Source: a virus
Direction: 5' to 3' (one strand)
Virus record (IMG/VR): IMGVR_UViG_3300025806_000067
Location: 1-39,497 of that record
DNA length: 39,497 bases
A program made the position numbers and the translations under genes. Below the pieces are notes generated by a model. The model had not been told where the DNA came from and searched no databases. It was given only the letters and a program-made list of their open reading frames with translations. This document shows, piece by piece, positions 1 to 39,497 of the stretch (position 1 is its first letter; the number at the start of each line of letters is the position of its first letter).

Positions 1-125
1 GAGGACATTAAATTTAGAACTGACCCAAAGGTAAGTAAGAAAGCTTTTAGTGATACATTTGTATTTACTGATGCTGCTAAGTTAGGATATGAAATTTTAA
101 TTAACAGTAATCTTTTATGTACACA
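1..125. repeat. terminal direct repeat (left copy)
   Basis: Bases 1-125 match 39373-39497 except at position 6 (C versus T) and position 123 (A versus C). Both differences are silent in the glycosyltransferase frame (GAC/GAT, ACA/ACC). The repeat shows that the contig closes on itself, so the molecule is circular, circularly permuted or terminally redundant. An assembler overlap is the simplest source. Confidence 0.9.
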
Positions 126-135
126 CAAAAAGTAA
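1..135 (+). CDS. glycosyltransferase, 3' end (continues from the right end)
   Basis: Open from base 1 to the TAA at 133-135, in the same frame as the gene that runs off the right end (start 38779). Joined across the 125-bp terminal overlap they make one protein of about 242 aa. This part encodes the last 44 residues, ending LLCTHKK. It is split only because a circular molecule has been shown as a line. See 38779-39497 for domains and role. Confidence 0.85.
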   Translation, partial: EDIKFRTDPKVSKKAFSDTFVFTDAAKLGYEILINSNLLCTHKK

Positions 136-197
136 CGGTAGTAACATTATTAATTATTATATTAGCGGTAAAAATATACATAGAACTTTATGAATGA
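117..197 (+). CDS. 26-aa single-pass membrane peptide (candidate)
   Basis: ATG at 117 opens a 26-codon frame, MYTQKVTVVTLLIIILAVKI then YIELYE, ending TGA at 195-197. The middle (about residues 6-19) is a hydrophobic stretch able to span a membrane. It overlaps the end of the glycosyltransferase gene and the start of the next ORF, so coding is uncertain. Two other tiny membrane peptides (846-935 and 30958-31020) occur in the window. No function recognised. Confidence 0.35.
   Translation: MYTQKVTVVTLLIIILAVKIYIELYE
154..166 (+). promoter_or_regulatory. TTATTATATTAGC promoter-like motif
   Basis: The 13-mer TTATTATATTAGC occurs here, at 968-980 and at 35331-35343, each shortly upstream of a gene. 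It contains TATATTAG, close to the Bacteroidetes -7 box TAnnTTTG. Here it is 24 nt before the ATG at 190 and lies inside the small frame at 117-197. It probably starts a transcript through 190-935 to the terminator at 945. Confidence 0.45.
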
Positions 198-333
198 TGA
201 TTACATATTTGTAGTACCAAACTATAGCGAAGATGAAAGTATTATGGACGTAGCGCAGGAAATAGCTAGTTTACAATTCGCAATAGGTCACATACCACAA
301 TCGGAACAAATAAGAATAATAACGGAAAATTAA
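190..333 (+). CDS. hypothetical protein, 47 aa
   Basis: ATG at 190 to TAA at 331-333 encodes a short acidic protein beginning MNDDYIFVVPNYSEDES. It sits 5 nt before the next gene, in the same direction, which fits an operon with 339-845 and 846-935. No family recognised and no signal peptide or membrane segment seen. Confidence 0.55.
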   Translation: MNDDYIFVVPNYSEDESIMDVAQEIASLQFAIGHIPQSEQIRIITEN

Positions 334-338
334 AAACT

Positions 339-845
339 ATGAGCAGTTTAGCAACAAAAGAAGTATTAGAAAAGGAATTAAGTAGATTTACAGAGCGTGT
401 AATGTTTCTTGATAAATGGATTGAAAGTATCTTAGGTAAAGAAACAAATGATTTTGAGGACTTAAACACTGTTTACCAAAAGGAGCAGGAAAGAGATTTT
501 AAGATTGCTATTATTGAGCAAAGGAAAAAGCAGATAGACCAAATTAACCAAGAGGAAGAGTTAAAGAAGAAAGTTGTTTTAGAATTTCCTCAATTATTGA
601 TAGATGCAGGAGCATCAGTTGATAAGATGTTTGAAGATTTAGAAGCTATTAAGAAGAATAGACCAGTTACAAACAAGGCTAAAGCTGAAAAAGCTAGTAT
701 ATTAAGCGGTTTTACTCAACAATACGAGCAAATAAGTACTGTTTATGATGGTATAAATGAAAGATATTTATCTGATTCTAACCATAAAGAGTTATTTGTA
801 GATTTCAAGATGTTAAACGATATTATAAATATTGCGAATAAGTAA
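339..845 (+). CDS. hypothetical coiled-coil protein, 168 aa
   Basis: Charged, helix-rich protein. Residues about 2-35 and 45-75 are dense in Lys and Glu with heptad-like hydrophobics, so a coiled coil is likely. It is the largest gene of a short transcription unit (190-935) that ends at a strong terminator and lies between the glycosyltransferase and the first structural gene. No catalytic motif is seen. It could be a minor virion or assembly factor, but only position supports that. Confidence 0.75.
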   Translation: MSSLATKEVLEKELSRFTERVMFLDKWIESILGKETNDFEDLNTVYQKEQERDFKIAIIEQRKKQIDQINQEEELKKKVVLEFPQLLIDAGASVDKMFEDLEAIKKNRPVTNKAKAEKASILSGFTQQYEQISTVYDGINERYLSDSNHKELFVDFKMLNDIINIANK

Positions 846-935
846 ATGAGTTTTTTAGTATTCGTTTTTATATTCATTATGATAAGAGTTGTATTTAATG
901 GTATTCAACGGATTATAGATAGTTTTAACGATTAA
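846..935 (+). CDS. 29-aa membrane peptide
   Basis: Starts directly after the stop of the preceding gene (TAA then ATG) and ends TAA at 933-935, just before the terminator at 945. Residues 2-12 (SFLVFVFIFIM) plus RVV form one hydrophobic membrane segment, followed by a short polar tail with IQRIID. Tight spacing supports translation. Function unknown; a small membrane effector is possible. Confidence 0.5.
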   Translation: MSFLVFVFIFIMIRVVFNGIQRIIDSFND

Positions 936-944
936 ATTAATAAT

Positions 945-969
945 AGGGGTGTTAATTCACCCCTTTTTT
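945..969 (+). terminator. intrinsic terminator
   Basis: Stem AGGGGTG (945-951) and CACCCCT (958-964) around loop TTAATT, followed by a run of six T. It ends the 190-935 unit. The promoter motif at 968-980 overlaps its end, so termination and new initiation are back to back. Confidence 0.9.
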
Positions 970-980
970 ATTATATTAGC
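968..980 (+). promoter_or_regulatory. TTATTATATTAGC promoter-like motif
   Basis: Second exact copy of TTATTATATTAGC, overlapping the T tract of the preceding terminator and 36 nt before the ATG at 1017. TATATTAG would act as the -7 box. The likely transcript has an AT-rich leader of about 30 nt and covers the structural gene at 1017 and the small gene at 2431. Confidence 0.5.
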
Positions 981-1016
981 TTACACACAACTATAAGCCA
1001 TAATTTATTCTACTAA

Positions 1017-2420
1017 ATGGCTATAACAATTGAAAATAAAAGTAGTGGTATATATATAGATACTGGTTCTTTTGAAACGTATATTAAATACGATAATATA
1101 AAACTTAGCAAAGGATCAACTAATATTACTATTTACGATAATAGTAGTAACTCAGTTTCTTTAGGTCAGTACAAAATAACATTTAAACATTCAGATGTTA
1201 CATTACCTGTTAGTGATGACTTAGATGCTTTATTTGACATATTAGAAGGTTATGTAGATTCTAGTATATCTAATGGGGTTAGAGGTGAAACATCAGTAGT
1301 TAATTCTTCTATAGTTCCTTTGGTATCAGGGGCAACATTTACGGGTGTAGCTGAATTGAATGATTATGCTGATGTAATGATAACTACTAAGTCAGATCAA
1401 AACGGTACTATTTATTTTGAGTTTTCACCTGATGGAACTAACTGGGATACATCACTATCTTTTGTTTATGATACATCAAGAATAAACCCCCCTCATATAT
1501 TTGTAAAAGCTGAAAGATATTTTAGAGTAAGGTTTTTAAATACAAGCGCAACAGATCAAACTATATTTAGAATAAATACTTATTACGGAGCTTTTGAAAA
1601 ACTAACCTCACCAATTAATGGAACAGTTTCGGATAATTATGATGCTTTAGTTGTTAGACCTACTGATTACCGATACGAGGTTGCGATGGGTAAAAGACAA
1701 GGTAGGAATACGGTTAATAAGTGGGGTTACAACCTAGATATTGATTCAGGTTCAGGAGAGGAAATAATAGCTCCATGGGGTGGTACTTTTAACCCTAACA
1801 CTGACATTATGAGTGTAGCTCAAACCTTTACTATTACATACAATAATGCAACAGATGGTTTAGGTCAAACAGGTGCTTTAGTATTAATTATAACTTATAT
1901 TGATGCTAATTACAATGAAATAACAGCTTTTCATACTTTAGGAAGTACAGGAACAGATACAACATCATTTACAGGTTTTGGTATAAATAGGGTTGTAGTG
2001 TATACTACTGGTGGTTTAGGTTGGAATGCGCAAGATATTACATTAAGAGCATCAGCAGATTCTACAATACAAGCTCAAGTTCCTGCTGAAAAGTCAGTAA
2101 CTCAACAATGTATTTACCATACTCCAATTAACCATAATTTATTAATGGACTGGGTAAAAGGGAACGTGTTAAAGATTAGTGGCGGCGGAGGTAATCCAAC
2201 TACTACAGTTGTAGGATATTCTTGGAGTAGAGTTACTGAAACTAGGTACGAGATATTTAGAGAAGATATAGATACTAATGTTGAAAACCATATGATAGTA
2301 GCACCATCACAGCCTTTTGTAGTTGGAGGGAGAGAGGTTATATATTTTGAGTGTTCTACAGATACAAATAACACGGTAATGAAGTTTAGATTTTCAGGAA
2401 TATTAGAAAGAATACTTTAA
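1017..2420 (+). CDS. virion structural protein, putative fibre/adhesin
   Basis: 467 aa, rich in Ser, Thr, Asn and beta-prone segments, with no signal peptide. Residues about 120-185 read like an extracellular beta-sandwich (DVMITTKSDQNGTIYFEFSP, then FRVRFLNTSA). Residues about 215-260 hold KRQGRNTVNKWGYNLDIDSG then EEIIAPWGG, similar to segments I recall from structural proteins of marine phages. A glycine run (SGGGGN) lies near residue 392. Its own promoter motif and its place just before the tail genes fit an exposed virion protein, possibly receptor-binding. The exact role is inferred. Confidence 0.6.
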   Translation: MAITIENKSSGIYIDTGSFETYIKYDNIKLSKGSTNITIYDNSSNSVSLGQYKITFKHSDVTLPVSDDLDALFDILEGYVDSSISNGVRGETSVVNSSIVPLVSGATFTGVAELNDYADVMITTKSDQNGTIYFEFSPDGTNWDTSLSFVYDTSRINPPHIFVKAERYFRVRFLNTSATDQTIFRINTYYGAFEKLTSPINGTVSDNYDALVVRPTDYRYEVAMGKRQGRNTVNKWGYNLDIDSGSGEEIIAPWGGTFNPNTDIMSVAQTFTITYNNATDGLGQTGALVLIITYIDANYNEITAFHTLGSTGTDTTSFTGFGINRVVVYTTGGLGWNAQDITLRASADSTIQAQVPAEKSVTQQCIYHTPINHNLLMDWVKGNVLKISGGGGNPTTTVVGYSWSRVTETRYEIFREDIDTNVENHMIVAPSQPFVVGGREVIYFECSTDTNNTVMKFRFSGILERIL

Positions 2421-2430
2421 ATTAAAAAGA

Positions 2431-2574
2431 ATGAAAGCAGATATAACAATAAAACCTATAATAAAATTGATACCCTACTTTAGGGGTTCTATTAAGAAGA
2501 AAGGTAAATTCCTTATAAAATACTCAATAAACTTAAATTGGTTAATTTTCCATATAGACATAGATAACTACTAA
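2431..2574 (+). CDS. hypothetical protein, 47 aa, basic
   Basis: ATG at 2431 (10 nt after the previous stop) to TAA at 2572-2574. The N-terminal half is Lys/Ile-rich (MKADITIKPIIKLIPYF, then GSIKKKGK), the C-terminal half aromatic and hydrophobic (LNWLIFHIDIDNY). Too short for family assignment. It lies upstream of the operator at 2588, so it probably belongs to the 1017 transcript. Confidence 0.5.
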   Translation: MKADITIKPIIKLIPYFRGSIKKKGKFLIKYSINLNWLIFHIDIDNY

Positions 2575-2587
2575 ATATAATTTCGTT

Positions 2588-2617
2588 ATTTAGAACCGTT
2601 CTAAATTAGTATATTAG
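2588..2617 (+). promoter_or_regulatory. operator palindrome plus -7 box of the tail operon
   Basis: 2588-2606 is the 19-bp palindrome ATTTAGAACCGTTCTAAAT (9-bp arms, one central base). After 3 nt comes TATATTAG (2610-2617), a -7 box, and after 4 nt more the ATG at 2622. The palindrome covers the place where the -33 TTG should be, and no TTG is there. Two near copies precede 10206 and 14265 and a weaker copy lies at 23491, so this looks like a binding site for a dimeric phage regulator at a leaderless promoter. Confidence 0.7.
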
Positions 2618-2621
2618 TGCT

Positions 2622-3104
2622 ATGGCTAGTTATGATAATATTATTAATGAGTTTGAAACCGTATCTAATGCTTTTGCATCGGTTGATAACTTCATATACA
2701 ATAGGGTTAGCGCAATCAATGGATTACAAGCTGATAAAGGTTATCCTGCTCTTTTGGTTGTTTCTACTCCTAATATGGTACGAGGGAAAGTTAATAACTC
2801 TTTTTTACCTTCTAGGAAGGAATTTACATTTAATATATTCTGTTACGACCTACGTAATACAGATAGGCAAAAATCAGAAGGTTTACAAGATGGTCAAGCA
2901 AGAGTAGATACTATTTTAGATCAGTACATTGCTGAATTAATGAGTAGAAACATAGCGGGAGATAACGGTTTTTCTATTATTAGACAGGCTAACATAAATG
3001 GCTTCTTAGCTCATGATGTTCAAAATGATAAGCTAGTGCAATCTACTTATAGTGTTACCGTAGAATTAGATTCTGATTGTATAGAAGGTACTTTTAACTA
3101 CTAA
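2622..3104 (+). CDS. putative tail terminator/completion protein
   Basis: 160 aa, mixed alpha/beta. The layout (N-terminal helix, a strand segment LLVVSTPNMVRGKV, a helical middle, then a beta C-terminus YSVTVELDSDCIEGTF) and the place directly before an HK97 gp10-like gene fit a tail terminator or head-tail joining protein of siphoviruses. No diagnostic residue is seen, so the role rests on context. The stop overlaps the next start (TAATG). First gene after the operator promoter at 2588. Confidence 0.55.
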   Translation: MASYDNIINEFETVSNAFASVDNFIYNRVSAINGLQADKGYPALLVVSTPNMVRGKVNNSFLPSRKEFTFNIFCYDLRNTDRQKSEGLQDGQARVDTILDQYIAELMSRNIAGDNGFSIIRQANINGFLAHDVQNDKLVQSTYSVTVELDSDCIEGTFNY

Positions 3105-3598
3105 TGAAAGCTGATTATAACATAATAGAGAAAATGTTAATAGTTGAGTTACAAAACGAGCTATTAAATCAAGGTCATAAGGCTAGTGGTGAATTAATTG
3201 ATTCAATGGAGGGTAGAACAATGGTGTTACCTGATTCTATTGTTATTGAAATCCTAATGCAAGACTATTCAAAGTATGTTAATAACGGAAGGAAACCAGG
3301 AGGAAAGAAAGTTCCTATATCAGTATTAATAGATTGGATTGAAAGAAGAGCTTTAGCAAGTGGTGACAAGGAAAAGAAGAGTATGGCTTTTGCGATTCAA
3401 CAGAAGATATTTAAAGAAGGTTCACCAACACAAGGAAGTTTTAAGTTTAGTAAGAACGGTAGACGTAAAGATTTTATAGATTTCGTTTTAGAGAATAAGT
3501 TAGACCCTATATTAACTAAGGTAGGTGATGAGGTTTTTAAAGACTTCAATGTTTTAGTTGATAAGATGGTAAAAACATTTAATAGTTATAAGTTTTAA
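3104..3598 (+). CDS. HK97 gp10-like tail completion protein
   Basis: 164 aa. The central part matches the HK97-gp10 pattern: an N-terminal helix, KASGELIDSMEGR (about residues 26-38), a beta pair, then YSKYVNNGRKPGGKKVP (about residues 56-72) and a basic C-terminal helical region. Family members sit at the head-tail interface or complete the tail tube. It is translationally coupled to the gene before (TAATG) and has one base before the next start. Confidence 0.75.
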   Translation: MKADYNIIEKMLIVELQNELLNQGHKASGELIDSMEGRTMVLPDSIVIEILMQDYSKYVNNGRKPGGKKVPISVLIDWIERRALASGDKEKKSMAFAIQQKIFKEGSPTQGSFKFSKNGRRKDFIDFVLENKLDPILTKVGDEVFKDFNVLVDKMVKTFNSYKF

Positions 3599-3599
3599 T

Positions 3600-4808
3600 A
3601 TGGCAATTACAGGAGTTACAATACCAGTACAACCAGTACTAGCATATACACCTACGGTTTATTCGTTAAGTAGTGATGATGTTAATATAGTTAGTTTAAT
3701 TATAGAAATTCACAATACAGCAACAACTAGGATAGCAGCTTTTAGCGTTCAGCCTGATTTAGGTACTACTGATGAATTTACTTTTGATATTCAAGAGGTT
3801 TTAAAGGATAATGTAAGTTTTATACTAAAAACTTTAGGAGCTAGTGCTGTTATTAATGATGTTGATAATATGCAATATGTTGTTAGAGCTTTTGAGGTTA
3901 CAGAAGTTGACGGTTTATTAGTTACGGCTTATGATCCTGATGATGACAATAACTCATCTTTTGATTACCAAAGTGCTACGGGTTCTGCTTTTAATTGGCG
4001 CGAATCCCATATTAGTTTAGCTAGTTTTGATAAAACAGATTACGAGTTAATAAGTAATGCTAGTTTGTTTTTAACAGGAAGCCCAAACCCTAAAACAATT
4101 GAACTAGGTCAGAATGAGTTCTTAGGAATGGGGTGGAGTACGATAACAGGAATGGCTTCTAAAAACTTCTCTTTTGAAATATTAACTTTTGATGCATCAG
4201 GTAGTACATTAAGTACTGATACTTTAGCGGTTACTGATTGGAATACGTTTCCAGTTAATTACTTAATTGATCCTTATTTAGATGCTCCTGTAGGTACTGC
4301 TAATTTAATTGCACAAGGTATAAGCTTAACTAATGTTGCATCTTATACTATTCAATTACAGAGTGATGATGGTGATAGGTCAGAAATAAGAACGTTTAAC
4401 ATAGTAGAAGGATGCTCAACAGATGTTAGAATACATTTTGTTAATAGATTCGGTAAACAGGATAGTATAACTTTAAAAGGTAATCAAATTGAAGGTTTAA
4501 CGGGTAAAGCTACTACATACCAAAAGTCTTTAGGACTTACTTATGATTCTAGTGCATTTGGTAGGGCGGTTGTTCAAAACATAAGTACTAATACATATAC
4601 AGCTTATTCTAAAAGTATAGGTAGGGAGGAGTTAGAATTTGCTAATAGTATGCTAATTTCAAAGATGGCATATATGGAGGTTGATAGTAATTACTTTGCA
4701 ATATTAATAGAAGATGGTAGTAAGATTGTAAGAAATGAAAGTAATATGCCTATTCAGTTTAGGTTAGATTTCAGTTTAGCTAACCAGGAGAAAGGTCATA
4801 AAGGGTAA
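3600..4808 (+). CDS. tail-associated structural protein
   Basis: 402 aa, beta-rich, low in Cys and Trp, no signal peptide. It starts MAITGVTIPVQPVLAYTPTV and later has CSTDVRIHFVNRFGKQDSITLKG (about residues 272-294) and a long C-terminal beta segment. It lies between the gp10-like gene and the 750-aa tail protein and ends 3 nt before that gene. A distal tail/baseplate component is the best guess, but I do not recognise the family with certainty. Confidence 0.6.
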   Translation: MAITGVTIPVQPVLAYTPTVYSLSSDDVNIVSLIIEIHNTATTRIAAFSVQPDLGTTDEFTFDIQEVLKDNVSFILKTLGASAVINDVDNMQYVVRAFEVTEVDGLLVTAYDPDDDNNSSFDYQSATGSAFNWRESHISLASFDKTDYELISNASLFLTGSPNPKTIELGQNEFLGMGWSTITGMASKNFSFEILTFDASGSTLSTDTLAVTDWNTFPVNYLIDPYLDAPVGTANLIAQGISLTNVASYTIQLQSDDGDRSEIRTFNIVEGCSTDVRIHFVNRFGKQDSITLKGNQIEGLTGKATTYQKSLGLTYDSSAFGRAVVQNISTNTYTAYSKSIGREELEFANSMLISKMAYMEVDSNYFAILIEDGSKIVRNESNMPIQFRLDFSLANQEKGHKG

Positions 4809-4811
4809 TTT

Positions 4812-7064
4812 ATGAATGATGTAGTAATTAGAATATTAGATACTAGTAATGGGGTTTTAGGAGATTTAGACTTATCTAACCCTAAAGATTTTCCATTGGC
4901 ATTAACTAAGGGTATTGTAAACTTAGATAACCTTAAAGCGCGTACAGGTACATTTAGTAAGAGTTTTAAAGTACCTAACACAAAGAACAATGCTAAGTTA
5001 TTATCTAATATTGATAATATAAACAGCCGAAAAGATTATAGGGATGCTTTAAACCGTAAACCATGTGTAATAATTGTTAATAATAATCAAATTGAAGGCG
5101 GTTTTATTCAGGTTAGTAAGGTTTTTGAAGGTTTTGAGTTAGATAGCTTTGAATTAGTTTTCTTTGGTAACAACATTGATTGGGTAAAAGGTGCTAGTGA
5201 GTTACAGTTAAGTGAAATAACATCATGGACTAACAACGCACAAGTATATAATCAAGCAGCTATAAATGGAGTTAATATTTTAGACTCAGATACATCTGAT
5301 ATTTGTTATCCTTATATTTCTAGGGGTGGTAATGCTGTAAGTAATAATACTGAGGTAAGGGATTTTTTACCATGTTTTTACTTAAGAAGTATATTAACTA
5401 GAGGAGCGAATAGTTTAGGATGGAACATTAGTAGTACTTTTTTAGATGGTGTTGATGTTAAAAGGTTAGCGTGTGATTTATCGAATAACTTTACGGTTAG
5501 AAATGACTTAGTAGAGGAAAGTGTAACTAGAGCAGAATTAACAACTGGGTCTTTTAATATAGGTGAAGGTGATGTAGTAAGTATAGTATTTAACAATGAT
5601 TCTACAGCACCTAATCAAGATGATAATGATAACTATGATACGGGTACAGGAGAGTATACACTTCCTTCAACAGGTAGGTATAATTTCAACGCTAATATAA
5701 AAATAGGTTCATGGACTGGAATAGATGAAGTTTTTATAGATGTTACCGTTGAGTTATTAAAAGGTGGTGTTGTTCAGGATTCATTTACTAGAGAGGTTAA
5801 TAAGTTTAATTTAACTGAATCAGTAACAGGTACATTATCTTCTATAAACTCAGCAGGTTCTAATTTACGTATTAGGGTTTCTTGGGATGCTTCTGTAAAT
5901 ACAGGAACTGCTAATGGTATTGTTAAAACGGGTTCTTTTTTCGATGTTCAAAGGAGTTCAGAAATAATAGAGGGTGATACTTTTGATTTAAACGATATAA
6001 TACCTACTAGCATAAAGTTAATAGATGTTATAAACGATTTTACTAGAATGTTTAATATTTACTATTGGACTGATGTAAAAACTAAAACCATATACTTTGA
6101 ACCTAGAGATACTTTTTTTAAATCACAAGCAACCGCTATTAATTGGAGTGATAAACTAGATTTAAGTAAGAATTACGAAGTAGATTATGTTTCTAGTTAC
6201 AAAAGAAATGTAGAGTTTAAATATAAAGACTTAAATAATGATGAATGGTTAAAAGGGTGGCAGGATGAGAATAAAAGAACCTACGCAAGATATAACCATG
6301 TTTTACCTGATAGATTTGCAGAAGGTACTAATACAGTTGAATTAGGTTTATTTAGTGCTATTTATGCTCAAACATCATCAGAAGCTACCCCAATATTAGG
6401 TACTAGCTTTGATTCAGAAATAGCTTTTACTACTGTAAAAATATGGAGTGCGTTCGTTCCTGATGAAGAACCACCTACCGAAAGAGTTTTAGATTATAAC
6501 CCTAAGATATTTCTATTTAATAATGGAGGTCAAACCGCTTTAAGTGGTGTTGATAGGCAAATAAATTTATTTGGAACTCCAACTACTACTATTCCTTATG
6601 GAATATTTGAGGACTACAACAATACTACAAGTGATATTAACCTATCCTTTACTGGTGATGATGGTTTGTTTTCCACTTACTATTCTAAGATGTTTAAAAA
6701 CATTGAAGAGGGAGGTAGATTGGTGGCATACTTTAAACTTTCAAGTGTAGACATAGAAAACCTAGACTTTAGAAAGCTAGTTTACATAGAAGCACCTAGC
6801 AAGGTTAAAGGTTATTACTTAATAGAAAAGGTTATAGATTTTAAGCCAATAGAGGAAGGATTGACAAAGGTTAGTTTATTTAAGTTTGAAAACTTAGGAA
6901 GCGTACCAATAGACCCTAACCAACAAGGGAATAATGATAACAATGGAGATAATGGAAATAACCCACCTACATTAAACCCTATTTACGTAGAAGATGGTGG
7001 TTTTTTAATTGAGGTAGGAATAGTAGATCCTGTAACGGGTAACATTGAATTAGTTTATTTATAG
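4812..7064 (+). CDS. distal tail/baseplate protein
   Basis: 750 aa. The N-terminus (about residues 1-130, with LDNLKARTGTFSKSFKVPNT, then a strand-rich stretch) resembles the tail-associated protein often found beside the tape measure gene in Bacteroidetes phages. The middle is beta-rich and the region about 420-560 has Trp/Tyr-rich segments. Near residues 700-720 there is a flexible Asn/Asp/Gly run, a linker to a short C-terminal domain. It probably forms part of the tail tip or hub; no peptidase motif is recognised. It ends 4 nt before the tape measure gene. Confidence 0.6.
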   Translation: MNDVVIRILDTSNGVLGDLDLSNPKDFPLALTKGIVNLDNLKARTGTFSKSFKVPNTKNNAKLLSNIDNINSRKDYRDALNRKPCVIIVNNNQIEGGFIQVSKVFEGFELDSFELVFFGNNIDWVKGASELQLSEITSWTNNAQVYNQAAINGVNILDSDTSDICYPYISRGGNAVSNNTEVRDFLPCFYLRSILTRGANSLGWNISSTFLDGVDVKRLACDLSNNFTVRNDLVEESVTRAELTTGSFNIGEGDVVSIVFNNDSTAPNQDDNDNYDTGTGEYTLPSTGRYNFNANIKIGSWTGIDEVFIDVTVELLKGGVVQDSFTREVNKFNLTESVTGTLSSINSAGSNLRIRVSWDASVNTGTANGIVKTGSFFDVQRSSEIIEGDTFDLNDIIPTSIKLIDVINDFTRMFNIYYWTDVKTKTIYFEPRDTFFKSQATAINWSDKLDLSKNYEVDYVSSYKRNVEFKYKDLNNDEWLKGWQDENKRTYARYNHVLPDRFAEGTNTVELGLFSAIYAQTSSEATPILGTSFDSEIAFTTVKIWSAFVPDEEPPTERVLDYNPKIFLFNNGGQTALSGVDRQINLFGTPTTTIPYGIFEDYNNTTSDINLSFTGDDGLFSTYYSKMFKNIEEGGRLVAYFKLSSVDIENLDFRKLVYIEAPSKVKGYYLIEKVIDFKPIEEGLTKVSLFKFENLGSVPIDPNQQGNNDNNGDNGNNPPTLNPIYVEDGGFLIEVGIVDPVTGNIELVYL

Positions 7065-7068
7065 TATT

Positions 7069-10059
7069 ATGGCAGAAAAGGTAATAGCGATTAAGATAGA
7101 TGTACAGGGTACAGCCGATCAAAATAAGAAATTAGTAGGATTAGAAAAGAATCTAAAAAAGCTAAAGGATGAAAGAACAAAGTTAAATAAGGCTGTTAAG
7201 GATGGTGTAATATCTACTGACCAATACGCTAAAAGTATTGCTAAAGTTAACTTAGGATTAAAAGGTACTCAAAGGCAATTATTAGTTACTAGGCAGGAAA
7301 TGCTAGGTATTGATGGTTTTACTACCAGGTTAGCTAAGTCTTTTGGTAGGCTAGGAACTTCTATAAGCGGTGCTTTTGTAGGTTTGTTTGCTATTCAGAA
7401 GTTCTTTTCTATAGTTCAGGATGGTATAGCAACTATTAAGGATTTCGAACAACAAATGGCAACTGTTAAAGCAATAACAGGAGCGACTGCAACGGAATTT
7501 ATAGCGCTAGAAAAGTCTGCAAAAGATTTAGGTTCTACCACTCAGTTCACAGCTACAGAGGTTGGAAAACTACAGGAGGAATACGCAAAGTTAGGATTTA
7601 CGACTAATCAAATATTAGCAGCATCAGAAGCTACATTAGAATTAGCAACCGCTACGGGTTCGGATTTAGCACAATCTGCTACGGTTGCTGCTGCAACTCT
7701 TAACGGGTTTGGCTTGGAAGCTAAAGATACTCAGAGAATTGTAGATGTAATGGCTAAATCTTTTACTAGCTCCGCTTTAGATTTAAGTAAGTTTGAAACT
7801 GCTATGAGTGCTGTAGCTCCTGTAGCTGCTGTAGTAGGTGTATCAGTAGAACAGGCAACCGCTGCTTTAGGTACTTTAACGGATGCAGGTTTTGATGCTA
7901 GTACGGCAGGAACGGCTTTAAGGAATATATTATTAGATACTCAAAAAGCAGGTTTAACAACAGCAGAAGCATTTAAGCAAATTAGAGAAAGCGCAGACCC
8001 TGCAACTACTGCATTAGATTTGTTTGGTAAACGTGGAGCAGCGGTTGGATTAACTTTAGCTAATAACGAAGAGAAAACAAAAGCCTTTGCATCTTCTTTA
8101 AATAATGCAGCAGGAAGTGCTAAGGCAATGGCTAATATAGTTGGTGATACTTTAGAGGGTGACTTAAAAAGGCTTTCATCAGTTTGGGAGGGGTTGATAT
8201 TACAAACTTCTGAGGGTGACTTTTTCAGGGAAATTACGCAGTCTGCTACTGAGTTCCTTAGTACTATTTCTGATTTAACAAGTAATATACATGAAGAAAG
8301 TGATGCTTTAGAAGATCAAAGAATTAAGATAAATGTATTAGTAGGTCGTATAACATCTTTAAACGAGGGTACTGATGACAGAAAGAAATTAATAACAGAA
8401 TTAAACGCTTTAAGTCCTACTTTCTTAAAAAACTTAGATCAAGAAAACCTATCTAATGAAGTTTTAGCTAAAAGATTAAAAGAAGTTAATAAAGAATTAG
8501 TTAATCAAATCTTAATAAAGAGAGAAGATGAAAAGTTAGCCGACAAGGCAGAGGATCAAGCTGATGCAGAAGTGGAAAAGCTTAACGCTGAAATTAGTTT
8601 AGAAAAACAATTACTAAGTATAAGAGAATCTAAATTCAAAGGAATTAGTAAGGAAATTTCTATAGGTAAAACTCAGATAGAACAGGCTAATGAGTTATTG
8701 AAAGTTTTAGATGAACAATCTATTAGAGTTAAATCACAAACTAGCTTTGGAGGTGTTGTTGAGTCTACTAACTTACAAGCTGATGCTGCTGATAGGCTTA
8801 GGACTTTATTAAGTAATTTATCTGTAAGAACTAAACAAGTTAATGAGCAGAACGAAGAAGCTAATGATATAGCTGCTAAAAGAGTGGATTTATTAAAACG
8901 TTTAGGGGTTGAGGAAAGTAAAACGGTAGAAACAAAGAAGAAAGAAGTTGTAGTTAATAAAGAATTGATAACAACAACTAAAACTTTATCAGCAGCAGAA
9001 CAGAAAAAGATAAAAGCAGCTAAAACTTTAGAAGATAAAGAGAATGAAAGAAAGTTAAAAGAAGAAGAAAGGTTTATATCTAAAGTTGATAAAATAAGAA
9101 AACAATCATCATTACTAGCTATTGAAGATGAAAGAAAGCTGCAACTAGAAAAGTTAAGGATTCAAAAAGAAGCATTAGATGCAGAAGCTAAACTAAAGAT
9201 AGGTAATAAAGTTAAGCAGGATAACGCACTACTTAGCCTTACAACTAGCTTTAACGCTAAAGAAACTGCAATAAATGCTAGTTTTGATGAAAAACAAAGG
9301 GTATTAGATGAAGCGGCTTTAGAGCAGACAGAAGCAGCTAAACAGAAAAAGATAGATGATATTGTATCTGTTGGTCAATTTGCCTTAACTGCTGCTACGG
9401 AATTAGTTAGCTCTATTGCTAGTATTGAGTTACAAACCGAAAGGGAAAAACTAGAGAAAGGTTTAATAACTGAAAAACAATTTGCAGTATTAAAATACGG
9501 TATAGAAAAGAAAGCTTTTGAAAGACAGAAGAAAATAGATATTACTCAAGCTATTATGAATGGTGCTTTAGGTGTAACTAAGGCTTTTGCACAATCGGGA
9601 GTATTAGGAGCTGTAACAGGTGCTATAGTTGCTGCATCTACAGCCGTACAAGTTGCTACCATATCTAAACAACAGTTTCCTAGTTCATTTGCAGAAGGTG
9701 GATATACTGGTGAAGGTTCAGGTAATCCTGATTCTAGTGGATTTAAACAGGCAGGTATAGTTCATGAAGGCGAATATGTAGTGCCTAAACACGTTCTAGG
9801 AACTCAGCAAGGTGCTAACTTAGTTGGTTCTTTGGAAGCTATGAGAAACAACCGCCCTAGTCCTAATGTAAGCGTAGGATTTGCTAATGGTGGTTTAGTA
9901 AGTGGAGGTAGTAATATAGATTTAGCAGACATGGAAAACAGAATAACAACAGCCGTGGTTAATAGTATAGGTTCAATTCCAGTTATAAACAATGCTACTG
10001 ATACAATTAGCCAAGCTAATAAGGTAGTTAATGTAGAACTAGCTGCAACTTTTGGATAA
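7069..10059 (+). CDS. tail tape measure protein
   Basis: 996 aa, the longest gene. Residues about 1-75 form a charged coiled coil. Residues about 125-330 carry the TP901-type tape-measure core: FEQQMATVKAITGATATEF, LGSTTQFTATEVGKLQEEYA, LATATGSDLAQSATVAAATL. Hydrophobic helices at about 765-785 and 840-870 could insert in membrane. Long Lys/Glu coiled coils fill about 470-750. The C-terminus has the usual FAEGGYTGEGSG and AGIVHEGEYVVPKHVLG signature. It sets tail length and helps DNA entry. It closes the tail operon, followed by a terminator. Confidence 0.95.
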   Translation: MAEKVIAIKIDVQGTADQNKKLVGLEKNLKKLKDERTKLNKAVKDGVISTDQYAKSIAKVNLGLKGTQRQLLVTRQEMLGIDGFTTRLAKSFGRLGTSISGAFVGLFAIQKFFSIVQDGIATIKDFEQQMATVKAITGATATEFIALEKSAKDLGSTTQFTATEVGKLQEEYAKLGFTTNQILAASEATLELATATGSDLAQSATVAAATLNGFGLEAKDTQRIVDVMAKSFTSSALDLSKFETAMSAVAPVAAVVGVSVEQATAALGTLTDAGFDASTAGTALRNILLDTQKAGLTTAEAFKQIRESADPATTALDLFGKRGAAVGLTLANNEEKTKAFASSLNNAAGSAKAMANIVGDTLEGDLKRLSSVWEGLILQTSEGDFFREITQSATEFLSTISDLTSNIHEESDALEDQRIKINVLVGRITSLNEGTDDRKKLITELNALSPTFLKNLDQENLSNEVLAKRLKEVNKELVNQILIKREDEKLADKAEDQADAEVEKLNAEISLEKQLLSIRESKFKGISKEISIGKTQIEQANELLKVLDEQSIRVKSQTSFGGVVESTNLQADAADRLRTLLSNLSVRTKQVNEQNEEANDIAAKRVDLLKRLGVEESKTVETKKKEVVVNKELITTTKTLSAAEQKKIKAAKTLEDKENERKLKEEERFISKVDKIRKQSSLLAIEDERKLQLEKLRIQKEALDAEAKLKIGNKVKQDNALLSLTTSFNAKETAINASFDEKQRVLDEAALEQTEAAKQKKIDDIVSVGQFALTAATELVSSIASIELQTEREKLEKGLITEKQFAVLKYGIEKKAFERQKKIDITQAIMNGALGVTKAFAQSGVLGAVTGAIVAASTAVQVATISKQQFPSSFAEGGYTGEGSGNPDSSGFKQAGIVHEGEYVVPKHVLGTQQGANLVGSLEAMRNNRPSPNVSVGFANGGLVSGGSNIDLADMENRITTAVVNSIGSIPVINNATDTISQANKVVNVELAATFG

Positions 10060-10080
10060 ACAAAGGTAAATAAACAGAAA

Positions 10081-10115
10081 AACTACCTACATAATAATAA
10101 CGTAGGTAGTTTTTT
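10081..10115 (+). terminator. intrinsic terminator after the tape measure gene
   Basis: Perfect 10-bp stem AACTACCTAC (10081-10090) and GTAGGTAGTT (10102-10111), loop ATAATAATAAC, then T tract to 10115. It ends the tail operon. Confidence 0.92.
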
Positions 10116-10166
10116 AAGTTTTCTTTATATGTTACGTTTATCAAGTTAATAGTAACATTATTCTCT

Positions 10167-10201
10167 ATTTATAACCGTTCTAAATAAAATTAGTATCTTT
10201 A
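10167..10201 (+). promoter_or_regulatory. operator palindrome plus -7 box
   Basis: 10167-10185 reads ATTTATAACCGTTCTAAAT, the 19-bp palindrome with one mismatch in the left arm. The -7 box TATCTTTA is at 10194-10201 and the start codon follows after 4 nt (GTAA). The -33 position falls within the palindrome. Same design as at 2588 and 14218. Confidence 0.7.
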
Positions 10202-10205
10202 GTAA

Positions 10206-10436
10206 ATGCTTACTAAGTGGTTTGGAATAGTTAAAAATTTAGATGGTAATATAGTTGATAAATACACTAAGGCTAAAAGACTAAGTATATGCCAATCTTG
10301 CCCAAAGTATAGAAAAGACTTTAAACTACTATTTAAAACCATTCCTAATAAACCTCAATGTAGTAAGTGTAAATGTGCTATTAACGATAAAATAATATGG
10401 GAGAATGAAAAATGCCCTTTAAAAAGATGGACGTAA
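10206..10436 (+). CDS. small zinc-ribbon-like protein, 76 aa
   Basis: Six cysteines in metal-binding spacing: C29-x2-C32-P, then C52-x2-C55-x-C57 and C70-P near the end (SICQSCPKY, KPQCSKCKCAIN, NEKCPLKRW). Similar Cys-rich small proteins with a final CPLxxW are frequent in Bacteroidetes and T4-like phages, role unknown. It is the first gene behind an operator-type promoter with no room for a leader. It overlaps the next gene by 25 nt. Confidence 0.75.
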   Translation: MLTKWFGIVKNLDGNIVDKYTKAKRLSICQSCPKYRKDFKLLFKTIPNKPQCSKCKCAINDKIIWENEKCPLKRWT

Positions 10437-10657
10437 ACGAAAACTTAAGAAACATTTCACAGCAGGAAAGAGATAACATAAAGTTAGCTGTAGAGAAAAC
10501 ATGGGCAAAGATGCGCCCCGATACAACAAGTCTAAACTATTTATACACTATGTTTACTAATAACGTAGATGAAACTTTTAAAGGAAACTGTAGCAGATGC
10601 AAAAAGCGAGTAATAACTTACTGGATGACGAGGTTAAAGAGTTGGGGGATGCGTTAA
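10412..10657 (+). CDS. hypothetical protein with a CxxC pair, 81 aa
   Basis: Residues about 30-55 (KMRPDTTSLNYLYTMFTNNV) are helical and lead to CSRCKKRVITYW near the end, a CxxC that may bind metal with partner residues elsewhere. It overlaps the gene before by 25 nt and the gene after by 61 nt, all in the same direction, so the three form a compact operon 10206-10896. No enzyme motif. Expression probably goes with capsid-assembly genes. Confidence 0.65.
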   Translation: MPFKKMDVNENLRNISQQERDNIKLAVEKTWAKMRPDTTSLNYLYTMFTNNVDETFKGNCSRCKKRVITYWMTRLKSWGMR

Positions 10658-10896
10658 CAAACACTTTATTTAGTGTAGTTAGTAAAGCTATTGATGTAAA
10701 CCATGCTATTGTTATTCTTATAGAGCATGGTTTAATTAGTGATACTGCAATACGTAACCTTTCAATACTTAGAGATTTTGATATAGAGAACAAAAACCCA
10801 TTAAATAAACAAATGAGTATCTACTATAATCTAAGTGTAAAATATGATTTATCAGTAACTCAATTAATAAGAGTTATAAAAAATAGAAAAGTTTAA
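10597..10896 (+). CDS. hypothetical protein, 99 aa
   Basis: Mostly helical, no Cys, mildly amphipathic. The second half contains IYYNLSVKYDLSVTQLIRVI (about residues 74-93), which could form a helix-turn-helix-like hairpin, but that is weak. It overlaps the gene before by 61 nt, and the start at 10597 gives the only sensible frame through the region. Last gene of the 10206 operon. Confidence 0.65.
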   Translation: MQKASNNLLDDEVKELGDALTNTLFSVVSKAIDVNHAIVILIEHGLISDTAIRNLSILRDFDIENKNPLNKQMSIYYNLSVKYDLSVTQLIRVIKNRKV

Positions 10897-10897
10897 C

Positions 10898-10979
10898 TAT
10901 ATTTGTTAGGCAAGTCAATTTATAAATAGGATTAAATCGTAATAGTTAAGGGATGGTGTAAAAGCTATCCCTTTTTTTT
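10898..10979 (+). ncRNA. candidate small RNA or terminated leader
   Basis: A perfect -7 box TATATTTG lies at 10898-10905, immediately after the stop of the preceding gene. About 40 nt later comes a strong terminator: AAGGGATGG (10948-10956) pairing with CTATCCCTT (10965-10973) with one G-U pair, then eight T. No ORF fits between. A transcript of about 65-70 nt would result if the promoter works; no TTG is present 19 nt upstream. The hairpin by itself also ends the 10206 operon. Confidence 0.4.
10948..10979 (+). terminator. intrinsic terminator
   Basis: Nine-pair stem 10948-10956/10965-10973 with one G-U pair, loop TGTAAAAG, and a T8 tract. It separates the small-gene operon from the protease gene. 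Confidence 0.9.
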
Positions 10980-11029
10980 GTCATTATATGGCTATTATGT
11001 TAAATAGACTTTATTAATATTTGCTACAT

Positions 11030-12079
11030 ATGAAGTGGTATAATATTAATAATTCAATTAATAACGCTTTATCAATTTCTATTGATGAGGAAATAGGTTC
11101 TTTTGGTGTTAATGCAAAAGATTTTATTGAAGAGGTTAAAACTTCTAAATCAAAAGATATTGAGTTAGTTATTAATAGCGGGGGCGGTTCTGTATTTGAA
11201 GCCTTTGCAATTTATGACTTCCTAAAAAATTCAAATCTAAATGTTTCTGTAAAAATTGAAGGAGTTGCTGCATCTGCTGCATCTGTTTTAGCTCTAGCAG
11301 GAGATTCTTTACCTACAATGACAGAAAATTCTGTTATTATGATCCATAACGCATGGATGCCAGTTATATCCATGCAAGGGATGAACTCAGAGGAAATTAG
11401 AGAGTTTCAGATAGAGTTAGAAAAAGATGCTAAGTTAATGGACTCTATTAATTTAAAGATAGCTAAGATTTACTCTAATGCAACTGGTTTAGACTTATCT
11501 AAAGTACAGGACATGATGAGTGAAACTACTTGGATATTCGCAGAAGAAGCTAAAGAGTTTGGATTTGTTAGTGAAGTTTTGGAAGGTAAAAAGATAGCAG
11601 CTTTTGCATCTGTGAAAGACCTATCTAAAATGGGGTATAAGAATATCCCTAAAAATTATGTAAATCAATTAAATAACGTGAATATGTCAGAAAAGGATGA
11701 AAAAGGTCTTTTGAAGGTTATCTCTAATTTCTTTGCATCTGCTGAGAAAGAAGTAGAAGCAACAAAAGAGGTTTTAGATGTAGATGCTTTGAAAGCTGAA
11801 TTATCAGCAAGTATTAAAGCTGAATTATCTAAAGAAAATGAAGAATTGGCTAATAAAAATGCTGAATTAGAAGCAGAATTAGAAGCTAAGAAAGTTGAAG
11901 TGGTTGCTAAAGTTTCAGAAGTTGAAGCAGCAAAGAAAGAAGTTGAAAAAGCTAAATCTGCAAGAGAAGTAGTAGCATCTAAAGAAGATGTTATTGAATC
12001 TAAAAAAGTAGAAGAAGTTAAAGATGCTTTAGGAGATCACATTTTAAGTGTTTTCAAAAACTCAGGTTACATTAAATAA
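11030..12079 (+). CDS. ClpP-like prohead protease with scaffold-like C-terminus
   Basis: 349 aa from the ATG at 11030; an in-frame TTG at 11021 gives only three more residues and overlaps a possible -7 box (AATATTTG, 11016-11023), so ATG is preferred. Residues about 40-180 are a ClpP/SppA-type serine protease: INSGGGSVFEAFAIYDFL, catalytic Ser82 in EGVAASAAS, His106 in MIHNAW, and FAEEAKEFGFVSEVL. Residues about 220-330 are an Ala/Glu/Lys-rich coiled coil as in capsid scaffolds. It should process or organise the procapsid, and it lies directly before the capsid gene. An in-frame ATG at 11684 could give a separate 131-aa scaffold. Confidence 0.88.
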   Translation: MKWYNINNSINNALSISIDEEIGSFGVNAKDFIEEVKTSKSKDIELVINSGGGSVFEAFAIYDFLKNSNLNVSVKIEGVAASAASVLALAGDSLPTMTENSVIMIHNAWMPVISMQGMNSEEIREFQIELEKDAKLMDSINLKIAKIYSNATGLDLSKVQDMMSETTWIFAEEAKEFGFVSEVLEGKKIAAFASVKDLSKMGYKNIPKNYVNQLNNVNMSEKDEKGLLKVISNFFASAEKEVEATKEVLDVDALKAELSASIKAELSKENEELANKNAELEAELEAKKVEVVAKVSEVEAAKKEVEKAKSAREVVASKEDVIESKKVEEVKDALGDHILSVFKNSGYIK

Positions 12080-12105
12080 TTATTAAAAACTTAAATTAAA
12101 AAAGA

Positions 12106-13143
12106 ATGGCAAATTTTATTACAGAATCATTAAGTACTACTTATCAAGGTACTGATGTAGCAGGATTATTTTTCACTCCATCAGAAGGAAGTGATGACTT
12201 ACAAGGAATTAGAGTAATGCCTAATGTTAAGGTAAAAACTCAAATGTATTTATCTTCACCTTTAACTAAAATAGTTAGAGCATATTCTACTTGTGGTTTT
12301 GCTGCAACTGGTGGTATTGTTGATGTTTCTAATAGAACATTAGAAGTAAAAAAATTAAAGGTTAACCTGGAGCAATGTGGTGATACTTTTTATGGTACTG
12401 TATTCGAAGAAGGGTATAACTCAGGTACTGCAATTGATGACTTAACTAACACTATTGTTGGTGAAATCGCTAGAAAATCAGTAGGTACGGCTATCGCTGA
12501 TGATAATGGACGTTTAGCGTGGTTTGCTGCTACATCTGCTGCATCTGCTGACTACGATCAGTTTGATGGATTTGTACAATTATTTGTTACTGATTCTGCT
12601 GATTTAGGTCAGTATGTTGAAATGACTGCAATTACAGGTGTTGAAGACACTAATGGTGATTTAGTTGCTGATGGTGCTTATGAGCTTTTAAAATATGCTT
12701 ACGAGAACCAAACTAAAGTACTTAGGCAAGTTGCTAAGAATGCAAAAGCGTTTAGAGTTACTTGTACTATCGAGGATAACTTAACTACTACTTATGAGCA
12801 GTTAGGAACAGGAAACAACTTAGGTTTATCAAGATTGATTGATGGACAAGGTAATTCCCAATTGATGTTTAGAGGGATTCCAGTAATTACAGTTACAGGT
12901 TGGGATACTCAACTAGCTGATGCTGCTAACCCTAATTCTCAGACTTTAGGAATTGACATAGGTGCTAACATGATGGTTTATACTGCTAATGAAAACTTAG
13001 TAATCGGGTCTGATGTTAATGATCCTGAAGCTCAGTTAAAGTTTAGAAGTAATGACGATGATGATGAGTTATTAAAAATCATTGCTAAGTACAAAATGGG
13101 TACTCAGTTTGTATTTGGAGAATTAATTTCTTTCTATTACTAA
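12106..13143 (+). CDS. major capsid protein
   Basis: 345 aa, placed between the protease and the tail-tube gene, followed by its own terminator. The sequence fits a capsid subunit: an acidic, balanced composition, a central acidic helix region (YELLKYAYENQTKVLRQVAK), GQGNSQLMFRGIPVITVTGW near residues 246-265 (the 'RG.PVi' strand seen in many HK97-fold capsid proteins), and a C-terminal beta end VFGELISFYY. The short N-arm suggests little or no processing, or cleavage by the upstream protease. Identification rests on context plus these segments. Confidence 0.85.
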   Translation: MANFITESLSTTYQGTDVAGLFFTPSEGSDDLQGIRVMPNVKVKTQMYLSSPLTKIVRAYSTCGFAATGGIVDVSNRTLEVKKLKVNLEQCGDTFYGTVFEEGYNSGTAIDDLTNTIVGEIARKSVGTAIADDNGRLAWFAATSAASADYDQFDGFVQLFVTDSADLGQYVEMTAITGVEDTNGDLVADGAYELLKYAYENQTKVLRQVAKNAKAFRVTCTIEDNLTTTYEQLGTGNNLGLSRLIDGQGNSQLMFRGIPVITVTGWDTQLADAANPNSQTLGIDIGANMMVYTANENLVIGSDVNDPEAQLKFRSNDDDDELLKIIAKYKMGTQFVFGELISFYY

Positions 13144-13151
13144 AAACAAAA

Positions 13152-13179
13152 ACCCCTGCCTATGGTGGGGGTATTTTTT
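13152..13179 (+). terminator. intrinsic terminator after the capsid gene
   Basis: ACCCCTGCC (13152-13160) pairs with GGTGGGGGT (13164-13172) with two G-U pairs, loop TAT, followed by A and six T. It may be partial, lowering expression of the downstream tail-tube gene relative to capsid. Confidence 0.85.
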
Positions 13180-13199
13180 AACTTATAAATTATATTAAA

Positions 13200-13775
13200 A
13201 TGGCAGAAATTACAACAGACATACTAATTAGTTGTACTGATGAGAATAGAAGAGCAGGTATAAAAAGAATCTTTGTTATTAACAAGGATGATATTACAAG
13301 CTTTACAGAATCTACAGTAGCTACAGAATTTGCTTACACAGCGGTTACTTTAGCAGATACTGATGCGGTATGGTATGAAATTGAAGGAGAATTAGAAACT
13401 AAAAGCTATGGTTCTGAGGGGTCAAGAGAAAACGGTTCTATTTCTTATGAAACTACTTTAGAGGTATTTGCTCCAAAGATGGAGAAATTAAAAGCAGCAG
13501 GGATTAACAGTTATGTTGAATCTTGTGGTTTAGTAGTTATTTTTGAAACTTATAACAAATCAGGTGCAGAAAATGTATCTTTTGTTTTAGGTTGGGATGA
13601 AATCATGGGTAAAGATGCAGCGGTTGATGCAATTGCTAATGAAATTTTAGAAGCAGAATTACAAGGTCAGAATGGTTATACTGTTACTTTTGCAGGAAAA
13701 CAAGCGCAGCCTTTAAGAGAGTTTGTAGGAAGTATTACAACTTTTTCTAGTGGTACTGTTGCTTTTGGTGCTTAA
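13200..13775 (+). CDS. major tail (tube) protein
   Basis: 191 aa, between the capsid gene and the portal region, alone between two terminators. Beta-rich with an N-terminal strand (MAEITTDILISCTDEN), a central EGELETKSYGSEGSRENGSISYETTLEVF segment read as two strands around a loop, and a C-terminal domain ending VGSITTFSSGTVAFGA. Size and composition fit siphovirus tail-tube subunits of Bacteroidetes phages. No motif proves it; the assignment is by size, composition and position. Confidence 0.7.
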   Translation: MAEITTDILISCTDENRRAGIKRIFVINKDDITSFTESTVATEFAYTAVTLADTDAVWYEIEGELETKSYGSEGSRENGSISYETTLEVFAPKMEKLKAAGINSYVESCGLVVIFETYNKSGAENVSFVLGWDEIMGKDAAVDAIANEILEAELQGQNGYTVTFAGKQAQPLREFVGSITTFSSGTVAFGA

Positions 13776-13810
13776 TTGCTTATAGTGTGTGTATAGTTGC
13801 GAGTGCAACG

Positions 13811-13838
13811 AGGGGAGTTTAGTAGCTCCCCTTTTTTT
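13811..13838 (+). terminator. intrinsic terminator after the tail-tube gene
   Basis: Perfect 7-bp stem AGGGGAG (13811-13817) and CTCCCCT (13826-13832), loop TTTAGTAG, T tract to 13838. Confidence 0.92.
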
Positions 13839-13845
13839 ATGCACT

Positions 13846-13920
13846 ATTTTAACAGTATTGCAAAAAGTCATTCCGCTACGCTCCACGATCGCACAAGCTC
13901 TTTTGCAAAGGTGTTATAAA
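13846..13920 (-). repeat. attC-like palindromic element downstream of the leftward gene
   Basis: Read on the minus strand it starts TTTATAACA (13912-13920) and ends TGTTAAAA (13847-13854). The element at 31232-31289 on the plus strand has the same two ends. Inner arms are CTTTTGCAA (13900-13908) and TTGCAAAAAG (13858-13867), complementary with one bulged base. The interior (13868-13899) is visibly richer in G+C than the phage and, on the minus strand, includes GCGTAGCGG, similar to GCATAGCGACCG in the element at 30720. It lies just after the stop of the only minus-strand gene. Confidence 0.55.
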
Positions 13921-13928
13921 TAATAAAA

Positions 13929-14111
13929 TTATTCGCTTAGTCCTTCATTTAAACTTTCTGCAAATTTCTTTATTATTTGCTCTTTGGTTATTAAACCATC
14001 TTTTACGGCTTTCTGTATTGCGCCCCTTGGTAAATCTTCATCTTCTTTTCTATCATAATAAAGAAAGTCGGATACTAAATCTTCTATTGTATTTTCTATG
14101 TTTTCAATCAT
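13929..14111 (-). CDS. 60-aa acidic protein, only leftward gene
   Basis: MIENIENTIEDLVSDFLYYD then RKEDEDLPRGAIQKAVKDGLITKEQIIKKFAESLNEGL. Acidic, helical, with the motif YYDRKEDEDLPRGAI, which I associate with small phage and bacterial hypothetical proteins. It has its own -7 box (TAAATTTG on the minus strand, 14183-14190). It is flanked by palindromic elements whose ends match those around the tiny ORFs at 30.5-31.3 kb, so it looks like a single-gene cassette inserted backwards between the tail-tube and portal operons. Function unknown. Confidence 0.75.
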   Translation of the reverse strand: MIENIENTIEDLVSDFLYYDRKEDEDLPRGAIQKAVKDGLITKEQIIKKFAESLNEGLSE

Positions 14112-14120
14112 AATTTTTCA

Positions 14121-14181
14121 GTTTATAACATTATTTAAAAATCATTAAAACGCTTTTTACATTTAGCGTTAATGCAATAAT
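14121..14181 (-). repeat. attC-like palindromic element upstream of the leftward gene
   Basis: On the minus strand it reads from ATTATT (14176-14181) and GCATTAACGCT through a loop to AGCGTTTTAATG, then AATAAT and finally TGTTATAAAC (14121-14130), 9 nt before the ATG. AACGCT pairs with AGCGTT and ATTATT with AATAAT. The closing TGTTATAAACTGA is identical to the sequence before the ORF at 31017. The element thus marks the upstream edge of a cassette. Confidence 0.5.
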
Positions 14182-14182
14182 A

Positions 14183-14190
14183 CAAATTTA
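14183..14190 (-). promoter_or_regulatory. -7 box of the leftward gene
   Basis: On the minus strand TAAATTTG, a perfect TAnnTTTG match, about 70 nt before the ATG at 14111. No TTG lies 19 nt upstream. The transcript would include the palindrome at 14121-14181 in its leader. The operator palindrome at 14218-14236 lies between this promoter and the rightward one at 14253. Confidence 0.5.
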
Positions 14191-14217
14191 AAACTAATCA
14201 AACCTTATAAACCCCTT

Positions 14218-14260
14218 ATTTAGAATCGTTCTAAATAGTTGTTTTTTTTTGTTATATTTA
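14218..14260 (+). promoter_or_regulatory. operator palindrome plus -7 box of the portal operon
   Basis: 14218-14236 is ATTTAGAATCGTTCTAAAT, the 19-bp palindrome (one central mismatch pair). The -7 box TATATTTA is at 14253-14260, and after ACCT the ATG at 14265. The -33 position (14231-14233) lies in the palindrome and is not TTG. It lies in the divergent region shared with the leftward gene. Confidence 0.7.
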
Positions 14261-14264
14261 ACCT

Positions 14265-14447
14265 ATGAAGAAGTACGCAATTAAAAAGGCTTTCATAGGT
14301 AAGTTAATTACTGGGTCTGTTGGTGTTATTCCATTAACAGAAAAGACTAGCCAAAAAGACTTAATAAAGCTGTTTAAAGCAGGTTTTACTGATGTTGTAG
14401 AAGTAGTTGTAGAAGAAGCAGAAGATGAGCGAAAAGAAGAAGTTTAA
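14265..14447 (+). CDS. small portal-adjacent protein, 60 aa
   Basis: Starts MKKYAIKKAFIGKLITGSVG, a basic beta-like N-terminus, then KLFKAGFTDVVEVVVEEAED and an acidic tail. Small proteins of this kind often precede portal genes in Bacteroidetes phages; the role is not known. First gene of the portal operon with an operator-type promoter and 4 nt between -7 box and ATG. It overlaps the portal gene by 23 nt. Confidence 0.7.
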   Translation: MKKYAIKKAFIGKLITGSVGVIPLTEKTSQKDLIKLFKAGFTDVVEVVVEEAEDERKEEV

Positions 14448-15747
14448 AATACAAGGTAGCACCGCTAAAGTTAAAAGTGATCCTATCAGTACACCTATTA
14501 TTAAAAGAGGTGACGAAGAAGATATAGATTCTACTTATAAATGGATTCCTTTTTTCCAAGATTCTAGCAACATTTACGTTAATGACTTAGCAAAACGTGC
14601 TAGAAGGTCAAGTACTCACAGCTCCATTATCAATCAAAAGATAACTTTTGCGGTTGGTAAAGGTTTTGTATTTAAAATTGATGGTAAAGAAGTAGATTAT
14701 GATGAATTACCTGATGATTTAAAAGAATGGATTTCAGAGGTAAACCCTGAAGGAGATAGTTTAGCTGATGTTTTCCATGATTGGATGCAATCTTTTGTTA
14801 TTACTGGTAATTGCTACCCTCATGTTAAAAAGTCGGGTGATTTCACAGCTTTATACAATGAAGATGCAACTACAGTAAGAAAATCTAAGGATAAAAAAAG
14901 AGCTTATATTTCTAACTTTTGGAGGGATATTAAACTAGGTACAGTTCCAACTATAGATACTCCTGTTAATTCAGATTTAAAGTTTTATAATAGAACAAGT
15001 CAAAAAGAGTATTTACTTCATGTGATGCGTAAGTTTCCTGAGTTTAACTACTATGGTTTACCTGATTATGTAGGTGCTTTAGATTGGATTGATATAGAGT
15101 ACAGAATGAGTAAGTACAATATTGATAAATTTGATAATGGGTTTTTTCCTAGTGTACTTATGCAAATGTTCGGTGAAGTTCCTGATGGAATGACAGCTCA
15201 ACAATATGTAGAAAAGATTAAGAAAACTTATACGGGTGAAGGTAATAACGATAAATTTATTATTGAGCTTTTAGATAGTCCTGAACAAGCTGCTATAATA
15301 AAAGAGTTTACAAGGGAGCGAGATGGTGAATTTTTAGATATAGGTGAAATGTCTACTAAAGCTATTATTGTAGCTCATAGAATAACACCCGCATTAGCAG
15401 GATTAGAAACGGCAGGAAAGTTAGGAGGTAACGAACAGATTAAACTAGAATATGACAAGTTTATGAATAGTGTTATTATCCCTGATTACCAAGAGCCATT
15501 ATTGAAAGTATTAAACAGGATTATAAAAAGAGAAACTAATTTCTCTAATGTTGAGGTTAGTATTTTAAATGTTGCTCCTGTAGGTAATTCAGATAGAATA
15601 GATGTAAATGCTGTTACTACTATAAATGAGGGTAGGGAGATGGTAGGTTTAAAACCTTTAGAAGATGAAGCGGTAGGTAGCTTATTTATTAATCAAAATT
15701 CAGTAGCTAATATAGAAGTTACTGAAGATAAAAAAACAGAAGAGTAA
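14425..15747 (+). CDS. portal protein
   Basis: 440 aa, the usual size for siphovirus portals. Recognisable segments: an N-terminal wing with KRARRSSTHSSIINQKITFAVGKGF (residues about 52-76, read in two parts), LPDYVGALDWIDIEYRMSKY (about 213-232), a clip/stem region with YVEKIKKTYTGEGNNDKFII, then AHRITPALAGLETAGKLGGN (about 316-335) and the crown helix. The portal forms the dodecameric DNA channel and docks the terminase. Its stop overlaps the connector start (TAATGG). Confidence 0.9.
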   Translation: MSEKKKFKIQGSTAKVKSDPISTPIIKRGDEEDIDSTYKWIPFFQDSSNIYVNDLAKRARRSSTHSSIINQKITFAVGKGFVFKIDGKEVDYDELPDDLKEWISEVNPEGDSLADVFHDWMQSFVITGNCYPHVKKSGDFTALYNEDATTVRKSKDKKRAYISNFWRDIKLGTVPTIDTPVNSDLKFYNRTSQKEYLLHVMRKFPEFNYYGLPDYVGALDWIDIEYRMSKYNIDKFDNGFFPSVLMQMFGEVPDGMTAQQYVEKIKKTYTGEGNNDKFIIELLDSPEQAAIIKEFTRERDGEFLDIGEMSTKAIIVAHRITPALAGLETAGKLGGNEQIKLEYDKFMNSVIIPDYQEPLLKVLNRIIKRETNFSNVEVSILNVAPVGNSDRIDVNAVTTINEGREMVGLKPLEDEAVGSLFINQNSVANIEVTEDKKTEE

Positions 15748-16253
15748 TGGCTTTTAATACTCCTATAATGACATCAATAGAGGTTAAGGATTTAGCTATT
15801 AATGATGCTGCATTCGATCAATCTTATTTTGATAATTATTTATTACCAACTCAAAGAAAATATCTTAGAGATGTGATAGGTAAAGATTTCTATAATGAAC
15901 TTTTAACAGAAATTGCAGCAGATACATTAACCGCTGATAATGAAACTTTAGTAGATGACTTTATTAAACCTATGTTAGCTCATTATAATGTGTATGAAGT
16001 TTATTCTAAAATACACGTTCAATTAAGTAATCAAGGTTCTATAATTAATGATCCTGAATACGGAGCACAAGCTCAAAGCTTTGATTATTCACAAAGTAGG
16101 GATTTCTATATGAATAAGGCTGATTTTTGGCGTAAAGACATGATTGTTTTTATTGAAGATTCCAACGATGCAGACCCTACAACTTATCCTTTATTTGATG
16201 AGTGTAAAGATATTCAGCAAGTTAATAAGAAAGGTATAATCTTTTACGACTAA
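15747..16253 (+). CDS. head-tail connector protein
   Basis: 168 aa, helical, directly coupled to the portal stop. DAAFDQSYFDNYLLPTQRKY, LRDVIGKDFYNELLTEI and DFIKPMLAHYNVYEVYSKIH fit the gp6-like head-tail adaptor family common in Bacteroidetes phages (often annotated DUF6712). Such proteins form the ring below the portal. C-terminal residues about 125-168 are less conserved. Four nt before the spike gene. Confidence 0.8.
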   Translation: MAFNTPIMTSIEVKDLAINDAAFDQSYFDNYLLPTQRKYLRDVIGKDFYNELLTEIAADTLTADNETLVDDFIKPMLAHYNVYEVYSKIHVQLSNQGSIINDPEYGAQAQSFDYSQSRDFYMNKADFWRKDMIVFIEDSNDADPTTYPLFDECKDIQQVNKKGIIFYD

Positions 16254-16256
16254 AAA

Positions 16257-17924
16257 ATGGCGATAGTAATACATAAAAATATAGTTGACGGTGAAATTCA
16301 CGTACCTAAAGGCTTTACCCCTGCGAATGATGGCGATTACTCATGGAAAAATGAGTTAGGGGAGTTAGAGTATCAGGATGAATTAGTTTTACCTTCTGCT
16401 TTAAACTTTGTAGATGCAAGTTTAGCACCTCCTACGGAAAGTACAGGAGATATATACGTGTTGTCTTTAGGTGGTTCTGTTCATGCTGATTGGGATAGTG
16501 TAAGCCTTAAAGATTGGGTGAGATATGATGGTACAACATGGAATAGTATAACACCTCAAAAGGCTAGTTTATGCTATGATAAAACCACAGACTTTCTACA
16601 GTATTATGATGGTTCTGCATGGGCATCTATGAAAGGTGGTATATCTAATGTGACATCAGCAGAAAAAGCAGCTTTAACACCTGCAACGGGTGAATTTGTT
16701 TACGATACTGATTTAGATAGTTTACAACGCTACAACGGTTCTGCATGGATAGATATTGCTAAAGGTTACGGTTTAGTTTCTGTAAGTCAATCACTAGGGC
16801 AACCCGTATTTTACACCGATTTAGCAACTGCATACGCTGCTGCATCTAGTGGTGATGTAGTTAAATTACATACTGACATAACAGAAAACGGTGATGTTGA
16901 AATAACTTTAACAGCGGGTGTTATATTGGATTTAAACAGTTATACATACACATTAAATACTACAGGAAATTCTCATGTCTTTGCAACAGCAGTAGGTTCA
17001 GGAACTTTTACAATTAAAAACGGAACAGTTTTAAAAATAGGTGGCGGTACTGGTTACGTTTTTAACATAACAGGAAGTTTACCCGTTTTAAAATTCACTA
17101 ATACCATTTTTAACAGTTCAACTGGAAGGTGTTTATTTACAAAGGGGCAACTTACAGCCTTTGGTAGTAAGTTTTACGGTACATCTTCGGGTGATGGTAA
17201 TTTTATAAACGGTTCATCGGGGTCTTATTGTTACGGTGGCGAATTTTACAACTTAGGAACAGGTGGTAATCAGTGTTACAATGCAGAAATGAAGTATAGC
17301 AGATGGGAAGCAATAAACGGCACGGGATGTGCTGTTACTGGTAAAGCCACTCATTGTGATTTCTATTCTGATTCAGGGAATGGATTAAACGCTTTAAGCG
17401 GTGCTTCTATCGTACATTGTTACGCGGAATCAAACACAGGAAGGGGTACAACATCAAGTACAGCAACTACCACCATATCCCACTTAGTATCAATAAGCAA
17501 TACTAATATAGGTTTATACGCTAAAGGAATAAAAAGCCTTAGGCACTCTACAGGGATTTCAGGAGGTTCAAATTACGGAATACAGGCAGCATTAGAAACA
17601 AGCTTTTGTTATGCTGAAAGTCAAAGCGGTAGCGGTATGTCTACAGATACTGACGACATAACAGTCGATACTTGTACGGTAAAAGTAAAAAGCGGTACAG
17701 GTCATGGTATACAAAATAACGGGTTTAGAAATAGAATTTATAACTGTACAATTGAAGTTGCTAGTACAAGCGCGTATGGTATAGTACAAGGCGCAGCAGA
17801 TGGTTATTATGTAGGTAATAAAGTGAAAGGAACTGTTGCGGGAACTAAAGGTAGATACGTTACAACAGGCGCTAACCTTTGGACAGATACGGCAGATGCA
17901 CAAGGTAATTCAGCTAATTTATAA
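16257..17924 (+). CDS. tail spike/fibre with beta-helix domain
   Basis: 555 aa. Residues about 1-60 form an attachment head. Residues about 60-170 carry two tandem units with the pattern YD-x2-TD-x-LQ-x-Y-x-GSAW (CYDKTTDFLQYYDGSAW, then VYDTDLDSLQRYNGSAW). Residues about 180-555 have the short, regular Gly/Asn/Ser/Thr turns and Cys ladders of a right-handed beta-helix (for example GTVLKIGGGTGYVFNITGS, CDFYSDSGNGLNALSGASIV). It is probably the receptor-binding spike, possibly degrading surface glycan. Its place between portal-connector and lysis genes is unusual. Confidence 0.75.
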   Translation: MAIVIHKNIVDGEIHVPKGFTPANDGDYSWKNELGELEYQDELVLPSALNFVDASLAPPTESTGDIYVLSLGGSVHADWDSVSLKDWVRYDGTTWNSITPQKASLCYDKTTDFLQYYDGSAWASMKGGISNVTSAEKAALTPATGEFVYDTDLDSLQRYNGSAWIDIAKGYGLVSVSQSLGQPVFYTDLATAYAAASSGDVVKLHTDITENGDVEITLTAGVILDLNSYTYTLNTTGNSHVFATAVGSGTFTIKNGTVLKIGGGTGYVFNITGSLPVLKFTNTIFNSSTGRCLFTKGQLTAFGSKFYGTSSGDGNFINGSSGSYCYGGEFYNLGTGGNQCYNAEMKYSRWEAINGTGCAVTGKATHCDFYSDSGNGLNALSGASIVHCYAESNTGRGTTSSTATTTISHLVSISNTNIGLYAKGIKSLRHSTGISGGSNYGIQAALETSFCYAESQSGSGMSTDTDDITVDTCTVKVKSGTGHGIQNNGFRNRIYNCTIEVASTSAYGIVQGAADGYYVGNKVKGTVAGTKGRYVTTGANLWTDTADAQGNSANL

Positions 17925-17941
17925 TATTTAAAAAAAAGAAA

Positions 17942-18358
17942 ATGAATAGTAATGTTTATCAATACGGAAATGACCCAATAACGGGGTTACCACGCCAATT
18001 AGTAAGAGATACGGCAGTAGTGCAGGAGGAAATGAACACAAACCCGCTGCCATGTGCTGTAGTGCATTTAAGACTACAAACGTACATAGCAGAAACTGGT
18101 GCAGTTGTAACTGATATAAGCGCAGGATATACAGTTAAGAAAGGTGATATTTCTTATGATGTTAACGGTAATCCTTTACCGAAGTATATTTACACCTATG
18201 TAGACGGTCAGTTAGTTGTAACGCCTGTTTTAGATGGTGAAGGAAACCCAGTACCTAGAAACAACGGTTACGAAAACATTATACTATTATCACAAATGCC
18301 TGTACCTTTTGATACGGTTTTAGATAATGGAATTAAGGAATATTATAACTTAGTTTAA
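17942..18358 (+). CDS. hypothetical virion-associated protein, 138 aa
   Basis: Begins MNSNVYQYGNDPITGLPRQL and has alternating strands and Gly/Pro turns (GDISYDVNGNPLPKYIY, VLDGEGNPVPRNNGYENIIL). No membrane segment. It follows the spike by 17 nt and precedes the lysis genes by one base. It may be a spike accessory, chaperone or small fibre, but I do not recognise it. Confidence 0.65.
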   Translation: MNSNVYQYGNDPITGLPRQLVRDTAVVQEEMNTNPLPCAVVHLRLQTYIAETGAVVTDISAGYTVKKGDISYDVNGNPLPKYIYTYVDGQLVVTPVLDGEGNPVPRNNGYENIILLSQMPVPFDTVLDNGIKEYYNLV

Positions 18359-18359
18359 T

Positions 18360-18767
18360 ATGAAAACAGAATCTATATTAGCTATAGTAGTGCCTTTAGT
18401 TGCCCTTCCTATAATTGGAATAATTAGTTTTTTTCTAAAAGGATTATTTAAAGACTTTAAAAAAGAAACGGTTTCTTTAGGGAATAAGATAGAGCGTTTA
18501 GATGTTAAGTTTAGTGATTTTCAACTAACAATACAAAAGATAGCTTTAACTTTAACGGCTGTTGAAAAGGATTTAGATAGAGCTAATGTAGGTTTAAATA
18601 AAACTAGTGAGTTAGCATTGAAAAACTCAGAATGTTTAAAAACTTTGGAACATAAATTTGAAGGCATTAGAAGTAACTTTGAATTAGTGGCTAATGAAAA
18701 CGTAGAGCTTTCTTCTAAGGTTGTTAGATTAGAAAAGGACATAATAAAACTACAAGCTAAAAAATGA
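18360..18767 (+). CDS. membrane-anchored coiled-coil protein, lysis-associated
   Basis: 135 aa. Residues about 6-27 (ILAIVVPLVALPIIGIISFF) are one membrane segment near the N-terminus, and residues about 30-133 are a continuous coiled coil of Lys/Glu/Leu heptads. It overlaps the endolysin candidate by 4 nt (ATGA). This architecture fits an i-spanin-like or XhlA-like lysis accessory protein or antiholin. No outer-membrane partner is adjacent; the lipoprotein at 34512 is far away. Confidence 0.6.
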   Translation: MKTESILAIVVPLVALPIIGIISFFLKGLFKDFKKETVSLGNKIERLDVKFSDFQLTIQKIALTLTAVEKDLDRANVGLNKTSELALKNSECLKTLEHKFEGIRSNFELVANENVELSSKVVRLEKDIIKLQAKK

Positions 18768-19189
18768 AACTAAGATTAGAGCGTACAACATTTACAGATA
18801 AGTCTACAATAGGAGAACTGTATTTAGATAATGATTTTATTTGCTATACATTGGAAGATGTTGTTAGATTACCTGGTGTTAAGGTTTATGGAGAAACTTG
18901 CATTCCTTACGGGCGGTATTCGGTTACTTTAAGTTGGTCTAATAGGTTTAAACAGTTAATGCCTTTAGTTTATAATAAACCTGATCTAAGCGTACAAGAT
19001 GATAAGGGTGTACGTTTTGATGGTATTAGAATACACGCAGGTAATACAGCAAAGGATACGCATGGTTGCCCGTTGGTAGGTCTTAGTAAATCAAAAGATT
19101 TTGTAGGAAATTCTAGGGATGCTTATAAGTTATTAATGGATAAGTTAAAATATATAGATATTATTAAATTAGATATAGTTAAGGTATGA
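18764..19189 (+). CDS. DUF5675-family endolysin candidate
   Basis: 141 aa. The pattern of the DUF5675 family is clear: ERTTFTDKSTIGELYLD, ICYTLED, IPYGRYSVTLSWSNRF and RIHAGNTAKDTHGCPLVG, with His91, His100 and Cys102. The H...HGC arrangement recalls L,D-transpeptidase-like folds, and the family often sits in phage lysis regions, so peptidoglycan cleavage is the likely role. No signal peptide, so a holin is needed. Flanked by coupled membrane-protein genes on both sides. Confidence 0.7.
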   Translation: MKLRLERTTFTDKSTIGELYLDNDFICYTLEDVVRLPGVKVYGETCIPYGRYSVTLSWSNRFKQLMPLVYNKPDLSVQDDKGVRFDGIRIHAGNTAKDTHGCPLVGLSKSKDFVGNSRDAYKLLMDKLKYIDIIKLDIVKV

Positions 19190-19404
19190 ATAAATTAGTA
19201 GGAATAGCTGTAAAAGGTTTAGGTGGTTTCTTTATGAAAAAGGATTCAGGAAAGGATATAGTAAAAGGTGTTGAGGTTGTTAACAATTATAGACTAGATA
19301 AAAGAAAGATAAGCTTAGTTATTATTAGTATATTAGCTTTATTACTTGCGTTTGGTAAGATTGATGTAGAAACATTTATAGAATTATTTAACGAAGTAGA
19401 ATAA
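19186..19404 (+). CDS. putative holin, 72 aa
   Basis: One strong membrane segment at about residues 42-57 (ISLVIISILALLLAFG), a basic stretch before it (YRLDKRK) and an acidic C-terminal tail (ETFIELFNEVE). A glycine-rich amphipathic N-terminus lies at residues about 5-16. It overlaps the endolysin candidate by 4 nt. Size, topology and position fit a holin; sequence alone does not prove it. Last gene of the late operon. Confidence 0.55.
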   Translation: MNKLVGIAVKGLGGFFMKKDSGKDIVKGVEVVNNYRLDKRKISLVIISILALLLAFGKIDVETFIELFNEVE

Positions 19405-19411
19405 GTTTCCA

Positions 19412-19481
19412 TGCCTTTCTAGGCACGTTTTGTTTGTTTGTGTTTTGTTTTAGGGAAGGGGTCGTTACCTTCCCTATTTTT
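19412..19481 (+). terminator. late-operon terminator region
   Basis: Two hairpins. The first is TGCCT (19412-19416)/AGGCA (19421-19425) followed by CGTTTTG. The main one is TAGGGAAGG (19451-19459)/CCTTCCCTA (19468-19476), loop of 8 nt, then five T. It closes the portal-to-holin operon, ahead of the first early promoter. Confidence 0.88.
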
Positions 19482-19522
19482 GTGCCTAATAAATTATTTT
19501 TAGTTTTATTTTTATAATATAG

Positions 19523-19552
19523 TTGTATAATAAGAATTTAATACTATCTTTG
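19523..19552 (+). promoter_or_regulatory. early promoter, TTG-N19-TATCTTTG
   Basis: TTG at 19523-19525, 19 nt, then TATCTTTG at 19545-19552: a full match to the Bacteroidetes primary-sigma consensus. The leader has TTTAACGAAAAACAAAAT before the ATG at 19582; a similar ACGAAAAACAAA-type leader follows the promoters at 20922, 23577, 28150 and 34739. Confidence 0.85.
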
Positions 19553-19581
19553 GTTTAACGAAAAACAAAATAAGCATTATT

Positions 19582-19845
19582 ATGGAAAACTTTAGAGAAA
19601 CATTAGCAAAGATTCAGACAGCAGAAAACACAATTTTTTCATGCACCTTTATTAAGAAAGATGGAAGTGTAAGAAAAATGTTATGCAGGTTAAATGTAAA
19701 GAAAGGTGTTAACGGTGTTGGTATGGCTTATGATCCAATTGAAAAAGGTTTAATACCTGTATGGGATTTACAAGCTAATGCTTTTAGAATGATTAATTTA
19801 AAAACGGTAACAGAATTAAGAATCAAAAAGGAGGAGCTAATTTAA
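19582..19845 (+). CDS. SH3 beta-barrel fold phage protein, 87 aa
   Basis: Contains FIKKDGSVRKMLCRLNVKKGV, then AYDPIEKGLIPVWDLQANAFRMINLKTVTEL. This is the pattern of small proteins annotated as SH3 beta-barrel fold-containing in Bacteroidetes phages, where 'KDG.iR.m.CRL.Vkk' and 'vwDlq...fRmInl.t' are conserved. Biochemical role unknown; nucleic acid or host-protein binding is plausible. First gene of the early region with the best promoter in the window. Confidence 0.75.
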   Translation: MENFRETLAKIQTAENTIFSCTFIKKDGSVRKMLCRLNVKKGVNGVGMAYDPIEKGLIPVWDLQANAFRMINLKTVTELRIKKEELI

Positions 19846-19872
19846 GCTCTTCTTTTTATAAACTATAGAAAG

Positions 19873-20031
19873 ATGGAAAATTTAAAAAATGAGATTTACA
19901 AAATAATGGATGCTAACCAAACAGGATTAAGAGGTAAAGAGTATTACGATTGTCCAAAGTGGGCATTACTTGAAAAAGATTTTGATGATGTAATAGAAGA
20001 AATAATAGAACTAATAAATAAAAACAAGTAA
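19873..20031 (+). CDS. hypothetical protein, 52 aa
   Basis: ATG at 19873, TAA at 20029-20031, 3 nt before the next start. Begins MENLKNEIYKIMDANQTGLR, includes GKEYYDCPKWALLEKD and an acidic helix (DVIEEIIELINKNK). It fits the gap between two early genes in the same direction, which supports coding. No family recognised. Confidence 0.55.
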   Translation: MENLKNEIYKIMDANQTGLRGKEYYDCPKWALLEKDFDDVIEEIIELINKNK

Positions 20032-20034
20032 ATT

Positions 20035-20280
20035 ATGTGGATTAAGTTAGAAAATGAAAGTGTAAATTTTGATAATGTTACTAATTATCATATTGTTTCA
20101 GTACCTGAAAGAGGTAATGGAGGTAAACCTACAGGTGATTACAAGCACCACGTAGTTACTATTTCAACAAATAATGAAAGTGAAGAGTTTGGAGGTGTTA
20201 GGATTAAGTACGATACCTACGAAGAAGCAAAAGCGGTAATTAAAAAATTAGATAACATTTTAAAAGTAGTTGAATTATGA
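20035..20280 (+). CDS. hypothetical early protein, 81 aa
   Basis: Beta-strand-rich N-terminus (MWIKLENESVNFDNVTNYHI) and middle (HHVVTISTNNESEEFGGVRI), then a helix (YEEAKAVIKKLDNILKVVEL). The order looks like a small beta-barrel plus helix. Overlaps the next gene by 4 nt (ATGA). No recognisable motif. Confidence 0.6.
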   Translation: MWIKLENESVNFDNVTNYHIVSVPERGNGGKPTGDYKHHVVTISTNNESEEFGGVRIKYDTYEEAKAVIKKLDNILKVVEL

Positions 20281-20885
20281 AAAAGTTAACATTGAATTAT
20301 TTATTTATAGGTTTAGGTTTTACGCTTATATTACTAGGGTGGTTTATTAGTTCTGTTTATTATGAAGTAGCTGTTAATTTATACTTTGCAATTGTATTGC
20401 TTTCTATGGTTGTTTTAACGGTTCTTATACCGCTTCTAAGGTGGTTGTTTTGTAATGTCAGTAAAACGTATACTATTAAAAAAGGGGGTCATTACTCAGG
20501 GTTTAGATTTAAGCCTTTTATTAAAAAATCCAGTCAATCGGTAGATGTTACTTTTCATGAAGGATGTAATACATACGAGAAAGGAAACGATCAATTAAAC
20601 GAGCAGATTAATAAGCTTTTTGGCTTTGGTGATATACTACACCACAACAACTCAGATAGAATAGGATGGAGATATAACAACTTAACAAAAAAGATAGACT
20701 TATTTAATTATAGATATGTTTATGGAGAATTAAAAGTAGTTGGTATTGGTGATGTTCTTATAGGTCAAAAGATCAGGATAGACTTAAAAAGTAGTACTTA
20801 CTGGTTTGGTGTTAATCGCTTTCCTTACTTTGGCGGTAAAGCTGTAGCTCCTAATGATGTTAAAATAACACTAACTTTTAAATAA
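20277..20885 (+). CDS. two-pass membrane protein, 202 aa
   Basis: Two membrane segments at about residues 8-27 (YLFIGLGFTLILLGWFISSV) and 33-58 (NLYFAIVLLSMVVLTVLIPLL), followed by a cytoplasmic or periplasmic domain of about 140 residues with basic KFIKKSSQ-like stretches and many Gly/Tyr. An early-expressed membrane protein might alter the envelope or exclude other phages; nothing in the sequence shows which. Coupled to the gene before it. A promoter for the next operon follows directly. Confidence 0.65.
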   Translation: MKKLTLNYLFIGLGFTLILLGWFISSVYYEVAVNLYFAIVLLSMVVLTVLIPLLRWLFCNVSKTYTIKKGGHYSGFRFKPFIKKSSQSVDVTFHEGCNTYEKGNDQLNEQINKLFGFGDILHHNNSDRIGWRYNNLTKKIDLFNYRYVYGELKVVGIGDVLIGQKIRIDLKSSTYWFGVNRFPYFGGKAVAPNDVKITLTFK

Positions 20886-20921
20886 TATTATTTTAATAGC
20901 GTGGTATTAAGAATTTATTAC

Positions 20922-20929
20922 TATATTTG
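20922..20929 (+). promoter_or_regulatory. early promoter -7 box TATATTTG
   Basis: Preceded by AAGAATTTATTAC, nearly the same as AAGAATTTAATAC before the 19545 box. The -33 region is GTGG rather than TTG. The leader holds ACGAACAAAAACAACG before the ATG at 20955. Confidence 0.7.
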
Positions 20930-20954
20930 TACCACAACGAACAAAAACAACGAT

Positions 20955-21305
20955 ATGAAAACTTCAGCAGTAGTAAAGGAAATCTTTTTAGCAGACTTAG
21001 AAACTAAAAACTTCAAATGTTATTTTGACATAGACGATTCAAAAGTAGATGTATTTAGTAATGGTCATTTATATAGTGTATGTATTGATTTCGAGTATGA
21101 AATTAACGCTACTTTAGAAAGTGATAATGGTACTGGTTATAATGTAGAAACTATATTTACTGCTGTTGATATTGTATTCTTTGATTCTACAGGTGATGAG
21201 GTTGCAATAAACGCTAAAGGTAGTGATTTAAGAGAGTTTAGGGATTTTTTATCTATCAGGTTTGAAGATTATGTAAACGATAATAAAATATATGACAATG
21301 AATAA
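20955..21305 (+). CDS. hypothetical early protein, 116 aa
   Basis: The ATG at 20955 is chosen over the in-frame GTG at 20901 because the -7 box at 20922 lies between them and the ATG follows the common leader. Acidic, beta-rich: KCYFDIDDSKVDVFSNGHLY, VCIDFEYEINATLESDNGTG, VDIVFFDSTGDEV. Related strand patterns occur in phage proteins of unknown function next to recombination genes. Overlaps the next ORF by 14 nt. Confidence 0.7.
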   Translation: MKTSAVVKEIFLADLETKNFKCYFDIDDSKVDVFSNGHLYSVCIDFEYEINATLESDNGTGYNVETIFTAVDIVFFDSTGDEVAINAKGSDLREFRDFLSIRFEDYVNDNKIYDNE

Positions 21306-21534
21306 ACAAAAGTTAAGTGACTTCCTGCTAGAAACTGGTGGGAAGTCTAACAAGGGTATAGCTGATTCTATAAGAGATGTAAAAGGCTTAAAAAATCCAC
21401 ATGATAACGTAGTTATATTTCAAGAAAAGCGTAGTATATGCGCTACGGCTGAAAAGCTACAAAACATAATAAGAGCATTTGATAAAGATGCAGTACTAAC
21501 GATTAAAACAAAAAAAGGACAATGGAAGGGTTAA
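21292..21534 (+). CDS. hypothetical early protein, 80 aa
   Basis: Two in-frame ATGs at 21292 and 21298; either fits. The sequence MNKQKLSDFLLETGGKSNKG, then SIRDVKGLKNPHDNVVIFQE and KAVLTIK-like C-terminus is basic at both ends. It overlaps the Rad52-like gene by 13 nt, so it is translated with it; it may assist recombination. No motif found. Confidence 0.65.
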   Translation: MTMNKQKLSDFLLETGGKSNKGIADSIRDVKGLKNPHDNVVIFQEKRSICATAEKLQNIIRAFDKDAVLTIKTKKGQWKG

Positions 21535-22043
21535 GTAAAAAATTAGAAGCTAAGAATATTGATTTTAAGGTTAAGCAGTTAATTAAAGTTGGCGTGAAAG
21601 TAAAAGCTTTATTATTAGCTTATAAAGATGCTAGGGTTGATATGTCTATACTTGATGAGGTTGCAGGTGTTGGTAATTGGCAAAATGACTATAAAAGAGA
21701 TACTAAAGGAGTTTTACAGGGTGGTATAGCTGTTAAGTTTGGAAGTGAGTGGGTTTGGAAGTGGTCAAACGGTACTGAATCAGCAATGGAAAAAGAAAAA
21801 GGTGAATATTCTGATGCTTTTAAAAGAGCAGGTTTTATGTGGGGTATCGGTAGGCATTTATATGACTTTCCTAATTTATTTATTGACTTGAAAGATGATG
21901 AATATTACGATAAGCAAGGTAAGCCAACAGCTAGTAATAAATTAAGACCTAATGACTGGAATTGGTTTATAGATTATGAAAAAGGCATAATAGGAGCTAG
22001 AGATAAAAAAGGTGATGTAAGAGTTAATGAAAAAATTAAGTAA
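21522..22043 (+). CDS. Rad52/22-like single-strand annealing protein
   Basis: 173 aa. The Rad52/Sak-type signature is present: ARVDMSILDEVAGVGNWQND (residues about 38-57), WVWKWSNGTESAMEKEKGEY (about 86-105) and SDAFKRAGFMWGIGRHLYDF (about 106-125). These proteins form rings that anneal complementary single strands in phage recombination and end repair. The adjacent genes for an SSB-like DUF3127 protein and a VRR-NUC nuclease complete a recombination module. Confidence 0.88.
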   Translation: MEGLSKKLEAKNIDFKVKQLIKVGVKVKALLLAYKDARVDMSILDEVAGVGNWQNDYKRDTKGVLQGGIAVKFGSEWVWKWSNGTESAMEKEKGEYSDAFKRAGFMWGIGRHLYDFPNLFIDLKDDEYYDKQGKPTASNKLRPNDWNWFIDYEKGIIGARDKKGDVRVNEKIK

Positions 22044-22045
22044 TT

Positions 22046-22279
22046 ATGGCTTATAGTAATAGTGAAGAGTATGCAGGTGAATGGATGATTACAATAATGG
22101 AAAATCTATTACGTACATCTTCAATACCACAGGAAGAAGTAGAAGAGGTTGAAAGGTATATGTTTGATACTACGTTAACAGTTGAAAAGGCTAACGAAAT
22201 AATGGACTACCTAAAAGCTAATCAGACTAGAGGTAAAACTTTAGATGTAGATTTTGATGAAAGAATGAAAAGAGTTTAA
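22046..22279 (+). CDS. hypothetical protein, 77 aa
   Basis: Acidic, helical: MAYSNSEEYAGEWMITIMEN, then IPQEEVEEVERYMFDTTLTV and a C-terminus DVDFDERMKRV. Lies 2 nt after the Rad52-like gene and 19 nt before the DUF3127 gene. Similar short acidic proteins are common in such modules; role unknown. Confidence 0.65.
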   Translation: MAYSNSEEYAGEWMITIMENLLRTSSIPQEEVEEVERYMFDTTLTVEKANEIMDYLKANQTRGKTLDVDFDERMKRV

Positions 22280-22298
22280 CAATTAAATAAAGTAGATT

Positions 22299-22646
22299 AT
22301 GTTTGAAATTAATGGAAGAATTAAAGTAGTTAATGATACAGTTGTTGTTAGTGAAAAGTTTAAAAAAAGAGAGTTTGTTATTACTGATGAAACAAGCCAG
22401 TATCCACAGGATATTCTAATGCAGCTTACACAGGATAATGTAGATAAGATGAATGGAGTTAAGGTTGGTGATGTACTTACTGTTAAATTTAATTTACGTG
22501 GTCGCGAATGGGTAAACCCTGAAGGAGTTTCTAAGTATTTTAACAGCCTTGATTGTTGGTTTGTTCAAAAAGGTGAAGCAACTGCAAAACCTTCTGCTCC
22601 TGCTATGGAAGTTAGTAATGATGTAAATGATGATCTCCCCTTTTAA
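22299..22646 (+). CDS. DUF3127 SSB-like protein
   Basis: 115 aa. Matches DUF3127: FKKREFVITDETSQYPQDI (residues about 21-39), VGDVLTVKFNLRGREWVNP (about 56-74) and YFNSLDCWFVQ (about 80-90), an OB-fold pattern. The tail ends NDVNDDLPF, like the acidic C-terminal tip of bacterial SSB that recruits repair proteins. It probably coats single-stranded phage DNA and works with the Rad52-like protein. Its stop overlaps the next start (TAATGG). Confidence 0.85.
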   Translation: MFEINGRIKVVNDTVVVSEKFKKREFVITDETSQYPQDILMQLTQDNVDKMNGVKVGDVLTVKFNLRGREWVNPEGVSKYFNSLDCWFVQKGEATAKPSAPAMEVSNDVNDDLPF

Positions 22647-23077
22647 TGGAAGTTAAGGAATTAGATAAGTTAATAAAGGATATAGGAGCTGTAATAAGCT
22701 TCTATTCCTGTTTAGCTGAGGACTTTAAAGATATAAATAGACTTATATCAGGTAAACGTAAATTAGTAGGCTATTCATTTAGATTTGCTGAGTTAGTAGG
22801 TAATGCTTTAGAAAGTTATAATAACTCTTATGCAGATAGAAAACATAAAGAAGCTGAAAAGAAGTTAGAGTATATTAAAACTGGTGATTCAGTTGCTAAA
22901 GCAGAACTACAAACCGAGTTAATAACTTATAAGCTACGAGTAGAAGAGGGTAAAAGTGAAGCTTTATATAGAAAGGTTAAAAGCCAATTCGATACTATTA
23001 GAGATACTATTAATTCAATGACTCAGGACATAAGCACATTAAAACAGGAAATTAACGATACTAAAAATTTAACATAA
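22646..23077 (+). CDS. coiled-coil protein in the recombination operon, 143 aa
   Basis: Helical throughout with Lys/Glu heptads at residues about 70-140 (AELQTELITYKLRVEEGKSE, SQFDTIRDTINSMTQDISTL). No catalytic motif. Coupled at both ends (TAATG overlaps) to the DUF3127 and VRR-NUC genes, suggesting a partner or regulator of one of them. In size and place it resembles small coiled-coil partners of recombinases, which is only an analogy. Confidence 0.65.
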   Translation: MEVKELDKLIKDIGAVISFYSCLAEDFKDINRLISGKRKLVGYSFRFAELVGNALESYNNSYADRKHKEAEKKLEYIKTGDSVAKAELQTELITYKLRVEEGKSEALYRKVKSQFDTIRDTINSMTQDISTLKQEINDTKNLT

Positions 23078-23487
23078 TGAAAAGAAACCCGTTTGAAAGG
23101 TTTTTAGGTAAAGAAGATTTACTACAAAGAGCCGTTATAGAATATTGTGAGCTTCAATATAATGTTACTCCTATTTGCATGGGTACTGAGGGTAAAAAAT
23201 CAGCATTTGAGCAATTTAAGTTTAAATGGATGGGAGGTAGGAAAGGAGTTAGTGACTTGTTTATACCTAAAGCTAATTTACAGTTTAGCGGTTTGTTTAT
23301 TGAATTAAAAAAAGAAGGTGCTAAGATTTGGAAAAAAGATGGTACTTTATACGCTTCTAATAAAGATCACCACCAAAGGCAATTAGATTTTATTGATGAA
23401 ATGAATGCAGCTAATTATTTTTCTCAACTATGCATAGGGTTTGATGAAACAAAAGAGGTTATAGATTACTATATGAATATTAGCTAA
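23077..23487 (+). CDS. VRR-NUC domain nuclease
   Basis: 136 aa. PD-(D/E)XK-type core of the VRR-NUC family: LLQRAVIEYCE (Gln17), GRKGVSDLFIP (Asp60), GLFIELKKEG (Glu76, Lys78), then HHQRQLDFIDEM, the usual Q..fl..l helix. Family members cut branched or single-stranded DNA; phage ones act in recombination or as junction resolvases. Length is the usual stand-alone size. Last gene of the 20955 operon. Confidence 0.88.
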   Translation: MKRNPFERFLGKEDLLQRAVIEYCELQYNVTPICMGTEGKKSAFEQFKFKWMGGRKGVSDLFIPKANLQFSGLFIELKKEGAKIWKKDGTLYASNKDHHQRQLDFIDEMNAANYFSQLCIGFDETKEVIDYYMNIS

Positions 23488-23490
23488 CCT

Positions 23491-23509
23491 ATTTAGAATC
23501 ATTTTAAAT
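23491..23509 (+). promoter_or_regulatory. weak fourth copy of the 19-bp operator palindrome
   Basis: ATTTAGAATCATTTTAAAT, two differences from the copy at 14218, located 3 nt after the stop of the VRR-NUC gene and before a terminator. It is not at the -33 position of the next promoter (-7 box at 23577). It may be a degenerate or distant operator. Confidence 0.4.
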
Positions 23510-23522
23510 AACAAGTAATTAG

Positions 23523-23550
23523 AGGGTAGATTAATTTTTACCCTTTTTTT
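23523..23550 (+). terminator. intrinsic terminator
   Basis: Stem AGGGTA (23523-23528)/TACCCT (23539-23544), loop GATTAATTTT, T tract to 23550. Short stem, moderate strength. It ends the recombination operon. Confidence 0.75.
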
Positions 23551-23576
23551 ATGCGCTTATATTAAAAAGTTATTAC

Positions 23577-23584
23577 TATATTTG
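23577..23584 (+). promoter_or_regulatory. early promoter -7 box TATATTTG
   Basis: TTATTACTATATTTG, the same 15-mer as at 20915-20929 and 28143-28157. No TTG at -33. Leader AAAAACAAACAACGAAATG resembles the other early leaders. Confidence 0.7.
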
Positions 23585-23605
23585 AAAAACAAACAACGAA
23601 ATGAT

Positions 23606-23815
23606 ATGGACATCTACGAAAAACTACAGAAAATTGAAGCCAACATATATAACCTTAGTGTTAGTATAAAGGCTTTATGGGTTAATCCTTCACCTTACTA
23701 TCAGGCATTCGATAAGCAGGAAGAGTTAAAACACGTAATAGAGATTAAACAAAAATCTTTAGCGTATTGGAAAAGGAGATTTAATAGAGAATTACAAACA
23801 ATTAAAAAATACTAA
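23606..23815 (+). CDS. hypothetical early protein, 69 aa
   Basis: Start ATG 23606 preferred over the in-frame TTG at 23582, which lies inside the -7 box. The ATG at 23601 is out of frame. Helical: MDIYEKLQKIEANIYNLSVS, WVNPSPYYQAFDKQEELKHV, YWKRRFNRELQTIKKY, with a basic C-terminus. One base before the HNH gene. No family recognised. Confidence 0.65.
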   Translation: MDIYEKLQKIEANIYNLSVSIKALWVNPSPYYQAFDKQEELKHVIEIKQKSLAYWKRRFNRELQTIKKY

Positions 23816-23816
23816 G

Positions 23817-24302
23817 ATGAAAGATGATTCTGGAAAGTGTTTTTATGATATAGCAAACATATTTATACCTGTTGTAAAGAATAAAAAAGTAAAAAATTCA
23901 GATAGATTATATATCTATAAAAGAGATGGATTCAAGTGTTTAAAATGCAAAAAGAAATCTCCGCTATCGATAGACCATATTTTACCAGTATCAAAAGGAG
24001 GTTTATTTAATATTGAAAATTACCAAACACTTTGTAGAAAGTGTAATAGTGAAAAAGGAAGTAGTAAAATAGATTATAGACAATTAAAACTAAATAAGAT
24101 GAATAAAGAGCAATTAATAGAAAAGCTAGAAAGAAACCTAATGATTTTTAGCGCTAGTCTAGTAGCTTATGGGGAAACTTTAAGTACTGATGGTTCAAAA
24201 GATATAGGTGTTATGTTAGGAGTTCCTAGAATGGAAAGCATATTAACAGAAGCTTATGAGAAACTAGAGCAAGAAATAGAAACTTTAAAACTAGAATTAT
24301 GA
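23817..24302 (+). CDS. HNH endonuclease fused to a phage protein of unknown function
   Basis: 161 aa. Residues 1-94 form a McrA-type HNH nuclease: DGFKCLKCKKKSPLSIDHIL, with Cys41/Cys44, Asp53-His54, Asn68 and Cys73/Cys76 (TLCRKCNSEKG). Residues 95-161 begin with Met (MNKEQLIEKLERNLMIFSAS) and read like an independent helical protein. An in-frame ATG at 24099 could start that part alone, so the HNH part may have been fused in-frame upstream of an older gene. Homing-type or packaging-type HNH are both possible; no terminase lies next to it. Confidence 0.78.
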   Translation: MKDDSGKCFYDIANIFIPVVKNKKVKNSDRLYIYKRDGFKCLKCKKKSPLSIDHILPVSKGGLFNIENYQTLCRKCNSEKGSSKIDYRQLKLNKMNKEQLIEKLERNLMIFSASLVAYGETLSTDGSKDIGVMLGVPRMESILTEAYEKLEQEIETLKLEL

Positions 24303-24306
24303 AAGC
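24281..24306 (+). repeat. 26-bp direct repeat, copy 1
   Basis: Spans the end of one gene, the ATGA overlap and the start of the next; a perfect copy lies at 24685-24710. Both upstream genes therefore end ...TLKLEL and both downstream genes start MKA. It brackets the gene 24299-24706 with a period of 404 bp. Confidence 0.9.
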
Positions 24307-24706
24307 ACAAGAATTGAGAATAGGAAATTTCGTCAACTATATTGAAAAAATATACGAAGGACAAAAAGATCAAGTCGTTAAAATAATAGCTATTACACAA
24401 AACTATTTAAAAGACGACACGAATAAAAATACCATCGTCAGTGAAGTTGAAGCCTATAAACCCATACCATTAACTGAAGAGCGGTTGTTGAAGTTTGGAG
24501 CGAAAGAACAGATTATTGATGAATGTGGAGGTAAGAATAGAAAAGATGTAAAGGCGTTATTTTTAAAGTACCAAAAAGGATTAAACTTGATGTTTATTGA
24601 TGGTAAGATGTTTTACGGGTCGTTAGAGATTAAACACGTACACCAATTACAAAACCTTTACTTTTCACTTACAGGAGAGGAATTAACTTTAAAACTAGAA
24701 TTATGA
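24299..24706 (+). CDS. conserved Bacteroidetes-phage protein, 135 aa
   Basis: Pattern ELRIGNFVNY at residues 5-14, EAYKPIPLTEERLLKFGA (about 51-68), a Lys/Gly-rich middle, and IKHVHQLQNLYFSLTGEELTL (about 110-130). This 'elRiGN..' ... 'kPIPLTEEwLlkfGF' ... 'vHqLQNLYfaLtGeEL' arrangement is common in phages and prophages of Bacteroidetes; its function is unknown. Both gene ends lie inside a perfect 26-bp direct repeat, so it may have moved as a unit. Confidence 0.8.
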   Translation: MKAQELRIGNFVNYIEKIYEGQKDQVVKIIAITQNYLKDDTNKNTIVSEVEAYKPIPLTEERLLKFGAKEQIIDECGGKNRKDVKALFLKYQKGLNLMFIDGKMFYGSLEIKHVHQLQNLYFSLTGEELTLKLEL

Positions 24707-24710
24707 AAGC
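24685..24710 (+). repeat. 26-bp direct repeat, copy 2
   Basis: Perfect copy of 24281-24306 across the next gene junction. It contains the end of 24299-24706 and the ATG of 24703-25098. Confidence 0.9.
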
Positions 24711-25098
24711 GTATAATTTTGTAGGATTAACAAGTACTGAACAGGTTAAATTTATAACAGAAAAAGAATTTAGCTTAACAGATTTAAGAAAGTATGTATG
24801 TGAGCACTTTCAAATAAATGTAGATCAGTTTTTTTCAAGGGATAGAAGTTTATCCTATGCTCGTGAAATGTTTCTATACTTAGTTTTTGAAAAGATTAGG
24901 GATAAGGATATAAATTATATGTCTAGCCTACCTAGTTTATTATCTACATACACTAGAAGAGATAGAACAAACTGCTTACACTTTAAAAGAATGTTTGAAA
25001 ACGAGAATCATTTATATGATACTAGAATATTTAACGGTGTAAAATTTAAAGACCATTACAATAAATTATTAAACAACATTAAAACCTTATCATTATGA
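24703..25098 (+). CDS. DnaA domain-IV-like protein, 131 aa
   Basis: Resembles the C-terminal DNA-binding domain of DnaA: HFQINVDQFFSRDRSLSYAR (residues about 35-54) then EMFLYLVFEK, SLPSLLSTYTRRDRTNCLHF (about 75-94). The DnaA pattern is 'R.Rs...aR...yL' followed by 'GgRDHtTv.ha'; here RRDRTN replaces RDHTT. No AAA+ ATPase part is present. It may bind origin sites or act as a transcription regulator. Coupled to a second DnaA-like gene downstream. Confidence 0.7.
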   Translation: MKAYNFVGLTSTEQVKFITEKEFSLTDLRKYVCEHFQINVDQFFSRDRSLSYAREMFLYLVFEKIRDKDINYMSSLPSLLSTYTRRDRTNCLHFKRMFENENHLYDTRIFNGVKFKDHYNKLLNNIKTLSL

Positions 25099-25553
25099 AT
25101 CAATATTTATTAACTGAGAACGATTTAAAAGACTTTGCTGAGGGCATAGAGTCATTTGGAATAGAAACTGCCTTAAAAGTGCTTAAAAGTAGGTTTAACC
25201 CAGATATTGAAAGTATAACACTTGCTGAAATAATGAATTTAGTAACAAAAGTGACTAATGTAAGTATTGAGCAGCTTAAAAGTAGTTCCAGGTTACAGGA
25301 AATTGTAAACGCTCGGCATATCTTCTGTTATATTGCAAAGAATAATGTAGTGTGTATTCTAAGTAAGATTAGTGATATGGTTAATAGAAACCACGCAACA
25401 GCTATACATTCAATTAAGGTAGTTGAAAATGCTTTAGATCAGGGGTATTTTGAGTTTTGCAACCCAGTAGAAGTAATTCAAAAAATAATTAATAGAAAAA
25501 AAGAGGAAGAAAATAAGGAAGAAATTAGTATTATTGAAAATTTTAAAGTATAA
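25095..25553 (+). CDS. DnaA domain-IV-like protein, 152 aa
   Basis: Residues about 48-115 match the DnaA C-terminal domain: VTKVTNVSIEQLKSSSRLQE then IVNARHIFCYIAK (R...aR.i..Y), and KISDMVNRNHATAIHSIKVV with NRNHATAIH in the place of GRDHTTVLH, so the box-binding helix-turn-helix is closer to the consensus than in the neighbouring paralogue. N-terminal 45 residues form a separate helical part. A Lys/Glu tail follows. Likely binds phage DNA, perhaps the origin. Overlaps the previous gene by 4 nt. Confidence 0.78.
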   Translation: MNQYLLTENDLKDFAEGIESFGIETALKVLKSRFNPDIESITLAEIMNLVTKVTNVSIEQLKSSSRLQEIVNARHIFCYIAKNNVVCILSKISDMVNRNHATAIHSIKVVENALDQGYFEFCNPVEVIQKIINRKKEEENKEEISIIENFKV

Positions 25554-25560
25554 TTGTAAT

Positions 25561-25695
25561 ATGAAGGGTTTTATTAGTGTAAAAGATTACGCGGATAAAG
25601 AGCAAATATCTGTACAGGCTGTTTATCAAAGGATAGCTAAAAATACTGTTACTTATGAAAAAGTAGGTAAGGTATTTCTGATTAAAGAAAAATAG
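25561..25695 (+). CDS. small excisionase/MerR-like helix-turn-helix protein, 44 aa
   Basis: ATG 25561, TAG 25693-25695. MKGFISVKDYADKEQISVQA then VYQRIAKNTVTYEKVGKVFL: the 'isvkdyA...gvs.qaVy.ri....i...kvG....I' pattern of winged-helix excisionase/MerR-type DNA-binding modules. It would bind DNA as an accessory factor or regulator. No integrase is found, so regulation is likelier than excision. A candidate to bind the 19-bp palindromes, without direct evidence. Confidence 0.65.
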   Translation: MKGFISVKDYADKEQISVQAVYQRIAKNTVTYEKVGKVFLIKEK

Positions 25696-25730
25696 TTTTT
25701 TTTATTAACAATGTTTAAAATTTTAAAGTT

Positions 25731-25922
25731 ATGATTATTATTGACAAGAGTATTACGGTAGATAATGGAGTTCAAAAACAGCTTTCATGGTGTGAAATGT
25801 ATGGTAAGTTTTACTTATCTATTAGCTGTGATCCTGCTGATTCTTCTATTTATTTACATAAAGAGGAAGCTATCTTCTTAATTGAAGAGTTAACTAATTT
25901 TGTAAACAATAAAGAAAAGTAA
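25731..25922 (+). CDS. hypothetical protein, 63 aa
   Basis: MIIIDKSITVDNGVQKQLSW then CEMYGKFYLSISCDPADSSI and a helix EEAIFLIEELTNFVNN. Strand-strand-helix layout, two Cys. Lies 4 nt before the replication gene, suggesting joint expression. No motif recognised. Confidence 0.6.
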   Translation: MIIIDKSITVDNGVQKQLSWCEMYGKFYLSISCDPADSSIYLHKEEAIFLIEELTNFVNNKEK

Positions 25923-25926
25923 TAAA

Positions 25927-26724
25927 ATGGCTAGACCTAGTAGAAATGATGTAGACTATTTTCCTTTCATGTGTAAAGAAGGGAAAGCTATGTTTTGTAT
26001 TGAAGAGAAATATGGTAATGATGGTTTTGCTGCTTGGATTAAAATACTAAGATCTTTAGCTACTACAAATTTTCATTATATAAATTTATCAGATCCTTCT
26101 GAAAAAATGTTTTTAAGTGCTAAGTGCAAAATAAGTGAAAATGTTTTAGATGGTATAATAACAGACCTTTGTAATTTAGGTGAATTTGATAAAGAATTAT
26201 GGGAAAACTATTCTGTTATTTACTCAGAAAAATTCATAGAAAGTGTAAGAGATGCTTATTCAAAAAGAAATAATAACCCTTTAGATAAAAACGAATTAAG
26301 TGAACATTTAGGGCTTTTAGGGGTGAATAAACCTATTAAAAGTACACCTAAACACAGTAAAGAACCACTTAAAGGGGTCGAAAACCCACAAAGTAAAAAA
26401 GAGTATACTATAGTAAAGGAAAGTATAGAAGAAAATAATAAGATTTTACCTTTAAAAGTTAATCCTAATAAAGTAAATGAAGTCTTAAAAATGTTTGATG
26501 AAACTAATTTCGAGCAAAAAGAAAGAATTTATAAAACTAATAAGGAGAATATTAGAATAAAATTATTAGAGTTCTTAGAAACAGAAAGCTTAAACGATAC
26601 TTTTGTTAATAAACCATTAGGAAATGTAATAAAACATTTTTTTAACTGGTTACAGTATAGTAAACCTAGAGAGGTAGTTTCAAAAGATAACAGCGTTCCT
26701 AGTTGGATTACTGATAAAAGATAA
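25927..26724 (+). CDS. Lin1244/Lin1753-type (DUF4373) replication protein
   Basis: 265 aa. The N-terminal 110 residues match the Lin1244/Lin1753-like domain: MARPSRNDVDYFPFMCKEGK, EEKYGNDGFAAWIKILRSLA, and a winged-helix stretch (LDGIITDLCNLGEFDKELW). The middle is a polar linker with Lys/Pro/Asn. C-terminal residues about 190-255 (FEQKERIYKTNKENIRIKLL, NVIKHFFNWLQYSKPR) look like the small helical domain of DnaD-like helicase loaders. It probably recruits the ATPase encoded next, at the phage origin. Confidence 0.8.
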   Translation: MARPSRNDVDYFPFMCKEGKAMFCIEEKYGNDGFAAWIKILRSLATTNFHYINLSDPSEKMFLSAKCKISENVLDGIITDLCNLGEFDKELWENYSVIYSEKFIESVRDAYSKRNNNPLDKNELSEHLGLLGVNKPIKSTPKHSKEPLKGVENPQSKKEYTIVKESIEENNKILPLKVNPNKVNEVLKMFDETNFEQKERIYKTNKENIRIKLLEFLETESLNDTFVNKPLGNVIKHFFNWLQYSKPREVVSKDNSVPSWITDKR

Positions 26725-26753
26725 ATTCTTTCCTAAAAAAAAATAACAATATT

Positions 26754-27794
26754 ATGGATAATAAAGCTTTGGCGAAATCTTTTAATAAGCCGTTTGATGC
26801 TTTTGAAGGATTAGAAGAAATAAGATTAGGGAAAGTTCAGCAGGGTTTAGGGATTGGTGTAGATGCTTGGGATAACTTTATTAGATGGAAAGATGGGCAG
26901 TTTAACATGGTTAACGGGCATGATAACGTAGGTAAAACTGATGTTATTCTATGGTACTTTGTTAACATGGCTAAGAAGCATAACAAAACGTTTAACATCT
27001 TTTGTAGTGAAAATACACTTAGAAGCCAAGTATTTAAACTATTCAACTTTTGGACGGGCAGAAGGATGGATAAAGATTTTAGTAAGGATGAAGCAGGGTA
27101 TAGACGAACTTTAAACGAAATTACAGATTGTTTTAGTTTTATTCCTACAAACAGAAAATACACTGCTAATCATATTTTAGACATAGCTGCTACTAACAAT
27201 TGTGATGGTTTACTAATTGATCCGTTTAATTCGTTGATGGTAGAAACTGGAAACAAGCACCAGGAAGATTATAACATCTGCTCAGATATTAGATTATTCT
27301 GTGATAGCACAAGTACAACTACTTTTGTAAATGCTCACTTAGTCACTCAGGCAGCAAGGAACGTTTACCCTAAAGATCATGATTACGAAGGACATTTAAA
27401 ACCACCTGAAAAAGCTGATACTGAGGGAGGGCAAAAGTTCGCGAATAGAGCTGATGATTTTTGGAGCAATCACAGAATGACTCAACATAGTGAACGGTGG
27501 AAGATTGCAGAAGTACACGTTAGAAAGGTAAAAGAAACTATAACGGGTGGAGGTGTAACGCCTAGGGAAGCACCAATAGAAATGGTATGGGATGATTACA
27601 CTAAGTACAGAATAGGAGGTATTAACCCATTACAAGAAACTTATACAGGTGTTGGTGTTAATGAGCTAGAAGATATTGAGAATCAGGTTAGGTTAGAAAA
27701 GTCTGAAGCACATAGTAGAATGAGTAAACAAAGCTATGGAGCTACTGAGGAAATAGAAAAAGATGAGTTTGAAGATGATGAAATCCCTTTTTAA
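26754..27794 (+). CDS. RecA/DnaB-fold ATPase, putative replicative helicase
   Basis: 346 aa. Walker A is GHDNVGKT (residues 55-62), Walker B GLLIDP (Asp156), with CSEN at 84-87 after strand 2 and FVNAHLVTQAARN (about 191-203) as the sensor strand. It matches the DnaB/RadA-type RecA core without the DnaB N-terminal domain. The C-terminus ends EFEDDEIPF, like an SSB C-terminal tip. It should unwind DNA at forks with the upstream Lin1244-type protein as loader. No primase or polymerase is encoded, so host enzymes are needed. Confidence 0.8.
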   Translation: MDNKALAKSFNKPFDAFEGLEEIRLGKVQQGLGIGVDAWDNFIRWKDGQFNMVNGHDNVGKTDVILWYFVNMAKKHNKTFNIFCSENTLRSQVFKLFNFWTGRRMDKDFSKDEAGYRRTLNEITDCFSFIPTNRKYTANHILDIAATNNCDGLLIDPFNSLMVETGNKHQEDYNICSDIRLFCDSTSTTTFVNAHLVTQAARNVYPKDHDYEGHLKPPEKADTEGGQKFANRADDFWSNHRMTQHSERWKIAEVHVRKVKETITGGGVTPREAPIEMVWDDYTKYRIGGINPLQETYTGVGVNELEDIENQVRLEKSEAHSRMSKQSYGATEEIEKDEFEDDEIPF

Positions 27795-27803
27795 TTTAAA
27801 GAT

Positions 27804-28130
27804 ATGATTGTAAATATTATAAAAGAGTATGGTAGCCTTGTAGATTTAAGTGTTAAAATGTATGCTCAAACATCTATAACCTGTATCAAAGCTTATACGC
27901 TTGTAATACAACGTAAGTTTAAAAAGCAGGGTGTTGATAACAACCTAAGTAGGCTAGTGGATGATACTATGAAAGATATGGCTGATATTGAGCTATACAT
28001 AGGAATGTTACAAAGTGAGGTATCACAATGGCAGTCAAGACATAGAGAGTTTACCACTTGTGAGCTAGGATTAAGGCAAAGGATTTTAGACTTAGAGCAA
28101 GAAATAAGAGAAAATAATTATAAAGTGTAG
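27804..28130 (+). CDS. coiled-coil early protein, 108 aa
   Basis: Helical, with a long amphipathic C-terminal helix (QSEVSQWQSRHREFTTCELG, LRQRILDLEQEIRENN). The N-terminal part (about residues 1-35) is hydrophobic but not a clear membrane span. It follows the helicase gene by 9 nt and precedes a new promoter. Role unknown. Confidence 0.65.
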   Translation: MIVNIIKEYGSLVDLSVKMYAQTSITCIKAYTLVIQRKFKKQGVDNNLSRLVDDTMKDMADIELYIGMLQSEVSQWQSRHREFTTCELGLRQRILDLEQEIRENNYKV

Positions 28131-28157
28131 TATATTAGAATTTTATTACTATATTTG
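28131..28157 (+). promoter_or_regulatory. early promoter region, TATATTAG and TATATTTG boxes
   Basis: TATATTAG at 28131-28138, directly after the stop of the gene before, and TATATTTG at 28150-28157 within TTATTACTATATTTG, the same 15-mer as at 20915 and 23570. The leader TTTAACGAAAAACAAA is nearly identical to that after 19545. Confidence 0.7.
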
Positions 28158-28186
28158 ATTTAACGAAAAACAAAAAAAAGTAAATT

Positions 28187-28447
28187 ATGAATATTTTAGA
28201 AGAAGCAAACGAGATTGTTAATAATAGGTCTGAAGAGAAAGAAAGGCAGTACGGAGCTTTTAGCGAGTCAATGGGTAAAGCTGCTAGAGTGGCTTCTGAA
28301 TTATGCAATAAAGAAATAACAACAGAGGATTTTTATAAATGTATGTTAGCTTTAAAGATAAGCAGAATGGCATATAATTTAAAAGAAGATACTTTACTAG
28401 ATGCTGTCGCATATATAGCTGGATTAAATAACTTTAACAAAGAATAG
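28187..28447 (+). CDS. DUF6378-like protein, 86 aa
   Basis: KERQYGAFSESMGKAARVAS at residues about 18-37 followed by DFYKCMLALKISRMAYNLKE then DTLLDAVAYIAGL fits the DUF6378 pattern ('eRq..YG.f' ... 'kiaRl....k.DtllDaagYi'), a small helical phage family often near nucleotide-metabolism genes. It may be a MazG-like fold relative. One base before the thymidylate-synthase homologue. Confidence 0.75.
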   Translation: MNILEEANEIVNNRSEEKERQYGAFSESMGKAARVASELCNKEITTEDFYKCMLALKISRMAYNLKEDTLLDAVAYIAGLNNFNKE

Positions 28448-28448
28448 T

Positions 28449-29186
28449 ATGCACTTTGAACAAGATTACAAAAAAATAATTATGCGTTGTTTATTAGATG
28501 GTAGCATAAAAAAAAATAGAAACGGGCTTACAAAATATCTTTTTGCTGAAACTTTAAAAATAGACCTTAACAAAGGTTTCCCTATAGTCACAGGTAAAAA
28601 GATATTTTTTGAAAAAGCATTAGGTGAGTTTTTATGGATATGGGGTGGTTATACAGACGTTAGCTTTTTACATAAATACGGAGTAAAATGGTGGGATGAT
28701 TACGCTAAAAATGGTAATGTTAATAAATCTTATGGGCATCAAGTTAAAAACTTTGGCAAAGGAACAGACCAAATAGAATATGCAGCTAATGAATTATTAA
28801 ACTCATCGAGAAGAGCTGTTGTTACTCTATGGAATCCTGAAGAGTTAAAAGAACAAGTCTTACCATGTTGCTATACTCAATTAATTTACAGTAGAGATAA
28901 CGATAAGTTAAATTTACAAGTTACTTTTAGATCATCAGATTTATTTTTAGGTTTACCGTATGATGTTTGTGTGTTATCATTGTTTCTTATTAGCATGGCT
29001 AAAAAAACAGACTTAAAACCTGATAAATTAAGTTTAACATTAACGGATGCACATATTTACGAAGAGCATAAAGAACAAGCAGTTGAATATTATCACACGC
29101 CTAATTATACACTACCTAGATTAGAGGGTAAAGATTTAAAAGATTACAAACACGGAAAATTAATAAAAGCAAAGTTAATATTATGA
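28449..29186 (+). CDS. thymidylate synthase/dCMP hydroxymethylase family
   Basis: 245 aa. Catalytic Cys140 in VLPCCYTQ, phosphate-binding RSSD (Arg161-Asp164), the cofactor and base pocket LFLGLPYDV, and DAHIY (His202, Tyr204). Arg24 in KNRNGLTKY matches the mobile N-terminal Arg. The Asn that reads uracil in ThyA (LGLPFN) is Asp172 here (LGLPYD), as known for T4 dCMP hydroxymethylase, which suggests dCMP as substrate. The residue after the catalytic Cys is Cys rather than His. Overlaps the MazG-like gene by 4 nt. Confidence 0.88.
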   Translation: MHFEQDYKKIIMRCLLDGSIKKNRNGLTKYLFAETLKIDLNKGFPIVTGKKIFFEKALGEFLWIWGGYTDVSFLHKYGVKWWDDYAKNGNVNKSYGHQVKNFGKGTDQIEYAANELLNSSRRAVVTLWNPEELKEQVLPCCYTQLIYSRDNDKLNLQVTFRSSDLFLGLPYDVCVLSLFLISMAKKTDLKPDKLSLTLTDAHIYEEHKEQAVEYYHTPNYTLPRLEGKDLKDYKHGKLIKAKLIL

Positions 29187-29485
29187 TTTTAGAAAAAGAA
29201 TTACAACCAGTAAGAGAGTGGGCAGAAAGCAAAGGAATTTTTGACAAAGGAGACCCGAAGACTCAAACTTTAAAACTTATAGAAGAGGCTGGGGAGTTAT
29301 CTAAAGCAATTTTAAACGATGATAAACCAGAGATAATTGATGCTTTAGGTGACTGTACAATAGTTTTAGTAAACCTAGCTAAGTTGTGTGGTTATGATTT
29401 AGAAGACTGTGTTAATACAGCTTATAATGTAATAGCTAAAAGAACTGGCAAAATGGAAAATGGAACCTTTATAAAAGATAAATAA
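29183..29485 (+). CDS. MazG-like nucleotide pyrophosphohydrolase
   Basis: 100 aa. Helical MazG fold with metal-binding motif KLIEEAGELSKA (Glu34, Glu35, Glu38) and EIIDALGD (Glu50, Asp53, Asp57), as in other EExxE...ExxD enzymes. Family members hydrolyse (d)NTPs to monophosphates. Next to the dCMP/dUMP-modifying enzyme it may supply dCMP or dUMP or remove unwanted dNTPs. Coupled to the upstream stop (ATGA). Confidence 0.82.
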   Translation: MILEKELQPVREWAESKGIFDKGDPKTQTLKLIEEAGELSKAILNDDKPEIIDALGDCTIVLVNLAKLCGYDLEDCVNTAYNVIAKRTGKMENGTFIKDK

Positions 29486-29486
29486 A

Positions 29487-29915
29487 ATGCTAAATAGAAA
29501 ATACAAAGCTAAAATATTATTAGGAGATAAATCATTAAATCAGAGAACAGGGGAATTAGGCGAAGCTATATTCAAATATTGGTTTGGTAATAATTTCAAT
29601 GATGAGTTTTTGCATAAACAAAAAGCTGATAGAGACTATCAAGGTATAGATTTTGCAGACGAGAAAGGTTATACTTATCAAGTTAAAGCGACTAGAGGTA
29701 GGTCTTATACTTTTAATTGTGTTAAAGAGCATATAACAGGGTATAGTACTGCTGATTTTTACGTTTTTATTCAAATCAAAGGTGTTAGCGCTTATATTGA
29801 AGATTTCTATAGTAAAGATTATATTGAAAAGAACGTAGTTAATAGTTACACCAATGGTAATTGTTTTATATACGCTAAGGATTTGCAACAACAAGAGTTA
29901 GAATTGAGTAAATAA
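29487..29915 (+). CDS. PD-(D/E)XK-like nuclease, 142 aa
   Basis: RTGELGEAIFKYWFG (Glu23 and Glu26) and GIDFADEKGYTYQVKAT (Asp55, then Gln65-Val-Lys67) fit the PD-(D/E)XK core, with Gln in place of Glu/Asp before Lys as in some restriction-type enzymes. The following stretch (YSTADFYVFIQIKGVSAYIE) is the usual strand pair. It might be a junction resolvase, a host-DNA nuclease or a restriction-type protein; nothing decides between them. One base after the MazG-like gene. Confidence 0.7.
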   Translation: MLNRKYKAKILLGDKSLNQRTGELGEAIFKYWFGNNFNDEFLHKQKADRDYQGIDFADEKGYTYQVKATRGRSYTFNCVKEHITGYSTADFYVFIQIKGVSAYIEDFYSKDYIEKNVVNSYTNGNCFIYAKDLQQQELELSK

Positions 29916-29923
29916 ACGAGCAA

Positions 29924-30202
29924 ATGACAAAGGGACAATTAACAACGGAAAGTAATATACTACTAGCTTTATTTAGAGCAACTGTAGAGCAGTCAAGTTT
30001 TTTAAACGGTCAGTTAAACCAAAAGCCAAAGCAAGTTTTTAACGTATGGCAGAAACAAGGTTATGAGCTGCTAGACCAGTTAGAGAAAAGAAACATAGCT
30101 AACGAGGAATACTACGAAGCTATAACCGATGTAATACATAATATTATAAAGGGTATAAGGGATGAAAGTAATAATGTACATGATAACGTACAAAAAGATT
30201 AA
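29924..30202 (+). CDS. hypothetical early protein, 92 aa
   Basis: Helical, Gln/Asn-rich: TVEQSSFLNGQLNQKPKQVF, NVWQKQGYELLDQLEKRNIA, ITDVIHNIIKGIRDES. No catalytic motif and no membrane segment. 8 nt after the nuclease gene. Its last residues contain the DNA TGATAACGTAC, which may or may not be the edge of a cassette-type element. Confidence 0.6.
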   Translation: MTKGQLTTESNILLALFRATVEQSSFLNGQLNQKPKQVFNVWQKQGYELLDQLEKRNIANEEYYEAITDVIHNIIKGIRDESNNVHDNVQKD

Positions 30203-30239
30203 TGCTACAACTAAACAATGTTATTAACGAATTAAAGAG

Positions 30240-30488
30240 ATGAACAAAATGGATAAAAAAACAATGACTTTAAAATGCTTTATTCCTAATAATGCAAAAA
30301 CAGATGCTTTTGATAATTTAGATATTAAAGACACTATAATTTTAATAGATACACATGATGAAAGCAAAGTTAATAATGTTGTTTTAGATGCTGTTATAAA
30401 ATGCGATTGTGAACTAGAAAGGTACGAACGGGCAAAAATGGAATTAGATTATAATAAGTGTATGGACTGTAAAAAAGAAATACAATAG
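30240..30488 (+). CDS. hypothetical protein, 82 aa, CxC and CxxC
   Basis: Start at 30240 (a second in-frame ATG is at 30249). The C-terminal half has KCDCELERYERAKMELDYNK then CMDCKKEIQ, so four Cys that could bind zinc. It ends 4 nt before the palindromic element at 30492 and is the last gene before the tiny-ORF array. It may itself be the first cassette, but no clear element precedes it. Confidence 0.65.
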   Translation: MNKMDKKTMTLKCFIPNNAKTDAFDNLDIKDTIILIDTHDESKVNNVVLDAVIKCDCELERYERAKMELDYNKCMDCKKEIQ

Positions 30489-30491
30489 TTT

Positions 30492-30595
30492 TTTATAACG
30501 TTTTGGCTATGATTTGCCTTAACACCTAAGAACTTAAAAGTATATTATAAACTTAACAAGAGGTTAATTATAGCCCTTGTTAGCAAATCGTTAAT
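30492..30595 (+). repeat. attC-like palindromic element 1
   Basis: Left end TTTATAACG (30492-30500), right end CGTTAAT (30589-30595). Inner arms GATTTGC (30511-30517)/GCAAATC (30583-30589) and TTAACACCT/AGGTTAA; another short stem is TTAACAAG (30553-30560)/CTTGTTA (30576-30582). It fills the whole gap between the stop at 30488 and the ATG at 30597. About 104 bp, the longest of the array. Confidence 0.55.
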
Positions 30596-30596
30596 A

Positions 30597-30725
30597 ATGG
30601 ATATAGAAAAAGAATTTGAAGAACTAAGACAGCTCATAATTGATACTTATATTGAAAATGAGCAGAATGTAATGGATAAAGCATTAGAAAAACTAGAGAA
30701 GATAAAAAAAGAAGTAGGAGCATAA
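30597..30725 (+). CDS. cassette-like ORF, 42 aa
   Basis: ATG 30597 to TAA 30723-30725. MDIEKEFEELRQLIIDTYIE then NEQNVMDKALEKLEKIKKEV: one acidic amphipathic helix followed by a Lys/Glu helix. The stop codon lies inside GCATAATG, the left arm of the next element, as stops do in integron cassettes. No function recognised. Confidence 0.5.
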   Translation: MDIEKEFEELRQLIIDTYIENEQNVMDKALEKLEKIKKEVGA

Positions 30726-30793
30726 TGTTTGCTAATGGATAAAGCTAAAAATAAGCATAGCGACCGAAGGTTATTTTTTAGGTTGTGTTATGC
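30720..30793 (+). repeat. attC-like palindromic element 2
   Basis: Left arm GCATAATG (30720-30727), right arm TGTGTTATGC (30784-30793). Inner arms CTAAAAATAA (30745-30754)/TTATTTTTTAG (30771-30781) around GCATAGCGACCGAAGG. Outer GCATAA pairs with TTATGC. The left side is longer than the right, leaving unpaired bases, as in attC. The left arm is identical to that of element 3. Confidence 0.6.
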
Positions 30794-30817
30794 ACCATTA
30801 ATTTAGACAAGATAATT

Positions 30818-30958
30818 ATGAAAACAGATATAGAAATAAGAGATAAACTAATGAGTTTAACTACAAATAATGAAAGAAGAAAACTTTTATTTGAATGGGT
30901 TAAAACTGGGGTAGTAAACTTCAAACAATTCAATGCACTTATTTATTATTGTGCATAA
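30818..30958 (+). CDS. cassette-like ORF, 46 aa
   Basis: ATG 30818 to TAA 30956-30958. MKTDIEIRDKLMSLTTNNER then RKLLFEWVKTGVVNFKQFNA and LIYYCA. Helical and basic. The stop sits in GCATAATG, the left arm of element 3. The ORF is bracketed by TTATGCAC (30788-30795) and GTGCATAA (30951-30958). Confidence 0.5.
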   Translation: MKTDIEIRDKLMSLTTNNERRKLLFEWVKTGVVNFKQFNALIYYCA

Positions 30959-31006
30959 TGTTAAGAATAAAAATCTACGCAGTTGTTTTTATACTGTGTT
31001 ATAAAC
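30953..31006 (+). repeat. attC-like palindromic element 3
   Basis: Left arm GCATAATG (30953-30960), right arm TGTGTTATAAAC (30995-31006). Inner arms ATAAAAA and TTTTTAT around TCTACGCAGTTG. The right end TGTTATAAACTGA is identical to the one upstream of the leftward gene at 13929-14111. A 20-aa frame (30958-31020) runs through it. Confidence 0.55.
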
Positions 31007-31020
31007 TGATGGAGATATGA
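30958..31020 (+). CDS. 20-aa hydrophobic peptide (doubtful)
   Basis: ATG overlapping the previous stop, MLRIKIYAVVFILCYKLMEI, TGA at 31018-31020 overlapping the next ATG. It could be a coupled membrane peptide, but the stretch is better explained as palindromic element 3. Confidence 0.15.
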   Translation: MLRIKIYAVVFILCYKLMEI

Positions 31021-31238
31021 AAAAATTTGTTAACGCTTCAAACATTGTTGAGGCAGGTATTTTAGAACCTTACATAAACTCAGGAGAAAGTTGGGATCCA
31101 ACACCTTCTCGAAAATGGAGTTTAGTACTTGTAACTAATGCTGTTATTGATGGATTCCCTTATAGAATAGAAAAGGAATACGAAACCAAAGAAGAGTGCG
31201 AAGAAATATTATTAAAGATGAACTTAATTTGTTTATAA
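31017..31238 (+). CDS. cassette-like ORF, 73 aa
   Basis: MKKFVNASNIVEAGILEPYI then SGESWDPTPSRKWSLVLVTN and a helix KEYETKEECEEILLKMNLIC. Beta-strand then helix. Bracketed by GTTATAAAC (30998-31006) and its exact reverse complement GTTTATAAC (31231-31239), with the TAA stop (31236-31238) inside the latter. Function unknown; the largest of the three array ORFs. Confidence 0.6.
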   Translation: MKKFVNASNIVEAGILEPYINSGESWDPTPSRKWSLVLVTNAVIDGFPYRIEKEYETKEECEEILLKMNLICL

Positions 31239-31289
31239 CATGAAAGCAAAACGCTGCCTTTTTCAGGTGGCTTTTGCTGCTTGTTAAAA
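31232..31289 (+). repeat. attC-like palindromic element 4
   Basis: Left end TTTATAACA (31232-31240), right end TGTTAAAA (31282-31289), the same ends as the minus-strand element at 13846-13920. Inner arms AGCAAAA (31245-31251)/TTTTGCT (31272-31278), then CGCTGCC with GGTGGC. It closes the array; a normal terminator follows immediately. Confidence 0.6.
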
Positions 31290-31315
31290 GCCGTTTTAAT
31301 GGCTTGTTTTTTTTT
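31288..31315 (+). terminator. intrinsic terminator after the array
   Basis: AAGCC (31288-31292)/GGCTT (31301-31305), loop GTTTTAAT (with possible extra A-T pairs), then G and nine T. It isolates the upstream genes from the terminase unit. Confidence 0.8.
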
Positions 31316-31317
31316 AG

Positions 31318-31325
31318 TATATTAG
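31318..31325 (+). promoter_or_regulatory. TATATTAG -7 box of the terminase unit
   Basis: AGTATATTAGTACT follows the T tract by two bases and lies 13 nt before the ATG at 31339. The same TATATTAG octamer occurs at 158, 972, 2610, 28131 and 35335. Confidence 0.5.
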
Positions 31326-31338
31326 TACTGTGGTTAAT

Positions 31339-31488
31339 ATGGATTATGAAGATATAGCGCAGTTGTTAGTAGCTTGTTACGGGGTGTTTGATAGGTTTAT
31401 ATTAGTACGAAGAAAAGTTAATAGATTAGAGCAAAGAATAATAGAATTAGAAACAAATGAATATCATAAAAGCTCAACAACTAACTAA
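31339..31488 (+). CDS. hypothetical protein, 49 aa
   Basis: MDYEDIAQLLVACYGVFDRF then ILVRRKVNRLEQRIIELETN and a polar tail. Helical, with a Leu/Ile heptad in the second half. Overlaps the next ORF by 32 nt in another frame. First gene behind the promoter at 31318, so it may be a terminase-unit accessory. Confidence 0.55.
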   Translation: MDYEDIAQLLVACYGVFDRFILVRRKVNRLEQRIIELETNEYHKSSTTN

Positions 31489-31687
31489 AGGTGATACCTT
31501 TTATCCAGTAAGAAAGGATAAGGAGTATTACAAGGTGATAAGTAAAGATGGTACTTTTATTCAAAGCAGAATAGATGGTAGTAGTATTACTTATTATTGG
31601 TTACATAGTGAGGAAGTTGTTTTAGTTAGTAGAGAGTTATTAGGATTAGATTTTAAATACGGTAAGTATGGCAAAGAAAGTAGGTAG
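31457..31687 (+). CDS. hypothetical protein, 76 aa
   Basis: Beta-rich, SH3-like order of strands: MNIIKAQQLTKGDTFYPVRK, EYYKVISKDGTFIQSRIDGS, YYWLHSEEVVLVSREL. Basic C-terminus. Overlaps the small terminase gene by 20 nt. No family recognised. Confidence 0.6.
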   Translation: MNIIKAQQLTKGDTFYPVRKDKEYYKVISKDGTFIQSRIDGSSITYYWLHSEEVVLVSRELLGLDFKYGKYGKESR

Positions 31688-32135
31688 ACCATCAAAGATA
31701 GATAAGTTTATAGAGGTGTCTAAAGATGTACTTTTTAGAGAGAATTTAATGCTTCTTACTGATGAGGAATTAGTATTCTTAATTAATGAGGAATTAGATA
31801 CTAAAGATAGAATAGCACAAATAACCTTTAGAAAGTGGAAATCAGGAGATTACAGCGAATTAGGGGAAACTGGAAAAGAATTTTTATCTCTTATAAAAAG
31901 AGCGTTGCTAAAACAAAAGGAAAGTTTATTTAAAAAGTTTGCAGAAGATGATAGAGCATGGCAAAGATGGGCGTGGATTATAGAACGTAAATTTAAAGAA
32001 TGGAACTTAAAACAGATTACAGAAAACTTTAGTAAAGAAGTAGTTGTAAATGTTGATACCGAAATAGAATATTCTAAATTTGATGAAGAAACAATTAGAG
32101 GACTTATTAAAGGGCTTGGATCTAACGAAGCTTAA
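31668..32135 (+). CDS. terminase small subunit (putative)
   Basis: 155 aa, directly upstream of the large terminase and overlapping it by 53 nt. N-terminal KKVGRPSKIDKFIEVSKDVL leads into a helix-turn-helix-like region (EELVFLINEELDTKDRIAQI, TFRKWKSGD), then a basic oligomerisation helix (LLKQKESLFKKFAEDDRAWQ) and an acidic tail. Small terminases bind the packaging site. Sequence similarity is weak, so the call relies on order and HTH-like composition. Confidence 0.7.
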   Translation: MAKKVGRPSKIDKFIEVSKDVLFRENLMLLTDEELVFLINEELDTKDRIAQITFRKWKSGDYSELGETGKEFLSLIKRALLKQKESLFKKFAEDDRAWQRWAWIIERKFKEWNLKQITENFSKEVVVNVDTEIEYSKFDEETIRGLIKGLGSNEA

Positions 32136-33540
32136 AGCCGAGTTATACCGTAAATCATTTTATGAATTTAGTTTAGAAGCTTTTAAAACATTACACAACG
32201 GGCAAGAGCTTACACCTAACTGGCATATTAAACTATTATGTGATAGGTTACAGGTAGAAGCAGAAAGAATAGTTAATGGAGGTGAAAGAACAAAGCACTT
32301 ATTAATTAACGTTCCACCTAGAACATTAAAGAGTGAATTGGTAAACGTATTTTTTTCTGTTTACTGTTGGATACTAAAAGACTCTATACAGTTTATAAGC
32401 TCTTCCTATAGTGCTAGTTTATCAATTGTGTTATCTACTCAGTCCAGGAGGTTAATAGAAAGCGATTGGTTTAGGTTGCACTTTCCTGATGTGCATTTAT
32501 CAAAAGATGAAAACACTAAATCAAGGTTTACTACTCCTAATGGAGGTTTAAGATATTCTACTTCTACAGGTGGAACGATAACAGGAATGGGTGGAGATAT
32601 AATAGTTATTGATGACCCACAAAACCCACAGTTAGCAAGATCAGAAGTAGAAAGAGAAAATGCCAATAGGTTTTTTAATGAAACATTACGTAGTAGGCTT
32701 AATAATCCTGATAAGGGTGTTTTTATTGTTATAATGCAAAGGTTACACGAGAATGATTTAACAGGAATGTTACTAAGTAAAGAGCCTAACAACTGGGAAC
32801 ATATTTGTTTACCTGCTGAGTTATCAGATAACGTACTTCCTATTGAGTTAAATAAGTTTTATGTTGATGGTTTACTATTTCCACAAAGATTATCTAAAAG
32901 TGTATTAGATGGCTTTAAAACTGGTTTAGGTAGTTACGGTTATTCGGGTCAATACTCACAACTTCCTTCACCTAGTGAGGGTGGTATATTTAAAGGTCAA
33001 TGGTTTAACATTATTAAACAGCTTCCTGCTGGGTTATTGATGGATAGTTTAAAGTGGGATTACTATTTAGATACTGCTTATACTAATAAACAGGAAAATG
33101 ATGCTACTGCTATGTTAGCCTGTGCTTTTCATAACAATGAGCTTTATATTAGAGATGTTAGAGCTGTGCGTATGGAGTTTCCCGAACTTATAAAAGAGAT
33201 TCAACTATTTACAAGTATTAACGGTTACACCAATAGAAGCCGTATTTATGTAGAACCTAAAGCGAGTGGGAAAAGTATTGTACAAATGCTTAAAAGAAGT
33301 ACAGGGTTAAATATAATGGAGGACAAGCCACCAACACAAGACAAGATTAGTAGAGCTAGTAGTGTATCTGCATTTGTTGAATCAGGTAGAGTTAATTTAT
33401 TAGACGGTAGATATATAGATGGTTTCTTAAATGAGCTTAAAGCCTTTCCTAATGGGTCGCATGATGACCAAGTTGATATCCTAATAATGGCTATTGATAA
33501 GAATACCAACAGACGTAAGAAAATTAGAGCGATTGGATAA
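32083..33540 (+). CDS. terminase large subunit
   Basis: 485 aa from ATG 32083 (a TTG directly before is in frame). N-terminal ATPase: adenine-binding region about residues 40-60 (GQELTPNWHIKLLCDRLQ), Walker A VPPRTLKSE (about 77-85), Walker B DIIVIDDP, and coupling motif SSSYSAS. C-terminal RNase H-like nuclease: LDTAYTNKQENDATAM, VEPKASGKSIVQML and SHDDQVDILIMA, with the expected acidic residues. Walker A has Leu where Gly usually precedes Lys-Ser, as in some phage terminases. It packages DNA into procapsids. Confidence 0.95.
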   Translation: MKKQLEDLLKGLDLTKLKAELYRKSFYEFSLEAFKTLHNGQELTPNWHIKLLCDRLQVEAERIVNGGERTKHLLINVPPRTLKSELVNVFFSVYCWILKDSIQFISSSYSASLSIVLSTQSRRLIESDWFRLHFPDVHLSKDENTKSRFTTPNGGLRYSTSTGGTITGMGGDIIVIDDPQNPQLARSEVERENANRFFNETLRSRLNNPDKGVFIVIMQRLHENDLTGMLLSKEPNNWEHICLPAELSDNVLPIELNKFYVDGLLFPQRLSKSVLDGFKTGLGSYGYSGQYSQLPSPSEGGIFKGQWFNIIKQLPAGLLMDSLKWDYYLDTAYTNKQENDATAMLACAFHNNELYIRDVRAVRMEFPELIKEIQLFTSINGYTNRSRIYVEPKASGKSIVQMLKRSTGLNIMEDKPPTQDKISRASSVSAFVESGRVNLLDGRYIDGFLNELKAFPNGSHDDQVDILIMAIDKNTNRRKKIRAIG

Positions 33541-33589
33541 ATAAATTAAAATAATTCCAATAATAGTTTTTTATTACAAATGTTAGAAC

Positions 33590-33597
33590 TATATTCG
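33590..33597 (+). promoter_or_regulatory. -7 box TATATTCG
   Basis: TATATTCG, one change from TAnnTTTG, about 37 nt before the ATG at 33634, preceded by TTTTTTATTACAAATGTTAG. No TTG at 19 nt. The leader has GTAGTGCGATAACGCAGTAAC, a small GC-richer stretch. Confidence 0.5.
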
Positions 33598-33633
33598 TAG
33601 TGCGATAACGCAGTAACTATTAAAATACAAATT

Positions 33634-33867
33634 ATGACACTAGATAAAACAAACTTCGACTACATCAAGGAAATGATAAACAACAAAGAAAGCATTAATA
33701 GTTTAAAAGGATTTTGTAAAGGTTTTGGATTTGATACTGAAAGTTATTCTTCGCCAGTACATATTTCAGAAGATAAGATTTCTGTAACGTATAGAAGAAA
33801 TACTTGCTATGTAACTTACAATCATTCAAATATACACGGAACTACTTACTTTAATAACATTAAGTAA
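33634..33867 (+). CDS. hypothetical protein, 77 aa
   Basis: N-terminal helix (NFDYIKEMINNKESINSLKG) then FCKGFGFDTESYSSPVHISE and beta strands with Tyr and Thr (ISVTYRRNTCYVTYNHSNIH). Own promoter, two Cys. Gap of 46 nt to the next gene with an A9 tract. No family recognised. Confidence 0.6.
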   Translation: MTLDKTNFDYIKEMINNKESINSLKGFCKGFGFDTESYSSPVHISEDKISVTYRRNTCYVTYNHSNIHGTTYFNNIK

Positions 33868-33913
33868 TTTAACGTTAGCAGCGTAGTTATTTCACAACTT
33901 AAAAAAAAACGAC

Positions 33914-34153
33914 ATGGACGCAAAAGGATCAATTTTTTATTTAGAAGGATTAAAATTAGAAATAGACTACTCTTATGACTTATCAGAAGATGGTGGTTTA
34001 GAAGTTTGCCCAGTACAGGGAGGTATAACAGAGATTGATAAGGTTATATGTAACGGGAAAGATATTACTGATTTACTAAAGAGAGTTTCTAATGATGATA
34101 CTTTAGAGTACTTAATAGAAGCAATGGAGGAAGAAATTAGCGATAGATATTAA
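33914..34153 (+). CDS. hypothetical acidic protein, 79 aa
   Basis: Strand pair at the start (GSIFYLEGLKLEIDYSYDLS), then GGLEVCPVQGGITEIDKVIC, NGKDITDLLKRVSNDDTLEY and a C-terminal acidic helix. Similar small proteins with 'v.nGkDiTdLl' occur in Bacteroidetes phages; function not known. 17 nt before the next gene. Confidence 0.65.
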   Translation: MDAKGSIFYLEGLKLEIDYSYDLSEDGGLEVCPVQGGITEIDKVICNGKDITDLLKRVSNDDTLEYLIEAMEEEISDRY

Positions 34154-34170
34154 TATTAAAAACAAACGGC

Positions 34171-34515
34171 ATGATTGATATTAAAGTAGGCGACAAATTA
34201 ACTAGGGATTGTTATTCAGAAGAATATTTTGTAGAAGTTCTTTGTATTGGTGATAATACTTTCTACGGTAGAGATTTTTATAACATAGAGTCTTCTATAG
34301 ATTTCGATAGTGGATGGAAACACTACAAAGATGAGGTGACAAAAGATTTAGAAGGTGTTTTTAAGTTTTACGAGGTTTTAAAGCAATCTGATAGAATATA
34401 TGTAAAACCTTTATTAGGTAATCAGTCAGCGTTTGACCATAATAAAGGTTTCGATTCAGATACGTTTGAAACAATAACAGAAAAAGAAGCGATTGAAAGA
34501 GGGTTAAAAGTATGA
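34171..34515 (+). CDS. hypothetical protein, 114 aa
   Basis: Begins MIDIKVGDKLTRDCYSEEYF VEVLCIGDN (read as two strands), a beta-barrel-like start, then a long acidic, aromatic middle (SSIDFDSGWKHYKDEVTKDL) and a C-terminal helix EKEAIERGLKV. Overlaps the lipoprotein gene by 4 nt (ATGA). Function unknown. Confidence 0.6.
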   Translation: MIDIKVGDKLTRDCYSEEYFVEVLCIGDNTFYGRDFYNIESSIDFDSGWKHYKDEVTKDLEGVFKFYEVLKQSDRIYVKPLLGNQSAFDHNKGFDSDTFETITEKEAIERGLKV

Positions 34516-34667
34516 TTAAGCACTTATTAATACTTTCAATCTTAATCTTTGCTTCCTGTAAAAAAGAGGAAATTCCAGAGGAACGGAAAAAACTAGGTAA
34601 GGTTGATGTGATCCGAACGGATACGGAAAAATGCGGTTATAGTGTTGTAATTGAAACTAATAAATAA
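34512..34667 (+). CDS. small lipoprotein, 51 aa
   Basis: MIKHLLILSILIFASC is a signal peptide with a lipobox (FASC, Cys16), followed by KKEEIPEERKK, so the mature part is about 36 residues. A Lys/Glu-rich start after Cys recalls the surface-export signal of Bacteroidetes lipoproteins. Phage lipoproteins of this size block receptors against superinfection (T5 Llp type) or act as o-spanins. It lies among probable early genes, not lysis genes, so exclusion is the better guess. Confidence 0.7.
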   Translation: MIKHLLILSILIFASCKKEEIPEERKKLGKVDVIRTDTEKCGYSVVIETNK

Positions 34668-34716
34668 CGAGTTATGTGTTGCGTGTAATTATTTTTAATA
34701 TTTTTACGTTTTTTCT

Positions 34717-34746
34717 TTGCGGAAGTAAAAAAGAGTTGTATCTTTA
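34717..34746 (+). promoter_or_regulatory. promoter TTG-N19-TATCTTTA
   Basis: TTTG with TTG at 34717-34719, 19 nt, TATCTTTA at 34739-34746. Same spacing as the early promoter at 19523. Leader AACAAACAAAAACACAACGA before the ATG at 34775. Confidence 0.8.
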
Positions 34747-34774
34747 CATCAGTAACAAACAAAAACACAACGAA

Positions 34775-34975
34775 ATGACAACTTTATACATTGATACGAA
34801 AAACTTAATATTTGAATACGTGGCTACTCATAGAGGTGGGTTAAACGGAGCAGAAGTAAAAAGAGAATCAGCTTCAATTGCTAAAAGCGTAAAGGCTTAT
34901 GGTTTAGAAAATGAGGTTGAACATTTAAAAAATGTTTATAAAGCTAAAGAAGTGATTTTTTGTGAATTAATATAA
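34775..34975 (+). CDS. hypothetical protein, 66 aa
   Basis: The ATG at 34775 is chosen because it lies behind the promoter (34739) and common leader, although the frame is open from 34676. MTTLYIDTKNLIFEYVATHR then GGLNGAEVKRESASIAKSVK and a helical C-terminus ENEVEHLKNVYKAKEVIF. No family recognised. Confidence 0.65.
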   Translation: MTTLYIDTKNLIFEYVATHRGGLNGAEVKRESASIAKSVKAYGLENEVEHLKNVYKAKEVIFCELI

Positions 34976-34985
34976 ATAAAAAACA

Positions 34986-35156
34986 ATGCAAAGAAAAACT
35001 GTAATAATAGTAGTAGACGAGGGGCAATACGCCCTTTGTTTTGGCAACTTAAAAAAGGCTTGCAACGCTTACGGTTGGGTTTACAATACCATCGTGCAAA
35101 AGAAACTACCGTTAATAATTGACGGGTTGAAAGTTCAGCGGGTGGAGTTTAAATAG
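34986..35156 (+). CDS. conserved-looking phage protein, 56 aa
   Basis: ATG 34986, TAG 35154-35156. MQRKTVIIVVDEGQYALCFG then NLKKACNAYGWVYNTIVQKK and LPLIIDGLKVQRVEFK. Two strands, a helix and two strands, as in small phage proteins found repeatedly in Bacteroidetes phages ('GnLkkaCna.gw.YntiVqkKlPliidGlkvqRvef', from memory). Locally richer in G+C than its neighbours. Confidence 0.65.
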   Translation: MQRKTVIIVVDEGQYALCFGNLKKACNAYGWVYNTIVQKKLPLIIDGLKVQRVEFK

Positions 35157-35173
35157 TTACACATAACAACCGT

Positions 35174-35356
35174 ATAACTGTAATACTAAAAGAGTATAAA
35201 TCGGACGGTTTACCAATAGCAAAAAAGATTCTTAAAAAGTTGAGCGTGTCCAAAGCGCGTTTTTTTGTTCCGACTGTGGGTTTTAACGAACACCTAATAG
35301 AAGTAACAGTTAATTGGGATACTCTTTTTTTTATTATATTAGCAAAAAAACCCTAA
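35174..35356 (+). pseudogene. ORF of about 60 aa without a normal start codon
   Basis: From ATA at 35174 the frame reads ITVILKEYKSDGLPIAKKIL then KKLSVSKARFFVPTVGFNEH and LIEVTVNWDTLFFIILAKKP, ending TAA at 35354-35356, which overlaps the next ATG (TAATG). It looks like a real globular protein and the coupling fits a live gene. The frame is open back to 35153, but there is no ATG or GTG, and no TTG before residue 23. It is a start-loss pseudogene, a base error (ATG read as ATA), or a gene with a rare start codon. Confidence 0.5.
35331..35343 (+). promoter_or_regulatory. TTATTATATTAGC promoter-like motif
   Basis: Third exact copy of the 13-mer, after a T8 run, 13 nt before the ATG at 35356. 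The preceding ATACTC (35319-35324) and T run can pair with GAGTAT (35192-35197) upstream, so a termination signal may overlap it. Confidence 0.5.
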
Positions 35357-36555
35357 TGAGTAATAAGATTAGAGTAAGGTTAAGTAAGTCAGAAGCTGAG
35401 TACCTAGATTTAAAAGTTAAGACAAACGACAAGGGAAGGAGTCAGGCAAGGTACTATATTTCTGAGGAGCAACATGAAGAGATAACAAAGATCAGAACAA
35501 CACCTAACAAAAGGAAGTTTGTAGAAACAATTAAGAAGCTTGATAAGAAAGGCAACGTAATATCCAGTACTGAGAAGCTGCAAAGTAAACCTATAGATGT
35601 CCCTGATAACTTTGAGGTTATTAAGGTTAGTACATCAAAGACTACAGGGATGCAATGGGTGCAGTACGCACCAAAGAAGGTTGAGAAGGGTGATATTGAA
35701 GAGCATAACTATTTCAAGGTTAGAGATTCTTTAATTGAAGAAATGAAACTTTACGCGCCTGTTTATCCAAAGGTTGAGTATTTAGATGCTAAAGAATCAC
35801 ATTGTCTAGTGTTTGACCCTGCTGATATTCATATCGGTAAAATAGCATCATCTTTTGAAACTGGTGAAGATTATAATTCACAGATAGCAGTTAATAGAGT
35901 TATGAATGGATTAAAAGGTATTTTAAGTAAGTCTAAAGGATTTAGTTTTGATAAGGTTATATTTGTAGCAGGTAATGATATTTTACACGTAGATTCGCCT
36001 AATAACACCACTACAAGCGGTACAAGGCAAGATGTAGATGGTATGTGGTATGATTCATTCTTAATGGCTAAGAAGTTATTAGTAGATGTTATTGAATTAT
36101 TAATGCAAGTAGCACCAGTAGAAGTAGTGTTTAACCCATCTAATCATGACTTTATGTCGGGGTTTATGTTGCTAGATTCGGTTAGTTCATGGTTTCATAA
36201 ATCTGAAGATGTTACTTTTGATTGTGATATGAGCCATAGAAAATACACTAAGTATTATGATAATTTAATTTGTACGACTCACATGGATGGTGCTAAGATG
36301 GATTTATTACCCGTATTAGTAGCGCAAGAAAGTAAGATGTGGGATTCTACAACGCGTAGATATGTTTACGGTCATCACGTACATCATAAAATAGCTAAAG
36401 ATTATCCAGGTATTACTTTAGAAACTTTAAGAAGTCCAAGTGGTGCAGATTCATGGCATCATAGAAACGGTTATCAACACGCTCCAGTAGCGGTAGAAGC
36501 TTTTATACATCATAAGAAAGATGGGCAAATCTGTAGAATAACAGAAAACTTTTAG
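35356..36555 (+). CDS. calcineurin-like metallophosphoesterase
   Basis: 399 aa from ATG 35356; the track upstream to 35314 has no better start. Metal-binding motifs in order: DPADIHIGK (Asp157, His159), AGNDILHVD (about 205-213), NPSNHDF (about 256-262), TTHMDGAK, and YGHHVHHK (about 336-343). N-terminal residues 1-115 are a Lys-rich extension, perhaps nucleic-acid binding. Phage relatives are often annotated as oligoribonuclease or DNA-repair exonuclease, which is unproven. It could trim nucleic acid or process nucleotides. A promoter-like box follows the gene. Confidence 0.8.
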   Translation: MSNKIRVRLSKSEAEYLDLKVKTNDKGRSQARYYISEEQHEEITKIRTTPNKRKFVETIKKLDKKGNVISSTEKLQSKPIDVPDNFEVIKVSTSKTTGMQWVQYAPKKVEKGDIEEHNYFKVRDSLIEEMKLYAPVYPKVEYLDAKESHCLVFDPADIHIGKIASSFETGEDYNSQIAVNRVMNGLKGILSKSKGFSFDKVIFVAGNDILHVDSPNNTTTSGTRQDVDGMWYDSFLMAKKLLVDVIELLMQVAPVEVVFNPSNHDFMSGFMLLDSVSSWFHKSEDVTFDCDMSHRKYTKYYDNLICTTHMDGAKMDLLPVLVAQESKMWDSTTRRYVYGHHVHHKIAKDYPGITLETLRSPSGADSWHHRNGYQHAPVAVEAFIHHKKDGQICRITENF

Positions 36556-36648
36556 TATATTTACGGCATAGTGTCGTAGCTATTTAAAAAACTTTATTAA
36601 ATCCCTTAACTTGATGAGTCTGCGACCTTTGATAGTTAGGGGTTTTTT
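36556..36648 (+). ncRNA. candidate terminated leader/small RNA
   Basis: TATATTTA (36556-36563) could be a -7 box. About 40 nt later, CCCTTAAC (36603-36610) pairs with GTTAGGGG (36635-36642, one G-U), followed by six T, a terminator with a 24-nt loop. The HNH gene starts 5 nt after the T tract. The unit could be an attenuated leader of that gene, or simply the terminator of the phosphoesterase gene. Confidence 0.4.
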
Positions 36649-36652
36649 ATTT

Positions 36653-37132
36653 ATGGAAATTTGGAAGAGTATTAAAGATTACCCTAATTACGAAGTAAGT
36701 AATATAGGAAGAGTTAAGAGTCTTTGGTTTGGTAAAGAAAGGATTTTGAAAGGAGGCGTGAGTGTAGGGTATAAGAAGGTGCAGTTAACCAGATACTCTA
36801 TTAATAAAACATTTAGAGTGCACCAACTAGTAGCTATGGCTTTCTTGGGTCATAATCCTAATGGGCATAGTCTTGTGATAGATCATATAGATAATGATAG
36901 ATTGAATAATAAACTAGATAATCTACAAATCATATCTAATAGAGAGAATATTGTTAAGAATAATAAGAAAGGAAGATCTTCTTTTGTGGGTGTTAGTTAT
37001 CAGTCAAAAAGAAAAGCAAAATGGAGGGCTAGGATACAAGTGAATGGTAAAAGAAAAATATTAGGTCATTTTAACAGTGAGTTAGAGGCGAACGAGGCAT
37101 ACCAAAAAGCACTAAAAGAATTAGTTTATTAA
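36653..37132 (+). CDS. NUMOD4-HNH-AP2 homing-type endonuclease
   Basis: 159 aa from ATG 36653. The frame extends to 36611, but the terminator hairpin covers that part, so 36653 is preferred. Residues about 1-45: NUMOD4 module (IWKSIKDYPNYEVSNIGRVK). About 55-100: HNH core (FRVHQLVAMAFLGHNPNGHS, then VIDHIDNDRLNNKLDNLQII with catalytic Asp-His and Asn). About 115-159: AP2-like DNA-binding domain (GVSYQSKRKAKWRARIQVNG). Free-standing homing endonucleases of this type spread between phages. It sits between two operons, as an insert would. Confidence 0.9.
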   Translation: MEIWKSIKDYPNYEVSNIGRVKSLWFGKERILKGGVSVGYKKVQLTRYSINKTFRVHQLVAMAFLGHNPNGHSLVIDHIDNDRLNNKLDNLQIISNRENIVKNNKKGRSSFVGVSYQSKRKAKWRARIQVNGKRKILGHFNSELEANEAYQKALKELVY

Positions 37133-37140
37133 AAAATAAT

Positions 37141-37148
37141 TATATTTA
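37141..37148 (+). promoter_or_regulatory. -7 box TATATTTA next to a start codon
   Basis: TATATTTA, then CAACT, then ATG at 37154. As at 2610, 10194 and 14253, the box is 4-5 nt from the start codon, so the transcript would be leaderless. No 19-bp palindrome is present here. Confidence 0.55.
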
Positions 37149-37153
37149 CAACT

Positions 37154-37363
37154 ATGGAAGAAGAAAACAAGCCTAAAGAGGTAAAAAAGAAAAAGGTAGC
37201 TAAAGCTCCTAAATTAGTTATTGCTGATAAGATGGATAACCTGGTTAGTGAAATGTCTAGTATTTTATTAAAAAGTAGAAGCGAGATAGGTACAGCAGCT
37301 TGTGCTAACCTTAATAAAGCTATTGCAGATTTAAACAGAATATCTAAGAACCTTAAAAGGTAA
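37154..37363 (+). CDS. hypothetical protein, 69 aa, Lys-rich N-terminus
   Basis: MEEENKPKEVKKKKVAKAPK forms a charged, disordered start, followed by a helical hairpin with NLVSEMSSILLKSRSEIGTA and LNKAIADLNRISKNLK. Coupled to the next gene (TAATG). It could be a small structural or assembly factor; no motif. Confidence 0.65.
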   Translation: MEEENKPKEVKKKKVAKAPKLVIADKMDNLVSEMSSILLKSRSEIGTAACANLNKAIADLNRISKNLKR

Positions 37364-38151
37364 TGATAAAAGCAACTATACTAAACAAAGAATACACTAT
37401 TAGAAACGAGTGGAGCGATAACACTATTAAGCAAATGAGTAAGGCTCATTCTTATTTAGGTGAAATCCCACAATGGTTAGAACATTATCTATATTCTGAT
37501 GAACCATCTAGCATATCAACAAGTAAGTTATTAAAGTTCTACATTGATTGGATAGAGCTGTTTAGTGATATACCTAGAGATTTATTAGAAGCAGATATTA
37601 AGGTTGAAGATGCTAATGATGTATCTTTGACCTTTTTGTTTGAAACCGTATCTAAGTTCTTAGGTGAACCGTCTGAGAATGAAATAGGGAGTAGTGAAAC
37701 GATTGTATTAGGTAAAACTACTTATACACTTATTGAAAGCGTTAAAACAGCAGGAGGAGTAGATAAGATGTTAGGTGGTGCTACTTATAAACACTTTGCA
37801 GAAAGTCAAGCACTAGCTAACCTATACCAACAAAAGAAGTATAGAAAGTGGGAGTATTTAAGTAATATAACTGCAATCTTATTTAGAGAGAATCCTAACG
37901 AGCAGTATGATGATAGTTTAATAGAAATGAGAAGTAAGGCTTTTGAAAACTTACCAGTATCAGAAGCGTATAAAGGTTATTTTTTTTTGCTCAATTCTTT
38001 AAACAGCAATCAAAATTCTTTAGTAATATCTTTAATGGAAAAAAAGGAATCCCTATTGGATCAGTCAGTGAAAAAATCATGCAGCAACTTTATTGGGAGA
38101 ATAAAGCCTATGAAATTGCTGAAAAGAATATTTTCACTAAAGAAGGATTAA
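37363..38151 (+). CDS. conserved phage protein, frameshift donor (tail-assembly-chaperone candidate)
   Basis: 262 aa in the zero frame. Residues 1-206 are normal globular sequence (MIKATILNKEYTIRNEWSDN, HFAESQALANLYQQKKYRKW, RSKAFENLPVSEAYKGYF). After a T9 run at 37980-37988 the zero frame becomes Asn/Ser/Lys-rich, whereas the -1 frame continues with protein-like sequence to 38291. A -1 shift on T_TTT_TTT or T_TTT_TTG would give about 309 aa. Siphovirus tail chaperones (gpG/gpGT) use such a shift; the identity as chaperone is inferred only. Confidence 0.65.
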   Translation: MIKATILNKEYTIRNEWSDNTIKQMSKAHSYLGEIPQWLEHYLYSDEPSSISTSKLLKFYIDWIELFSDIPRDLLEADIKVEDANDVSLTFLFETVSKFLGEPSENEIGSSETIVLGKTTYTLIESVKTAGGVDKMLGGATYKHFAESQALANLYQQKKYRKWEYLSNITAILFRENPNEQYDDSLIEMRSKAFENLPVSEAYKGYFFLLNSLNSNQNSLVISLMEKKESLLDQSVKKSCSNFIGRIKPMKLLKRIFSLKKD

Positions 38152-38291
38152 CACCATTAGAAAGCGTTTATAATACTAATGTATGGGATATACTAAGGTA
38201 TGTGAGTATTGAGGTAGCAAAGGAAACTTTAACCTATGAGATAAAAGAACAAGCGCATAATAGAAACAAACCAAAACGGAAAAGGAAATGA
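37980..38291 (+). CDS. -1 frame extension of the preceding gene
   Basis: In the -1 frame, open from 37974 (after TAA 37971-37973), the sequence reads FFFAQFFKQQSKFFSNIFNG then KKGIPIGSVSEKIMQQLYWE, NKAYEIAEKNIFTKEGLTPL and ends with a basic KPKRKRK. The first ATG in this frame (38079) lies in the middle of this smooth sequence, so it is probably not an independent start. Either ribosomal frameshifting at the T9 run or one missing T in the assembly joins it to 37363. It overlaps the next gene by 4 nt. Confidence 0.65.
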   Translation, partial: FFFAQFFKQQSKFFSNIFNGKKGIPIGSVSEKIMQQLYWENKAYEIAEKNIFTKEGLTPLESVYNTNVWDILRYVSIEVAKETLTYEIKEQAHNRNKPKRKRK

Positions 38292-38782
38292 TTAAGATAG
38301 AAGATATTAATAGACCCGTTAAAGTGGGAGAATCTTACTTAGTGCCTTGTGTTGTAAGGCATGATAATAGTATTACTTATATAACTCCTGTTATTAATCA
38401 CCCTCATAACGATGTTGAGAATGGACAAAAGGAAGTGCATTACCATGTTGATTACAGGTTTTTAAAGCATAAAAACGATGATTACTATCCTACTGTAGTT
38501 AATAAACACTCTAAGTATTATTTTGCTGAAGAAATTAGACCTCAAAAGGGTGTTCATGGTAAGTTAGAGTATTTTATTATGCCTGTTATAAATGAAGAAC
38601 ACAAAGGTATAACTCCTTCTTTTCAGATAAGTAAAAGTAAATTAAAACATAAGTGCATACATAAAGGAAAATGCCCACATAGAGGGTTTGATTTATCACA
38701 AGTTAAACCTAAAGATGGGGTTATAAAGTGCCCTTTACATGGGTTAATATTTAACGAAACAAGCAAAGAACTATTAAAATGA
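38288..38782 (+). CDS. Rieske-type [2Fe-2S] protein
   Basis: 164 aa. C-terminal residues 129-131 CPH and 148-151 CPLH form a full Rieske motif C-x-H-(16)-C-x-x-H: KGKCPHRGFDLS then DGVIKCPLHGLIF. The N-terminal 115 residues are beta-rich with many His and Asp (INHPHNDVENGQKEVHYHVD) and have no membrane anchor or oxygenase domain. In a phage the cluster may be structural, as for the iron-sulphur cluster known in lambda tail-tip protein gpL. It overlaps the glycosyltransferase start by 4 nt. Confidence 0.82.
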   Translation: MIKIEDINRPVKVGESYLVPCVVRHDNSITYITPVINHPHNDVENGQKEVHYHVDYRFLKHKNDDYYPTVVNKHSKYYFAEEIRPQKGVHGKLEYFIMPVINEEHKGITPSFQISKSKLKHKCIHKGKCPHRGFDLSQVKPKDGVIKCPLHGLIFNETSKELLK

Positions 38783-39497
38783 GTAACCCAAGAGTATTAG
38801 TATCAATGCCTACAGCATCATCTAAAGATTATTGCGTAGAAGAGTTTATAACACAACTAAAAACATTTACCTATTTAAACTATGATATATTTGTATTGGA
38901 TAATTCACCTGATGCGAATCATGTTAAGTTATTTTGGGAGCGAGGTATTAAAGCCGTTCACGAACCGTTTAAAGCAGATTTTAAAACTACTAAGGGCAGG
39001 GAGGAATTAGCAAGGCATCAAAATATTATACGTAGTTACTTTTTAAATGGTAATTACGATTATTTACTAATGATTGAAAGTGATGTATTTACGGGTGAAT
39101 GTATCATAGAAAACTTAGTTACTTATGCTGATGTTTACGGTGCTAGTATTGTAACTGCAACTTATGAGATTAAGAAAGAAGAGGAAGATGTTTTATGTTT
39201 AACAAGTACTGTAGATACTAATTTAGTTCGTAGTGAGCTAATGATGACTAGAAAAGGTGGTTATGATTTAATGGGTCAAGGTTGTGTACCTTTAAGGCAT
39301 CTTTTAAGTGATGTAGATGCAAAGATAACCGCTACTGGAATTGGTTGTACTTTATTCAGTAGAGAGGTGTTAGAGGATATTAAATTTAGAACTGACCCAA
39401 AGGTAAGTAAGAAAGCTTTTAGTGATACATTTGTATTTACTGATGCTGCTAAGTTAGGATATGAAATTTTAATTAACAGTAATCTTTTATGTACCCA
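38779..39497 (+). CDS. glycosyltransferase (GT-A type), 5' part
   Basis: ATG 38779 overlaps the previous stop (ATGA). The gene continues through the circular junction into 1-135 to give about 242 aa. PRVLVSMPTASSKDYCVEEF at the start, VLDNSP (about 39-44) and YLLMIESDVF (about 95-104) match a nucleotide-sugar-binding Rossmann-like GT-A fold with an ExDx metal motif (Glu100, Asp102). GREELARHQNIIRSYF is the helix before it. It could glycosylate virion protein, host surface or, given the unusual dCMP-type enzyme, modified DNA; nothing decides. Confidence 0.78.
   Translation, partial: MSNPRVLVSMPTASSKDYCVEEFITQLKTFTYLNYDIFVLDNSPDANHVKLFWERGIKAVHEPFKADFKTTKGREELARHQNIIRSYFLNGNYDYLLMIESDVFTGECIIENLVTYADVYGASIVTATYEIKKEEEDVLCLTSTVDTNLVRSELMMTRKGGYDLMGQGCVPLRHLLSDVDAKITATGIGCTLFSREVLEDIKFRTDPKVSKKAFSDTFVFTDAAKLGYEILINSNLLCT
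39373..39497. repeat. terminal direct repeat (right copy)
   Basis: Matches bases 1-125 except for two silent differences (39378 T versus position 6 C; 39495 C versus position 123 A). Removing one copy gives a closed circle of 39,372 bp. Confidence 0.9.

Follow-up and report, generated by a model that had tools for sequence, protein, structure and literature searches.

An integron-like gene-cassette array of inverted polarity in a phage related to those of Flavobacteriia

The array, its elements and a second site

The window analysed here, an IMG/VR virus record taken at its full length of 39,497 bp, is related to Flavobacteriia phages and bears the marks of a tailed phage, with genes for a terminase, a portal, a head maturation protease, a tape-measure protein, an HNH endonuclease and an Erf-like annealing protein (21522-22043). 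The closest matches of the terminase are found in Croceibacter, Chryseobacterium and Cellulophaga phages, which makes a marine flavobacterium the probable host. Five attC-like elements alternate with four small ORFs on the plus strand (30203-31291), upstream of the terminase genes (~32.1 kb). On its left, this array is joined to a conserved gene of 92 aa (29924-30202, plus strand), whose stop codon TAA ends at the left junction, and it is closed by a hairpin resembling an intrinsic terminator, AAGCCGTTTTAATGGCTT, with a T-run (31288-31313, plus strand); terminator-like sites lie around 31253-31305. The four elements and three ORFs that an earlier note had described within 30492-31289 are all present, but the array extends further to the left, since a fifth, short element (30203-30229) and a fourth ORF (30240-30488) precede that interval.

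Between single ORFs, the elements display the palindromic R''/L''...L'/R' architecture of an integron cassette array. They were scored with a covariance model trained on 17 elements from other phages, with the window sequence excluded, this being a home-made model and not the published attC model. The left boundary of the array is formed by element E0 (30196-30229, or 30203-30229 when counted from the junction), with R'' AGATTAA followed by TGCTACAACTAAACAA and R' GTTATTAACG, and almost no hairpin. Its left junction GATTAA| is common to the window and to the related contigs L002 and L036, and 44 bp of it recur with 95-100% identity in L010 and L014. Together with the ORF at 30240-30488 (82 aa), E0 makes up cassette C0 (30203-30498, from AA|Y to AA|C). 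Element E1 (30491-30587; E 3.4e-4) consists of R'' TTTATAAC, L'' GGCTAT, L' ATAGCC and R' GTTAGCAAA (30579-30587), the last of which corrects the right end CGTTAAT assigned in the earlier note, and with the 42-aa ORF at 30597-30725 it forms C1 (30499-30735). In E2 (30728-30795; E 0.021), R'' TTTGCTAAT and R' GTTATGCAC enclose the arms TAAAAATAA/TTATTTTTTA with spacers of 10 and 3 nt, folding to -6.8 kcal/mol on the top and -2.8 kcal/mol on the bottom strand; its cassette C2 (30736-30958) carries the 46-aa ORF at 30818-30958. E3 (30951-31006; E 3.6e-7), with R'' GTGCATAAT, arms ATAAAAA/TTTTTAT, R' GTTATAAAC and spacers of 7 and 5, is 84-86% identical to elements of phage L319, and together with the 73-aa ORF at 31017-31238 it constitutes C3 (30959-31238). 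All these features lie on the plus strand, as does the fixed terminal element E4 (31231-31291), which is matched only weakly by the covariance model (E 0.7) and folds to -12.5 kcal/mol on the top and -10.7 kcal/mol on the bottom strand. L002 retains E4 and L036 part of it, with different sequence throughout to its left; the junction is ATAA|CATGAAAGC at 31238/31239, and this conserved terminal hairpin could be attI-like or a resident attC.

The elements depart from the strict R boxes (GTTRRRY / RYYYAAC), which GTTAGCA, GTTATGC and GTTATAA fit only in part, and in several R'' the last three letters are AAT, not AAC. The stop codons had been thought to lie inside the left arm, and two of them do fall inside R'', but that of the first ORF in that description (30723-30725) sits upstream of R'' TTTGCTAA, 2 nt away from it. 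As single strands, the window's elements fold modestly (z about 1 to -2.2), E3 folding no better than shuffled sequences and E0 having no hairpin, so some of them may be worn out. Searches of the locus returned no Rfam family and no tRNA, neither the locus nor ORF 31017-31235 had a BLAST match in the phage collection, a search of viral contigs revealed no relative of the 73-aa ORF, and Pfam and PHROGs gave nothing significant for the window's cassette proteins.

When an integron cassette is excised, its start and its end make up one folded site, so that the two ends of a cassette are expected to be complementary to each other and may differ from the ends of any other cassette. In the array, three of the four ORFs are bracketed by exact 8-nt inverted pairs of the form GTT-xxxxxx ... 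xxxxxx-AAY, as had been noticed before: TTAGCAAA (30580-30587) with TTTGCTAA (30728-30735) in C1, TTATGCAC (30788-30795) with GTGCATAA (30951-30958) in C2, and TTATAAAC (30999-31006) with GTTTATAA (31231-31238) in C3. The R' tail at the start of a cassette is complementary to the R'' at the end of that same cassette, as in integrons. An inverted match of at least 8 nt has a probability of 0.0068 per random segment pair of the window, which for three of four ORFs amounts to ~1e-6, and it occurs in just one of the 62 other plus-strand window ORFs tested. Across phage arrays, cassette ends complementary over at least 8 nt were found in 15 of 44 ORFs, against 0.9 expected from mismatched pairs.

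A second site of the same kind (13845-14176, minus strand) sits between structural genes and holds a single cassette. Its attC-like element, TTAACGCTAAATGTAAAAAGCG...GTTATAAAC (14121-14176), is the best covariance-model match in the window (E 2.3e-8) and is 84% identical to an element of the TerS-side array of L014. The cassette (13914-14168) consists of this element and an ORF of 60 aa (14111-13929), with the 7-nt bracket TTATAAA/TTTATAA, and it is followed by a fixed terminal hairpin, CACCTTTGCAAAAGAGCTTGTGCG... (13845-13913), resembling the terminal hairpin AACAACCTTGTAAAGAAAGCTTGAGCG at site 1 of relatives. Other cassettes or arrays occupy site 2 in L316, L317, L319 and L320.

Exchange of whole cassettes and the limits of the unit

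The phage contig L002 (G760) matches the window with 99.86% identity over 23,214 bp, with 99.98% identity (two mismatches) over 8,269 bp on the other side, and with 100% identity at site 2. At site 1, between GATTAA| (30202) and |CATGAAAGC (31239), it nevertheless carries two unrelated cassettes (70 and 74 aa), window positions 30203-31228 being replaced. Because G760 breaks off 116 bp to the left of the array, its left flank is short, but L036 (93% identity) has both flanks, and there a third content is found, with a single ORF of 83 aa. L015 and L017, which are 94% identical, differ by one cassette each at the corresponding place, and the isolated Polaribacter phages P12002S and P12002L have different arrays within flanks that are 100% identical. 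Whole cassettes are gained and lost as units, and the locus is hypervariable. The comparison with close relatives, for which the earlier note had named retention of all ORFs with point changes only as the contrary outcome, contradicts that outcome: the units swap whole.

Comparative junctions place the limits of the units at AA|Y, giving 30203-30498, 30499-30735, 30736-30958 and 30959-31238, and therefore each gene moves together with the hairpin that precedes it. The cassettes drawn previously by a G|TT rule (30590-30786, 30787-30997 and 30998-31282) do not survive comparison with homologous cassettes. In eight sequences, the right flank is constant from AAC onward and the sequence just before it differs, and it is likewise constant from AAC in the P12002 pair and in the window, L002 and L036; P12002S and P12002L switch at AAC|AACGG. 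C0 is 78% homologous to a cassette of phage G765 (L316) that lies at site 2 on the opposite strand, the homology starting at TAA|YGCTAC and stopping at TTTTTTATAA|. The stop codon of C0 (30486-30488) falls 10 nt inside the unit, so selection to keep the reading frame intact does not account for this junction. Judging from these junctions, strand exchange would occur on that side of the element which has the long spacer, in its AA|Y core, and not at G|TT. The canonical arrangement, with exchange at the G|TT of R' downstream of the ORF and folding of the bottom strand, was not found, and the canonical G|TT case would be equivalent to the phage sites only if the cassette is read as inverted. One junction of P12002L is a hybrid ~14 bp inside the element, at a microhomology of 5 bp, which is what would be expected of homology-driven exchange and not of site-specific cleavage. 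A further point against the scheme favoured here is that the homologous methyltransferase cassettes of L054 and L063 differ in their hairpins on both sides. Breakpoints on the 3-nt side that appeared in L015, L017, L022 and L025 were set aside as probably due to a regular expression reading the near-symmetrical terminal hairpin backwards; the L015 and L017 sequences have AAC junctions.

Chromosomal arrays and the polarity of the phage elements

Hairpins of the same kind are retrieved from Flavobacteriales chromosomes with the element core AACGTAHTTGTATAWGR; a scan of genome contigs with ACGGTTAAAGTAA...GTGTTA gave chance matches only. A search for the recombinase belonging to these hairpins led to a family of 350-410 aa, which occurs in 38 of the 60 Flavobacteriaceae sampled, and directly behind its stop codon most of the loci read show a short palindrome and an attI-like G|TT, followed by single-gene cassettes with hairpins of ~120 bp between them. 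Recombinase-headed arrays are present in the Flavobacteriaceae chromosomes L107, L108, L111 and L260-L305, with at least 15 cassettes in L296, and several contigs end just downstream. Complementarity of at least 8 nt between cassette ends was found in 55 of 135 chromosomal ORFs (13 loci), against 0.9 expected. In L290-L305 it goes no further than 9 nt (48 of 135 at exactly this length), with none at 10 nt or more, which suggests that the length of the R box is sharply defined in chromosomal cassettes.

Against the IntI model TIGR02249, the recombinase scores 197-204 bits, below the cut-off of 265, and against a XerA model ~213-221 bits; its best alignments by sequence are with XerC/XerA-like structures (PDB 4a8e, 5hxy). 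It has no counterpart to residues 181-243 of IntI4, which we take to be the stretch with the IntI-specific extra helix. From these comparisons, the host enzyme classes as XerA/IntI-like, lacking the IntI-specific insertion and falling outside the IntI family. The window has no match to two host recombinases of this family. A search for canonical IntI (TIGR02249, E<=1e-55) matched none of 399 Flavobacteriaceae, none exceeding the cut-off, a result that leaves absence unproven because no control genome matched either. Of the expectation that a host integron integrase would be needed, the part that stands is a likely host recombinase, of XerA/IntI-like type; the integrase proper found no such backing, as no IntI passed the cut-off in that set with its silent control. 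For Bacteroidetes, the IntegronFinder 2.0 paper mentions just In0 elements found earlier and a single complete integron, from Salinibacter (PMC9024848), and the open-access papers searched yielded no description of these flavobacterial arrays, which is not proof of novelty. The recombinase-headed arrays look like an unrecognised integron lineage of Bacteroidota. Such an integron-like system would be widespread in Flavobacteriales, and integron surveys keyed to IntI appear to miss it.

By comparison with the chromosomal arrays of Flavobacteriales, the phage elements face the opposite way with respect to their genes, and four measures concur in this. With the direction of the motif fixed, ORFs run forward in 27 of 28 viral elements with a callable strand and in 6 of 6 from isolates, but in reverse in 11 of 11 chromosomal elements (Fisher 7e-9). 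Of the two spacers between R boxes and inner arms, the left one is the longer in 10 of 12 phage elements and the right one in 43 of 45 chromosomal elements; the three elements of the window that could be measured fit the phage pattern. The better-folding strand is the top strand in 23 of 27 phage elements and in 4/4 of the window, and the bottom strand in 25 of 27 chromosomal elements; the bottom strand had previously been taken as the folding one. Finally, the phage covariance model matches the chromosomal arrays on the strand opposite the genes in 47 of 47 cases. In chromosomes, it is the long-spacer side that joins the next cassette or the attI-like site, and phage junctions fall on that same side, so one recombination polarity explains both, the phage genes being the ones that lie back to front. 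This inverted polarity poses a sharp puzzle as to the interplay of cassette orientation, replication strand and expression. Against this pattern, L163, alone among the 28 viral contigs with paired elements, has ORFs of chromosomal polarity. The two phage spacers of 'wrong' sign were traced to a spurious 166-bp pairing (L104) and to a terminal hairpin in a shifted register (L003), and a 204-bp pairing in L014, counted on the phage side of the tally, is spurious too.

Origin, exchange and cargo of the cassettes

Very probably, the locus represents a gene-cassette array of integron type, resident in a Flavobacteriia phage, its cassettes being exchanged whole, with inverted polarity, and probably by a host recombinase. 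The idea of an integron-like array without an integrase of its own, already put forward in the earlier note, draws strong support from whole-unit turnover, end complementarity and the recombinase-headed chromosomal arrays. Each cassette comprises one small ORF preceded by its own attC-like palindrome, and the complementarity of the R'' at its end and the R' at its start would follow from their being folded into one site on excision. Whole-cassette exchange takes place at two fixed positions, 30.2-31.3 kb (plus strand) and 13.9-14.2 kb (minus strand), each closed by a conserved terminal hairpin that may behave like attI or a resident attC, the last cassette abutting it. Relative to chromosomal arrays, the phage genes read toward and not away from this terminal site, and they are probably expressed by read-through from the upstream phage operon, which would stop at the terminator that follows 31288. 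Most likely, the exchange is carried out by the XerA/IntI-like host tyrosine recombinase that heads chromosomal arrays, presumably acting on the folded plus strand of phage DNA, a single-stranded substrate, during infection. Homologous annealing between elements contributes as well, as the hybrid junction of P12002L and the phage annealing protein indicate. Recombination itself is read here from the comparison of sequences, and that the encoded proteins bring a benefit is an inference.

Stem-loop elements between hypervariable small phage ORFs are also known from T4-type phages, where PeSLs are described as mobile regulatory cassettes (Arbiol 2010, Comeau 2014, via PMC4503421) and as mediators of shuffling (PMC4503421). 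The locus might similarly consist of promoter/terminator stem-loops among which homologous or annealase-driven exchange shuffles ORFs with no site-specific recombinase involved, and the Erf-like protein encoded by the phage, the 5-bp microhomology inside an element of P12002L, the position of the elements 5' of each gene and the terminator-like sites near the end of the array all fit such an origin. However, PeSLs are conserved promoter-terminator motifs that act via homology, whereas the ends in the window are cassette-specific and mutually complementary. Such shuffling fails to predict ends that are complementary within a cassette and differ between cassettes, junctions that fall at one dinucleotide, or recombinase-headed chromosomal arrays of the same elements, and we regard it as unlikely; a scan for promoters of sigma-70-like type showed no enrichment (14 vs 9.3 +/- 3.6). 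Still less probable is that the hairpins are riboregulators or terminators conserved with their genes, the variability being ordinary mosaicism: a hairpin does precede each gene and a T-run does follow the terminal one, but no Rfam family was matched, the complementarity spans the whole ORF, and hairpins and ORFs are replaced completely between phages that are 99.9% identical. Near-identical phage pairs rule out both a pure riboregulator and mere point divergence, and we give hardly any weight to this possibility.

Canonical cassettes, with R'' near the stop codon and cut at G|TT, could also have been captured by chance from host integrons, as in an ordinary phage CALIN. CALINs in phages are already known: Qi et al. 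(2023) described them in virulent phages, Polaribacter phage P12002L among them, and of six phage attC sites that were tested, five, including one from P12002L, recombine with IntI1 (PMC9892861), which makes the function of this type of site plausible. The stop codons in or beside R'' would agree with such a capture too. But the observed limits of the units are AA|Y and not G|TT, and four measures show the elements to lie the other way round from those of chromosomal arrays, an arrangement not expected of host cassettes copied unchanged; chance capture of this kind therefore appears highly improbable. Like the CALINs of Qi et al., the integron-type array favoured here combines attC-like sites and small cassettes with no integrase, and the P12002L and P12002S loci hold the same type of element; the present analysis adds exact unit exchange, a second site, AA|Y junctions and the inverted polarity, where just 'divergent directions' had been noted in P12002L (PMC9892861). 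The locus would function in the manner of an integron cassette array, and would best be classed as a variant, of inverted polarity, of the CALINs borne by phages, with ties to a flavobacterial integron-like system that appears to have been overlooked.

The locus is not a canonical integron array, as strict R boxes, G|TT after the ORF and IntI were all looked for and not found, and of the intI and attI that a complete integron has beside its array, the window offers no match to the two host recombinases and, in the terminal hairpin, a candidate attI at most. With sedentary chromosomal integrons (IntI, attI, attC) the system shares single-ORF cassettes, complementary ends, strand-biased hairpins and, in the host, an array beside a tyrosine recombinase; it differs in that this recombinase stays below the TIGR02249 cut-off and has no IntI insertion, and in that the phage copies have no integrase and carry their genes inverted. 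The nearest relatives of solved structure, by sequence, are the XerA/XerC-like recombinases, but the flavobacterial family lies directly upstream of cassette arrays, and to our knowledge the enzymes of PDB 4a8e and 5hxy are not cassette recombinases. On balance, though with less assurance than for the phage locus itself, we favour the view that Flavobacteriales and their phages share an unrecognised integron lineage, with a XerA-like recombinase lacking the IntI-specific domain, and that the phages keep a back-to-front cassette pool of their own, whose members would pass between phages in the course of infection and would lack the usual route to expression if captured by a host array. The array gives phages a modular system of accessory genes with traceable, exact units, and it offers a direct account of one group of hypervariable 'ORFan' loci found among marine phages.

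The second cassette of L002 (471-692) encodes an HTH protein of 74 aa that is similar to plasmid antitoxins (PHROG 1381, E 1.3e-7), and L017 has a cassette protein of 229 aa (5633-6322) where L015 has an ORF of 69 aa. DNA methyltransferases of 215-254 aa are encoded by cassettes of flavobacterial phages (L054:8800-10800, L063:10400-13100, L103, L104 and L106), which suggests counter-restriction cargo. A family of small ORFs sharing a VNNVVLDDVIK-like motif is represented in the window (30360-30485), L316, L010 (5196-5230) and L014 (4438-4472), and its remaining parts and 5' elements seem to recombine between cassettes. Finally, one cassette is apparently non-coding (L012:872-1053), with direct repeats of TATACCCGATAAGGTATTATA inside the bracket TTATGTGTA/TACACATAA.
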